Source: a virus. From it: a DNA stretch of 34,097 nt. The position numbers and the translations under genes were made by a program. The DNA lies in the IMG/VR virus record IMGVR_UViG_3300006128_000663, positions 1 through 34,097 of that record, one strand, 5' to 3'. How positions within the stretch are numbered: position 1 is the stretch's first letter; each line of letters opens with the position of its first letter. The notes beneath the pieces are model-generated. The model made no database searches and was not told the DNA's origin. It saw nothing but the letters and a program-made list of their open reading frames with translations. Positions 1-34,097 of this stretch are shown here, piece by piece.

Positions 1-1
1 C

Positions 2-418
2 ACAATCGCTACTGCAACTGGTAGTAACAACGTTAACTGGTTTGGTACTGTACGCGGCCGCGCTGGTATTGCAGTGATGCCAACCCTACTTGTTTATGGT
101 ACAGGTGGTTTTGCTTACGGTGGTGTATCACGCACCGGCTTTGGTGGTCAGAATGTTGCTAATCCAACACTTTGGTACGCTGGTAGCAGCGCACTACAAA
201 CGGGTTGGACTGCTGGCGGTGGTGTTGAGTGGAAGTTTGCTCCAGCTTGGTCAGTCAAGGGTGAATACCTCTACACAGATCTTAGCGGTAGCAACCAGAA
301 CAAGTTAAACTGGGGTGCCGGTATCAACAACACTAACAACAACACACAGTTTAGTGTTGTACGTGCAGGCTTGAACTACAACTTCAACGACGTTCTTCCT
401 ACACTAGCTAAGTTCTAA
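2..418 (+). CDS. Outer-membrane beta-barrel protein, 3' part (Omp25/31-like)
   Basis: The frame is open from base 2, so the gene starts upstream of the window; an ATG at 74 is internal. The visible 138 residues show alternating hydrophobic strands with the phrases NWFGTVRGRAGIA, LLVYGTGGFAYGGV, GEYLYTDLSG and VRAGLNYNF, which I recognise from small outer-membrane porins of the Omp25/31 (opacity-protein) family in Alphaproteobacteria. It ends in Phe, as outer-membrane barrels usually do for recognition by the BAM machinery. A strong hairpin terminator follows directly. In a phage such a gene would be an accessory one, perhaps changing the host surface or blocking superinfection; that role is inference. 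The signal peptide would lie outside the window. The family call is fairly sure, the function is not. Confidence 0.72.
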   Translation, partial: TIATATGSNNVNWFGTVRGRAGIAVMPTLLVYGTGGFAYGGVSRTGFGGQNVANPTLWYAGSSALQTGWTAGGGVEWKFAPAWSVKGEYLYTDLSGSNQNKLNWGAGINNTNNNTQFSVVRAGLNYNFNDVLPTLAKF

Positions 419-441
419 TAACTACTAGAATTGGAATACAG

Positions 442-476
442 ATGACAGCTGAGCAATCAGCTGTCATTCGCCTTTT
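442..476 (+). terminator. Intrinsic terminator after the porin gene
   Basis: Perfect 10-bp stem, ATGACAGCTG (442-451) with CAGCTGTCAT (458-467), loop AGCAAT, followed after a few bases by a short T-run (CCTTTT). It lies 24 bases after the porin stop codon and would separate that gene from the ClpP-like gene. Confidence 0.75.
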
Positions 477-535
477 AAAATTGCTTATACAGTTAAATGA
501 AATTAATATTACAAAAACAATCAATTGGAGCGATT

Positions 536-1084
536 ATGGCAGAACAAGAAGACTATATCGACAAGAATAACATCCACTTATTCATGGACGGCTTTAGTAA
601 TAAAAACGTAAAACCTGTTATCGAATGGATATTAAACAAGAACTTAATGCCAACCCAAGAACGTCCCAAGTATCTTACACTAGTAATTAACAGTCCGGGC
701 GGAGAAATGCACAGTGCATTTGCTCTGATCGACACTATGAAGGGCAGTAAAATTCCAATCCATACCATCGGACTTGGTATGATTGCCAGTTGCGGATTGC
801 TCACATTTATGGCCGGAGAACCGGGACATAGAACCATAACTCCAAATACCAGCATACTAAGCCATCAATACTCATGGGGCTCATACGGTAAAGAACATGA
901 ACTGATGTCACGAGTCAGAGAGTTCGAACTGTCCACTGAACGCATGATGGATCTGTATAAGAAATGTACAGGAATGAGTGAAAAAGACATTCGCAAGTGG
1001 TTGTTACCACCTGAGGATATTTGGTTAAGTGCTAAAGAAGCTGTCAAACACGGAATTGCTGACAAGATCAAGGAAATGTATTGA
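536..1084 (+). CDS. ClpP-like serine peptidase
   Basis: 182 residues, close to the size of mature ClpP. The catalytic triad of the ClpP/crotonase fold can be placed: Ser85 in GMIASCG, His110 in ILSHQ and Asp161 in PEDIWLSA, with the oxyanion-loop motif NSPGG at 52-56 and the C-terminal KHGIADKI in the position of the usual YGLVD. I chose ATG 536 because GGAG sits five bases upstream and the family begins near here; an in-frame ATG at 497 has no ribosome site. It is divergent from bacterial ClpP, for example SCG in place of SMG around the nucleophile. Phage copies may act as stand-alone peptidases, in head maturation, or together with host Clp ATPases; no ATPase gene is visible here. The fold is sure, the target unknown. 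Confidence 0.85.
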   Translation: MAEQEDYIDKNNIHLFMDGFSNKNVKPVIEWILNKNLMPTQERPKYLTLVINSPGGEMHSAFALIDTMKGSKIPIHTIGLGMIASCGLLTFMAGEPGHRTITPNTSILSHQYSWGSYGKEHELMSRVREFELSTERMMDLYKKCTGMSEKDIRKWLLPPEDIWLSAKEAVKHGIADKIKEMY

Positions 1085-1109
1085 CCTTTGGTTGCTATGA
1101 TTTTATATT
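1081..1109 (+). promoter_or_regulatory. Sigma70-type promoter for the tRNA-Gly
   Basis: TTGACC (1081-1086), 17-base spacer, TATATT (1104-1109), ending 10 bases before the tRNA. The -35 box overlaps the stop codon of the ClpP-like gene. Confidence 0.5.
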
Positions 1110-1119
1110 ATAGCATTAG

Positions 1120-1218
1120 GCGGAGGTAGCTCAGTGGTAGAGCTTCTGCTTGCCTCAGGACATCAAGGTGTCTTGAATAAGCAGAAGGTCGTGGGTTCGA
1201 ACCCCATTCTCCGCTCCA
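1120..1218 (+). tRNA. tRNA-Gly(GCC) with a 24-nt insertion in the anticodon loop
   Basis: All arms of a tRNA can be folded. The acceptor is GCGGAGG with TCTCCGC (one G-U pair); the D arm is AGCTC...GAGC; the anticodon stem is TCTGC (1145-1149) with GCAGA (1181-1185); the variable loop is AGGTC; the T arm is GTGGG-TTCGAAC-CCCAT. U73 followed by an encoded CCA (1216-1218) fits glycine. The anticodon loop, however, is 31 nt (1150-1180) instead of 7. Removing 24 nt after GCC leaves TTGCCAA, the normal tRNA-Gly(GCC) loop. The insert folds by itself: TCAGGACA (1155-1162) pairs with TGTCTTGA (1169-1176) around TCAAGG. It is far too short for a group I intron. It may be a tiny intron, an inactivated tRNA or an altered RNA with another role. 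Confidence 0.8.
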
Positions 1219-1259
1219 AATCTTCCAAAAATCAACAACTTACACCCCAAAAATACTAG

Positions 1260-1287
1260 TTGACAGATTATTAAATTACTATACAAT
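1260..1287 (+). promoter_or_regulatory. Sigma70-type promoter before the ParB-like gene
   Basis: TTGACA (1260-1265), 16-base spacer, TACAAT (1282-1287), about 33 bases upstream of ATG 1321. It probably drives the genes from 1321 to about 3786. Confidence 0.6.
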
Positions 1288-1320
1288 GACAATTGTAACG
1301 TAATAACAAGGGGTTTTTCA

Positions 1321-2460
1321 ATGTCCTTCAAATTTGAATATAAATCAGTCCCTCGTACGCCAAACATTATGGTTAATCTTAATCCCTTAAAGCGCGGTAC
1401 TGGTAAAACAGTGACGCTAGAAGATCGAATTAATACTCTTAATAAGAGTAGTGTATGGCAAAAGACTATTTCAGAATGGCGTAAAAAAGGCAAGAAGGTT
1501 GATGCTAGTCGTTTGCCAAAAGTTAGCATGGAGAAGCTAGGGGTTCTTTTAATTGATGAAGATATTCAGCGTATGCTAGATGAAAAGCATTGCGCTAATA
1601 AAATTGGTAATCCAGACTATTTTGATCCTGCTATGCTCCGAACAGCACAATGTATCAAAACATCTGACGGTAAATTTATTAGTATTGACAGCCAACATAC
1701 TTGTGCTGTCATTGCGTCATTAATTGCTGCTGGATTTCTAGATAGTGTAGATAACTGGCGAGACTTTAAATTCCCATTCCAATATATTGAAACTGACAGT
1801 AGAGCTTTTGCAAGAAAGGCATTTGGGTGGTTAAACGGCAAAGGTGTCAAAAAGCAAAGTCAATATCAACAGCTAAGAAATGCTGTATTTGCAATTCGAA
1901 TTGACAAGGATTTGTCAGATTCCGATGATGTTGAGTTAGAACGTAGGGTGTCTATTTGCGAATCTCATAATTGTTTCCCAGTTGAGGAAAATTCGCGGTA
2001 TTCTAAAATGCCCGGAACGTTTACTAATATAATAACGTTTAAAACTCTAAATGACCGTGAACTTGAATTGGCATGCGAATGGCATAATAAATATTTTCAC
2101 TATGAAAGTGTTCATGTAAGCTTATTTTTCATCTTCAGAGATCTTATACGTAGTTCTGAATCTGCAAATATTCCTATTACTTCTAAACTTCTAAAAGAAC
2201 TTGCAGCATTAATTCAAGATCGATTTGGAAATCTATATCAATATCAAGAAAGTGTTACAGAGGCATATCGTAAACATAATGAAAGATCTTTTGGATTTTC
2301 TGTAGCATGGAAAGACGATGCTTATGCAGTTGGACTTATGCAACTTTATAAACATTTTGGTGGTAAAGAAAAAGTTCCAACTAATCTCATTAAAGGCTAT
2401 GATGGATTATTTGAACTATTTGATAACGATCTATTGACCGTCGAAGAAGAGGCAGCGTAA
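1321..2460 (+). CDS. ParB-like (sulfiredoxin-fold/DUF6551-type) phage protein
   Basis: 379 residues. After a basic N-terminus (about 1-65) comes a segment that reads like a ParB/Srx-fold domain: PKVSMEKLGVLLIDEDIQR (about 62-84), then a conserved-looking core with ISIDSQHTCAVIASLIAAGF near 121-140, which corresponds to the (V/I)DGQHR signature of ParB-like and DUF6551 proteins, here with SQHT instead of GQHR. The second half is mostly helical and unrecognised. A ribosome site (AAGGGG) and a sigma70-type promoter precede it, and the next gene starts one base after its stop, so the two are probably cotranscribed. Known ParB-fold phage proteins include DNA-binding, nuclease and CTPase members; none of these activities can be assigned here. 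The family call rests on a weak motif. Confidence 0.5.
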   Translation: MSFKFEYKSVPRTPNIMVNLNPLKRGTGKTVTLEDRINTLNKSSVWQKTISEWRKKGKKVDASRLPKVSMEKLGVLLIDEDIQRMLDEKHCANKIGNPDYFDPAMLRTAQCIKTSDGKFISIDSQHTCAVIASLIAAGFLDSVDNWRDFKFPFQYIETDSRAFARKAFGWLNGKGVKKQSQYQQLRNAVFAIRIDKDLSDSDDVELERRVSICESHNCFPVEENSRYSKMPGTFTNIITFKTLNDRELELACEWHNKYFHYESVHVSLFFIFRDLIRSSESANIPITSKLLKELAALIQDRFGNLYQYQESVTEAYRKHNERSFGFSVAWKDDAYAVGLMQLYKHFGGKEKVPTNLIKGYDGLFELFDNDLLTVEEEAA

Positions 2461-2461
2461 T

Positions 2462-2803
2462 ATGTATTATTTCTATATTATTAAACCTACTTCAAGAGTT
2501 GGATTTGGTATAGCTGCTGATCCAATAAGTCGACTACAAAAATATATTTCACATACTGGCGAAATAGTAGAATTTGCACGGTTATATGGAGGACTGCGTT
2601 CAAAATCGCATGCCCTAGAAAGGTCTATTAAACAAATTAAACGAGACGAGTTATGGACACTTACTACTAATAATGGTGTTTGGAGAACAGAATGGTTGAA
2701 CTCAAATATTAATCTACAGGAATTTATAGATTTTGTAGAAACTTTAAATGCAGAAAGACATTATGGATTATCGCTAATTGCTAAAAATTATAGTATAATC
2801 TAG
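2462..2803 (+). CDS. Small GIY-YIG/T5orf172-like protein
   Basis: 113 residues. The N-terminal part, YYFYIIKPTSRVGFGIAADP then SRLQKYISHTG, resembles the opening strands of GIY-YIG or T5orf172-type nuclease domains (F-Y-I-I ... vGia-DP..Rl..Y), and LERSIKQIK at about 52-60 could supply the conserved Glu. The canonical second YIG is replaced by FGIA, so it may be a binding or degenerate version. The gene follows the ParB-like gene with a one-base gap and probably forms an operon with it. Nothing C-terminal suggests a DNA-recognition module. Recognition is tentative. Confidence 0.45.
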   Translation: MYYFYIIKPTSRVGFGIAADPISRLQKYISHTGEIVEFARLYGGLRSKSHALERSIKQIKRDELWTLTTNNGVWRTEWLNSNINLQEFIDFVETLNAERHYGLSLIAKNYSII

Positions 2804-2824
2804 GTTGAATTTACATATCATAAC

Positions 2825-3187
2825 ATGACTATTATCACAGATACTAGCGAACCAAATATCAGGACTATTAAATATGAACTTGAACTCAGTCAAGATGACA
2901 TCGCACACGAGTTCACTCAGGAAGAGAAACAATATCTACGTCCAATTGCTGAAACATTTGCCATGCTGGACGGTAATGCATTTTTCAGTTTAGACAGTGA
3001 CATTTATGAATCATATCTTCCAGAAGCAAGAGCACTGTTCAACACAAATGGCGGATTAAAAGGCTGGGCTGGCGGAGCAAGTTGGATTCGAGAACTTGAA
3101 CATGAAACACCTGCGGTAGAAGAAGCTTATAAACAATATAGACTATTAAAAGAATTATCTCGAGGAGAGAATTATGTTAGCGACTGA
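2825..3187 (+). CDS. Hypothetical acidic phage protein
   Basis: 120 residues, not recognised. It is soluble and acidic, with a central aromatic and Gly-rich stretch (GGLKGWAGGASWIRELE) and a helical C-terminus. Its last codons carry the ribosome site (GAGGAG) and start codon of the next gene, a 14-base overlap typical of coupled phage genes. Its place between the ParB-like operon and other tiny genes suggests an early or middle accessory function. Confidence 0.6.
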   Translation: MTIITDTSEPNIRTIKYELELSQDDIAHEFTQEEKQYLRPIAETFAMLDGNAFFSLDSDIYESYLPEARALFNTNGGLKGWAGGASWIRELEHETPAVEEAYKQYRLLKELSRGENYVSD

Positions 3188-3407
3188 TATCGATATTAAT
3201 AAAATAATTATTGTACAAAATGATGCAGCTAATTATGCTACACAATTAACGGTTCTAATAGATTATGCAGAAGGTCGTATAGATCATGTTGATATTACTA
3301 CAATTAATTCTGTAAAATCACTAGTTGACACATTATATAACTGCATTATAATAAAACGTATAGACGATGTTGAGTTAACCGACGAAGACGAGGGAGTAGG
3401 GTGTTAA
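3174..3407 (+). CDS. Hypothetical protein
   Basis: 77 residues, not recognised; acidic, rich in Ile and Asp, with no membrane segment or Cys/His motif apart from a terminal GVGC. ATG 3174 lies inside the end of the previous gene behind GAGGAGAGAATT, a good ribosome site, and the following gene starts one base after its stop. The spacing argues that it is translated. Confidence 0.55.
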   Translation: MLATDIDINKIIIVQNDAANYATQLTVLIDYAEGRIDHVDITTINSVKSLVDTLYNCIIIKRIDDVELTDEDEGVGC

Positions 3408-3408
3408 C

Positions 3409-3786
3409 ATGCGATATAAAATCAGCACAATCGAAAAGAAGAGCGTTACACAGCGGGAAATTTGGACAAAAGATGGCCGAGAAGCTGTTTATGAAATTGG
3501 ATGGCGTTGGGGCTATGTTATTGTAAACGAAAAGCCAGATCTCTCAAATTATGATCCTGTTGTGGGCATTGATCCATGGAGCGAGTGGGACGTTGAAGAT
3601 CACAGTTTGGACGACGGTTGCTGGGCAGAATGGGAATATCCAGATGATATGACCGAAGAAGAGCAGGAAGAATTCGACAATGCATATAATGAAGATTATG
3701 ATGAAGGTATCATGGCCCTAGGTTGGGATCAAGACGATACAGAGTATCGTTTTACAGGAGAACTTGAAGTAGAAGAAGTGGACTAA
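3409..3786 (+). CDS. Hypothetical Asp/Glu- and Trp-rich protein
   Basis: 125 residues, not recognised. The N-terminal 40 residues are mixed (RYKISTIEKKS, then REAVYEIGWRWGYVIVNEK). The remainder is strongly acidic, with runs such as DDMTEEEQEEFDNAYNEDYD and five Trp in acidic context. Acidic small phage proteins can mimic DNA and bind host enzymes, but nothing specific shows that here. It ends the gene run that begins at 1321. Confidence 0.55.
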   Translation: MRYKISTIEKKSVTQREIWTKDGREAVYEIGWRWGYVIVNEKPDLSNYDPVVGIDPWSEWDVEDHSLDDGCWAEWEYPDDMTEEEQEEFDNAYNEDYDEGIMALGWDQDDTEYRFTGELEVEEVD

Positions 3787-3837
3787 TAAATCCGCCATAA
3801 CTGACTAATTAAGGTGCTTCAGTAATAAGTAGCTGAC

Positions 3838-4257
3838 ATGACTGAAAAGCCAAAGACCGTCACCTGTGGTGTTATAATAACTGATACCAGAGGCTATTTA
3901 ATTTGTCATCCCACCATGAGCAAATGGTGGGATATTCCTAAGGGTCAAATGGATCCAGGAGAAACCTACGTTCAAACTGCTATCAGAGAACTGGTAGAAG
4001 AAACCGGTATAATAGCCACACCAGAACAACTGAGTTTTATTGGCAAGTTCAACTATAAACCAAAAAAAGATCTGGTATTATACTATTGGCAAGTTGAATT
4101 TATTTTTGATATAGAGCGTATGACCTGCTCTAGTTACTTCAATCATAACGGCATGATGCTTCCAGAAATGGACAAGTATATGATTGTTACCAAGGATGAA
4201 ATGCTGAGAATGCTGTCTCCTGCACTGAGTAAACTTCTAGCAGACGTACTCAAATAA
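3838..4257 (+). CDS. NUDIX hydrolase
   Basis: 139 residues. A complete NUDIX box GX5EX7REUXEEXGU is present: Gly36, Glu42, then RELVEETGI at 50-58, with the metal-binding Glu54 and Glu55. The preceding WDIPKGQMDPGE is the usual loop and strand before the box. NUDIX enzymes hydrolyse nucleoside diphosphates linked to another group (for example ADP-ribose, NADH, oxidised dNTPs, capped RNA); the substrate cannot be read from the sequence. T4 NudE is a precedent for such an enzyme in a phage. Given the ADP-ribosyltransferase-like genes further right, ADP-ribose or NAD metabolites are reasonable candidates. The start has no strong ribosome site. Confidence 0.9.
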   Translation: MTEKPKTVTCGVIITDTRGYLICHPTMSKWWDIPKGQMDPGETYVQTAIRELVEETGIIATPEQLSFIGKFNYKPKKDLVLYYWQVEFIFDIERMTCSSYFNHNGMMLPEMDKYMIVTKDEMLRMLSPALSKLLADVLK

Positions 4258-4325
4258 TTTTATTAAAATTTTGATTCAGATAGTTACATTGACTATTAGA
4301 CGCCGTACAATGTAGGAGATCTAAC

Positions 4326-4436
4326 ATGGTATTGAAATATGCCGACAGACTACTCTGCTTTAACTACTCATATAGATGCTACTGCAGATGTAATAGCAAT
4401 TTTGGGGATACTTATTTCATTTTGGATAGTATTTGA
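4326..4436 (+). other. Short ORF (36 codons) occupying the ribosome site of the next gene
   Basis: ATG 4326 is seven bases behind TAGGAG (4313-4318), the only good ribosome site here, yet it opens a 36-codon frame that overlaps the start of the larger gene (ATG 4339) in another frame and ends at 4436. The peptide is Cys- and Tyr-rich and not recognised. It may be a leader that tunes translation of the next gene, or reflect an indel near the start. Confidence 0.3.
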
Positions 4437-4782
4437 AATGGGTGTATGTTTAACAATAAATCAATATGAAAAACTTGACACACCTCGTAGTAAAAGACTT
4501 ATGCTATTATACTACCAGTGGTGTGCATTTTGGTCCAGAGGACAAGTGGTAACACTGCTCACTGACTATAATACAGTTCATCTGAGCATTGCATGGAAAA
4601 TACCAGGCACAGATAATCTGAGAAGTTATGTATATTATCGAACTCGCATAGGTAATATCATGCTGCATCCAGATGGACAAGTTTCGTCTTTAGGACATAG
4701 ACAAATGAACGGATGGTTACCAATAGATATAGAAAAGCGCACCTGGATGATACTACAAGGTGCTAGAGGATTTGACTATTAG
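4339..4782 (+). CDS. Hypothetical single-span membrane protein
   Basis: 147 residues, not recognised. One hydrophobic segment at about 17-36 (ADVIAILGILISFWIVFEMG) would anchor it in the inner membrane; the remaining 110 residues are soluble, rich in Tyr, Trp and Arg. ATG 4339 is the first start codon after an in-frame TGA at 4333, but the strong ribosome site fits a competing ATG 13 bases upstream. A hairpin terminator shared with the convergent minus-strand gene follows at once. Confidence 0.6.
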   Translation: MPTDYSALTTHIDATADVIAILGILISFWIVFEMGVCLTINQYEKLDTPRSKRLMLLYYQWCAFWSRGQVVTLLTDYNTVHLSIAWKIPGTDNLRSYVYYRTRIGNIMLHPDGQVSSLGHRQMNGWLPIDIEKRTWMILQGARGFDY

Positions 4783-4785
4783 AGT

Positions 4786-4811
4786 ATTAAAGGGGCACAT
4801 AGCCCCTTAAT
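4786..4811. terminator. Bidirectional hairpin terminator between convergent genes
   Basis: ATTAAAGGGGC (4786-4796) and GCCCCTTAAT (4802-4811) form a stem with one bulged A and the loop ACATA. It lies between the plus gene ending at 4782 and the minus gene ending at 4807, whose stop codon is inside the stem. The A/T flanks supply a U-tract on either strand. Confidence 0.65.
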
Positions 4812-5403
4812 CGTTGCTTAACCAATGATACTCAAAACCTTTGTTGTTGGTATCAAATGTATCAGTTTTTGTGCATTTTGCACCAGTGTATTCTATTCTG
4901 GTGATAATGCAGTTACCTTCAATATCTTTGGTAAACACTCGCAAGCGTTGGGGATCAAACTCATCAACATCGTCAACTTGTACTACAGCAAATATACCTT
5001 TTTCTGAACTATGACATAGCACACCATACTCATAATCCTGGTCTGCAAAGTAATATTCTTCCTCTTCTTCATAGATTTCTTCGCTGTCCTCCATGTCCGA
5101 TACCATGTCCACTGTGCGTTTAACTTCGCCCTCCCAAATTACCTCATCACCGCCGTCCTTAGATACGGTGATATATGCACTGTGATACGATGGTCCAGTT
5201 TCATGCACAATATTGTCTAGTTCATAATAAGGAGGTAGCATTAACTCTTCAGAATGCTCATATTCGCATTCTTCTGGCATTCCCAGCAATTGGTTGGAAA
5301 TATCATCCTCACACTCATCGTTGAGATTCCAGTAGACGTACTGTTCTTTGGTAATCGAACCCATGGTGAACTCGCCACCATATCCAGAAAGTGTAATATA
5401 CAT
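4807..5403 (-). CDS. Highly acidic protein, paralogue A of a tandem pair
   Basis: 198 residues; by hand count 48 Asp/Glu against 12 Lys/Arg. It begins MYITLSGYGGEFTMGSITKE and is clearly homologous over its whole length to the neighbour upstream (5405-5992), sharing SGYGGE(F/Y)T, ITKEQ.VYW, SAYITV, EFDP.RLRV, DIEGN and GAKC. The ribosome site AAGGAGA lies inside the last codons of that neighbour, so the two are cotranscribed. The middle carries a Glu run (EEIYEEEEEYYF). No known domain was recognised. Very acidic phage proteins often bind host nucleic-acid enzymes as DNA mimics; that is only a possibility here. Confidence 0.75.
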   Translation of the reverse strand: MYITLSGYGGEFTMGSITKEQYVYWNLNDECEDDISNQLLGMPEECEYEHSEELMLPPYYELDNIVHETGPSYHSAYITVSKDGGDEVIWEGEVKRTVDMVSDMEDSEEIYEEEEEYYFADQDYEYGVLCHSSEKGIFAVVQVDDVDEFDPQRLRVFTKDIEGNCIITRIEYTGAKCTKTDTFDTNNKGFEYHWLSND

Positions 5404-5404
5404 G

Positions 5405-5992
5405 TTATTCTCCTTCTACGTTGCTTAACCAAGTATAATCAAATCCTTTACCTGTTGTTCCGTCACTGCCCTGGTCCTCACACTTGGCACCTTGATATTC
5501 GATAAAAGAAACTATTCTGTTTCCCTCGATATCTTCAATATGAACTCGCAACCGAGATGGGTCGAACTCTGTTACACCTTCTACGTCAATTTCGTTGAAT
5601 GACCCTTTTTCTAAACTGCAACAAAAGATTCCATAATCGTTATCAGTTTCGCTGAAGTAATAATCTTCTTCAGATGCAATTAAGTCAGCACTCTCTGGTT
5701 TATCTGCTAAAATCGAAAGATCACCTTCCCAGAGCGTATCACCATCATCATCAGTTACAGTAATATAAGCACTGTCAAAAGCAGCACCGTTAGCATGAGC
5801 AATATTGTCCATGTTATAAAACTCGCTTAACGCAAGTTCAGCTGGGTGTTCAGTTTCACATTCATCTGCCCAGCCTAGCAGCATATTATTAATGTCCTCA
5901 GGATTATCTATCAGAGACCAATATACATGTTGTTCTTTGGTAATTGTACCAAGTGTGTATTCACCCCCATATCCACTTACCGAAATCCTCAT
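5405..5992 (-). CDS. Highly acidic protein, paralogue B of a tandem pair
   Basis: 195 residues from ATG 5992-5990, beginning MRISVSGYGGEYTLGTITKE. I prefer this start over a longer frame because GGAGA lies five bases upstream, the adjacent ATG at 5995 is too close to it, and the paralogue aligns from the same Met. A minus-strand promoter is present at 6024-6052, which would leave a 5' leader of about 25 bases. It shares its whole length with the downstream paralogue, but the central acidic run is shorter. Function unknown. The pair is transcribed away from the early operon at 6122, from a divergent promoter region. Confidence 0.75.
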   Translation of the reverse strand: MRISVSGYGGEYTLGTITKEQHVYWSLIDNPEDINNMLLGWADECETEHPAELALSEFYNMDNIAHANGAAFDSAYITVTDDDGDTLWEGDLSILADKPESADLIASEEDYYFSETDNDYGIFCCSLEKGSFNEIDVEGVTEFDPSRLRVHIEDIEGNRIVSFIEYQGAKCEDQGSDGTTGKGFDYTWLSNVEGE

Positions 5993-6023
5993 CATACTCT
6001 CCAGTTTGTGTTGATAACACGTT

Positions 6024-6052
6024 AATATATCTTGATACAGCAAATACGTCAA
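6024..6052 (-). promoter_or_regulatory. Sigma70-type promoter for the acidic gene pair
   Basis: On the minus strand TTGACG (6052-6047), 17-base spacer, TATATT (6029-6024), followed by the leader of the gene starting at 5992. It is divergent from the plus promoter 20 bases away. Confidence 0.6.
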
Positions 6053-6071
6053 GCAGAGTTTTGAATTTGTA

Positions 6072-6099
6072 TTGACAGTGTCTGTAGTTAGTGTATAAT
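6072..6099 (+). promoter_or_regulatory. Consensus sigma70 promoter for the early small-gene operon
   Basis: TTGACA (6072-6077), 16-base spacer, TATAAT (6094-6099): both boxes are perfect. It lies 23 bases upstream of the first gene (6122), which also has a strong AAAGGAGA ribosome site. This is the strongest promoter-like sequence in the window and suggests transcription by unmodified host polymerase early in infection. Confidence 0.75.
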
Positions 6100-6121
6100 C
6101 ACTAGATCAAAGGAGATTCTA

Positions 6122-6382
6122 ATGGTCAAACCAGTACCAAGAATTGTATATCATACTATTAGACGATTCATAATGTTATTGAGTATTATAGCACTGGTAT
6201 TTGGTTCAGTAGCAGCAATAGCATATTTGTCAAACATAATCGGACCGTGGATTGTATTTCCACTGCTGGGAATATTTTATGGTATCGTTTTCTCATATAA
6301 TATGGCAAAATTTGATGTCGAACGCGAAAATCGTGAGCAGGAACGAGTTGAACAAGCGTTAAAGAAAGATTGGACAAAATAA
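6122..6382 (+). CDS. Small two-span membrane protein
   Basis: 86 residues, not recognised. Two hydrophobic segments, about 17-36 and 40-59, are joined by a short turn with Gly-Pro-Trp, followed by a charged helical tail rich in Glu and Arg (about 66-86). The basic N-terminus suggests both ends face the cytoplasm. It is the first gene behind a perfect sigma70-type promoter with AAAGGAGA seven bases ahead of the ATG, so strong early expression is likely. Membrane proteins in this position often modify the host envelope or exclude other phages, but no specific family is visible. Confidence 0.7.
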   Translation: MVKPVPRIVYHTIRRFIMLLSIIALVFGSVAAIAYLSNIIGPWIVFPLLGIFYGIVFSYNMAKFDVERENREQERVEQALKKDWTK

Positions 6383-6489
6383 TGCCCCCAGAAATAGCTG
6401 CACTAGTTCTACTAACTGTTTGGGCTACAATTCCGCTTTACAACTTCCTAATCTGTGCTATAATAATAGCAATGGAGGAGTTTGGATGA
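6382..6489 (+). CDS. Tiny hydrophobic protein (35 residues)
   Basis: A short frame coupled at both ends: its ATG overlaps the previous stop as TAATG, and its stop overlaps the next start as ATGA. The peptide, MPPEIAALVLLTVWATIPLY and onward, is one hydrophobic span with a short acidic tail. A coding region between two genes with exact overlaps on both sides is more likely translated than accidental. No ribosome site of its own is obvious, so it would rely on translational coupling. Confidence 0.5.
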   Translation: MPPEIAALVLLTVWATIPLYNFLICAIIIAMEEFG

Positions 6490-6767
6490 GTGACTTTCCA
6501 AAAAAACTACGATCATATCCATCTTCAACTTGTAAGGATGCGGATATATATGCTGCTGCTGACAGGATTGAGGAACTAGAAGCAGACTTTCACAAGCAAG
6601 CTGACATGACCGGAAGGTTGCTAACAGAGAATGCTGAGTTGCGGCAGCGTATCGCTGAACTAGAGGAAGCGTTAAAATTATTTACTAAACTAGGCGATAA
6701 CTTCTCCGACAGCGAAGTGATGGGACGCATCCGTACCGCTAGTAAGGTATTGGGAGAAAAGAAATGA
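6486..6767 (+). CDS. Hypothetical coiled-coil phage protein
   Basis: 93 residues from ATG 6486, which follows GGAGGAG by six bases and overlaps the previous stop; the frame stays open upstream to 6420 but without a ribosome site. The protein starts MSDFPKKLRSYPSSTCKDAD, then has a heptad-like helix (AADRIEELEADFHKQ ... LLTENAELRQRIAELEEALK, about 24-66), and ends SKVLGEKK. Similar ADRIEELE-type coiled-coil proteins are common in phage early regions. Function unknown. Its 3' end is repeated in decayed form about 240 bases downstream. Confidence 0.65.
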   Translation: MSDFPKKLRSYPSSTCKDADIYAAADRIEELEADFHKQADMTGRLLTENAELRQRIAELEEALKLFTKLGDNFSDSEVMGRIRTASKVLGEKK

Positions 6768-6783
6768 ACAACGTGTATGGTAT

Positions 6784-6972
6784 TTGGTTGATGCTTATGA
6801 GAGTAATTATGAGCTACTGGGCGTATATTCATCTGAAGAAGCTGCCAAGGCTGCTCGGTCAGAGTATCTGACCGACAACGACCATGTAGGAGAGTACTAC
6901 CTCTATACAACCCGTATTCCATTAGACGCTCCGTGCAAGACATACTCCGAATCAATAGGAGTAATTGTATGA
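6784..6972 (+). CDS. Small DUF7336-like protein, 5' end probably frameshifted
   Basis: The body, LVDAYESNYELLGVYSSEEA then AKAARSEYL, is typical of small phage proteins of the DUF7336 type, which usually begin with a short strand such as VYLVE. The only start codon in this frame is TTG 6784, which would cut that strand. An ATG at 6764 overlaps the previous stop (ATGA) and reads M-N-N-V in another frame; dropping two bases around 6774-6780 would give MNNVWYLVDAYESNYE, a complete N-terminus. I therefore suspect a two-base insertion, either natural or an assembly error. As it stands, the product would be 62 residues from TTG, or a 34-residue peptide from 6764. Confidence 0.5.
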   Translation: MVDAYESNYELLGVYSSEEAAKAARSEYLTDNDHVGEYYLYTTRIPLDAPCKTYSESIGVIV

Positions 6973-7007
6973 CATTACGGCGCTCATAAGGTATTAGGAG
7001 ACAAAGA

Positions 7008-7217
7008 ATGAGTGACGATAATAAGTTTGTTACTGGTCCAGTTGGCAGGAAAGTCTCAATAAAAGAAATAATAAAAAAGATTGAAAGAATCTGGGATCAT
7101 ATTGCCGGAAATAGTATATCGGAAGATAGTATTGAGGAAACCAATTCATTCGTATCAGAGTTAGAAGAAAAAGTTTCTAAATTAGAAAGTTTGTGTGAGG
7201 AAAAAAGAAATGTCTAA
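7008..7217 (+). CDS. Hypothetical coiled-coil protein
   Basis: 69 residues starting MSDDNKFVTGPVGRKVSIKE, with TAGGAGA eight bases upstream. The C-terminal half is a likely coiled coil (FVSELEEKVSKLESLCEEK). Not recognised. Its last codons contain the GAGG ribosome site and start of the next gene. It belongs to the early small-gene operon. Confidence 0.6.
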   Translation: MSDDNKFVTGPVGRKVSIKEIIKKIERIWDHIAGNSISEDSIEETNSFVSELEEKVSKLESLCEEKRNV

Positions 7218-7503
7218 GATTGTATTAGTTGAAACTGTATCCACCTTTCGTCATATGTATGCTGTAGAGGTCAGGGATGAGGATCCTATTGAGTATGCTC
7301 TCGATGATGTTGTAATGTATGCTACTGATGCTGAAAATGGATTAGAAGATTTTGCACAAAAACATGTCGCAGAGAATATATTTTCTCATCGTGAGATTAC
7401 CGAAGAAGAGTATATAAAAATTTTTGATAAGGAGAATGACTATCTCAAAGATTGGACTGCTGGAAAAAAGAAACAATATATTTACGTTAATGGTGGAAAA
7501 TGA
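7210..7503 (+). CDS. Conserved small phage protein
   Basis: 97 residues from ATG 7210; an earlier in-frame ATG at 7195 has no ribosome site, whereas GAGG (7197-7200) precedes 7210 at a usable distance. It begins MSKIVLVETVSTFRHMYAVE and continues with an acidic segment and an ITEEEYIKIFDKENDYLKDW tail. I recall similar VETVSTFR...YAVE proteins from tailed-phage early regions, with no known function. It overlaps the next gene by ATGA at 7500. Confidence 0.65.
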   Translation: MSKIVLVETVSTFRHMYAVEVRDEDPIEYALDDVVMYATDAENGLEDFAQKHVAENIFSHREITEEEYIKIFDKENDYLKDWTAGKKKQYIYVNGGK

Positions 7504-7697
7504 AATGGTCGCCTTTCTATAAAGACACCTATTATATCGGTAAGTTATCATATACAAATCACCGATATATGGATAAATGGAGATGGAAAGAATTTAGAAT
7601 GATTGTCAGGCCAGGTCCTCCTTGGATGAAAGACTTTGTAGTCTATCCAAATTATTCTATGCTCCTGAATAAGGTGAATAGGAGGAAAAAGAAATGA
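7500..7697 (+). CDS. Hypothetical basic aromatic-rich protein
   Basis: 65 residues, basic and rich in Trp, Tyr and Arg (KWSPFYKDTYYIGKLSYTN, DKWRWKEFRM, then RRKKK at the end). The ATG overlaps the previous stop as ATGA, and its own stop overlaps the next start in the same way. Not recognised; the charge would allow nucleic-acid binding, but that is only inference. Confidence 0.5.
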   Translation: MKWSPFYKDTYYIGKLSYTNHRYMDKWRWKEFRMIVRPGPPWMKDFVVYPNYSMLLNKVNRRKKK

Positions 7698-7867
7698 ATA
7701 AAGTAAGTATTACTATGAATGAAATGAATAGGTTGGTTGAGTGGGTAAACGAGCTGACAGAACCGCCTGTGTCTATTACAATAGAAGAAAGTGATAGTTC
7801 GGGTATTGGTAATGAAATAAAACGGCATTTACCTACGACCTTCACGGCAAAAGTGGTATGTAGATGA
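7694..7867 (+). CDS. Hypothetical 57-residue protein
   Basis: A short frame from ATG 7694 with ATGA overlaps to both the preceding and the following frame and with AGGAGGAAAAAG directly upstream as ribosome site. The protein starts MNKVSITMNEMNRLVEWVNE and is weakly acidic, without membrane segment or known motif. The strong ribosome site and exact coupling argue for a real gene. Confidence 0.55.
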   Translation: MNKVSITMNEMNRLVEWVNELTEPPVSITIEESDSSGIGNEIKRHLPTTFTAKVVCR

Positions 7868-7941
7868 AACTAACTAAAACCAACTATGAGGAATGTATGA
7901 AAAAGGATGTTTATCTATCGCCGCGAGACGCAGGAGGTGAG

Positions 7942-8247
7942 ATGACTGAAGACATTGTTTCAAGACTTCGAAAAGAAACTGCCATGGCATTCGAAGATGA
8001 GTATGGAATATGGCCACCGGAGGCTGCTTTGATGGAAAAGGCTGCCAGAGAAATAGAGACTTTGAGAAAGTATAAAGATATGGTACACTTTATCTCGTGT
8101 GACTACCATGAGCTATCACACGACAAGATTAGGTGGCAGCGTGACGACTGGCAGCGCCGATGCGAAAAGTTAATAGAGTCGCTAGAATCAGAAACTGATA
8201 GTGATTCGGTTCCTGGTCATCCACATATAGGAGGTAATAATGACTGA
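7942..8247 (+). CDS. Conserved small phage protein (MTEDIVSRLR type)
   Basis: 101 residues from ATG 7942, directly behind AGGAGG (7932-7937). The opening MTEDIVSRLRKETAMAFEDE and the AAREIETLRKYKD helix match a small protein common in tailed-phage early regions (MTDDIVTRLR... EAADEIERLR), usually of unknown function. The frame is open back to ATG 7864, which overlaps the previous stop as ATGA but has no ribosome site; it would add 26 residues. Both starts could be used. The last codons overlap the next gene by eight bases. Confidence 0.65.
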   Translation: MTEDIVSRLRKETAMAFEDEYGIWPPEAALMEKAAREIETLRKYKDMVHFISCDYHELSHDKIRWQRDDWQRRCEKLIESLESETDSDSVPGHPHIGGNND

Positions 8248-8524
8248 CGAAGTAAAACGCATAACAGATTACCTGTCAAATGGTGGGTTATTCAATCCAG
8301 AATACGCAGACCATGTTGCTGTTCGTGATCTGTTGATAGACTGCCGTATTCGTATTGAGGAGTTAGAGGCTGAGGTAGAAAAACTAAAGCAACTTTTAAA
8401 CGACGGGCATTCTTCTCTATTAAAAGAGAATGAGCAGCTTCGTTGGAAGTGTGCCGCACAAGATTCTCATGAATGGCTATTAAGTAAACAACAGACATTA
8501 GGTGCTGGGAGAGAAAGAAAGTGA
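8240..8524 (+). CDS. Conserved small phage coiled-coil protein
   Basis: 94 residues, start supported by GGAGGT upstream. It opens MTDEVKRITDYLSNGGLFNP then EYADHVAVRDLLIDCR, a phrase I recall from many phage early regions, followed by a coiled coil (IRIEELEAEVEKLKQLL, about 37-53). Function unknown; the fold is probably a helical hairpin. It overlaps the next frame at GTGA (8521). Confidence 0.65.
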   Translation: MTDEVKRITDYLSNGGLFNPEYADHVAVRDLLIDCRIRIEELEAEVEKLKQLLNDGHSSLLKENEQLRWKCAAQDSHEWLLSKQQTLGAGRERK

Positions 8525-8532
8525 AGGATAAC

Positions 8533-8709
8533 ATGTATGTTCTTATCATGACTGTTAAGTTTTATACCGGGTACGTCGGTGGCATTACTATGCATTCCCA
8601 TGAGTTTGATTCCCATGAAACAGCAACCGAAGCCGGAATAGCTTGGTCAAAAGCTGTGGAAAAAGAGTATGACAGTGCCGAAGCTGTTTATGTGGTGATG
8701 AAAAAATGA
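8533..8709 (+). CDS. Conserved small phage protein (MYVLIMTV type)
   Basis: 58 residues from ATG 8533, four bases behind AAGGA; GTG 8521 overlapping the previous stop would add four residues. It starts MYVLIMTVKFYTGYVGG and ends VYVVMKK, a compact alternating beta/alpha pattern with a His-rich middle (MHSHEFDSHE). Similar short proteins occur in phage early operons without assigned function. It overlaps the next gene by ATGA. Confidence 0.6.
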   Translation: MYVLIMTVKFYTGYVGGITMHSHEFDSHETATEAGIAWSKAVEKEYDSAEAVYVVMKK

Positions 8710-9107
8710 CCATGCATCTTGTTGGACCATACATGACCACAAATAAAAGCAAAGTAAAAGGCAAGAAGCTGGCTAATACCGCTGCTAAACGTGCTGCTGA
8801 TGCTGCTCACGATAAATGGCTAATGGAACGCGGACTGCATCCTAGCCAACGTGATCTACAAAGGGCATTTAAAGGTCGGTATAAAGTTGCTTTACCCGAT
8901 CTTAAAGTAGAAGAAAATGTGCCTTTAAGCAACAAAATTGATGAGAACGGTCTTGCACGAGGTGTTATGCATAACCTACATAAAGAAAAACCAGAGGTGC
9001 AAGAAGCTATCATGGCCAAGGCTAAGAGAATTGCACCTTTATACAATAAAGGCGGTCTTCAAGTGATTACAGATAACGACGATTTAACAACACTGGGAAA
9101 AAAATAA
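8706..9107 (+). CDS. Hypothetical basic protein
   Basis: 133 residues, last gene of the plus-strand early run. It starts MTMHLVGPYMTTNKSKVKGK, with HLVGPYMTT the part I recall from other phage proteins, followed by a Lys/Ala-rich helical segment (KLANTAAKRAADAAHDKW) and a mixed C-terminus. The basic helical character fits nucleic-acid binding, but no domain is recognised. Its stop lies two bases from the end of the convergent HNH endonuclease gene. Confidence 0.6.
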   Translation: MTMHLVGPYMTTNKSKVKGKKLANTAAKRAADAAHDKWLMERGLHPSQRDLQRAFKGRYKVALPDLKVEENVPLSNKIDENGLARGVMHNLHKEKPEVQEAIMAKAKRIAPLYNKGGLQVITDNDDLTTLGKK

Positions 9108-9109
9108 AA

Positions 9110-9907
9110 TTATTTAGAGTTTAAATTTTCTTTATGCCTTATAGAATTTAGGTGCTTATGCCAATTACCTTTCCCTCTAACCTCTTTGTTACAACACTCA
9201 CAGTAAAATGTATTATTTGCAACAAAACTCGGATTTTCCCACATGTTAGGCCTAACAGCAAATCTATCTAAATATTTTTTCCTTATTTCTGGATTACTCC
9301 AATTTTCTTTTGAAATTTGTGATTTCTTTTCTTTTACATCTGGCCTACTTTGTGCTTCTTTTTGAATCTTTGACTGCTTTTGTTTATATTCTTCCGTATT
9401 TTTAATTTTTAACATAATTCCTCTAAATTCTGAATTTGTCCATAATTCTGTAGCTATTTGTGATCTTTTTGTTTTATAATCAGGGGTGTTCATTTGCTCT
9501 AATCTTAATGATTTAAATTCGTGATCATTCCATAATAAAATTTTAGCTTCGGTTACTGCTTTTTTGGATTTTTCGTACTGCCAAGATGTAATTTTGCGAT
9601 TAGTTGTTTTACTTGGGACAGCCATTTTTGATATAGCAGTAAGCATCTTAATTTTATCAGTTTGTTTAATCATACATTTAGATAACAACCAATGCGCAAC
9701 AAAATGTTCTCTATAAGTTAATTTGGCACAATTCCATGGAAATTGTCTAAAACTACTAAACTCTGGAAAAATACTCAAAGGTAAAATATGGTGTTTTTCA
9801 TAATTTTTTGTTAAGTGTTTGTTTCTGCTATTAGCTGTTTCAATTAGCTCAGTGTAAATATTGAAATACTTATTGAATTGAAATATTTCTGAGGAGTAGA
9901 CTATCAT
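9110..9907 (-). CDS. HNH homing endonuclease with C-terminal zinc finger
   Basis: 265 residues. The HNH nuclease core is in the first third: EKHHILPLSIF with His39-His40, Asn59 in WNCAKLTYREHF, and His68/His72 after it. The middle carries repeated helical units (NTPDYKTKRSQI..., NTEEYKQKQSKI..., RPDVKEKKSQISKENWSNPE) like the NUMOD-type DNA-binding repeats of phage homing endonucleases. The C-terminus has a C2H2 finger, Cys236-x2-Cys239-x12-His252-x5-His258. It is more AT-rich than its neighbours and transcribed against them, as expected for a mobile free-standing endonuclease. No intron flanks are visible. Confidence 0.88.
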   Translation of the reverse strand: MIVYSSEIFQFNKYFNIYTELIETANSRNKHLTKNYEKHHILPLSIFPEFSSFRQFPWNCAKLTYREHFVAHWLLSKCMIKQTDKIKMLTAISKMAVPSKTTNRKITSWQYEKSKKAVTEAKILLWNDHEFKSLRLEQMNTPDYKTKRSQIATELWTNSEFRGIMLKIKNTEEYKQKQSKIQKEAQSRPDVKEKKSQISKENWSNPEIRKKYLDRFAVRPNMWENPSFVANNTFYCECCNKEVRGKGNWHKHLNSIRHKENLNSK

Positions 9908-10125
9908 ATTTTTCTATTTGTTTAACCTGTAAATATTGTAATTATTTGTATATATTATATTTCCATGATTCAAAAATCTCAACAAAAAGTATATAATTGA
10001 TCTAGACAAAAACAATTATTATGTTATTATTACTGTAATATTGATGCTAATAAGTAAAAGCGATAACTCTGCCAAGTTGGTAGCAAAAGCCGTCGTGGTT
10101 AACACTAAATATTTCTACGGAGATT
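9908..10125. other. 218-base intergenic region, mostly regulatory or empty
   Basis: Very AT-rich between the HNH gene and the next plus gene. TATAAT-like stretches occur (for example around 9989) without a convincing -35 box. The box CTAAATA at 10109-10115, 10 bases ahead of the ribosome site of the gene at 10126, resembles the last bases of a T4-type late promoter. The segment around 10058-10100 is less AT-rich and has a short inverted pair (TGCCA/TGGTA). No gene seen. Confidence 0.4.
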
Positions 10126-10311
10126 ATGATGTCAGCCAAGCTACCACAAAATTGTCGAGTTGACTATTACTACGGAAACACTCGTTCTAGGAGAACACTC
10201 AGTGTGGTTTATAATCTTAATCAAGCACGGTCTGAAACTGCTGTTCTAGCCTACTTACGCAAGCAACATCCAGGTCTAGAAATCACTATCATGTCATTGG
10301 AGTGGGTATGA
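10126..10311 (+). CDS. Hypothetical small basic protein
   Basis: 61 residues; ATG 10126 and the adjacent ATG 10129 both follow GGAG (10119-10122), the second at better spacing. The sequence has a Tyr/Arg-rich strand (CRVDYYYGNTRSRRTLSVVY) and ends ITIMSLEWV. Not recognised. A degenerate late-promoter-like box precedes it. Confidence 0.5.
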   Translation: MMSAKLPQNCRVDYYYGNTRSRRTLSVVYNLNQARSETAVLAYLRKQHPGLEITIMSLEWV

Positions 10312-10366
10312 TCACAGTGAATATCATGCAAAAGCTGAATGGGAAAGCCTAGGAAGGATACCGTAC

Positions 10367-10648
10367 ATGTTTGATTCATTATACACACCGGAATTTTGGT
10401 TAATAGTTGTTTTATTGCTAAGTGTACTATGGATTATTAATAGTAATACTAGAAAATACGCATATAAATTAGGTGCTACGCATGGGTTTGCATTGGGTAT
10501 TAATCATACTGTCGGAGCAATGCTAGACGAACATATAGTTGATAAGACCAATGATCGAGGGTATAGAGTGAATAAAGCCGAGTTAGTAGAGTATATAACT
10601 CCCATAATTACGGCAAAATTACAAAAACAATTACGTCGAGAGGTGTAA
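10367..10648 (+). CDS. Hypothetical single-span membrane protein
   Basis: 93 residues with one N-terminal hydrophobic span (about 8-26, PEFWLIVVLLLSVLWIINS) followed by Lys/Arg, so the 65-residue tail would face the cytoplasm. AGGAAGG lies upstream of the ATG. The tail is helical and charged, without a known motif. The next gene starts one base after its stop. Confidence 0.6.
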   Translation: MFDSLYTPEFWLIVVLLLSVLWIINSNTRKYAYKLGATHGFALGINHTVGAMLDEHIVDKTNDRGYRVNKAELVEYITPIITAKLQKQLRREV

Positions 10649-10649
10649 C

Positions 10650-10892
10650 ATGGACATAGCCAACAATAAAAGTTTGATTAATGTACTAAATGCTGCGGTA
10701 ACTAGTAATCATCAACAGGTTAAGTGTCAGTTACACGACCTGATTACCAAAGTAAATCTTGTTCCCAAGAACGACAACCCAAATATACAAGACTGGGTTG
10801 ATGATGTAGTAGCTCAGATACATGATATCCAATATAAATTAGATGATGTTACTGATTGGATAAAGGTCATGAAGGTCACGTCAGACGAATAG
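10650..10892 (+). CDS. Hypothetical small acidic helical protein
   Basis: 80 residues, not recognised; two helices rich in Asp and Gln (DIANNKSLINVLNAAVTSN and VDDVVAQIHDIQYKLDDV). It follows the membrane-protein gene by one base. GTCGAGAGG 8-16 bases upstream can serve as ribosome site. Four bases after its stop comes the promoter of the tRNA-Arg. Confidence 0.55.
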   Translation: MDIANNKSLINVLNAAVTSNHQQVKCQLHDLITKVNLVPKNDNPNIQDWVDDVVAQIHDIQYKLDDVTDWIKVMKVTSDE

Positions 10893-10896
10893 CAGC

Positions 10897-10924
10897 TTGA
10901 CAAACTAGTAAATGATCATATTAT
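10897..10924 (+). promoter_or_regulatory. Sigma70-type promoter for the tRNA-Arg
   Basis: TTGACA (10897-10902), 16-base spacer, TATTAT (10919-10924), 20 bases upstream of the tRNA. With the tRNA-Gly promoter this shows that both tRNAs have their own promoter. Confidence 0.6.
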
Positions 10925-10944
10925 ATAAACACAGTATAACCAAT

Positions 10945-11021
10945 GCCCCCGTAGCTCAGCTGAATAGAGCGTCTCGTTTCTACCGAGAATGTCGGGAGTT
11001 TGAATCTCTCCGGGGGCTCCA
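10945..11021 (+). tRNA. tRNA-Arg(UCU)
   Basis: 77 nt with CCA encoded (11019-11021). Acceptor GCCCCCG with CGGGGGC pairs fully; D arm GCTC...GAGC; anticodon stem TCTCG with CGAGA around the 7-base loop TTTCTAC, giving anticodon TCT for AGA codons; variable loop ATGTC; T arm GGGAG-TTTGAAT-CTCTC with one G-U pair. Two details are unusual: U as discriminator base, and TTTGAAT rather than TTCGAAT in the T loop. AGA is likely to be frequent in this AT-rich genome, so the tRNA may help translate phage genes. Confidence 0.92.
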
Positions 11022-11089
11022 ACTTAATTTTATTGTATATTATTAACTGCCCTGTATACTTTATTTGCTAACTTGCACAGGGCAACACC

Positions 11090-11434
11090 ATGAAAAAGAT
11101 CATTGTAACTGTTATATCCTTATTAGCATCAATATCTGCATCACATGCCAGAGAATGGCCAAATGCATTTATTAGAAACTCATATAATACCTACTATATT
11201 GAAAATAAATTTGTTGTAAAAATGCCAATCAGTATCCCTATGGTAAATGTAGAACAGGGTAACGCAGCATACTTGTCATTTGTAACATCATATGTCAATC
11301 CACAAATTCAGGGAACTAATATTCCACAATATACACCTGCTATAAAGTGTTACATTCGCGGTAATATACCCTTTTATGAGGGGTGGGTTTATATGATTGC
11401 TGTAGATTCTACCACAATTAAACCCTGTCAGTAG
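11090..11434 (+). CDS. Small secreted (periplasmic) protein
   Basis: 114 residues with a clear Sec signal peptide: MKK, hydrophobic core IIVTVISLLASISA, and a signal-peptidase I site SHA|RE after residue 20. The mature part (about 94 residues) is beta-rich with two Cys (CYIRG and a penultimate KPCQ) that could form a disulfide. Not recognised. The gene follows the tRNA-Arg and precedes a promoter, so it may share the tRNA promoter. An exported phage protein of this size could act on the envelope or in superinfection exclusion, but there is no family evidence. Confidence 0.65.
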   Translation: MKKIIVTVISLLASISASHAREWPNAFIRNSYNTYYIENKFVVKMPISIPMVNVEQGNAAYLSFVTSYVNPQIQGTNIPQYTPAIKCYIRGNIPFYEGWVYMIAVDSTTIKPCQ

Positions 11435-11454
11435 CAGTTGATGTAAATATCCAG

Positions 11455-11483
11455 TTGACAGAGCCAGATGTTTCTGCTACTGT
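11455..11483 (+). promoter_or_regulatory. Sigma70-type promoter
   Basis: TTGACA (11455-11460), 17-base spacer, TACTGT (11478-11483) with an extended -10 TGC just before it; 21 bases ahead of the gene at 11504. Confidence 0.45.
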
Positions 11484-11503
11484 ACTACTATAGGAGTTGG
11501 TAA

Positions 11504-11725
11504 ATGAAAAGTCATCACAATGCTCAGAGCACACAGTTTATAAAAGTAACTTGTACTAATAATGGTAGAGTTATTGATGCAGAGTTATTTGACGTAAAAC
11601 CCAATAAAATCACAGTAATTCTCCCTGGATTTCAAAAGCTTACTTTAAACAAATCACTGGATAAGCCTAACATGTATATTGCTAACCAATTTGGCATGGA
11701 ATTTTATGCCAATTATACCGCATGA
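11504..11725 (+). CDS. Hypothetical small protein
   Basis: 73 residues, predicted beta-rich: STQFIKVTCTNNGRVIDAEL, then FDVKPNKITVILPGFQKLTL. No membrane span or known motif. AGGAG lies nine bases before the ATG and a promoter just upstream, and another promoter follows the gene, so it may be a single-gene transcript. Confidence 0.55.
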   Translation: MKSHHNAQSTQFIKVTCTNNGRVIDAELFDVKPNKITVILPGFQKLTLNKSLDKPNMYIANQFGMEFYANYTA

Positions 11726-11733
11726 TACTAGAG

Positions 11734-11763
11734 TTGACGAGCTCGATAGCAACATGATACTAT
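11734..11763 (+). promoter_or_regulatory. Sigma70-type promoter before the uvsE unit
   Basis: TTGACG (11734-11739), 18-base spacer, TACTAT (11758-11763), 41 bases before the gene at 11805. Weaker than the other promoters listed. Confidence 0.4.
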
Positions 11764-11804
11764 CTTTGATTAAATAGTTGCGAGGATTTAACCCCCGCAG
11801 GTGT

Positions 11805-12035
11805 ATGAGTAATCACAAAGGTCAGTACTACTTTAAACAAGTAATAGTTGGATACGACAGTAACTGGCCAGAGGATACGGATCTTATGGTAGTTTGGTGT
11901 GAAGATAATGCCGTAGGTCGTTGGTCATACGGCTTGCATCACGAAGGCATTGATGGTAGTATATCTGTATATGCATTTTACTTTGAAGAAAATATTGATT
12001 ACGTTTCATTTTCTCTAGTATGGGGACTAACTTGA
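11805..12035 (+). CDS. Hypothetical small acidic protein ahead of uvsE
   Basis: 76 residues from ATG 11805, four bases after CAGGTG; the frame is open further upstream only through a TTG at 11778. The sequence is acidic and aromatic (DSNWPEDTDLMVVWCEDNA, YFEENIDYVSFSLVWG). Not recognised. Its end overlaps the start of uvsE by 16 bases, suggesting coupled translation. Confidence 0.55.
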   Translation: MSNHKGQYYFKQVIVGYDSNWPEDTDLMVVWCEDNAVGRWSYGLHHEGIDGSISVYAFYFEENIDYVSFSLVWGLT

Positions 12036-13042
12036 CTCAACGAATTGGCTACGCTTGCAAAACTGTTGACGAACATGCTAATACAATACCAGATTTAAAT
12101 TACAAAAGCACTACAGTAGCATGGCTTAATCGTCAAACTCGAGATGCAGCAGTTGCAAGATTATGGGAAATCATGCAGCACAATGTTGCTGCTACTAGAG
12201 CAGCTATTGCCCATGTTGGCTCGTGGAACCCTGAGCTGCGTATGCTACGCCTAGGCTCTGACATGCTGCCTGTATACACAGAATCAAACTGGTCATGGTT
12301 TTGGCAACAATCAGATGTACGTGCATATTTAGAACGAGAACTTGCGCCGGTCGGCGACCTTGCTAGAAGATTAGATGTTAGACTCAGTTTCCACCCGGGC
12401 CAATTTACAGCTCTTGCAAGTGAAAATGACGATATAGTAAATAGAAGTATCGAGGAGTTTGAATATCATGTGGACATGGCGAGATATATGGGTTACGGTA
12501 AAACATGGCATGATCAAGGATTTAAAATTAATGTGCATATATCTGGTCGTCGCGGTCCTAGTGGCATTGTCAGCTGTCTTCCTAGACTTAGCCTGGAAGC
12601 TCGTAACCTCATCACCATAGAGAATGAAGAAAATAGTCACGGATTAGATGCTACACTAGAACTAGAAAAACATGTGGCTCTGGTGTTAGACATACATCAC
12701 AACTGGATTAAGACTGGCGAATATATACAGCCCAAAGACGATCGCGTTAAACGTGTAGTAGATAGTTGGCGTGGTATTCGACCGACCATGCACTATAGTT
12801 TGAGCAGAGAAGACTGTCTTGTAGATCATAGCCGCAGTCAATTCCCTGATATGAATCAATTACTAGAGTCTGGGCATAAGAAACAAAAACTCAGAGCACA
12901 CAGTGATATGATGTGGAATTCAGCTGCTAACTCCTGGGCATTGGAATTTCTGCCACAATTTGATATCATGTGCGAAGCCAAGAACAAGAATTTGGCCAGC
13001 TTTGCGCTGTATCAACAACACAAATCAAATTGTCATGATTAA
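12020..13042 (+). CDS. uvsE: UV-damage endonuclease (UvdE/UvsE family)
   Basis: 340 residues, slightly longer than the usual bacterial 300. Family signatures appear in order along the TIM barrel: RIGYAC near the start, LRLGSDMLP (76-84; most members have RISSD), SFHPGQF (123-129) with a metal-binding His, ENDD (135-138), the acidic VHISGRRG segment, ENEEN, DIHHN, and CEAKNKN near the end, where Glu and Lys are conserved. The enzyme cuts 5' of cyclobutane dimers and (6-4) photoproducts and starts their excision, so it would protect phage DNA from sunlight damage, fitting an aquatic host. It is preceded by an overlapping small gene and a promoter. Confidence 0.92.
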   Translation: MGTNLTQRIGYACKTVDEHANTIPDLNYKSTTVAWLNRQTRDAAVARLWEIMQHNVAATRAAIAHVGSWNPELRMLRLGSDMLPVYTESNWSWFWQQSDVRAYLERELAPVGDLARRLDVRLSFHPGQFTALASENDDIVNRSIEEFEYHVDMARYMGYGKTWHDQGFKINVHISGRRGPSGIVSCLPRLSLEARNLITIENEENSHGLDATLELEKHVALVLDIHHNWIKTGEYIQPKDDRVKRVVDSWRGIRPTMHYSLSREDCLVDHSRSQFPDMNQLLESGHKKQKLRAHSDMMWNSAANSWALEFLPQFDIMCEAKNKNLASFALYQQHKSNCHD

Positions 13043-13052
13043 CTAGTTACAG

Positions 13053-13060
13053 AATAAATA
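13053..13060 (+). promoter_or_regulatory. T4-type late promoter box AATAAATA
   Basis: AATAAATA, one mismatch to the T4 late box TATAAATA, 32 bases before ATG 13093. It is the first such box in the window and marks the change from early/middle to late genes. Confidence 0.6.
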
Positions 13061-13092
13061 CTCTACATATGACAAAATCCACAGGTGAAAAC

Positions 13093-14463
13093 ATGAAATT
13101 ACGTAACTTAAAAAACGTAGATGAAGCCATTTTAAGATTCGAGCCAGCTAATCAAGAACGTAATCTAGCCACACCCGGACAGGCCGGATTAGATTTTAAA
13201 CTATTCCATAATCTTGTTACAGACCATATAACAAGCCTACAAACAATCAACAGTAAGCTGGGTAATGCGCCAGATCTAGTAAAGAAACTCAATCAGCTTA
13301 AACTTGCATATAGTAAGATATTCGGTGCACCCATAGTTGATTCTGAGAATTTGCTAGCAGAAGTTTATCAGGACAGAGTTCAGTTGGTTGCTGATGCAAT
13401 CATCAACAAAAGCAAAACCAATCCAGTCAAAAAAGAAGAATTAGCTGGTATGATTGAACGAGAAGCAATGCTGAATCATGTTTCTGAATTGGGATTCAAG
13501 GGTAAGCAATCGACAGCATGGCCAGATTTTGTCAAGGATGTATTACAAGCACTTAAAGGCCATGTGGTTTTTGATCGTGGTCAAGCAGCAGCTAAGGCAA
13601 AACGCGACCAGCAAAAGCAATTGCTTGGTAAGATATCACAAATGATACATGATGCGATCGGCTATACTTTCCCAGATGGTGACCCTACTGATTATCTAAT
13701 ACCTCGTATGACAAAAATAGGTATAGATCGCTATGATGCGATGGATTGGTTAGATCGTGCTGCAAGATTAGACGGTCATAAAGACTATCACAGTATGCTG
13801 GCAGACTTTTGGGACCAATTCAAAGGAGACAATCCAGAACTTGCAAAAGATTACGGCATGGGCGATAATCCCTGGAATGAAAGCATGGTGCCAGGCGATG
13901 TTCTAATGCTTGAAGGTTTTAAAGAAGCTGTTGTTGGTACTGTGTTAAGTTTTGAAAATGACACAATCATAATAGAAGGTGCTGCATATCCGTTAAATGA
14001 ACAGGAAGCTAGAACACATTATCATGATTTTGAAATAACACCTGACGAATTTGATACTTTAACCAAAGATGGTAGACTCAAAAAGTGGAAGCATAGTTAC
14101 AATCCAAGCACACACAATCTAAGAGTATATGCTTCAAGTACCAGATCTGCTAGCGATCTAGCAAAAATAGGTCTTAACGAAGCTGAGTACCAAGGACGTG
14201 AAGTTAAACTTGGTAAGCCAATGGCCGGGGATATTAAAAAATTCAAAGTCTATGTGAAAGATCCCAAGACTGGTAATGTTAAAAAGGTAAACTTCGGCGA
14301 TAAAAATATGGAAATCAAGAGAGATGATCCAGAACGTCGCAAGAGTTTCCGTGCAAGACATGGTTGCGGAACACCTCGTGCAAGCGATCGTACCAAAGCA
14401 GCCTACTGGTCCTGCAGACTCTGGAGCAATAAAAAAGTTTCAGATATCTTAAAGGGCAAATAA
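13093..14463 (+). CDS. Late phage protein with C-terminal Cys/basic module, possible packaged protein
   Basis: 456 residues from ATG 13093; AGGTGA lies just upstream, whereas the in-frame ATG at 13069 would fall almost at the expected transcription start. The leader MKLRNLKNVDEA loosely resembles the MRxxEL leaders of the cluster. The body is mostly helical (about 1-260) and includes a small barrel-like segment with GDVLMLEGFKEAVVGTVLSF. The C-terminal 40 residues carry RARHGCGTPR and YWSCRLW. I recall this short Cys/Arg-rich module at the ends of many marine T4-like phage proteins. A late promoter box precedes it. Function unknown; packaging in the head is inference from the module and context. 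Confidence 0.65.
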   Translation: MKLRNLKNVDEAILRFEPANQERNLATPGQAGLDFKLFHNLVTDHITSLQTINSKLGNAPDLVKKLNQLKLAYSKIFGAPIVDSENLLAEVYQDRVQLVADAIINKSKTNPVKKEELAGMIEREAMLNHVSELGFKGKQSTAWPDFVKDVLQALKGHVVFDRGQAAAKAKRDQQKQLLGKISQMIHDAIGYTFPDGDPTDYLIPRMTKIGIDRYDAMDWLDRAARLDGHKDYHSMLADFWDQFKGDNPELAKDYGMGDNPWNESMVPGDVLMLEGFKEAVVGTVLSFENDTIIIEGAAYPLNEQEARTHYHDFEITPDEFDTLTKDGRLKKWKHSYNPSTHNLRVYASSTRSASDLAKIGLNEAEYQGREVKLGKPMAGDIKKFKVYVKDPKTGNVKKVNFGDKNMEIKRDDPERRKSFRARHGCGTPRASDRTKAAYWSCRLWSNKKVSDILKGK

Positions 14464-14466
14464 TTT

Positions 14467-15080
14467 ATGAGATTTATTGTTTATAAAATTACTAATCTTA
14501 TAAACGGCAGATATTACATCGGTAGGCACGCTACAAAAAATGTCAATGATAGTTATATGGGTAGTGGTATAGCTATTAGAAACGCCATAGAAAAATACGG
14601 AATAGAAAATTTTAAAAAGGAAATTATTGCAGAAGCTGAATCTAGAGAAGAGCTCTGGGAGTTAGAAAAACGTATTGTAAACGAAACAGTAGTATCTGAC
14701 GAAAAATCATATAATATGGCATACGGTGGTAAGCACTACTTAGATGGATTAAAAAATATAACCGAGAGGCATTTATACAACATCAGAGTGAGGCTGGTAA
14801 AAAAGGTGGTAGAGCTTGCATAAGTACTAAAGATAGAGAATGGCATGCTAAAGGTGGTTCAGTTTCTAGTCGTAAAAAAGCATCGTTTTATACATATAGG
14901 TTAACATTACCAAATGGTAATGAAATGATTTTAAATGGAAATGAATTAAAAGAATATTGTAAAACAAACGGATTAAATTATTGGACTCTTATTTGGACTA
15001 GACACAAAAATCGACCTGTTATGTCCGGTCCACTTAAAGATTATAGACTTGATCAATTGACGAAATATACTAAAAGGTAA
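14467..15080 (+). pseudogene. GIY-YIG homing endonuclease with an internal frameshift
   Basis: The first frame (14467-14823, 118 residues) has a full GIY-YIG start: IVYKITN, YYIGRH at 16-21, and Glu67 in LWELEKRI. It then reads out to a stop. The same protein continues in the -1 frame: REAFIQHQSEAGKKGGRAC, then a C-terminal domain down to a TAA at 15078-15080. The shift lies near the A6 run in TTAAAAAATAT (about 14749-14754); one base more or less there would restore a single protein of about 205 residues. It is thus either decayed, a sequencing or assembly error in a homopolymer, or a slippage site. It sits between two late genes, where homing endonucleases commonly insert. Confidence 0.75.
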
Positions 15081-15090
15081 ATAGTAAGTT

Positions 15091-15492
15091 ATGAAACTTA
15101 CTGATCTATATCCCATGCTGAATGAGGAAGCTGACTCTAACATACCGCTTGATACCAGGCATACTCTTCCTCATGCTGTGATAATTCCTGATATGGATCT
15201 GTACTATGAGTATTATAAGTTTGTGACTGCTATGGCCAGTCATCCAGAAGTTGATGCACAATATTTCCAGGATCAACCCATGCGAGATATTCCAGTTGCA
15301 GTAGCATATACTCCACAAGAGTATGATATGATTGTAGCCACAGCTAAAAGAATGGGTAAACACCCAAAAGAAATAGCTTTTAAGAAGAGTCAGGAACCGC
15401 CGGGTGGAAATGTAACAAGTCCTGTTATGAAATTTAATATGTTTGAATCAGAATCTGACCAAATGCGTTTGATTATGGAAAGTATAAAATGA
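15091..15492 (+). CDS. Conserved phage protein, tandem paralogue 1, possible packaged protein
   Basis: 133 residues. The leader MKLTDLYPMLNEEADSN fits the capsid-targeting pattern, with LNE as a potential prohead-protease site. The rest is homologous to the next gene: a Tyr-rich helix (DLYYEYYKFVTAMASHPE), AVAYTPQEYDMI, a KSQEPPGG linker and the tail SPVMKFNMFESESDQMR. I recall related sequences in T4-like phages of marine bacteria, with no known function. It overlaps the next gene by ATGA. A GGTAAATA sequence 8-15 bases upstream could be a degenerate late box. Confidence 0.65.
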   Translation: MKLTDLYPMLNEEADSNIPLDTRHTLPHAVIIPDMDLYYEYYKFVTAMASHPEVDAQYFQDQPMRDIPVAVAYTPQEYDMIVATAKRMGKHPKEIAFKKSQEPPGGNVTSPVMKFNMFESESDQMRLIMESIK

Positions 15493-15914
15493 GACTACGT
15501 GATCTAACAGAATCTAACACAAAACCCATACATACCAAAACTCCGGCACTAGCACCAGAGATCCGTAGCACAATCTCACCTACTATGACTATTCCAGATT
15601 TGGTTAATAGCGACACCTATAGACAATATAGATATTCTCTAGCACTAGCATCAGCTGAAGCTGTAAAAGCTGGTGAAGTTGTATTTGATGCAGAAAGCAC
15701 CTGGAATGAAAGTCTTGCTGCTATTGCATATACTCCACAAGAGTTAGAAATATTCAAACTGGCTAATAAAATGATGGGTGTTGACGGTGTAATGATATCT
15801 GATTCACCAAGTCAGGAACCAGAGAATACTCAAAAAGTTAGTCCGGTAATGAAGTTCAACATGTTTGAATCTGAATCTGATCAGATGCGTGATACTATTG
15901 AAAAGATAAAATAA
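15489..15914 (+). CDS. Conserved phage protein, tandem paralogue 2, possible packaged protein
   Basis: 141 residues. The leader MRLRDLTESN contains LTE, matching the [LI]xE cleavage rule of the T4 prohead protease. The body is DTYRQYRYSLALASAEAVK, STWNESLAAIAYTPQEL, then SQEPENTQ and the tail SPVMKFNMFESESDQMRDT, shared almost exactly with the preceding gene. The tandem pair arose by duplication; this copy is closer to the family I recall from other T4-like phages (Y.QYRY.LALA...STWNE). Translation is coupled to the previous gene through ATGA. Confidence 0.65.
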   Translation: MRLRDLTESNTKPIHTKTPALAPEIRSTISPTMTIPDLVNSDTYRQYRYSLALASAEAVKAGEVVFDAESTWNESLAAIAYTPQELEIFKLANKMMGVDGVMISDSPSQEPENTQKVSPVMKFNMFESESDQMRDTIEKIK

Positions 15915-15964
15915 TCAACCATAATCAACATAGCGTATACCCGGTCTACTCATTCGCAAATGTA

Positions 15965-15972
15965 CATAAATA
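15965..15972 (+). promoter_or_regulatory. T4-type late promoter box CATAAATA
   Basis: CATAAATA, one mismatch to TATAAATA, 62 bases upstream of the large fusion gene at 16035. The 120-base gap 15915-16034 holds only this box and the AAAAGG ribosome site. Confidence 0.55.
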
Positions 15973-16034
15973 ATCTAGACTTGTAATTTCTAGCAACAGG
16001 CACCGTCTGACTGTTAGAACAAAAAGGTATTAAT

Positions 16035-18761
16035 ATGCGTTTATTTGAAGTTTTTGATGCAACTCCGGTGAAGCTTATCAATGAAGGTGGTAATTTAGAA
16101 TTACCAGGCGGTCATGTAGCTGATTCTATCAATTTAAAAGTTCACGACAGATCATTCATTGTGCCTGTGCTTGAAAAACTGTTGAATAACATCAATGCTG
16201 CATATGCCAAAGCATATAATAAACCATTATGGTCATCTACTCTTCTAAAGAGTGGTAAGTTTCTAAGCGGTAGCAGTTTGCATTTCTTCAATACCAATAT
16301 ACCAGACAATGAGTTTGTCAAAGTAAAACCAAAGGTCGGTGATATTGATACACAAGTAAACAAAGCAGACGAAGAAAAGTTAGAAAAATTCCTAGAAAAA
16401 ATTCAAGGTAAGAAATTGGGCAATGCTAAATTCTTGGGATTTAAAAGAGGTAATGAACAATTCAGTAGTTTATGGGAGTTATCAACCCCGCCTCTTAAAA
16501 TTCAAATTGATTTAGAATTTGTTTCATACGAACGAGGTAAACCAACATCTTGGGCACAGTTTAGTCACAGCAGTAGTTGGGATGACATACAAGCGGGTAT
16601 CAAAGGTGTATTTCACAAATATGTTATTCAAAGTTTCTCATCACTTACAAAACAAGATTTTTTGTTAAGAAAGATGGTTGGTAGAGGCAAAGCAAGAACA
16701 TTACAAGATGTACCTGCTACTGATAATATGGTTAGTTTTGCTGTGAGCAGCAAAGAAGGCGGCGGATTAAGACAAAAATATGAGCCTGTTATTGATCCTG
16801 TTACAAAAAAGCCGTTGATAAAAGACGGTTTACCAGTGTTAACAGCAAGACCTACAGAGGGGTATGATCAAAGTCTAGCAGGTATATTCAGCAAACTATT
16901 TGGAAAAAAACTTAGTCATGCATTGTTTGAAAAACTCAGTGAAAAATTCTGGAGTTTTAAAGGCCTACTTGAAGTCATGAACTTGCTGTTGGATAACAAC
17001 GAAAAACAACGTGTAGTTGATTCGTTCACAGACAAGCTATTTGGTAAAGGTGCACAGGGTTTATACAAAGGCGATCCTGATCGCGATATCAAGGAAAAAA
17101 TAGTTGCTTTAAGAGTCATGTTAGAAACTCTAGACATGACAGAGCCAAGTGATCTAAAACAAAAAGTAAAAGATTACAAAGCATCATATAAGGTATTAGA
17201 TGAAGCTGATGCACCGAACTATGCTCGTCAAGGTATCAAACACATTTATAATCCCGGTTCTAGCACTGAAATGAAGGATGCTGATTTTTTAGAGTTAGTA
17301 AATGAAATTCATGCCAATGGTGGTAACCTAGATGGTTTTCCTATCAGTCTCAAAGTAGATGGTGCTGGTATTAGATTTGGTAAAGATGAAAATGGTCGTG
17401 CTTTTTTGATGACTTCTCGAGTTATCAAACCTTTATATGCAGAAAATGTCGGCGACTTTGAGAAGTACGGGAAGAGTGTGGGTCAAACTGACGAACAACT
17501 TGCTAGAACACGCAATTACGATCGTGCGTTAGACACTATTGTAAACAGCGATTGGATACAGAAACTACCTAAGGACACTATTGTACAAGCAGAAATGTTG
17601 TACAATCCCATGGCAGAAAAAACTGCAAATGGTTTAAAGTTTGTTAATATATCATACGACCCGAAAAAACTAGGGTCAACTATGACACTTGTACCAATCA
17701 GCTTCCGTAGATACAGTACAGGTGATGTATTACCTAATGCAAATGAAATAAAAGACATGCTATTAAAGAGCAGCACTTCTGCAATTAAATTTGTCAATAG
17801 TGATCTTAAACAAGCTAAAATAGACGTTAGTAAAATTATAGATCCAGTTGTTAAAATGGGAACAGAATTAAGAACAGCATTAGGATCGCGTAAGAAAGAT
17901 GATCCTCTTAAAGCAAAGGCAAAAGATATTCTTACACAAGTTAGGAAAGCACTTTCGGATGCAATTATCCATAATCCAAATCTTGTGGGCAAAGAACAAT
18001 TGGGTAAAAACCTAGAAGGCATAGTTATTAAAATGCCAAGTGGTATGTTAGTAAAAGTTACAAGTTCTGACATGCAAGATATTATGGCCGCAAAAAAGGC
18101 GGCAGCACCTAGAACGGGTAGCAATCGTATAAAGCCTGCAGTGGTTACAGTTGGTAGCTTTGTTGGTCATATCGGTCATCAACATTTGGTTAACCTAGTT
18201 CTACAAAAAGCCAAAAAGGTTGGTGGTGATCCCTACGTTTATATCAGTCCCAAAGTTGGTCCAGATGACCCATTCCCACCTCAGGTAAAATTAGAAACTT
18301 GGAAAAAACTATATCCAGAACATGCAAGTATGTTTCAAATTATAGCGGCTCCGGATGGCAGCCCATCCACTCCTATGAAAAAAATTGAAAAAGATTTAGT
18401 ATTACCCAAAACCAGTCCCTACAATAAAATCATCCTTATGGTAGGGGAAGATCGTTATGATAGTTTCAAGACATGGATAGAAACTCTTGAAAAGCGCATG
18501 AAAGATCCTGCTGCTCTAGCAAAGTTTGGTGGCACACAGGATCAAGTTAGTTATGAAGTAATAGGTATACCACGTAGCAAAGAAAACGGCGGCACTGATA
18601 TGAGCTTTACTGAACTACGCAATGTTCTTAAAAATCCCAATGCAACGGACGGACAAAAACTAGCAGTATGGGAAAAAGGATTCGATGTTAAGAAACTGGG
18701 AGTTCCTTATATCAAACATTTAATGGCAATTGCTGAAAAAAACATGGGGATAACAAAATGA
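16035..18761 (+). CDS. Fusion: pol-beta-like nucleotidyltransferase + KxDG ligase-like + HxGH nucleotidylyltransferase
   Basis: 908 residues. The leader MRLFEVFDATPVKLINEGGN has INE as a possible prohead-protease site. Domain 1 (about 25-250) has polymerase-beta nucleotidyltransferase signatures: Gly79-Ser80, GDID with Asp103/Asp105, and the third acid Asp159 in IQIDLEF. Domain 2 (about 385-690) looks like an ATP-dependent ligase: KVDG at 440-443 (adenylated Lys440), LEGIVIK (660-666, motif IV) and VKV (673-675, like motif V). Domain 3 (about 700-908) has the HIGH motif (712-715) of the CoaD/NadM family and a late SFTELR resembling ISSTxxR. Together these suggest nucleic-acid end repair or nucleotide/NAD chemistry. 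A late box lies upstream; ATGA couples it to the next gene. Confidence 0.75.
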   Translation: MRLFEVFDATPVKLINEGGNLELPGGHVADSINLKVHDRSFIVPVLEKLLNNINAAYAKAYNKPLWSSTLLKSGKFLSGSSLHFFNTNIPDNEFVKVKPKVGDIDTQVNKADEEKLEKFLEKIQGKKLGNAKFLGFKRGNEQFSSLWELSTPPLKIQIDLEFVSYERGKPTSWAQFSHSSSWDDIQAGIKGVFHKYVIQSFSSLTKQDFLLRKMVGRGKARTLQDVPATDNMVSFAVSSKEGGGLRQKYEPVIDPVTKKPLIKDGLPVLTARPTEGYDQSLAGIFSKLFGKKLSHALFEKLSEKFWSFKGLLEVMNLLLDNNEKQRVVDSFTDKLFGKGAQGLYKGDPDRDIKEKIVALRVMLETLDMTEPSDLKQKVKDYKASYKVLDEADAPNYARQGIKHIYNPGSSTEMKDADFLELVNEIHANGGNLDGFPISLKVDGAGIRFGKDENGRAFLMTSRVIKPLYAENVGDFEKYGKSVGQTDEQLARTRNYDRALDTIVNSDWIQKLPKDTIVQAEMLYNPMAEKTANGLKFVNISYDPKKLGSTMTLVPISFRRYSTGDVLPNANEIKDMLLKSSTSAIKFVNSDLKQAKIDVSKIIDPVVKMGTELRTALGSRKKDDPLKAKAKDILTQVRKALSDAIIHNPNLVGKEQLGKNLEGIVIKMPSGMLVKVTSSDMQDIMAAKKAAAPRTGSNRIKPAVVTVGSFVGHIGHQHLVNLVLQKAKKVGGDPYVYISPKVGPDDPFPPQVKLETWKKLYPEHASMFQIIAAPDGSPSTPMKKIEKDLVLPKTSPYNKIILMVGEDRYDSFKTWIETLEKRMKDPAALAKFGGTQDQVSYEVIGIPRSKENGGTDMSFTELRNVLKNPNATDGQKLAVWEKGFDVKKLGVPYIKHLMAIAEKNMGITK

Positions 18762-19597
18762 GAATAGCAGAAATATTAGAATGGGGTGAATGGGGCGGAC
18801 GTAATAAGAAAAAAAATCAGTCGCCATCTAGTAAAATAGAACAAGGTCCAGACATGGGAAATTGGACTTTAGCACTTAGTAAATTGCCAACCAGAATCCC
18901 TGCTGTCACTGGCCCAGATCCTAAGTTTGTAGCAAAATTAACCCATAAACGTAAGAAAGACACTGTGTTATATGGTGTCGGTGATAGTCAAGAAGAAGCA
19001 AAAGCAAATGTAATTGCAAAAATATCTGGTGATAAAACAGCTCCCATAACCTACAGTTCGATTACTGCTGATATTAATGCTCCATTTACCAAAGAATATC
19101 TAACCGGCGACGCTACTCTTTATTTTAAATTTGATAAACACAGCAACGAACCAGTAATGATTATGGCTAATAGAGATTATGTACGATCCTTTGGTTCTGA
19201 TATAAAAGAATTAGGATTCAAAAAAGCCAGTGCAGGTAGAACTTCTGCAAAAGGTGATGCTACACCTATTTGGGGATTTCCCATATCAAAATCTTTAGTA
19301 TCAGCAGTCGGTCTAATTCCAAATATGAGATATACTCTTGAATATACAACTGATGATAAAGATGGTAACTCTATTTTTGTCATGCATCCAGATAGTAAAA
19401 CACAAGGACCCCAGGACAAGTATAGAATGGGTGTACCTGGCGTAACTATTGCCGCTACAGAATTAACCGAAGATGAGTTAGTATACGAAGATAAAATCAA
19501 AGGTGCAGACGGTAAAGCCTGTTGGGACGGGTATCGTTATGCTGGCACCGAGGATGGTAAAGACAAGTGTGTTAAGGTCAAGAAAGCCAAACGATGA
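18758..19597 (+). CDS. Late protein with capsid-targeting-like leader and C-terminal Cys module
   Basis: 279 residues, not recognised as an enzyme. The leader MRIAEILEWGEWG has ILE, again matching the cleavage pattern. After a basic linker come mixed alpha/beta segments: KFVAKLTHKRKKDTVLYGVG, then a domain with YLTGDATLYFKFDKHSNEPV and a later VPGVTIAATELTEDELVYED. The C-terminal module KGADGKACWDGYRYAGTE then KCVKVKK is one I recall as a tail of marine T4-like phage proteins; its two Cys and Lys cluster suggest a small binding tag. It overlaps both neighbours by ATGA, so it belongs to one late operon with the fusion gene and the next gene. Confidence 0.65.
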   Translation: MRIAEILEWGEWGGRNKKKNQSPSSKIEQGPDMGNWTLALSKLPTRIPAVTGPDPKFVAKLTHKRKKDTVLYGVGDSQEEAKANVIAKISGDKTAPITYSSITADINAPFTKEYLTGDATLYFKFDKHSNEPVMIMANRDYVRSFGSDIKELGFKKASAGRTSAKGDATPIWGFPISKSLVSAVGLIPNMRYTLEYTTDDKDGNSIFVMHPDSKTQGPQDKYRMGVPGVTIAATELTEDELVYEDKIKGADGKACWDGYRYAGTEDGKDKCVKVKKAKR

Positions 19598-20874
19598 AGA
19601 TTGACGAGATTCTACTAATTGAATATGATCGTGCTAGAGCTATACAAGCCATAGGTCCTAATCTATGGCGAGCCATGCTCAGAGACATGTTGAATTTAAA
19701 TATACCACTCAAGGATTTTGATAAACAATTCCAAGAACGATATCCAACATCATTTAACATGTATAAAGACTCATTGACAGATAAAGAAACCCAGGAAAAT
19801 CTAGCAAACAAAGCCATGATGGAACTGGAAAAAGCAGATCCTACCACTAACAAAAAATATTCACAGTGGTTAGGTCGCATGTTTGCAAGTGATCCTCGCA
19901 CTAAACTTGAAGATTTAGAAAGTACCGCAGCAGAATATCTCTACAAGTTTAATAAACTTGGGTTGAAGAAAATGCTTAAAGGTACAGATAGTGATCTAAA
20001 TCGTTATAAAACTCTAAAAGATTTTATGAATGTCATGGATCACTACGAGTTACCCGTAGAAGACGAAAATCAAAAGGGCAAAGCTGAAAAGTTATATTCG
20101 GATGATACTGTAACAGTTGTACATCCTGAAGATGAAGCAGCCGCTTGTCAATATGGTAGACAAACACGCTGGTGTACTGCTGCTGTCAGAGGTAGTAATT
20201 TCTTTGATCATTACGATAGGCAAGGACCACTTTATATTCTAATACCAAAGTCTCCCAAACATCAAGGAGAAAAATATCAACTGCATTTCCCAACTGATCA
20301 ATTTATGAATGAGGATGATGAACAGATAGCATTAGTGCCACTTATTACCGAAAGATTTCCAGGATTATTAGAATTCTTTAGAGTTCGAGAGCCAGAAGCT
20401 TTAAAAGATTTAATCGAACTTGCACCAGATGATGTTCTCAAGCCAATATTAGATAAGATAGCAGATATAATGACTGATCACATCAATGACGTTATCCTGG
20501 ATTGGGAAATCAGAGACGATTATTATTATCAGTGGTTAAAAGATGAGGGGTTTGTCAACAAAGATGGTGATATTGCAGACAATGCACCAGGGTATCTCGA
20601 ATATAATGACGAAGCAGATAGATTCTATAATGAAGCAATTGATGCTGTTACACAATCGCCTGACAACATACGACATTTAGCAAGCGTATATAAGCATAAT
20701 GAACCAGATGAACCAACCTCAATTGACCATATTGAAAATGTAATGATATGGAATATGCGTTCAGATTTAGATAGGGATTCTGCTGATTCATTAGCTGATT
20801 ATATGCACAGACGTGTGCATGTTTATAAGGACAAAGAAGGCAATTGGCAAGTTAAACATACAGCTGAAAGATAA
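19594..20874 (+). CDS. Late protein of the QTRWCTA family with capsid-targeting-like leader
   Basis: 426 residues. The leader MKIDEILLIEYDRA contains LIE. A helical N-terminal half is followed by the phrase DEAAACQYGRQTRWCTAAVR and FFDHYDRQGPLYILIPK (about 185-230), then KYQLHFPTDQFMNEDDE. I recall this WCTA...GPLYILI block from many phage proteins and, more loosely, from PcfJ-like proteins; no biochemical function is established that I know of. The C-terminal third is acidic and Tyr-rich. It is coupled to the preceding gene by ATGA and ends the operon that starts at 16035. Confidence 0.65.
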   Translation: MKIDEILLIEYDRARAIQAIGPNLWRAMLRDMLNLNIPLKDFDKQFQERYPTSFNMYKDSLTDKETQENLANKAMMELEKADPTTNKKYSQWLGRMFASDPRTKLEDLESTAAEYLYKFNKLGLKKMLKGTDSDLNRYKTLKDFMNVMDHYELPVEDENQKGKAEKLYSDDTVTVVHPEDEAAACQYGRQTRWCTAAVRGSNFFDHYDRQGPLYILIPKSPKHQGEKYQLHFPTDQFMNEDDEQIALVPLITERFPGLLEFFRVREPEALKDLIELAPDDVLKPILDKIADIMTDHINDVILDWEIRDDYYYQWLKDEGFVNKDGDIADNAPGYLEYNDEADRFYNEAIDAVTQSPDNIRHLASVYKHNEPDEPTSIDHIENVMIWNMRSDLDRDSADSLADYMHRRVHVYKDKEGNWQVKHTAER

Positions 20875-20922
20875 GAGTAGAACAGTTCTAATAAAAGTGA
20901 ATGGTAAGTTAAGTAATATTAA

Positions 20923-20951
20923 TTGATAAGTTATACTGTATATTATATAAT
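20923..20951 (+). promoter_or_regulatory. Sigma70-type promoter for the oxygenase pair
   Basis: TTGATA (20923-20928), 17-base spacer, TATAAT (20946-20951), 26 bases upstream of ATG 20978. It is a host-type promoter in the middle of the late region, so the oxygenase genes may be expressed at another time. Confidence 0.6.
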
Positions 20952-20977
20952 TTACTATTAATGGACTTTTGTCAAAA

Positions 20978-21649
20978 ATGAGCGATGTTTTATTAAAAGA
21001 TCAAATATTATTGGTTAAAAATCTTTTAACTGCTGATCAGTGCGATACATTGGTTAACGAATATAACAACTCAAAACAAAAGAAAACCATCGACTCCTAT
21101 ACTCATGCATTTACAGATAATGTTATTCAGTCAACTTCTCAATACATAGATTTAAAACCAAACACAGAAACTTTTAAAATTGTTCATTCAGCTACAGAAA
21201 TTTTAACCAACAAGTGGCTAACTTATCTAAAACAACGTAATGTTGCATTTTGTGAATTTTTAAAAATTCATTTAAAATACGCACAACACTATAGAATTGT
21301 ATGTTTTAATACAAATGAACAATTAGAACCTCATATAGATTCTGAGGATTTCACCTATGCAACATGTATTTTAAATCTCAATGACAATTTCAAAGGAGGT
21401 GAGCACAGTTTTTTTAACGGAAATTATAATATAACGTTAAAAAAAGGTAGCGGATTAATATTTCCTACTGGATGGTATTGGGTACATGAAATTAAAAAAA
21501 TTACATCTGGAAACAAATTATGTATACCTATTTTAATAACTCGACATCCTAAAAATTTGAATAAACAAATTCAAACCAAATTTTTCTTATTACAATCGGA
21601 TATCAAATATAATCATCATTTATTTTATAAATCTAGCGAGAAAATATGA
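20978..21649 (+). CDS. 2-oxoglutarate/Fe(II) dioxygenase, tandem paralogue 1
   Basis: 223 residues. The double-stranded beta-helix core has the iron-binding set: His119 and Asp121 in EPHIDSED and distal His170 in WVHEIKKI. Lys180 (SGNK) stands where Arg normally binds the 2-oxoglutarate carboxylate, as in prolyl-4-hydroxylases. The block NLNDNFKGGEHSFF is typical of the P4H-like family. Possible substrates include proteins, nucleobases and small molecules; the sequence does not decide. I chose ATG 20978 over a TTG nine bases earlier. It overlaps its paralogue by ATGA and is AT-rich compared with the surrounding late genes. No capsid-targeting leader is present. Confidence 0.82.
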   Translation: MSDVLLKDQILLVKNLLTADQCDTLVNEYNNSKQKKTIDSYTHAFTDNVIQSTSQYIDLKPNTETFKIVHSATEILTNKWLTYLKQRNVAFCEFLKIHLKYAQHYRIVCFNTNEQLEPHIDSEDFTYATCILNLNDNFKGGEHSFFNGNYNITLKKGSGLIFPTGWYWVHEIKKITSGNKLCIPILITRHPKNLNKQIQTKFFLLQSDIKYNHHLFYKSSEKI

Positions 21650-22314
21650 CCAATATTAAATTTAGCAATTTGATATTGCATGTTCCTGGTCTTGTTCCTT
21701 TTGAAGAATGCAACCTCATAATAAGAGAATTCGATAAACAAGATACGCCATTGCAACACGAAATATTTCTTAATTCATTAACAAATACGACTGTAGATAA
21801 AACTTCTTATAATGCAATTAAAATAAATCCATTAAGAACTGCATTCGAAATTACACATAACTATACAGAAACAATGATTAACAAATGGATAGACCATTTA
21901 AAATCTTTAAATTCATTTTCATGCAACTCATTGAAAAAAAACATACGATTCTCTAACACACATAGGATATTACGTTATCCCACTGGTGCTATCATCGAAC
22001 CCCATGTTGATTGGAGCCCTGGTATTTTTGGTAGTTGTACTTTAAATTTAAATGATGATTATGAGGGCGGCGAATTAAGTTTTTTTCATAGAAAGCATGA
22101 TATAATATTAAAAAAAGGAGATGCAGTAATATTTCCAGCAGATTTCTTTTGGACACACGAAATTAAACCTATTACCAAGGGAGTTAGGTATTGTTCAAAT
22201 ACCTTATTACAAATGGTTGCTGATAAACATTTAAGATTGTTAGTTGATAAATCTAACGAATATGTCTCGAATACCATACCAACTGAGTATTATCTACAAT
22301 ATAATAACGAATAG
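21646..22314 (+). CDS. 2-oxoglutarate/Fe(II) dioxygenase, tandem paralogue 2
   Basis: 222 residues, homologous over its length to the preceding gene. Iron ligands are His120 and Asp122 (EPHVDWSP) and His171 (WTHEIKPI); Arg181 (KGVRYC) is the usual 2-oxoglutarate-binding residue, unlike the Lys of the first copy. The blocks TLNLNDDYEGGELSFF and LKKGDAVIFPADFFW correspond closely to the neighbour. The difference at the cosubstrate site and the low overall identity suggest that the two copies have separate substrates or work as a pair. Translation is coupled by ATGA. Confidence 0.85.
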   Translation: MTNIKFSNLILHVPGLVPFEECNLIIREFDKQDTPLQHEIFLNSLTNTTVDKTSYNAIKINPLRTAFEITHNYTETMINKWIDHLKSLNSFSCNSLKKNIRFSNTHRILRYPTGAIIEPHVDWSPGIFGSCTLNLNDDYEGGELSFFHRKHDIILKKGDAVIFPADFFWTHEIKPITKGVRYCSNTLLQMVADKHLRLLVDKSNEYVSNTIPTEYYLQYNNE

Positions 22315-22349
22315 TCTAGGCATATGCGCTAGAAAAATTTTAAATCAAT

Positions 22350-22379
22350 TTGATATTATCATATACATTTAGTTACAAT
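22350..22379 (+). promoter_or_regulatory. Possible sigma70-type promoter before the methyltransferase gene
   Basis: TTGATA (22350-22355), 18-base spacer, TACAAT (22374-22379). It ends only five bases before ATG 22385, so if it is used the real start may be downstream, for example TTG 22409. Confidence 0.35.
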
Positions 22380-22384
22380 GTTGT

Positions 22385-23044
22385 ATGTTACATAGGAATA
22401 ATCCGTTGACTACACAATCTCCTCTTTTAAATCAACTATTTTATCTATACAAAACTGATAAAGGTAGAAATGGATATTCTGGCATATACGAGTGTATGTT
22501 TCATGATAAACGAGATAAAATAACATCGATGTTAGAAATTGGAATTGGAACCATGATCCCGGGTATGATATCATCAATGGTAGACTTTGGATTAGAAGGT
22601 TACAAACCCGGCGGCTCGTTAAGAGCCTGGCGAGATTATTTTCCAAATGCAAATATATATGGTTTTGATATTCAGTCTGATACACAGTTTACAGAAGAAC
22701 GCATCTTCACCATGCAAGGTGATTCGAGAGTTTCAGAAGATGTTGATGCTAAATTATCTAAGTATGGATTAAGATCATTTGATATTATTATAGATGACGG
22801 TTCTCACAAGGCAAATGAACAAATAATAACATTACAAAACTTCTTCAAGTATTTGAAACCAGGTGGTATGTATATAATAGAAGATGTTGGTTGGGGTAAT
22901 TCTGGTAACTTATCATCTGTTAAAGACGTAGTCGGCGACTTACCAATGTTCTTTCTTGGACCACACAATAATATCATAGTTATTGCAAATCCGATAATAA
23001 ATCCAAGTGAGTTAGAACGTGTCAGAGCTCGACAGTTTTTCTAA
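22385..23044 (+). CDS. Class I SAM-dependent methyltransferase (MycE-like)
   Basis: 219 residues. Motif I is MLEIGIGT (about 49-56); GGSLRAWRDYFPNANIYGFD, then FDIIIDDGSHKANEQ and LKPGGMYIIEDVGW follow in the order and spacing known from the macrolide sugar O-methyltransferase MycE and its many bacterial relatives, including metal-dependent O-methyltransferases of surface sugars. The N-terminal YLYKTDKGRNGYSGIYECMF also fits. It follows two dioxygenase genes, so the three may modify one substrate, perhaps a glycan or the phage fibre. The ATG has a weak ribosome site. The last 33 bases overlap the convergent minus-strand gene. Confidence 0.85.
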   Translation: MLHRNNPLTTQSPLLNQLFYLYKTDKGRNGYSGIYECMFHDKRDKITSMLEIGIGTMIPGMISSMVDFGLEGYKPGGSLRAWRDYFPNANIYGFDIQSDTQFTEERIFTMQGDSRVSEDVDAKLSKYGLRSFDIIIDDGSHKANEQIITLQNFFKYLKPGGMYIIEDVGWGNSGNLSSVKDVVGDLPMFFLGPHNNIIVIANPIINPSELERVRARQFF

Positions 23045-23362
23045 TTTAGCTAGTTTGACTTCTAATTCAGCTATACGACTTTCTAACGTATTAGTGTGCG
23101 ACTGCCGGTTGTTGCATGTTTTGGTTGATTTTTCAACATATGGTGTGATTGGAATGTTGTATTGATTTGCTATTATTGTTTGATAAAGATCTTTTCCGTG
23201 CTGTTCAGTATCATTTAATGATGCTGTAAATGGAATGGTCATTTTAAACGGTTCAACAAGTTCAACCTCAACATCTATTCTACTGCCGTCTTTGGTTACA
23301 TACTGAGGATTTTGATAACCAGTCCATTTGAATGTTACATTCACTATGCTATCCTCATCCAA
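23012..23362 (-). CDS. Fibre-associated protein with C-terminal coiled coil
   Basis: 116 residues, second gene of a minus-strand pair; its start overlaps the end of the fibre-like gene by 19 bases. The first 75 residues are beta-rich (SIVNVTFKWTGYQNPQYVTK, DVEVELVEPFKMTIPFTASL), and residues about 90-112 form a coiled coil (TLESRIAELEVKLAKLEKLS), a common trimerisation or attachment element. It may be a fibre chaperone or tip-associated protein. Its end overlaps the methyltransferase gene on the other strand by 33 bases. Not recognised by family. Confidence 0.55.
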   Translation of the reverse strand: MDEDSIVNVTFKWTGYQNPQYVTKDGSRIDVEVELVEPFKMTIPFTASLNDTEQHGKDLYQTIIANQYNIPITPYVEKSTKTCNNRQSHTNTLESRIAELEVKLAKLEKLSSSDTF

Positions 23363-24006
23363 AGTGCAAGAGCTGTTATTATAGCGTAACTATATGATCC
23401 GTCGCTAGCCGTATCAGTTCCAGTTTGAAATCTATGCAACCCGTGACATCTCCAGGCACCAGCTAATCCTAATTTTGGATTAAATGTATCTATAGTTGAT
23501 CCATTTGCGATTAGACCGTACCAAGACTGTGAACTTGGATCACTGTACGGAGCAAATGGTGTTCCATAATAGTTTCCTTGTCCCTGTGTATCATCTCCGG
23601 TAATGCCAGCAAAGACGATGGATCCTATACCTCCTAATTCAGGTATAGGTATACTCCAACTTGTTACACCGGTGCCGTCTGTTGTTAAACACTGTCCTTT
23701 AGATCCAGTGTCAGGAGGTAAAGTTATTGTTATGTTATCTGTCCCTGCATCAGACACAGATAATGTTACAGAATTACTAAATGAAGTGTCGCCTAATATT
23801 ATATAACCGCCGTTAAAAGCACCATTGCCGCCAACGGTTAATAATTCAGTTGTTCCCGGTACTCCTATGCCTATATTCCCATTTAAATCTGCATAAAGTT
23901 TTGAAGATTTAACTAGCCATCCATCAGAATTTCTGGCAAAAACAAATCTGCCTCGCTCTGTGACTTTGTTTCCAGATGCATCAGTACCGCTATAATTTAT
24001 AGTCAT
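23344..24006 (-). CDS. Tail-fibre or short-fibre-like structural protein
   Basis: 220 residues. It has phrases frequent in phage fibres: LNGNIGIGVPGTTELLTVGG, TITLPPDTGSKGQCLTTDG and GTGVTSWSIP, that is, short Gly-rich repeats with a trailing TDG-x-G-V-x-W element. The C-terminus (GAWRCHGLHRF ... ALWMRIA) is a compact hydrophobic end as in fibre tips. It is about a fifth of the usual length of a full T4 fibre subunit, so it may be an accessory fibre or one piece of a modular fibre. An AATAAATA box on the minus strand lies 23 bases upstream. It is inserted, in opposite orientation, within plus-strand late genes. Confidence 0.7.
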   Translation of the reverse strand: MTINYSGTDASGNKVTERGRFVFARNSDGWLVKSSKLYADLNGNIGIGVPGTTELLTVGGNGAFNGGYIILGDTSFSNSVTLSVSDAGTDNITITLPPDTGSKGQCLTTDGTGVTSWSIPIPELGGIGSIVFAGITGDDTQGQGNYYGTPFAPYSDPSSQSWYGLIANGSTIDTFNPKLGLAGAWRCHGLHRFQTGTDTASDGSYSYAIITALALWMRIA

Positions 24007-24029
24007 TTATAACCCTTACAATAACTCTG

Positions 24030-24037
24030 TATTTATT
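24030..24037 (-). promoter_or_regulatory. Minus-strand late promoter box AATAAATA
   Basis: AATAAATA read on the minus strand, 23 bases upstream of the start of the fibre-like gene. It shows that the minus-strand pair has its own late-type signal. Confidence 0.55.
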
Positions 24038-24083
24038 GAATGTATTGTAGGTGTTAATAAACATATTTTTAGTTTGTTAATTT

Positions 24084-24091
24084 AATAAATA
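24084..24091 (+). promoter_or_regulatory. Late promoter box AATAAATA
   Basis: AATAAATA, 19 bases upstream of ATG 24111, with AAAGG between box and gene. It is divergent from the minus-strand box at 24030-24037. Confidence 0.55.
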
Positions 24092-24110
24092 TGCTTAAAG
24101 GTATATATTA

Positions 24111-24335
24111 ATGAGAGCAAATGAATTCCTAACTGAAGGTTGTAATACACCTGTTATTGTCGTCGACGTTCAGACCGAATATTCAGGTATGCTAGATAGC
24201 GCAGAAAAAGTAGAATCAATTTTAAGGGAAAATAATATAAATCCGGGTATACGTACTTGTCCACATTGTGGTAAAACAGGCCAAACAAGCAATATGCTAC
24301 GTTGGCATTTTAATAACTGTAAATCAACGAAATAA
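24111..24335 (+). CDS. Chimeric small protein: capsid-targeting-like leader + zinc finger
   Basis: 74 residues. The leader MRANEFLTEG is the closest in the window to the T4 internal-protein type, with LTE as the cleavage tripeptide. PVIVVDVQTEYSG at 14-26 looks like the first strand of a larger phage protein that then breaks off. Residues 50-70 form a zinc finger, Cys50-x2-Cys53-x12-His66-x3-Cys70 (CPHCGKTGQ ... RWHFNNC), of the kind found at the C-termini of phage homing endonucleases. The gene is therefore probably a recombination product: leader, fragment and finger. Whether it is functional is open; a late box and AAAGG precede it. Confidence 0.6.
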   Translation: MRANEFLTEGCNTPVIVVDVQTEYSGMLDSAEKVESILRENNINPGIRTCPHCGKTGQTSNMLRWHFNNCKSTK

Positions 24336-24339
24336 ATTC

Positions 24340-24347
24340 TATAAATA
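24340..24347 (+). promoter_or_regulatory. Perfect T4 late promoter TATAAATA, five bases before a start codon
   Basis: TATAAATA identical to the T4 consensus. It ends five bases before ATG 24353. T4 late transcripts start about 5-7 bases after the box, so the mRNA would begin at or near the ATG, with no ribosome site. Confidence 0.7.
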
Positions 24348-24352
24348 TCTTC

Positions 24353-25072
24353 ATGAGAGCCAGTGATTTAAATCCTGATGTTACTATAGATGCTCATCGC
24401 GCGGGCAATACCATATGGTTAGATTACTTCGAAGTACCTACTAGAGGCAAAGGGCACGGATCCAAAGAATATTTAAAATGGGAAAAAGGTCTACCCAAAG
24501 ATATTAAAATAATACGTCTATATGCATCTGATGCCGGTTATGGTAAAAGTCATGAATTTTGGGATCGTATGGGGTTTGATTACGAATTTCAAGATGACGA
24601 TAATCAAATGATTAAGTATATCAATACAGAAACAAAGTTAGATGAGACATTAAGAAAATTCTATCATGGAAGTTTTGACAACCTACCAGTAGGTACGGTA
24701 CTAACTCCCAGAGACAATTACGAAAGCAATTGGCAACATACGGATTTCTATGCACCATTAGAAAAGTATCGTCCCGATAACATGTTAGCACATCGAAAAA
24801 GTGTGTTTATATGTGATAATCCAGATGATGTTGATCTGGCAGGTGGTGCTACAGATTGGTTGTTTACAGTGGAACCACAAGGTCCTGTTCAACGTCATGA
24901 TCTTAACTGGGGATCAGAAATAAGTATGCTAATAAGTGATGGTTATGATATAGACAGTCCAGAAGTTAAACGTGCAGCCAAAAACTATTGGGCAGGTGTT
25001 CCGCACCATAATGAAAGTGTTTGGGAATATCTAACACCAGCTGCAAAGATAACGCATGTGGAGCCTTACTGA
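24353..25072 (+). CDS. GNAT acetyltransferase + ADP-ribosyltransferase-like fusion
   Basis: 239 residues. Residues 1-90 resemble a small GNAT domain: WLDYFEVPTRGKGHGSKEYL has the R/Q-x-x-G-x-G/A acetyl-CoA motif (RGKGHG, 31-36) and ends with EFWDRMGFDYEF, the usual last strands. Residues 103-239 begin FYHGSFDNLPVGTVLTPR, typical of ADP-ribosyltransferase-like toxin and phage domains (the F-Y-H-G-S first strand), followed by SVFICDNPDDVDLAGGATDW and a VEPQGPVQRHDLNWGSE block. The leader MRASDLNPD fits the cluster pattern loosely but lacks [LI]xE. The protein may acetylate and ADP-ribosylate host targets, as T4 Alt does the latter. It may be translated leaderless; the next gene starts at TGATG. 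Confidence 0.65.
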   Translation: MRASDLNPDVTIDAHRAGNTIWLDYFEVPTRGKGHGSKEYLKWEKGLPKDIKIIRLYASDAGYGKSHEFWDRMGFDYEFQDDDNQMIKYINTETKLDETLRKFYHGSFDNLPVGTVLTPRDNYESNWQHTDFYAPLEKYRPDNMLAHRKSVFICDNPDDVDLAGGATDWLFTVEPQGPVQRHDLNWGSEISMLISDGYDIDSPEVKRAAKNYWAGVPHHNESVWEYLTPAAKITHVEPY

Positions 25073-26628
25073 TGCGAGCTAGAGAATTTATTACAGAAAA
25101 TTACTTAATTGATTTATCATTAAATGAATTAAAAGATATACAATACGCTGTTCAAACTGAAGCAGACGATATCAATGACAAAAGTATGATGTCCAATTTA
25201 ACCAAGGAAAAAGTCAATGGATTAAAAAAAGATTATCAAGCATTAACTGCTATACAAAAAGTCATTACAAACAATATCAAAGCTATAACCTATGCAAAAG
25301 AAGATCCTACTATATTTGATACCAATATATTCATGTACGATTGGGATGGTGATGTGGACGGCGGTGTAGCTGCAATTCATATTGCATTAAAAGATAATCT
25401 AGCCGAGATCAAATGGTTAGGGAGTTATGATACATATGGTAGCAAACTCATGAAGTCTGCACTTGAAGTTGCAAAGAGCCGTGGTGCAACACAAGTGAAA
25501 GTTGATGCAAAATGGAATAGTGAAGGCTTCTATCGTAAAATGGGATTAGCTGATGTACCCAATCAAGAGCCAGATACAGGAGAAGCATTCAGAGGCAGTA
25601 AGTTAACCACAATGGCAGGAACTCTTGAAGAAGGTGGTTGGGCCAGTACAATAACACAAGGTACTGTTATACATCCCAGTACAGTTAAATTAGCACTAAA
25701 AGTTGTTGAAAAATTTATTAATAAATTCAATACTTGGTCAAAAACAAAAGGTATCCCACCTGTGCGTATTGGTCATCCCACCGGCAGTAGTGCATATCAC
25801 GACGTAGATACAGAAGATAAAATCTACGGCGATATTGATTTACAAATCATTGTACCAGAACTAGAAGAACTACAAAGCAAGTCGACTGGACAAATTCAAT
25901 ATTTTTGGAATAAACTATTTGGTGAATTTGGCAAAACACTAAGCTGGGTCCATCCAGACAGTGATCCCGGACATCCGATCCTACAAGTTGCACCAGATGC
26001 GTGGGTACAAATTGATTTTATGCCTCATCCAGAATCTCTTGCCACCTGGGGACGTTTTCGTGCAACCCCGGAACGCGGTGTTAAAGGATTACTAAATGGT
26101 AACATATTTTCTATTATTGGTCTCATGCTCAAATTAAATCTACAACATAGTGGTGTGCAGTATAAAGAACGTGACGGCAAACGTATGCCTTATACAGACA
26201 CTAAGAAAGACTTTGAACTTAAAACTCTAACAACTAATATAGAAACGTTTGTACGTGATATATTTGATCACGAATATCAAACAATAACTGGGAAAGATTC
26301 TAATACAGCTGAAGTAGATCCATTGTTACAAAAACATGCAGGAAGTGATTTAGAAACTGTTAAAATCAGTAACTTAGTAAATGCTGTTAAAGGTTTGGCA
26401 CGTAGTTTTGAGTTGAACCACATGTACGGAAAGGGCATATTAAGTGATTATAAAGATGCCAATGAGTGGTTGGCAAAATTTTGGGAAATGTATGAAGCTA
26501 AAGCTATTGGAGCAGTAAATGCCGTGAAGCGAGACAAAGCTGAAACACCAGAAGCTGTTGCTAGAGCAAAAGCAGATAGAGATGCTATCATATCTGGATT
26601 GGCCAGGATTAAGGAAATGTTTAAATGA
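25072..26628 (+). CDS. GNAT acetyltransferase + pol-beta-like nucleotidyltransferase fusion
   Basis: 518 residues from ATG 25072, overlapping the previous stop as TGATG; a frame open back to 25021 has no ribosome site. The leader MRAREFITEN has ITE. Domain 1 (about 95-175) is GNAT-like: DGGVAAIHIALKDNLAEIKW, GSYDTYGSKLMKSALEVAKS, GFYRKMGL. After LEEGGWAST (185-193), another possible cleavage point, domain 2 (about 200-440) has nucleotidyltransferase motifs: Gly238-Ser239 in GHPTGSS, GDID at 253-256, and VQIDF (312-316). These match domain 1 of the 908-residue fusion protein. The C-terminus is helical and charged. An added group such as AMP on host RNA or protein is plausible, unproven. Confidence 0.7.
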   Translation: MRAREFITENYLIDLSLNELKDIQYAVQTEADDINDKSMMSNLTKEKVNGLKKDYQALTAIQKVITNNIKAITYAKEDPTIFDTNIFMYDWDGDVDGGVAAIHIALKDNLAEIKWLGSYDTYGSKLMKSALEVAKSRGATQVKVDAKWNSEGFYRKMGLADVPNQEPDTGEAFRGSKLTTMAGTLEEGGWASTITQGTVIHPSTVKLALKVVEKFINKFNTWSKTKGIPPVRIGHPTGSSAYHDVDTEDKIYGDIDLQIIVPELEELQSKSTGQIQYFWNKLFGEFGKTLSWVHPDSDPGHPILQVAPDAWVQIDFMPHPESLATWGRFRATPERGVKGLLNGNIFSIIGLMLKLNLQHSGVQYKERDGKRMPYTDTKKDFELKTLTTNIETFVRDIFDHEYQTITGKDSNTAEVDPLLQKHAGSDLETVKISNLVNAVKGLARSFELNHMYGKGILSDYKDANEWLAKFWEMYEAKAIGAVNAVKRDKAETPEAVARAKADRDAIISGLARIKEMFK

Positions 26629-26645
26629 GAATATACGAGATTTAA
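26625..26645 (+). pseudogene. Six-codon remnant of a capsid-targeting leader (MRIYEI)
   Basis: ATG 26625 overlaps the previous stop as ATGA and reads MRIYEI, then TAA. The six residues are exactly the opening of the cluster's leader pattern. Coding sequence does not continue. It looks like the stub of a lost gene, or a leader separated from the polyvalent gene that follows. Confidence 0.45.
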
Positions 26646-26688
26646 GTAAGTCATAGCCAGTAACTTATAATACAATCGCAAGAAAAAC

Positions 26689-26696
26689 AATAAATA
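26689..26696 (+). promoter_or_regulatory. Late promoter box AATAAATA
   Basis: AATAAATA, 26 bases before ATG 26723 of the polyvalent-protein gene. GAGCG lies between box and gene as a weak ribosome site. Confidence 0.55.
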
Positions 26697-26722
26697 TTCA
26701 CGCAACAACTCTGAGCGATATT

Positions 26723-29700
26723 ATGAACATAGATAAAATGGTGGGTCAATTTCGAGAATTCTTGTTATTCTGTAAGGATCATTTAGAATTAGATAAACTA
26801 CCTAAAATACATTGGTATACAAACGATGATGTAGGTGAATCACGTCCTAGTTTTGGATCATTTCATAATGAAGATCAAGTTATTAAAATTGGTATCAATA
26901 ATCGCCATCCACTGGATATAATGAGAACACTGGCACATGAGCTTACTCATTATAAACAATGGACCCAAAATAAACTGCATAGTGGTAGTGGCGAAACAGG
27001 CAGTCCTGAGGAAAACGAAGCCAATGCTGTAGCTGGTATTATCATGCGTGACTGGAATGCTGCTCATGAAGAAATGTTCAAACAGACTGCAATTGACGAA
27101 GCAATAACTCTGGGTAAGAAAAAAGATGGTAGAGCAGCAAAATGGATTGACCATATGTATGCTACCCTACCACGTAATCCAATGAATCCCGATCAAATTG
27201 CACTTGTGTATGGCGAGGGCGATGATCAAGGACTAGCATTAATAGAATTAGAACTAGACCACTACTATGCTGATACTGCTAATATCAAATGGATACAAGC
27301 ATATCCACAACGTCAAGGTGTTGGTCGTAAAGCTCTAACAGACATACAACATATGGCAGCAGAAGCAGGTGTAAGTCTTTCATTGGTTACGTGGAAATTG
27401 GGTAAAGTTTCGCCCAAGGCACTTGCCAAGTTTTATAAGAGCATGGGGTTCGGAAAAGATACTAAGAGCGGACAGTTAAAATGGACTGCACCTGTTAGTG
27501 AATCTGACGCAGATAGTGTCCCGCAGGAAGTTTGGGATTTTATAAAAGATCTTACAAGTGAGGACGTCGGTAAAGAACGTATAGACGACTATGTAGTCCA
27601 CTTTGAAGGATTTAGTGACATGTGCCAAATTGCCGCAGCAGAACGTTGTAAGTTACCCAGCACAGATCCTCTACATTTAAACAAGTATGACGATGTGTAT
27701 GATGAGGTACTTGCAGATTTTATTGGCAGAGAAGCAGGTGATAAACCTGTAGCAAGTGGTTTAGCAGGAGACGAATGGTATCCTATATTTTACGCAGTAT
27801 TCTATAAACCAATTTTAGATGAATCAACATTAACACACATTGATCAACATCACGATCACGGAGGAAGTTTAGAAGGTTATGTAGTAGATACAGATCAACC
27901 TCAGTTATACAACTATCTAACAGGACAAGGTGCTAGCCCAGAATTAGCCAAAAAGATAGCATCAAAATATCACCGCGTCGGTATTATACGTAACATGTGG
28001 GTTGATGAAGATTTACGCAACGGCGGAATAGGCAGCGAAATGCTAGAATCTGCAATCGATCAAGCATTTGGGCAAGGTGCAGATGCTATTATATTAGTAG
28101 CTGACATGGCAGAAGATAACTCACAACTTGGTAAACCTCTGGACAAATGGTATGCGGGTTGGGGATTCGAGACTGTTGGTCGTGCCGGCAGTGATATTGT
28201 AATGGTTCTTGATAACGAACTACACGAAGTTTGGAGCAAAAAATACAAAAAAAGTATCAATTGTAGTCATCCAAAAGGCTTTTCACAGAAGGCTCACTGC
28301 GCCGGACGTCGTGCTAGACAAGCAGGCAAACACACAAAGAGCAAAAGCGTGAGTGAATCTGCTATTAATAAACTATATGATCGCAAACATTTGGATACGT
28401 GTTTAGTTAAACTTTGCAGTATGATAGTTGAGGGACAACAAACCGATCCGGACTATCACGGTATGGTCGCTGCGGCTGTGTTAGATCCGGATCATAATAA
28501 AACTGCTAGTACCAGTACTAGAAAAGATGGTAAATGGAGACATGCTGAACGTAATGCTATAGACTTATACCTAGAAACATATGGCGAAATCCCTGAAGGT
28601 AGCATTATTGTAACAACATTAAGTCCGTGCGATAACGCAATGAGCAATCGTTATGGACATAGTTGTACTGACTTAATTAATGAATGTCCAGTAAACGAAG
28701 TCTACTGTGGATATATGGATCCAAGCCAACTTGACGAAGATTTTGAATTCACTGTCGAAGATACTAAAAATACAAAAATACAAGAGCTATGTAAGAAGTT
28801 TGCTGCTACATTCCTGGTCAATGAGAACTTTGCAGACGGTAAGGGCCCGGGTAGACCAGGAGATAGTCAGCGTCATGGTATTCCCAAAGGTGCTACAATA
28901 GCACAATTAGAGAAGGCTGCTAAGGCACCAGGACGCAAAGGTCAACTAGCACGTTGGCAGTTGAACATGCGTAGAGGTCGTGCTAAGAATGAAAGCATAG
29001 TAAGTGAAGGCACTACAGCGTTTCATAGCAGTGCAGTATCAACTATTTCTAAGTTTAATTCTTTCAGTCATTTTGGGACAGAAGCAGCAGCCGCGGATAG
29101 AATTAAAAATCTTATCAAACAAAAAAGACTAAGTCCCGATGCACTTATTACAATCTATAGTGTTGATTTAAATATTAAGAATCCACTTATGATAAGAGAC
29201 TATGCTAATGTGCAGCATTCAGCAGGAATCTATGCAGCAGCTCTTAAAGATAAAAAGATAATTGATCAAGATATTATGGTTAGAATACGATCAAACAATC
29301 CATTTAGCGATGTCGACTCGGATCAATCCACTGAGGAAAAAAGCAAGTTATGGCCTAAGTACGAAAAAAATAATCTAGCTACTATAAAGAAAATTCTTAA
29401 AAGCAAGGGATATGACGGATTAGTTTATAAGAACGCAGCAGAAGATAAAGGTAGTTTATCATATGTTATTCTTGATCCTAATCAAGTACGTATAACAGGA
29501 AAGAAACAAATTCCTGCTAAAGAATTGATCAAAACAAATAAACTTAAAGTTGCCGAAGATAGCAAATTATTAGACAAGCCAACACCAACTGTTGGTGAGC
29601 TAGCAGAAAAATATCATACCAGTTTGTTAGCAGTTGAACAACAAATGCGCAAGGGTATTAGAGTAGAGATGGAACATACTGGTAAGTATAGAGTTGCAAA

Positions 29701-29773
29701 GGAAATAGCATTAGATCATCTAGGGGAAGATTTATACTATTACGAAAAATTAGCTAAAGTTGAGAAAAAGTAA
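26723..29773 (+). CDS. Polyvalent protein: metallopeptidase, two GNATs, deaminase, ADP-ribosyltransferase-like, DUF5661-like
   Basis: 1016 residues. 1) 25-115, zincin-type metallopeptidase, HELTH at 72-76 with Glu in EENEAN (96-101). 2) 155-245, GNAT, QRQGVGRKAL at 196-205. 3) 265-360, unrecognised. 4) 410-500, second GNAT, LRNGGIGSEML at 431-441. 5) 513-542, Cys/basic module NCSHPKGFSQKAHCAGRRAR. 6) 552-690, cytidine-deaminase fold, HAE at 607-609, PC at 635-636 and a distant Cys648. 7) 707-756, basic module KGPGRPGDSQRHG ... NMRRGRAK. 8) 763-925, ADP-ribosyltransferase-like, AFHSS and SKGYDGLVYKN. 9) 953-1016, DUF5661-like, MEHTG ... EIALDHLGED. Aravind's group described such polyvalent proteins as packaged and injected. 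Its own N-terminus lacks the usual leader. Confidence 0.78.
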   Translation: MNIDKMVGQFREFLLFCKDHLELDKLPKIHWYTNDDVGESRPSFGSFHNEDQVIKIGINNRHPLDIMRTLAHELTHYKQWTQNKLHSGSGETGSPEENEANAVAGIIMRDWNAAHEEMFKQTAIDEAITLGKKKDGRAAKWIDHMYATLPRNPMNPDQIALVYGEGDDQGLALIELELDHYYADTANIKWIQAYPQRQGVGRKALTDIQHMAAEAGVSLSLVTWKLGKVSPKALAKFYKSMGFGKDTKSGQLKWTAPVSESDADSVPQEVWDFIKDLTSEDVGKERIDDYVVHFEGFSDMCQIAAAERCKLPSTDPLHLNKYDDVYDEVLADFIGREAGDKPVASGLAGDEWYPIFYAVFYKPILDESTLTHIDQHHDHGGSLEGYVVDTDQPQLYNYLTGQGASPELAKKIASKYHRVGIIRNMWVDEDLRNGGIGSEMLESAIDQAFGQGADAIILVADMAEDNSQLGKPLDKWYAGWGFETVGRAGSDIVMVLDNELHEVWSKKYKKSINCSHPKGFSQKAHCAGRRARQAGKHTKSKSVSESAINKLYDRKHLDTCLVKLCSMIVEGQQTDPDYHGMVAAAVLDPDHNKTASTSTRKDGKWRHAERNAIDLYLETYGEIPEGSIIVTTLSPCDNAMSNRYGHSCTDLINECPVNEVYCGYMDPSQLDEDFEFTVEDTKNTKIQELCKKFAATFLVNENFADGKGPGRPGDSQRHGIPKGATIAQLEKAAKAPGRKGQLARWQLNMRRGRAKNESIVSEGTTAFHSSAVSTISKFNSFSHFGTEAAAADRIKNLIKQKRLSPDALITIYSVDLNIKNPLMIRDYANVQHSAGIYAAALKDKKIIDQDIMVRIRSNNPFSDVDSDQSTEEKSKLWPKYEKNNLATIKKILKSKGYDGLVYKNAAEDKGSLSYVILDPNQVRITGKKQIPAKELIKTNKLKVAEDSKLLDKPTPTVGELAEKYHTSLLAVEQQMRKGIRVEMEHTGKYRVAKEIALDHLGEDLYYYEKLAKVEKK

Positions 29774-30249
29774 TGAGACTGTATGAATTGTTCGACCTAG
29801 AAGAATTAAAGATTGATAATGTGCGCGGTGCAGGTGCTGTACCCGATAATCAAAATGTTGATTATCGCGGTCTACGTGTCCAAATGAAACCCAGCATGTT
29901 TCTCGAACTAGCACACAAACTGAGACATCCAGAATCAGTCGAAGGACTTGCTAAGCATATTGAACAAGGTGGTGCAATTGGAGCACCATTTCTCATAATT
30001 GAAATTCCCCGAGATTGGTGGGAAAAAGACAGCAAGTTTGCAAGTATTCCAACAGTTGTTGGGCATGAAGGTCGTAATCGTATGATGGCTATTCAAAAAG
30101 TAGAAGGTGATCACTCTGTAGAAGTTCACTTGTTCTTCCGCGGAGAAGTTCGAGCAAGACATCTTACTCCAAAAATTATTGATAAACTCAACTGGATGAT
30201 GCGTAGCCAAGATGGCAAGTTAATAGACGGTCCGCTATTTTACACTTGA
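29773..30249 (+). CDS. Conserved phage protein (GHEGRNRM family) with capsid-targeting-like leader
   Basis: 158 residues. The leader MRLYELFDLEEL contains LEE. The body has RGLRVQMKPSMFLELA, IGAPFLIIEIPRDWW, VVGHEGRNRMMAIQKVEGD and RARHLTPKIIDKLNW, then GPLF at the end. I recall this set from proteins in many marine phages; GHEGRNRM resembles the GQHR-type loop of ParB/Srx folds, so it may be a catalytic ParB-like domain. The gene starts at TAATG, sharing one base with the polyvalent-gene stop, and is translated with it. Confidence 0.65.
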   Translation: MRLYELFDLEELKIDNVRGAGAVPDNQNVDYRGLRVQMKPSMFLELAHKLRHPESVEGLAKHIEQGGAIGAPFLIIEIPRDWWEKDSKFASIPTVVGHEGRNRMMAIQKVEGDHSVEVHLFFRGEVRARHLTPKIIDKLNWMMRSQDGKLIDGPLFYT

Positions 30250-30260
30250 CAGATCGTTGA

Positions 30261-30890
30261 TTATCTTCTATGTTGTTTCGATAACATCCCAGAAACCCAC
30301 TCATCTCCTAATGGTTTTTCTTTTGAAGATATATTAATAATTCCGTTATTATACCATTTATTCCCAGTTGTTGTTGGTTTTTGATTAATTCTTCCTCTCA
30401 CCCATTCAGGACCTAACGGTTCAATTAAAAATTTACTCACCATACCGTTATTATACCAACGTCGTAATCTATTTGTTTCTGATCTTCTGATACTAGACGC
30501 TAATCTAACAGCTTCTGAGTGTTTTCTTCCAAACATATTATTTCTGGAGCCTTTACGGGACTCTGAAAAATGTTTTCTTAATTCAATTGAAGCTTTATAA
30601 CCAGATAAACCGTCGCCGCCGTTTGTTCTATTTCTTAAAATGCCGGTACCTATATCTTTTCGACCATACCATCTTATTAATCTACGTTCTATTGCTAATG
30701 CACCTAATTCTGTTAAATTTGATTCGATAATAATAATTTTGGTAGTATCTTTTGGAGTTGGCACATTTGTATGAGTTTCCCAAGCTCTGTTATCTTTTCC
30801 TTTTCCTATATAATATGGTGTGTTATTAGACTTTCTGATATAGGCGTAAACATAATACCCCACTGGGTATTTGGTTAGATAAGTAGTCAT
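30261..30890 (-). CDS. GIY-YIG homing endonuclease
   Basis: 209 residues. GIY-YIG core: YVYAY at 13-17, YYIGKG at 26-31 and the catalytic Glu68 in ALAIERRLI, with the expected spacing. The segment FSESRKGSRNNMFGRKHSEA matches NUMOD3-type DNA-binding repeats. Two C-terminal repeats of a WYNNG ... PLG.EWV.G unit follow (RWYNNGMVSKFLIEPLGPEW and KWYNNGIIN ... GDEWV). It is convergent to the preceding gene and has a minus-strand GATAAATA late-type box and AGGAG upstream. A mobile gene inserted between late operons. Confidence 0.9.
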   Translation of the reverse strand: MTTYLTKYPVGYYVYAYIRKSNNTPYYIGKGKDNRAWETHTNVPTPKDTTKIIIIESNLTELGALAIERRLIRWYGRKDIGTGILRNRTNGGDGLSGYKASIELRKHFSESRKGSRNNMFGRKHSEAVRLASSIRRSETNRLRRWYNNGMVSKFLIEPLGPEWVRGRINQKPTTTGNKWYNNGIINISSKEKPLGDEWVSGMLSKQHRR

Positions 30891-30950
30891 GCTGTTGCTC
30901 CTATAAAGCGATAGAAAGGATGGATGTTAGTAGCATCGCGATCCTTGCTC

Positions 30951-30958
30951 TATTTATC
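30951..30958 (-). promoter_or_regulatory. Minus-strand late promoter box GATAAATA
   Basis: GATAAATA on the minus strand, 60 bases upstream of the GIY-YIG gene start, directly back-to-back with the plus-strand TTGACA promoter at 30961. Confidence 0.45.
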
Positions 30959-30960
30959 GC

Positions 30961-30989
30961 TTGACAGGTATGCACATTTAAGGTATCAT
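30961..30989 (+). promoter_or_regulatory. Sigma70-type promoter for the nucleotidase gene
   Basis: TTGACA (30961-30966), 17-base spacer, TATCAT (30984-30989), 25 bases before ATG 31015, which also has AGAAAGGA as ribosome site. Confidence 0.65.
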
Positions 30990-31014
30990 TTATTACTTAA
31001 TAGAAAGGAATATC

Positions 31015-31548
31015 ATGAAAGAATCTGATTTGTTAAGTAAAAAACCTGTAATATATGTTGATCTAGATGGTGTTTTAGCAGATCTATTTGCACACGCTAC
31101 TAATGTTAATAAAGTAAAACATTGGTTAGATTTGGATAAGAAACAATGGGATGAGTATTATCGGGGAGTTGATGCATATAAACTCTTTGCTAATTTAGAT
31201 CCATTTCCAATTACTAATTCTATTATTAAAATGGTTATAAGTATGTTTGGATCTTATCAGATTTTAAGTAGACCTTTAGAGTTTAATGCAAAAGAATGTA
31301 TAGCTGGGAAAAATAAATGGATTGATACTTATTTAAATATTCAACCAGTTAAACGACATTTTACTCCAGATAAATGGAAATTTGCTATACAAGCAAACGG
31401 TACTCCAAATATTCTAATAGATGATCACAGACAAAACATACATTTATGGGAAGCTCATGGCGGAATTGGGATCAAATTTCAATCAGATGAGAATACTCTG
31501 AATGAGCTTGAAAATCAGTTGATTGCAGCTAAGGATAAATTCCAATAA
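31015..31548 (+). CDS. HAD-family 5'(3')-deoxyribonucleotidase-like phosphatase
   Basis: 177 residues. HAD motif I is VDLDGVLAD with nucleophile Asp16 and acid/base Asp18; motif II is LS with Ser85 (YQILSRP); motif III Lys lies at about 99-101 (GKNKW); motif IV is LIDD (Asp136, Asp137). The size and the short helical cap fit the 5'-nucleotidase C branch found in other phages. It could dephosphorylate dNMPs and shape the nucleotide pool for replication. A host-type promoter and no capsid leader set it apart from the packaged-protein genes. Its 3' end overlaps the late box of the next gene. Confidence 0.82.
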   Translation: MKESDLLSKKPVIYVDLDGVLADLFAHATNVNKVKHWLDLDKKQWDEYYRGVDAYKLFANLDPFPITNSIIKMVISMFGSYQILSRPLEFNAKECIAGKNKWIDTYLNIQPVKRHFTPDKWKFAIQANGTPNILIDDHRQNIHLWEAHGGIGIKFQSDENTLNELENQLIAAKDKFQ

Positions 31549-31551
31549 ATA
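31544..31551 (+). promoter_or_regulatory. Late promoter box AATAAATA, four bases before a start codon
   Basis: AATAAATA ending four bases before ATG 31556, inside the end of the nucleotidase gene. As at 24340, the expected transcription start would fall on the start codon. The surrounding bases ATAAATATCTC-ATG closely repeat ATAAATATCTTC-ATG at 24341. Confidence 0.6.
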
Positions 31552-31555
31552 TCTC

Positions 31556-31783
31556 ATGCGATTGTATGAGCTATTAGAAGAGATAGACAAGTACGGTGTG
31601 TATGGCAAGCTTGCACCTAAACGTACAAAAGTTGACGGTACCCAGAGTCCTCTAACAGGACCTGGTGATGCATCATGGCAAAAGGCTAAGAAAAATACAT
31701 ATAATTGGTTTAAACGTCCATTTCTCACAAATGGCCCTCGAGGTAATTATATGTTACCCGTAAAGAAAAAGAAGGCAAAATAA
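31556..31783 (+). CDS. Small basic protein with capsid-targeting-like leader
   Basis: 75 residues from ATG 31556, right after a late box; the upstream frame to 31523 lies in the nucleotidase gene. The leader MRLYELLEEIDKYG has LLE and LEE, matching the cleavage pattern. The remainder is basic and low in complexity (KLAPKRTKVDGTQSPLTGPG, WQKAKKNTYNWFKRPF, ending KKKKAK). Size, charge and leader resemble T4 internal proteins I-III, which are packed with DNA and injected. The next gene begins at TAATG. Confidence 0.65.
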   Translation: MRLYELLEEIDKYGVYGKLAPKRTKVDGTQSPLTGPGDASWQKAKKNTYNWFKRPFLTNGPRGNYMLPVKKKKAK

Positions 31784-32757
31784 TGATTGTTGCTGCCGGA
31801 GATAGATACGACAGATTGGTTAGTTGGGGTGCAATTACTACCAGTTTAGACGGAATAGTATGGACTATCCCAAGTGAGCCATTTACTGTTCGAACTAAGG
31901 TATTAGGCGTAACAAACGGTCCTGATAAGATAGTTGTAGTTGGTGATGCTGGATGGGTTAGTTATAGCTACAACTCTAATGATTGGCTTTCTGACAAAAT
32001 TTGGAATGGTAATTTCCAACCATTATCTATAAAATATGCCAATAATTTATATATGACATGCGGTCAGGCTAGATTCTTACAAGATGAAGGACCTTATCCT
32101 GCAGGAAGCGAAGTTGGTATGATTTTTAGTAATGATTCAGGTGAAAATTGGGCTTGGAAAATAGCATATTGCGCATCCACTGACAGTAGATTTTATAATA
32201 TAAGGTTTTTACAAAATGTTCAAATAGATCAAAACACAGTTGCAAATGTCTGGATAGCAGTTGGTTCGGGAACAACTAGTCCTACAGCAATATACAGTTT
32301 AGATAACGGGTTTACATGGAATGCTATACTATTTCCAACCTTATCATCTGTTAAGTATGCATATGATGTAGTCTGGAATAATAGAAAATTCTGGTTTACT
32401 ACCAATGGATTTATATTAAATACACCAACGTTGGTAAATCCTGTTTGGGAAGCAAGCCAGGTGATAACTCCTACTTATGGTATCAATGATCTAGTAAAGA
32501 TTGCATCTAATACAGTAGGACATATGGTTGCAGCTTGTAGTGGCGGCCTTGCATATACAACTGATCAACTGGGGTGGACCTTGTTTAGCCAACCAGGATA
32601 CAGATTTCGTAGTGTTATCTGGTATCAGGCAAAACAAATATGGATAGCAAGTGCAGAAAGCAACTTAACACAGTATACCTACTGGACAAGTAGTGATACT
32701 ATAAATTGGACCCCATATAACAATTCAGTTCAGGCTAGTGATTTTACAGTCATCTGA
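31783..32757 (+). CDS. Beta-propeller protein with Asp-box-like repeats
   Basis: 324 residues made of repeated four-strand units. Loops of the S-x-D-x-G-x-x-W type recur: TSLDGIVW, SYNSNDW, SNDSGENW, SLDNGFTW, TTDQLGW and SSDTINW, each followed by a strand such as KIVVVGD, NLYMTCG, VWIAVGS or MVAACSG. This is the pattern of BNR/sialidase-like or Ycf48-like propellers with five to seven blades. In a phage late region it is likely a virion decoration or receptor-binding (adhesin) protein. No signal peptide or capsid leader. It shares TAATG with the preceding gene. Confidence 0.75.
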   Translation: MIVAAGDRYDRLVSWGAITTSLDGIVWTIPSEPFTVRTKVLGVTNGPDKIVVVGDAGWVSYSYNSNDWLSDKIWNGNFQPLSIKYANNLYMTCGQARFLQDEGPYPAGSEVGMIFSNDSGENWAWKIAYCASTDSRFYNIRFLQNVQIDQNTVANVWIAVGSGTTSPTAIYSLDNGFTWNAILFPTLSSVKYAYDVVWNNRKFWFTTNGFILNTPTLVNPVWEASQVITPTYGINDLVKIASNTVGHMVAACSGGLAYTTDQLGWTLFSQPGYRFRSVIWYQAKQIWIASAESNLTQYTYWTSSDTINWTPYNNSVQASDFTVI

Positions 32758-32786
32758 TTGACTTTTGTATATAGCGGCCAGTAATC

Positions 32787-32794
32787 TATAAATT
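32787..32794 (+). promoter_or_regulatory. Late-type promoter box TATAAATT
   Basis: TATAAATT, one mismatch to TATAAATA, 23 bases before ATG 32818 of the DsbA-like gene. TTGACT at 32759-32764 with TAATCT 18 bases later could be an alternative host-type promoter. Confidence 0.4.
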
Positions 32795-32817
32795 AGCATC
32801 TTAACTAGGAGAATACG

Positions 32818-33096
32818 ATGGGTATCGGAGCACTTAGCGATAACGACAAAGCACGTCTAAAAGATCTAATCAATGTCGGCGTTCAAACCATGAATGATAT
32901 CAAGATCATGAAAGAAGGCCTAAGCGAAACGGTTGACAGTGTTAGCGAAGAATTAGATATCAAAAAGAACGTGCTTAATAAAGCTATTAGAGTAGCTTTT
33001 AAAATGAGCGAAAACCGAGACGAACTTGCTGATGGTCGTGAAGAGCTAGACGAAGTTGAGGAGATTCTATTAGCTACAGGAAAGGCTAAGCCTTGA
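32818..33096 (+). CDS. dsbA: DsbA-like dsDNA-binding protein of late transcription
   Basis: 92 residues, all-helical. The order LSDNDKARLKDLINVG, MKEGLSETVDSVSEELDIKK, NVLNKAIRVAFKMS and a Glu-rich end (REELDEVEEILLATG) matches the small DsbA proteins of T4-like phages, which bind double-stranded DNA near late promoters and modulate late transcription (not the thiol oxidoreductase of the same name). AGGAGA precedes the ATG. Its presence agrees with the TATAAATA-type boxes in this window. The stop overlaps the TTG start of the next gene. Confidence 0.7.
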   Translation: MGIGALSDNDKARLKDLINVGVQTMNDIKIMKEGLSETVDSVSEELDIKKNVLNKAIRVAFKMSENRDELADGREELDEVEEILLATGKAKP

Positions 33097-34088
33097 GCCA
33101 TAAATGGGTTGCTGTTACAGGTGGGTGTGGCTACATAGGTAGCCACATTGCATGTGAACTAAAAGAAAAAACTGATTATAAAGTATTAATTATAGACCGT
33201 AATGCATCAAACATGCATCATACGCACTGGTTAGCTGATGAGTTAATCAACAATGATATAATAAGTTTTATATCAACATCAGCTTTAGCAACACTCAGAC
33301 CAGAAGCTATTATACATTGTGCAGGTACTAGTTTAGTCGGGCCCAGTATCACATATCCAGCCGAATACTATAATAATAATGTGGTAAAAACCATAAAACT
33401 ATTAGATGTTATGCGATCAAATAACCTTAATAATATCATATTCAGTAGCAGTGCTAGTGTTTATGGTACTGGTTGGGCTAAGATCTGCACAGAACACGAC
33501 ATACCAAAACCAATAAATCCCTACGGCAATACCAAATTTATAACCGAATTAACACTTAAAGATTATGCTACGGCATATAAAATCAACAGCATGAGTTTTA
33601 GATACTTCAATGCTGCTGGTGCAGATCCCAAATCAAGACTGGGTCAAGATGTGGGTGCTACACATCTTGTAGCAAGAATCATGGAAAGTCTGGTTAAAGG
33701 TGACCTATTAACTGTTTATAGTGATCAGTATCCAACCAAAGATGGAACTTGTGTTAGAGATTATGCACACGTTTGCGATATTGCTAGGGCACATGTATTA
33801 GGAATTGACTATCTAAAAGAAAACCCGGGTGCTCATGCCATAAATTTAGGCAGCGGTACAGGAACTACCGTACTGGAAATGATACATGCAGCAGAATTAG
33901 TTACAGGACAATCTGTAAATTATGAAATTGGGCCTGACAGAATAGGTGACCCTGCTATCTTGGTTGCTAATACAGAAAAAGCCAAACACCAATTGAATTG
34001 GGAACCAGAATACACAGTTGAAGATATTGTTAAACATGCGTGGGACTGGTATCATAGCGATAGTTACACCAAATTGGCTGCAAATTAA
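33093..34088 (+). CDS. galE: UDP-glucose 4-epimerase-like SDR enzyme (GalE)
   Basis: 331 residues. Rossmann NAD site GGCGYIG at 10-16; catalytic YxxxK as Tyr144-x3-Lys148 in NPYGNTK with a preceding Ser run (FSSSASVYG); RYFNAAGAD, TCVRDYAHVCDIARAH and NLGSGTGTTVLEM follow as in GalE. It interconverts UDP-glucose and UDP-galactose (possibly the N-acetyl forms) for surface glycans. The start is TTG 33093, overlapping the dsbA stop as TTGA; no ATG lies near the fold start, so coupled translation is likely. The complete frame ends nine bases before the window edge, with an ATTAAATA sequence just after it. Confidence 0.92.
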   Translation: MSHKWVAVTGGCGYIGSHIACELKEKTDYKVLIIDRNASNMHHTHWLADELINNDIISFISTSALATLRPEAIIHCAGTSLVGPSITYPAEYYNNNVVKTIKLLDVMRSNNLNNIIFSSSASVYGTGWAKICTEHDIPKPINPYGNTKFITELTLKDYATAYKINSMSFRYFNAAGADPKSRLGQDVGATHLVARIMESLVKGDLLTVYSDQYPTKDGTCVRDYAHVCDIARAHVLGIDYLKENPGAHAINLGSGTGTTVLEMIHAAELVTGQSVNYEIGPDRIGDPAILVANTEKAKHQLNWEPEYTVEDIVKHAWDWYHSDSYTKLAAN

Positions 34089-34097
34089 ATAGAAAAT

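What the first reader, a model, noticed from the sequence alone, without database searches (positions are those of the whole stretch)
1120..1218. tRNA-Gly(GCC) with a 24-nt self-folding insertion in the anticodon loop
Every arm of the tRNA is intact, including CCA and U73, and the gene has a promoter; yet a 22-nt hairpin plus two bases interrupts the anticodon loop exactly after GCC. Without it, the loop is the standard TTGCCAA. Bacterial and phage tRNA introns known to me are long group I introns. A miniature insertion could be a new type of tRNA intron, a decoy or regulatory RNA, or a way to avoid anticodon nucleases.
Basis: seen in the sequence. Interest (0 to 1): 0.75.

Follow-up and report, generated by a model that had tools for sequence, protein, structure and literature searches.

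The report
Tiny hairpin intron in phage tRNA
A phage glycine-tRNA gene carries a 24-base hairpin exactly inside its anticodon loop; distantly related phages carry the same kind of insert with matched base changes, so it is a conserved miniature intron, probably cut out and resealed by phage RNA ligase, a type of tRNA intron not described for bacteria or their viruses in the papers I could search.

Summary
Window 1120-1218 is an intact tRNA-Gly(GCC) (Rfam 57.9 bits) with a 24-nt hairpin between anticodon position 36 and A37. With the insert left out it is a standard 75-nt tRNA, 68/75 identical and gap-free to an intron-less tRNA-Gly(GCC) of Rhodobacter phage RcXuper.

It is not an assembly error. 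Scans of 2.9 million viral contigs found the same 24-nt insert, at the same site, in four more contigs (three further phages), with compensatory changes in the hairpin. Other phages carry 27-28-nt inserts of the same design in tRNA-Thr(UGU) and tRNA-Gly(GCC). All seven hairpin introns fold with no 5' overhang and exactly two unpaired 3' nucleotides.

Best reading: a new class of short, enzyme-spliced tRNA intron. It is excised by a staggered cut across the extended anticodon stem (geometry like RNase III) and resealed by an ATP-dependent RNA ligase. Four of six intron-bearing phage lineages encode an RNA ligase, against 1 of 21 control contigs. No EndA, RtcB or group I intron was found.

Excision is inferred; no RNA data were available. 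One 331-kb phage has a second design: introns shaped like a tRNA acceptor/T-arm minihelix, some ending in CCA.

The parts
1081..1109 (+). promoter-like site TTGACC-17 nt-TATATT just upstream of the tRNA gene
   Evidence: 10 of 12 consensus matches; weak evidence
1120..1154 (+). 5' exon of tRNA-Gly: acceptor 5' strand, D arm, anticodon stem 5' strand, U32 U33, anticodon GCC (1152-1154)
1155..1178 (+). 24-nt intervening sequence TCAGGACATCAAGGTGTCTTGAAT, between position 36 (last anticodon base) and A37
   Evidence: covariation
1155..1176 (+). hairpin of the intron: 8 pairs (1155-1162 with 1169-1176), plus a closing U-G pair (1163-1168) in the fold; loop motif AUNAAGGU invariant in the four 24-nt sequences
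1177..1178 (+). two unpaired 3' nucleotides (AU) of the intron: the 2-nt 3' overhang seen in all seven hairpin introns
1179..1218 (+). 3' exon: A37 A38, anticodon stem 3' strand, variable loop, T arm, acceptor 3' strand, U73 and encoded CCA
16035..18761 (+). 908-aa protein: polymerase-beta-like nucleotidyltransferase motif (GS...GDID, from aa 79), ligase-type covalent nucleotidyltransferase domain (KVDG at aa 440, later EGIVIK), C-terminal cytidylyltransferase-like domain; candidate end-joining enzyme of this phage, unproven
   Evidence: no Pfam match

Best explanation
Window 1155-1178 is a short tRNA intron of a type not previously described, as far as I could search, in bacteria or phages. 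The precursor's anticodon arm forms one long interrupted helix: anticodon stem, then U32-A38 and U33-A37 pairs, a G34-U pair, a small CC/A internal loop, then the intron hairpin. An endonuclease cuts both strands at the internal loop with a two-base stagger. It releases the 22-nt hairpin with its 2-nt 3' tail and leaves a nicked anticodon loop with a 3'-OH after C36 and a 5'-phosphate on A37. An ATP-dependent RNA ligase of the phage (Rnl1 or Rnl2 type) seals the nick and gives a functional tRNA-Gly(GCC) that reads GGC and GGU. Shown here: conservation, covariation, the canonical tRNA left after removal, the constant 0/2 overhang geometry, and RNA ligase genes in four of six intron-bearing lineages. 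Inferred: that excision happens at all, the identity of the endonuclease (host RNase III is my first candidate, about one in three), and that the ligase does the sealing.
For: (1) Same 24-nt insert at the same site in L001, L002, L207 and L211; window, L001, L002 and L207 align without gaps. (2) Covariation on only four sequences: 99.2% of cells paired, 9 pairs changed on both sides, 3 of them in the intron hairpin; 0/500 shuffles reach this and slid structures give 0-1. (3) The tRNA body covaries too (acceptor, D, anticodon and T stems), so it is kept as a tRNA. (4) Joined exons of all 13 intron tRNAs read as canonical tRNAs. Joined window exons match the intron-less tRNA-Gly(GCC) of RcXuper at 68/75 with no gap; L041 exons match an intron-less tRNA-Thr at 68/76. 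(5) Other phages carry introns of the same design in other tRNAs: Thr(UGU) in L041 and L090, Gly(GCC) with a 28-nt intron in G005. All seven fold alone to 0 nt 5' and 2 nt 3'. (6) RNA ligases: Rnl1 plus kinase plus PNKP phosphatase in G002; RNA_ligase in G005 and G006; Rnl2 with T4_Rnl2_C in G009. Controls 1/21; Fisher 4/6 v 1/21, p 0.004. (7) RNase III leaves 3'-OH and 5'-phosphate ends staggered by two bases (PMC8708148), the ends Rnl-type ligases need (PMC7824862). (8) GGT and GGC are 231 of 342 Gly codons in long window ORFs.
Against: No transcript or splicing data exist here. No RNA_ligase or Rnl1 family match in the window (34-kb fragment) or in G001, G003 and G004; only G002 has the full Rnl1/kinase/phosphatase set, and G004 has the phosphatase alone. 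The window's own ligase-like domain is supported only by motifs and a low-confidence model (pLDDT 52). The intron helix is short (8-11 pairs) for a classical RNase III site, and no phage RNase III was found, so a host enzyme must be assumed. The ligase association rests on six lineages, one of which (G009) carries the other intron design.
Confidence: 0.65

Rival explanations
1. Same intron, different cutter: a metal-independent anticodon-loop nuclease (host defence or toxin type) cuts and leaves cyclic phosphate and 5'-OH ends; a T4-type kinase/phosphatase heals them and Rnl1 seals. The intron would be a by-product of the phage's tRNA repair system.
For: G002 carries Rnl1 (1.6e-33), a separate P-loop kinase and a PNKP-type HAD phosphatase close together; G004 carries the phosphatase. 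This is the T4 tRNA-repair set (PMC3400036).
Against: Does not explain the constant 2-nt 3' overhang or two coordinated cuts. G005, G006 and G009 have ligases but no PNKP-phosphatase match.
Confidence: 0.15
2. The insert is never removed; the 99-nt RNA is a decoy, sponge or anticodon-nuclease bait shaped like tRNA-Gly.
For: A 31-nt anticodon loop should prevent decoding (general knowledge). The loop AUNAAGGU is invariant in the four 24-nt introns.
Against: A decoy would not need an insert whose removal always leaves an exact 7-nt anticodon loop, in several isoacceptors, nor covarying acceptor, anticodon and T stems plus U73-CCA. The AAGG loop is absent from the G005 Gly intron. In the parts of G001 and G002 examined this is the only Gly(GCC) gene.
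Confidence: 0.12
3. Self-splicing or self-cleaving mini-ribozyme.
For: Conserved hairpin and loop.
Against: 24 nt is far below any known self-splicing intron; no Rfam match except tRNA; no conserved unpaired core across Gly and Thr introns.
Confidence: 0.03
4. Archaeal/eukaryotic-type intron removed by a splicing endonuclease (EndA) at a bulge-helix-bulge motif.
For: Similar size (archaeal introns 16-44 nt, PMC3400036) and nearly the same position.
Against: The precursor shows one CC/A internal loop, not two 3-nt bulges around a 4-bp helix. No EndA family match in eight phage records, although the same search finds it in archaeal controls.
Confidence: 0.03
5. Assembly error or decaying pseudogene.
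For: A single fragmentary metagenomic contig.
Against: Independent contigs from different metagenomes have the insert with compensatory changes; all arms are intact.
Confidence: 0.02

Closest known systems
Archaeal/eukaryotic protein-spliced tRNA introns (BHB motif, EndA/TSEN)
   Same: Short (tens of nt), in the anticodon loop next to the anticodon, intron base-pairs within an extended anticodon arm, presumably cut twice and ligated.
   Different: After position 36 rather than the canonical 37/38; no bulge-helix-bulge; no EndA in the phages; ATP-dependent Rnl-type ligases rather than RtcB.
Bacterial and phage group I introns in tRNA genes
   Same: Interrupt the anticodon loop of bacterial or phage tRNAs.
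   Different: Those are large self-splicing ribozymes; here the intron is 24-28 nt and there is no Rfam group I match.
T4 Pnkp/Rnl1 tRNA repair
   Same: Would join a broken anticodon loop; Rnl1, kinase and phosphatase genes lie in L002, which carries the same intron.
   Different: T4 repairs tRNA cut by a host anticodon nuclease; here the break would be a programmed double cut that removes an encoded intron.
RNase III processing of hairpins
   Same: Two-base stagger, 3'-OH and 5'-phosphate ends (PMC8708148).
   Different: Bacterial RNase III processing is not, to my knowledge, followed by exon ligation into a tRNA; the helix is shorter than a classical site.

Membership tests
tRNA-Gly (Rfam RF00005) | cloverleaf with all stems, GCC anticodon, U33, CCA | tested here: met
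   57.9 bits; ARAGORN tRNA-Gly(gcc) after joining exons
Group I intron | conserved catalytic core, typically hundreds of nt | tested here: not met
   24 nt; no Rfam group I match in the window
Archaeal-type BHB tRNA intron | bulge-helix-bulge at the splice sites | tested here: not met
   folds show one CC/A internal loop
Archaeal-type BHB tRNA intron | splicing endonuclease EndA (PF01974) | tested here: not met
   0 of 8 records; archaeal controls positive. Records are fragments and host genomes are unknown
Archaeal-type BHB tRNA intron | RtcB ligase | tested here: not met
   no RtcB in eight phage records; a host RtcB cannot be excluded
Short hairpin tRNA intron class proposed here | inserted after position 36, starts U, ends AAY before A37 A38; hairpin with 0-nt 5' and 2-nt 3' ends; exons give a canonical tRNA | tested here: met
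Short hairpin tRNA intron class proposed here | excision and ligation | not testable with these tools
   needs RNA
RNase III substrate | two-base staggered cut of a double helix | tested here: inconclusive
   geometry fits in 7 of 7; cleavage not tested; helix short
T4-type tRNA repair locus | Rnl1 plus kinase/phosphatase | tested here: inconclusive
   complete in G002, phosphatase only in G004, not found in the window fragment

The most novel reading that the evidence does not exclude
Bacteriophages have their own tRNA-splicing pathway: miniature introns shaped as substrates for ordinary bacterial RNA-processing enzymes (hairpins with an RNase III-like stagger in several phages; acceptor/T-arm minihelices, some with a CCA end, fit for RNase P and 3'-end enzymes in one jumbo phage). 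They are excised by host enzymes and the exons joined by phage Rnl ligases, giving these ligases a splicing role besides repair.
Probability: 0.4. Interest if true: 0.93.

Novelty: new variant of a known kind. Interest (0 to 1): 0.82.

Why it matters
Bacterial and phage tRNA introns are taken to be self-splicing group I introns, and protein-spliced tRNA introns to belong to archaea and eukaryotes (PMC3400036). A conserved 24-nt intron in phage tRNAs, with no EndA and with Rnl-type ligases in several of the same genomes, would be a separate route to tRNA splicing and would give phage RNA ligases a role beyond repairing host damage. It also shows why standard annotation misses such genes: ARAGORN without the intron option skips this tRNA. 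The idea is directly testable with a 99-nt transcript and common enzymes.

Tried and rejected
Group I/II intron or ribozyme: no Rfam match, too short. EndA, RtcB and phage RNase III: no matches. Pairing of the loop AAGG with the anticodon CC: possible in the four 24-nt Gly introns but absent in the 28-nt Gly intron (loop GACA), so not general. First Gly-motif scan and two first generic scans used mis-spaced patterns and found nothing; they were corrected. The Thr-motif scan returned 90 stretches of which only L041 and L090 are tRNAs. Most of the 105 stretches are ordinary type II tRNAs or tandem tRNAs. Cultured phages: no record covers 80% of the window, L041 or G009 Gln tRNAs; the XacN1 tRNA array has no clean intron tRNA. 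Aeromonas Ah1/avDM12 tRNA-like genes with inserts look different and were left. The second RNA_ligase hits in G005 and G006 are NAD-dependent DNA ligases by their sequence and were not counted. hhalign of the window ligase-like domain against phage RNA ligases gave nothing. One search was a mistaken query.

Full report
OBSERVATION. Rfam's tRNA model scores it at 57.9 bits, about as well as the ordinary tRNA-Arg(UCU) at 10945 (60.5). Every stem is intact, U73 and CCA are encoded, and a 24-nt stretch, TCAGGACATCAAGGTGTCTTGAAT (1155-1178), separates the anticodon GCC from A37 A38. ARAGORN in its default mode does not report the gene. The precursor folds at -43.8 kcal/mol, z -4.2, and 193 of 100,000 shuffles of the insert give as long a stem. 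By itself the hairpin would be suggestive only; the comparative evidence decides.

RELATIVES. A pattern for any tRNA-Gly(GCC) with a 12-42-nt insert gave two IMG/VR contigs, L001 and L002, with a 24-nt insert at the same place. A pattern for the insert itself gave L207 and L211, two contigs of one further phage with a different tRNA body. The inserts are TAAGCATATTAAGGTATGCTTAAT (L001), TAAGCATATTAAGGTATGTTTAAT (L002) and TGAAGACATTAAGGTGTCTTGAAT (L207). The four sequences align without gaps. Counted on the named structure, 99.2% of cells pair, nine pairs change on both sides (three in the intron hairpin: one seen as A-U and C-G, one as C-G and G-C, one as C-G and U-A), no shuffle of 500 reaches this, and sliding the partners destroys it. 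The acceptor, D, anticodon and T stems covary in the same sequences, so selection keeps the molecule a tRNA. Window and G003/G004 share about nine genes near 50% identity; G001 and G002 share 30 at 69%.

OTHER tRNAs WITH THE SAME DESIGN. An anticodon-blind pattern found tRNA-Thr(UGU) with TGAATGTCTTTTTTGAGGACATTGAAC (L041) and TGAATGCTTTCTAAAGAGAGTATTGAAC (L090). The final general pattern recovered all of these and few others from 2.9 million viral contigs. Reading the full contigs without any intron pattern revealed a second intron tRNA in the phage of L041, tRNA-Gly(GCC) with TATGAGCATTTGACAAAGTGCTTATAAT, and a tRNA-Asn(GUU) with a 34-nt insert in the phage of L090 (Rfam 49.0 and 54.2 bits). 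In 874 kb of viral loci fetched for other reasons, none of 20 tRNAs had an intron.

WHAT REMAINS AFTER REMOVAL. With the inserts left out, all 13 candidates read as canonical tRNAs. The window exons match the intron-less tRNA-Gly(GCC) of Rhodobacter phage RcXuper at 68 of 75 positions with no gap, including the loop TTGCCAA; the L041 exons match an intron-less tRNA-Thr at 68 of 76. GGT and GGC, the codons this tRNA would read, are 231 of 342 glycine codons in the long ORFs of the window.

MECHANISM. In all seven hairpin introns (Gly x5, counting the near-identical L001 and L002; Thr x2) the hairpin begins at the first intron base and ends two bases before the 3' exon. The hairpin continues the anticodon stem: RNAfold gives anticodon stem + UU/AA + G34-U, a CC/A internal loop, then nine pairs. 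A double cut with a two-base stagger at that internal loop would release the intron. RNase III makes such cuts and leaves 3'-OH and 5'-phosphate (PMC8708148), the ends that ATP-dependent phage RNA ligases need (PMC7824862). True RNA ligases are present in L002's contig (Rnl1 with kinase and PNKP phosphatase), G005 (HNH-linked RNA_ligase), G006 and G009 (Rnl2 with its C-terminal domain). Among 21 control phage contigs one has a match over the cut-off. Counted by lineage this is 4 of 6 against 1 of 21, p 0.004; G009, one of the four, carries the other intron design. The window fragment has no family match, but its 908-aa protein joins a polymerase-beta-like motif to a domain with ligase motifs KVDG and EGIVIK; the homologue in G003 keeps KVDG and EGI. 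A weak model of that domain finds in the PDB DNA ligases, RNA ligases and capping enzymes throughout the fifty rows shown, with no E-value below 0.001. This could be a repair enzyme; it is not proof.

A SECOND DESIGN. The 331-kb contig G009 has four intron tRNAs. Three introns are acceptor/T-arm minihelices sharing the linker ATAGGAA: GCGGAGA-linker-TTGGG TTCGAAT CCCAA-TCTCTGC-TCCA in tRNA-Arg(UCU), a 46-nt one ending ACCA in tRNA-Gln(UUG), and a 45-nt one without CCA in tRNA-Thr(UGU). The fourth (tRNA-Gly(UCC), 35 nt, ends ACCA) is not among the matches above Rfam's threshold. These look like substrates of RNase P and 3'-end enzymes, which also leave 3'-OH and 5'-phosphate (general knowledge). 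Intron position varies (after 34, 35 or 36), and for these the exact splice phase is my choice by tRNA identity.

WHAT IS KNOWN. [quoted passage not shown] Literature searches for short or protein-spliced tRNA introns in phages returned no description; the library is open-access only. In bacterial genomes the general pattern gave one plausible case, tRNA-Arg(CCU) with a 29-nt insert in a Phycisphaerales assembly, whose relatives carry the gene without it.

VERDICT. Observation confirmed; intron reading supported; excision and enzymes inferred. The number of independent lineages is small, the records are metagenomic, and no host is known.

Noticed in passing
G009 = IMGVR_UViG_3300037851_000141; L282:3007-3123, L282:17790-17908, L286:15593-15714 (+): Three tRNAs (Gln, Thr, Arg) of a 331-kb phage have anticodon-loop inserts shaped like a tRNA acceptor stem plus T arm with a shared ATAGGAA linker, two ending in CCA: possible RNase P/Z-type introns.
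   Followed up: partly
L282:18848-18953 (+): tRNA-Gly(UCC)-like gene of the same phage with a 35-nt insert CGAGAA...TTCTCG-ACCA; not reported at the Rfam threshold.
   Followed up: partly
L256:10165-10271 (-): tRNA-Asn(GUU) (U1-A72, G73) with a 34-nt hairpin insert apparently after position 34, in the same phage as the L090 tRNA-Thr intron.
   Followed up: partly
L223:7373-7472 (-): Phycisphaerales MAG: tRNA-Arg(CCU) with a 29-nt hairpin insert after position 36; relatives of the same family have exons adjacent. Lies at a contig end.
   Followed up: partly
L077:6418-6512 (-) and L093:2109-2203 (+): tRNA-Cys(GCA) with a 21-nt insert in the anticodon loop in two virus contigs.
   Followed up: no
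L004:1230-1348 and 1499-1620 (Aeromonas phage Ah1); same in L005 (avDM12-TAAL): Two unannotated tRNA-like genes with about 40-nt inserts in the anticodon region, one containing a nested T-arm sequence; cultured phages, so testable.
   Followed up: partly
L306:30282-30387 (Xanthomonas phage XacN1): Unannotated tRNA-like gene (Rfam 45.6 bits) with about 30 extra nt in the anticodon region; no clean anticodon stem found.
   Followed up: partly
L306:30565-30651, 39053-39138, 42569-42659, 45202-45290, 45979-46067: XacN1 tRNAs for Lys, Gly, Thr, Cys and Asn carry long class-II-like variable arms, unusual for these amino acids.
   Followed up: no
window 1155-1529 (-): A 124-aa antisense ORF overlaps the tRNA gene; its ENGVRTHDLLL stretch is the usual translation of a tRNA antisense strand and is not a gene.
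   Followed up: no
window 16035-18761 (+): Three-domain protein (polymerase-beta-like, ligase-like, cytidylyltransferase) with a homologue in G003 lacking the C-terminal domain; only weak family matches.
   Followed up: partly

What the first reader, a model, noticed from the sequence alone, without database searches (positions are those of the whole stretch)
26723..29773. A 1016-residue polyvalent protein with at least five enzyme-like domains
A single gene joins a zincin metallopeptidase (HELTH), two GNAT domains, a deaminase fold (HAE, PC, distant Cys), an ADP-ribosyltransferase-like domain and a DUF5661-like tail, separated by basic Cys-containing modules. Polyvalent proteins were proposed by Aravind and colleagues as injected conflict proteins, but this particular order, especially the deaminase between two basic modules, is one I do not recall as described.
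Basis: partly seen in the sequence, partly recalled or inferred. Interest (0 to 1): 0.75.

Follow-up and report, generated by a model that had tools for sequence, protein, structure and literature searches.

The report
Phage enzyme chain with head-protease sites
One phage gene strings together five enzyme-like domains, a small family domain and two small basic modules, and at every join there is a short motif of the kind a T4-type head protease cuts, so the protein may be loaded into the virus head as a chain and cut into separate effectors before injection.

Summary
The ORF is real: 26723-29773, 1016 aa, intact, and identical in an overlapping public contig. The predicted domains hold: zincin, two GNATs, deaminase (AlphaFold model; nearest solved folds RibD/TadA), ART-PolyVal-type ART, DUF5661, plus an uncharacterised domain X. 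Only the first basic module has cysteines here. This domain order was found nowhere else.

The two basic modules are the unexpected part. Each is preceded by [LIVM]-x-E: E in 70/71 and 69/70 contexts, while the residue between varies. That is the T4 gp21 prohead-protease motif. In this protein exactly one such motif lies in each of the eight interdomain linkers. In relatives, single domains start with T4-like capsid-targeting peptides ending at the matching site. All 11 module-bearing contigs with a substantial T4-type MCP match also encode gp20 and gp21. In cultured cyanophage S-CREM2, non-structural enzymes found in virions carry such peptides.

Best reading: a head-packaged enzyme polyprotein cut by the maturation protease (inferred). 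Against: this protein has no N-terminal targeting peptide, and the fragment holds no head genes.

The parts
26723..29773 (+). whole ORF, 1016 aa polyvalent-type protein
   Evidence: identical in contig 3300025781_000038
26753..27082 (+). MP: zincin metallopeptidase domain, aa 11-120, HELTH 72-76 and E97
   Evidence: 50 relatives; conserved HExxH...E; fold of relative L024 matches zincins
27092..27100 (+). junction site IDE|A (aa 124-126), MP/GNAT1
   Evidence: matches the start-peptide site of L021 'NTE|AIQL'
27194..27499 (+). GNAT 1, aa 158-259
   Evidence: PF13508 2.7e-4; stand-alone CTS-led relatives
27494..27502 (+). junction site VSE|S (aa 258-260), GNAT1/X
27518..27808 (+). domain X, aa 266-362, unknown
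   Evidence: relatives in L056, L079, each preceded by [VM]xE|
27815..27823 (+). junction site LDE|S (aa 365-367), X/GNAT2
27830..28216 (+). GNAT 2, aa 370-498
   Evidence: PF00583 1.2e-7
28220..28228 (+). junction site LHE|V (aa 500-502), GNAT2/M1
   Evidence: P1=E in 70/71 and P3=LIVM in 66/71 M1 contexts
28232..28315 (+). M1: 28-aa basic module, WSxKYKxSINCxxPKGFSQKAHC, aa 504-531
   Evidence: A1 alignment; at least 589 confirmed relatives in IMG/VR; Kyanoviridae phages
28349..28357 (+). junction site VSE|S (aa 543-545), M1/deaminase
   Evidence: matches the start-peptide end of stand-alone deaminases, e.g. L008 'FTE|K'
28391..28816 (+). cytidine-deaminase-fold domain, aa 557-698, H607-A-E609, P635-C636, C648 (C-x11-C)
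   Evidence: PF00383; 13 relatives, invariant Zn ligands; model and PDB
28817..28825 (+). junction site VNE|N (aa 699-701), deaminase/M2
   Evidence: P1=E in 69/70, P3=LIVM in 57/70 M2 contexts
28826..28987 (+). M2: basic helical module NFADGK...W..NM..G, aa 702-755
   Evidence: A2 alignment; at least 150 confirmed relatives
29000..29008 (+). junction site VSE|G (aa 760-762), M2/ART
29021..29521 (+). ADP-ribosyltransferase of ART-PolyVal type, aa 767-933
   Evidence: 31% to Tunturi_5, 37% to L256; those hit PF18760
29549..29557 (+). junction site VAE|D (aa 943-945), ART/DUF5661
   Evidence: matches L006 'INE|SKLLDKPTP'
29570..29764 (+). DUF5661 domain, aa 950-1014
   Evidence: PF18905 2e-8, above cut-off
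24111..24335 (+). upstream gene starting MRANEFLTE|G (CTS-like)
25072..26628 (+). upstream gene starting MRAREFITE|N (CTS-like); weak GNAT match
29773..30249 (+). downstream gene overlapping the stop of the ORF, starts MRLYELFD (CTS-like)

Best explanation
The gene encodes a head-cargo polyprotein of a T4-superfamily phage. The chain (zincin, GNAT, X, GNAT, M1, deaminase, M2, ART, DUF5661) is loaded into the prohead core. The capsid maturation protease (gp21 type), which also trims the major capsid protein, cuts after [LIVM]-x-E at each of the eight junctions. This leaves separate enzymes, with M1 and M2 freed as small basic pieces resembling T4 internal proteins, to enter the host with the DNA. 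There the zincin, GNATs, ART and deaminase would alter host proteins and nucleotides. Shown here: the domains, the site pattern, its match to start-peptide sites of stand-alone relatives, and the T4-type head genes in relatives. Inferred: packaging, cutting, injection and targets.
For: M1 and M2, found by patterns inside the modules, are preceded by [LIVM]xE in 66/71 and 57/70 contexts with P1=E in 70/71 and 69/70 while P2 varies. All 8 linkers of this ORF hold one such site; 0 of 200,000 random placements of its 22 sites do that. Sites coincide with the start-peptide ends of stand-alone homologues of GNAT1 and the deaminase, and junctions before X and DUF5661 carry the site in relatives too. 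T4 gp21 cuts after L/I-X-E and the first 10 residues of IPIII suffice as CTS (PMC9026906). MCPs of module-bearing contigs have LxE| at the probable propeptide border. The 11 contigs with a substantial T4-type MCP match all have gp21 and gp20. CTS-like starts: 77/638 genes in module loci vs 1/293 control genes and 0/2680 internal Met. S-CREM2: 7/50 virion-detected proteins with the CTS pattern vs 1/157 undetected, p=2e-4, including all four non-structural, non-lysis enzymes; virion-detected gp137 and gp160 carry basic Cys modules shared with the M1 protein of S-SRM01.
Against: This ORF has no N-terminal CTS; it starts at the zincin domain. The window and its 8-kb extension show no T4-type head genes, and the twin contig has no gp21 match. 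P3=V is common here but not in the published T4 motif. [LIVM]xE is short and also occurs 14 times inside the domains. No proteomics exists for this phage. Several large module-bearing contigs (up to 343 kb) show no T4 head genes at all. The window encodes a ClpP-like protein with head-maturation-protease PHROG hits, so another protease is possible.
Confidence: 0.58

Rival explanations
1. Self-processing polyvalent protein: the protein is packaged or injected and its own zincin domain releases the parts, as Iyer et al. proposed for polyvalent proteins.
For: The zincin keeps HExxH and the third ligand and is the commonest polyvalent domain (PMC5512222).
Against: The same junction sites precede M1 and M2 in proteins without a zincin: only 5/71 and 8/71 have one in the same ORF. 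The motif is that of a Glu-specific serine protease whose gene accompanies the T4-type head genes of relatives.
Confidence: 0.14
2. An intact multidomain protein, packaged or made during infection; the linkers merely contain common V/I-x-E triplets and the domains act tethered.
For: No CTS on this ORF; the motif is short; no proteomics.
Against: One site in every linker; near-invariant P1 Glu and hydrophobic P3 with variable P2 before mobile modules; coincidence with start-peptide sites of homologues.
Confidence: 0.18
3. The modules and their conserved edges are recombination seams: exchange between many genes carrying the same short sequences shuffles domains, and the Glu is part of that shared seam rather than a protease site.
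For: Extreme shuffling of M1, M2, MP and deaminase in different orders.
Against: P2 and the P1' residue vary while P3 and P1 hold, a protease-like pattern not expected of a DNA seam; junctions next to other domains share the motif without M1 or M2.
Confidence: 0.07

Closest known systems
Polyvalent proteins (Iyer et al. 2017, PMC5512222)
   Same: One polypeptide with disparate effector domains: zincin, ART, GNAT and others; phage-encoded; proposed to be injected.
   Different: That work proposes release by the embedded zincin peptidase and its text does not name gp21; here every junction carries a T4-type prohead-protease motif, and M1/M2 have no Pfam or PHROG family.
T4 internal proteins IPI-III and Alt with capsid-targeting sequence (PMC9026906)
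   Same: Relatives begin M[KR]xxEF[IL]xE|, like the short T4 CTS cut by gp21; Alt is an ART carried in the head and is also cut at its C-terminal end.
   Different: T4 cargoes have a cut at one or both termini and are single proteins; this one is a chain of domains with internal sites and lacks its own CTS.
S-CREM2 virion-associated enzymes (PMC10665884)
   Same: SAM hydrolase, kinase, Cas9-like and cytidylyltransferase proteins detected in virions start with CTS-like peptides.
   Different: No M1 or M2 was seen in the parts of those four that were read; the authors suggest encapsulation, and 'propeptide' does not occur in their main text.
Multiple cleavage of T4 gp22/gp67 and of giant-phage propeptides (PMC9026906, PMC10052503)
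   Same: One substrate cut at several Glu sites by the prohead protease.
   Different: There mainly scaffold and propeptides are removed; here the sites separate enzyme domains.

Membership tests
Polyvalent protein | several unrelated effector-type domains in one polypeptide | tested here: met
Polyvalent protein | domain types of the published catalogue (zincin, ART, GNAT) | tested here: met
Polyvalent protein | genomic context of phage packaging or late genes | tested here: inconclusive
   fragment without head genes; module relatives sit in T4-type genomes
Polyvalent protein | transferred into the host with the DNA | not testable with these tools
   needs virion and infected-cell proteomics
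T4-type CTS-led ejection protein | N-terminal capsid-targeting peptide ending in L/I-x-E | tested here: not met
   the ORF starts at the zincin domain; the upstream frame is closed by a stop; met by neighbours and relatives
T4-type CTS-led ejection protein | gp21-type cleavage motif | tested here: met
   one per junction; V at P3 is outside the published L/I rule
T4-type CTS-led ejection protein | gp21 protease encoded in the same genome | tested here: inconclusive
   window and twin contig are fragments; 11 of 11 module-bearing contigs with a substantial gp23 match have it
ART-PolyVal (PF18760) | score above the family cut-off | tested here: not met
   no direct hit; homologues L256 and Tunturi_5 score 44.6 and 69.2 bits against a cut-off of 31.2, so it is called ART-PolyVal-like
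Zinc-dependent deaminase superfamily | H-A-E and PC...C zinc ligands in the deaminase fold | tested here: met
Zincin metallopeptidase | HExxH plus third ligand in the zincin fold | tested here: met
   (model of a relative, L024)
DUF5661 (PF18905) | score above the family cut-off | tested here: met
   34.9 bits against 27

The most novel reading that the evidence does not exclude
T4-superfamily phages of fresh and marine waters use a shuffled kit of enzyme domains and small basic modules (M1, M2, DUF6321 and others) joined by maturation-protease sites. Cargo is packaged as polyproteins and split inside the prohead, so head maturation doubles as effector processing, a DNA-phage counterpart of RNA-virus polyproteins with the protease supplied in trans by the capsid.
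Probability: 0.48. Interest if true: 0.85.

Novelty: new variant of a known kind. Interest (0 to 1): 0.7.

Why it matters
Which proteins tailed phages inject with their DNA is poorly known outside a few model phages. If the [LIVM]xE junctions and CTS-like starts mark head cargo, injected effectors could be read from sequence across thousands of environmental genomes, and processing of at least some polyvalent proteins would be assigned to a known protease. It also makes a testable prediction for cultured cyanophages: neo-N-termini directly after LxE in virion proteomes that already exist.

Tried and rejected
Chance or assembly artefact: rejected. One AF2 model of the whole protein: the mixed alignment put fragments on the wrong domains, so a zincin-M1-M2 relative and the deaminase were folded separately. 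Close relatives of the X-GNAT2 and ART parts by single-sequence scan: only the twin contig; an ART alignment found 77 loci. M2 in cultured phages by tblastn: none at 1e-5. M1/M2 families: none in Pfam or PHROGs (M1 tested inside the ORF and in the 50-aa L071 protein). The M2 list was biased by a search pattern that contained the Glu (NENFADGK), so it was not used as evidence; one search repeated it with a pattern inside the module. An in-frame CTS upstream of the ORF: none; an MRIYEI-stop lies at about 26627. Full order in other records: none. The VIA-align list tests only the zincin part of that model; nothing is claimed about the folds of M1 and M2.

Full report
What was checked. Window 26723-29773 holds one intact 1016-aa ORF. 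The window is a whole virus record of 34,097 bp, so a fragment. A second IMG/VR contig, 3300025781_000038, starts at window base 11152, is identical wherever compared, and runs 8.1 kb past the window's end into a family-B DNA polymerase with an intein and a MazG-like gene. The gene is therefore not a join specific to one assembly.

Domains. Pfam gives GNAT twice, DUF5661 and dCMP_cyt_deam. The N-terminal HELTH domain scores only weakly to zincin families. It has 50 relatives with conserved HExxH, a downstream Glu and 'RTLAHE'. A 26-sequence AF2 model of the relative L024 (zincin-M1-M2, mean pLDDT 77, zincin part mostly above 80) matches zincins at the top of the PDB list: abylysin and selecase, IrrE/PprI, Wss1 and SPRTN-like proteases; best Foldseek E 0.019, best Z 8.4. 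These scores are modest, but they agree with the motif. The deaminase model (pLDDT 92, pTM 0.88) has RibD, TadA and phage dCMP deaminases as nearest folds (E 1.4e-7 to about 1e-4); all 14 aligned sequences keep the HxE, PC and distant Cys ligands. The ART segment has no direct Pfam hit, but it is 31% identical to a Tunturi_5 domain (2e-11) and 37% to L256, which score 8e-19 and 3e-11 to ART-PolyVal.

The same parts are shuffled elsewhere. In 80 loci the zincin, M1, M2, deaminase, GNAT1 and DUF5661 occur alone or as MP-M1-M2, M2-MP, DEAM-M2, M1-DEAM-MP-M2, MP-D5661 and other orders. The full order was found only here. L256 joins ART-PolyVal, an HD domain and M2; L054, L060 and L075 carry M1 at the C-terminus of proteins that by inspection start like nucleotidyltransferases.

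The modules and their edge. M1 (WSxKYKxSINCSNPKGFSQKAHCAGRKK) and M2 (NFADGK...L...W..NM..G) have no Pfam or PHROG family. In the best 80 loci each, the residue two before W of M1 is Glu in 70/71 distinct contexts and the P3 residue is L, I, V or M in 66/71. For M2 the figures are 69/70 and 57/70. P2 is spread over many residues. The upstream domains are mostly unrelated, so this is not simply inherited context, although the contexts are not fully independent. T4 gp21 cuts after L/I-X-E (PMC9026906). When a module opens a protein, the same Glu ends a peptide such as MRAFEFLTE|K or MRADEFISE|N, close to a T4 capsid-targeting sequence (for IPIII the first 10 residues suffice).

Junctions of this protein. 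It has 22 [LIVM]xE triplets. Eight fall one each in the eight linkers (P1 at 126, 260, 367, 502, 545, 701, 762, 945); random placement never reached eight in 200,000 trials. Linker borders came from homology HMMs and tblastn/PHROG ranges, except that for M1 and M2 the edge was set at W and N, and the first linker was cut at 132 where similarity to stand-alone GNAT1 proteins begins. The site positions match those in relatives: L021 'NTE|AIQLTPRSEKARAWIDRVYALYP' against 'IDE|AITLGKKKDGRAAKWIDHMYATLP'; L008 'FTE|KDYKIHGRKHLD' against 'VSE|SAINKLYDRKHLD'; L006 'INE|SKLLDKPTP' against 'VAE|DSKLLDKPTP'; and X in L056 and L079 follows VNE| and MYE|.

Head context of relatives. Of 34 large module-bearing contigs, 11 have gp21 (PF03420), and the same 11 are those with a substantial gp23 match and with gp20; one more has gp20 at the contig end. 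Six of their MCPs that were read carry LxE| followed by N, S or G at the probable propeptide border. M1 occurs in Kyanoviridae, between gp16 and gp17 in S-SM2 and Bellamy. S-SRM01 has a protein with M1, DUF5661 and DUF6321 next to the neck, sheath-stabiliser and small-terminase genes.

CTS-like starts. A strict pattern occurs at 77 of 638 gene starts in module loci, 1 of 293 in control phage loci and 0 of 2680 internal Met. A looser one: 175/636, 2/290, and 12 of 35 window genes, which lie on both sides of this gene. Such a high share means that not every such start need be a cargo tag.

Independent proteomics. The published virion list of S-CREM2 (PMC10665884) was compared with its genome. 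A pattern based on the T4 CTS residues that matter (aromatic or aliphatic, x, x, F, hydrophobic, x, E) is found in 7 of 50 detected and 1 of 157 undetected ORFs, Fisher p 2e-4; one of the seven, gp122, is a baseplate protein and probably chance. SAM hydrolase MKDFDSFLEE, kinase VKRFDAFLTE, cytidylyltransferase MKNFSSFLTE and the Cas9-like protein (FASFMAE ending at 25) all have it. The pattern was written after seeing these starts, so the p-value is descriptive.

How it probably works. Inferred: the chain enters the prohead core by unknown signals (it lacks a CTS), the maturation protease cuts the eight junctions, and the parts are injected. The basic M1 and M2 would be freed as IP-like peptides, perhaps DNA-bound. 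Why this protein lacks a CTS is the main gap; M1/M2 or core contacts might recruit it. The known polyvalent model puts processing on the zincin, but the sites are found mostly in proteins without one.

Verdict. A confirmed polyvalent-type protein; the likely new element is junction processing by the head protease and the module kit. New variant of a known kind.

Noticed in passing
window 16035-18761: A 908-aa protein with an unknown PHROG domain (48-372) and a cytidylyltransferase domain (696-869), starting MRLFEVFD (CTS-like); similar enzymes are reported in cyanophage virions (PMC9602691, PMC10665884).
   Followed up: partly
window 497-1084: ClpP-like protein whose best PHROG hits are head maturation proteases; a possible alternative protease.
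   Followed up: no
window about 26627: A CTS-like MRIYEI followed at once by a stop, just before the ORF: possible relic of a lost targeting start.
   Followed up: no
window 13093-14463 and 18758-19597: C-terminal basic Cys stretches (RRKSFRARHGC...YWSCRLW; GKACWDGYRYAGTEDGKDKCVKVKKAKR) that look like further modules of the kit.
   Followed up: partly
L333:35343-36233 (S-CREM2 gp160) and contigs G001, G010: gp160, a virion protein, carries a stretch like the N-terminal part of the major head protein (phrog_696), and short gp23 N-terminal matches lie in small separate frames of G001 and G010; meaning unknown.
   Followed up: no
L339:1016-6519: Family-B DNA polymerase interrupted by an intein, with a separate ORF between its halves, just beyond the window.
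   Followed up: no
window 20969-22314: Two adjacent, similar genes that read like 2-oxoglutarate/Fe(II) oxygenases (sequence inspection only).
   Followed up: no
L334:4705-7314 (S-CREM2 gp12): A Cas9-like protein detected in virions has a CTS-like motif near its N-terminus.
   Followed up: partly
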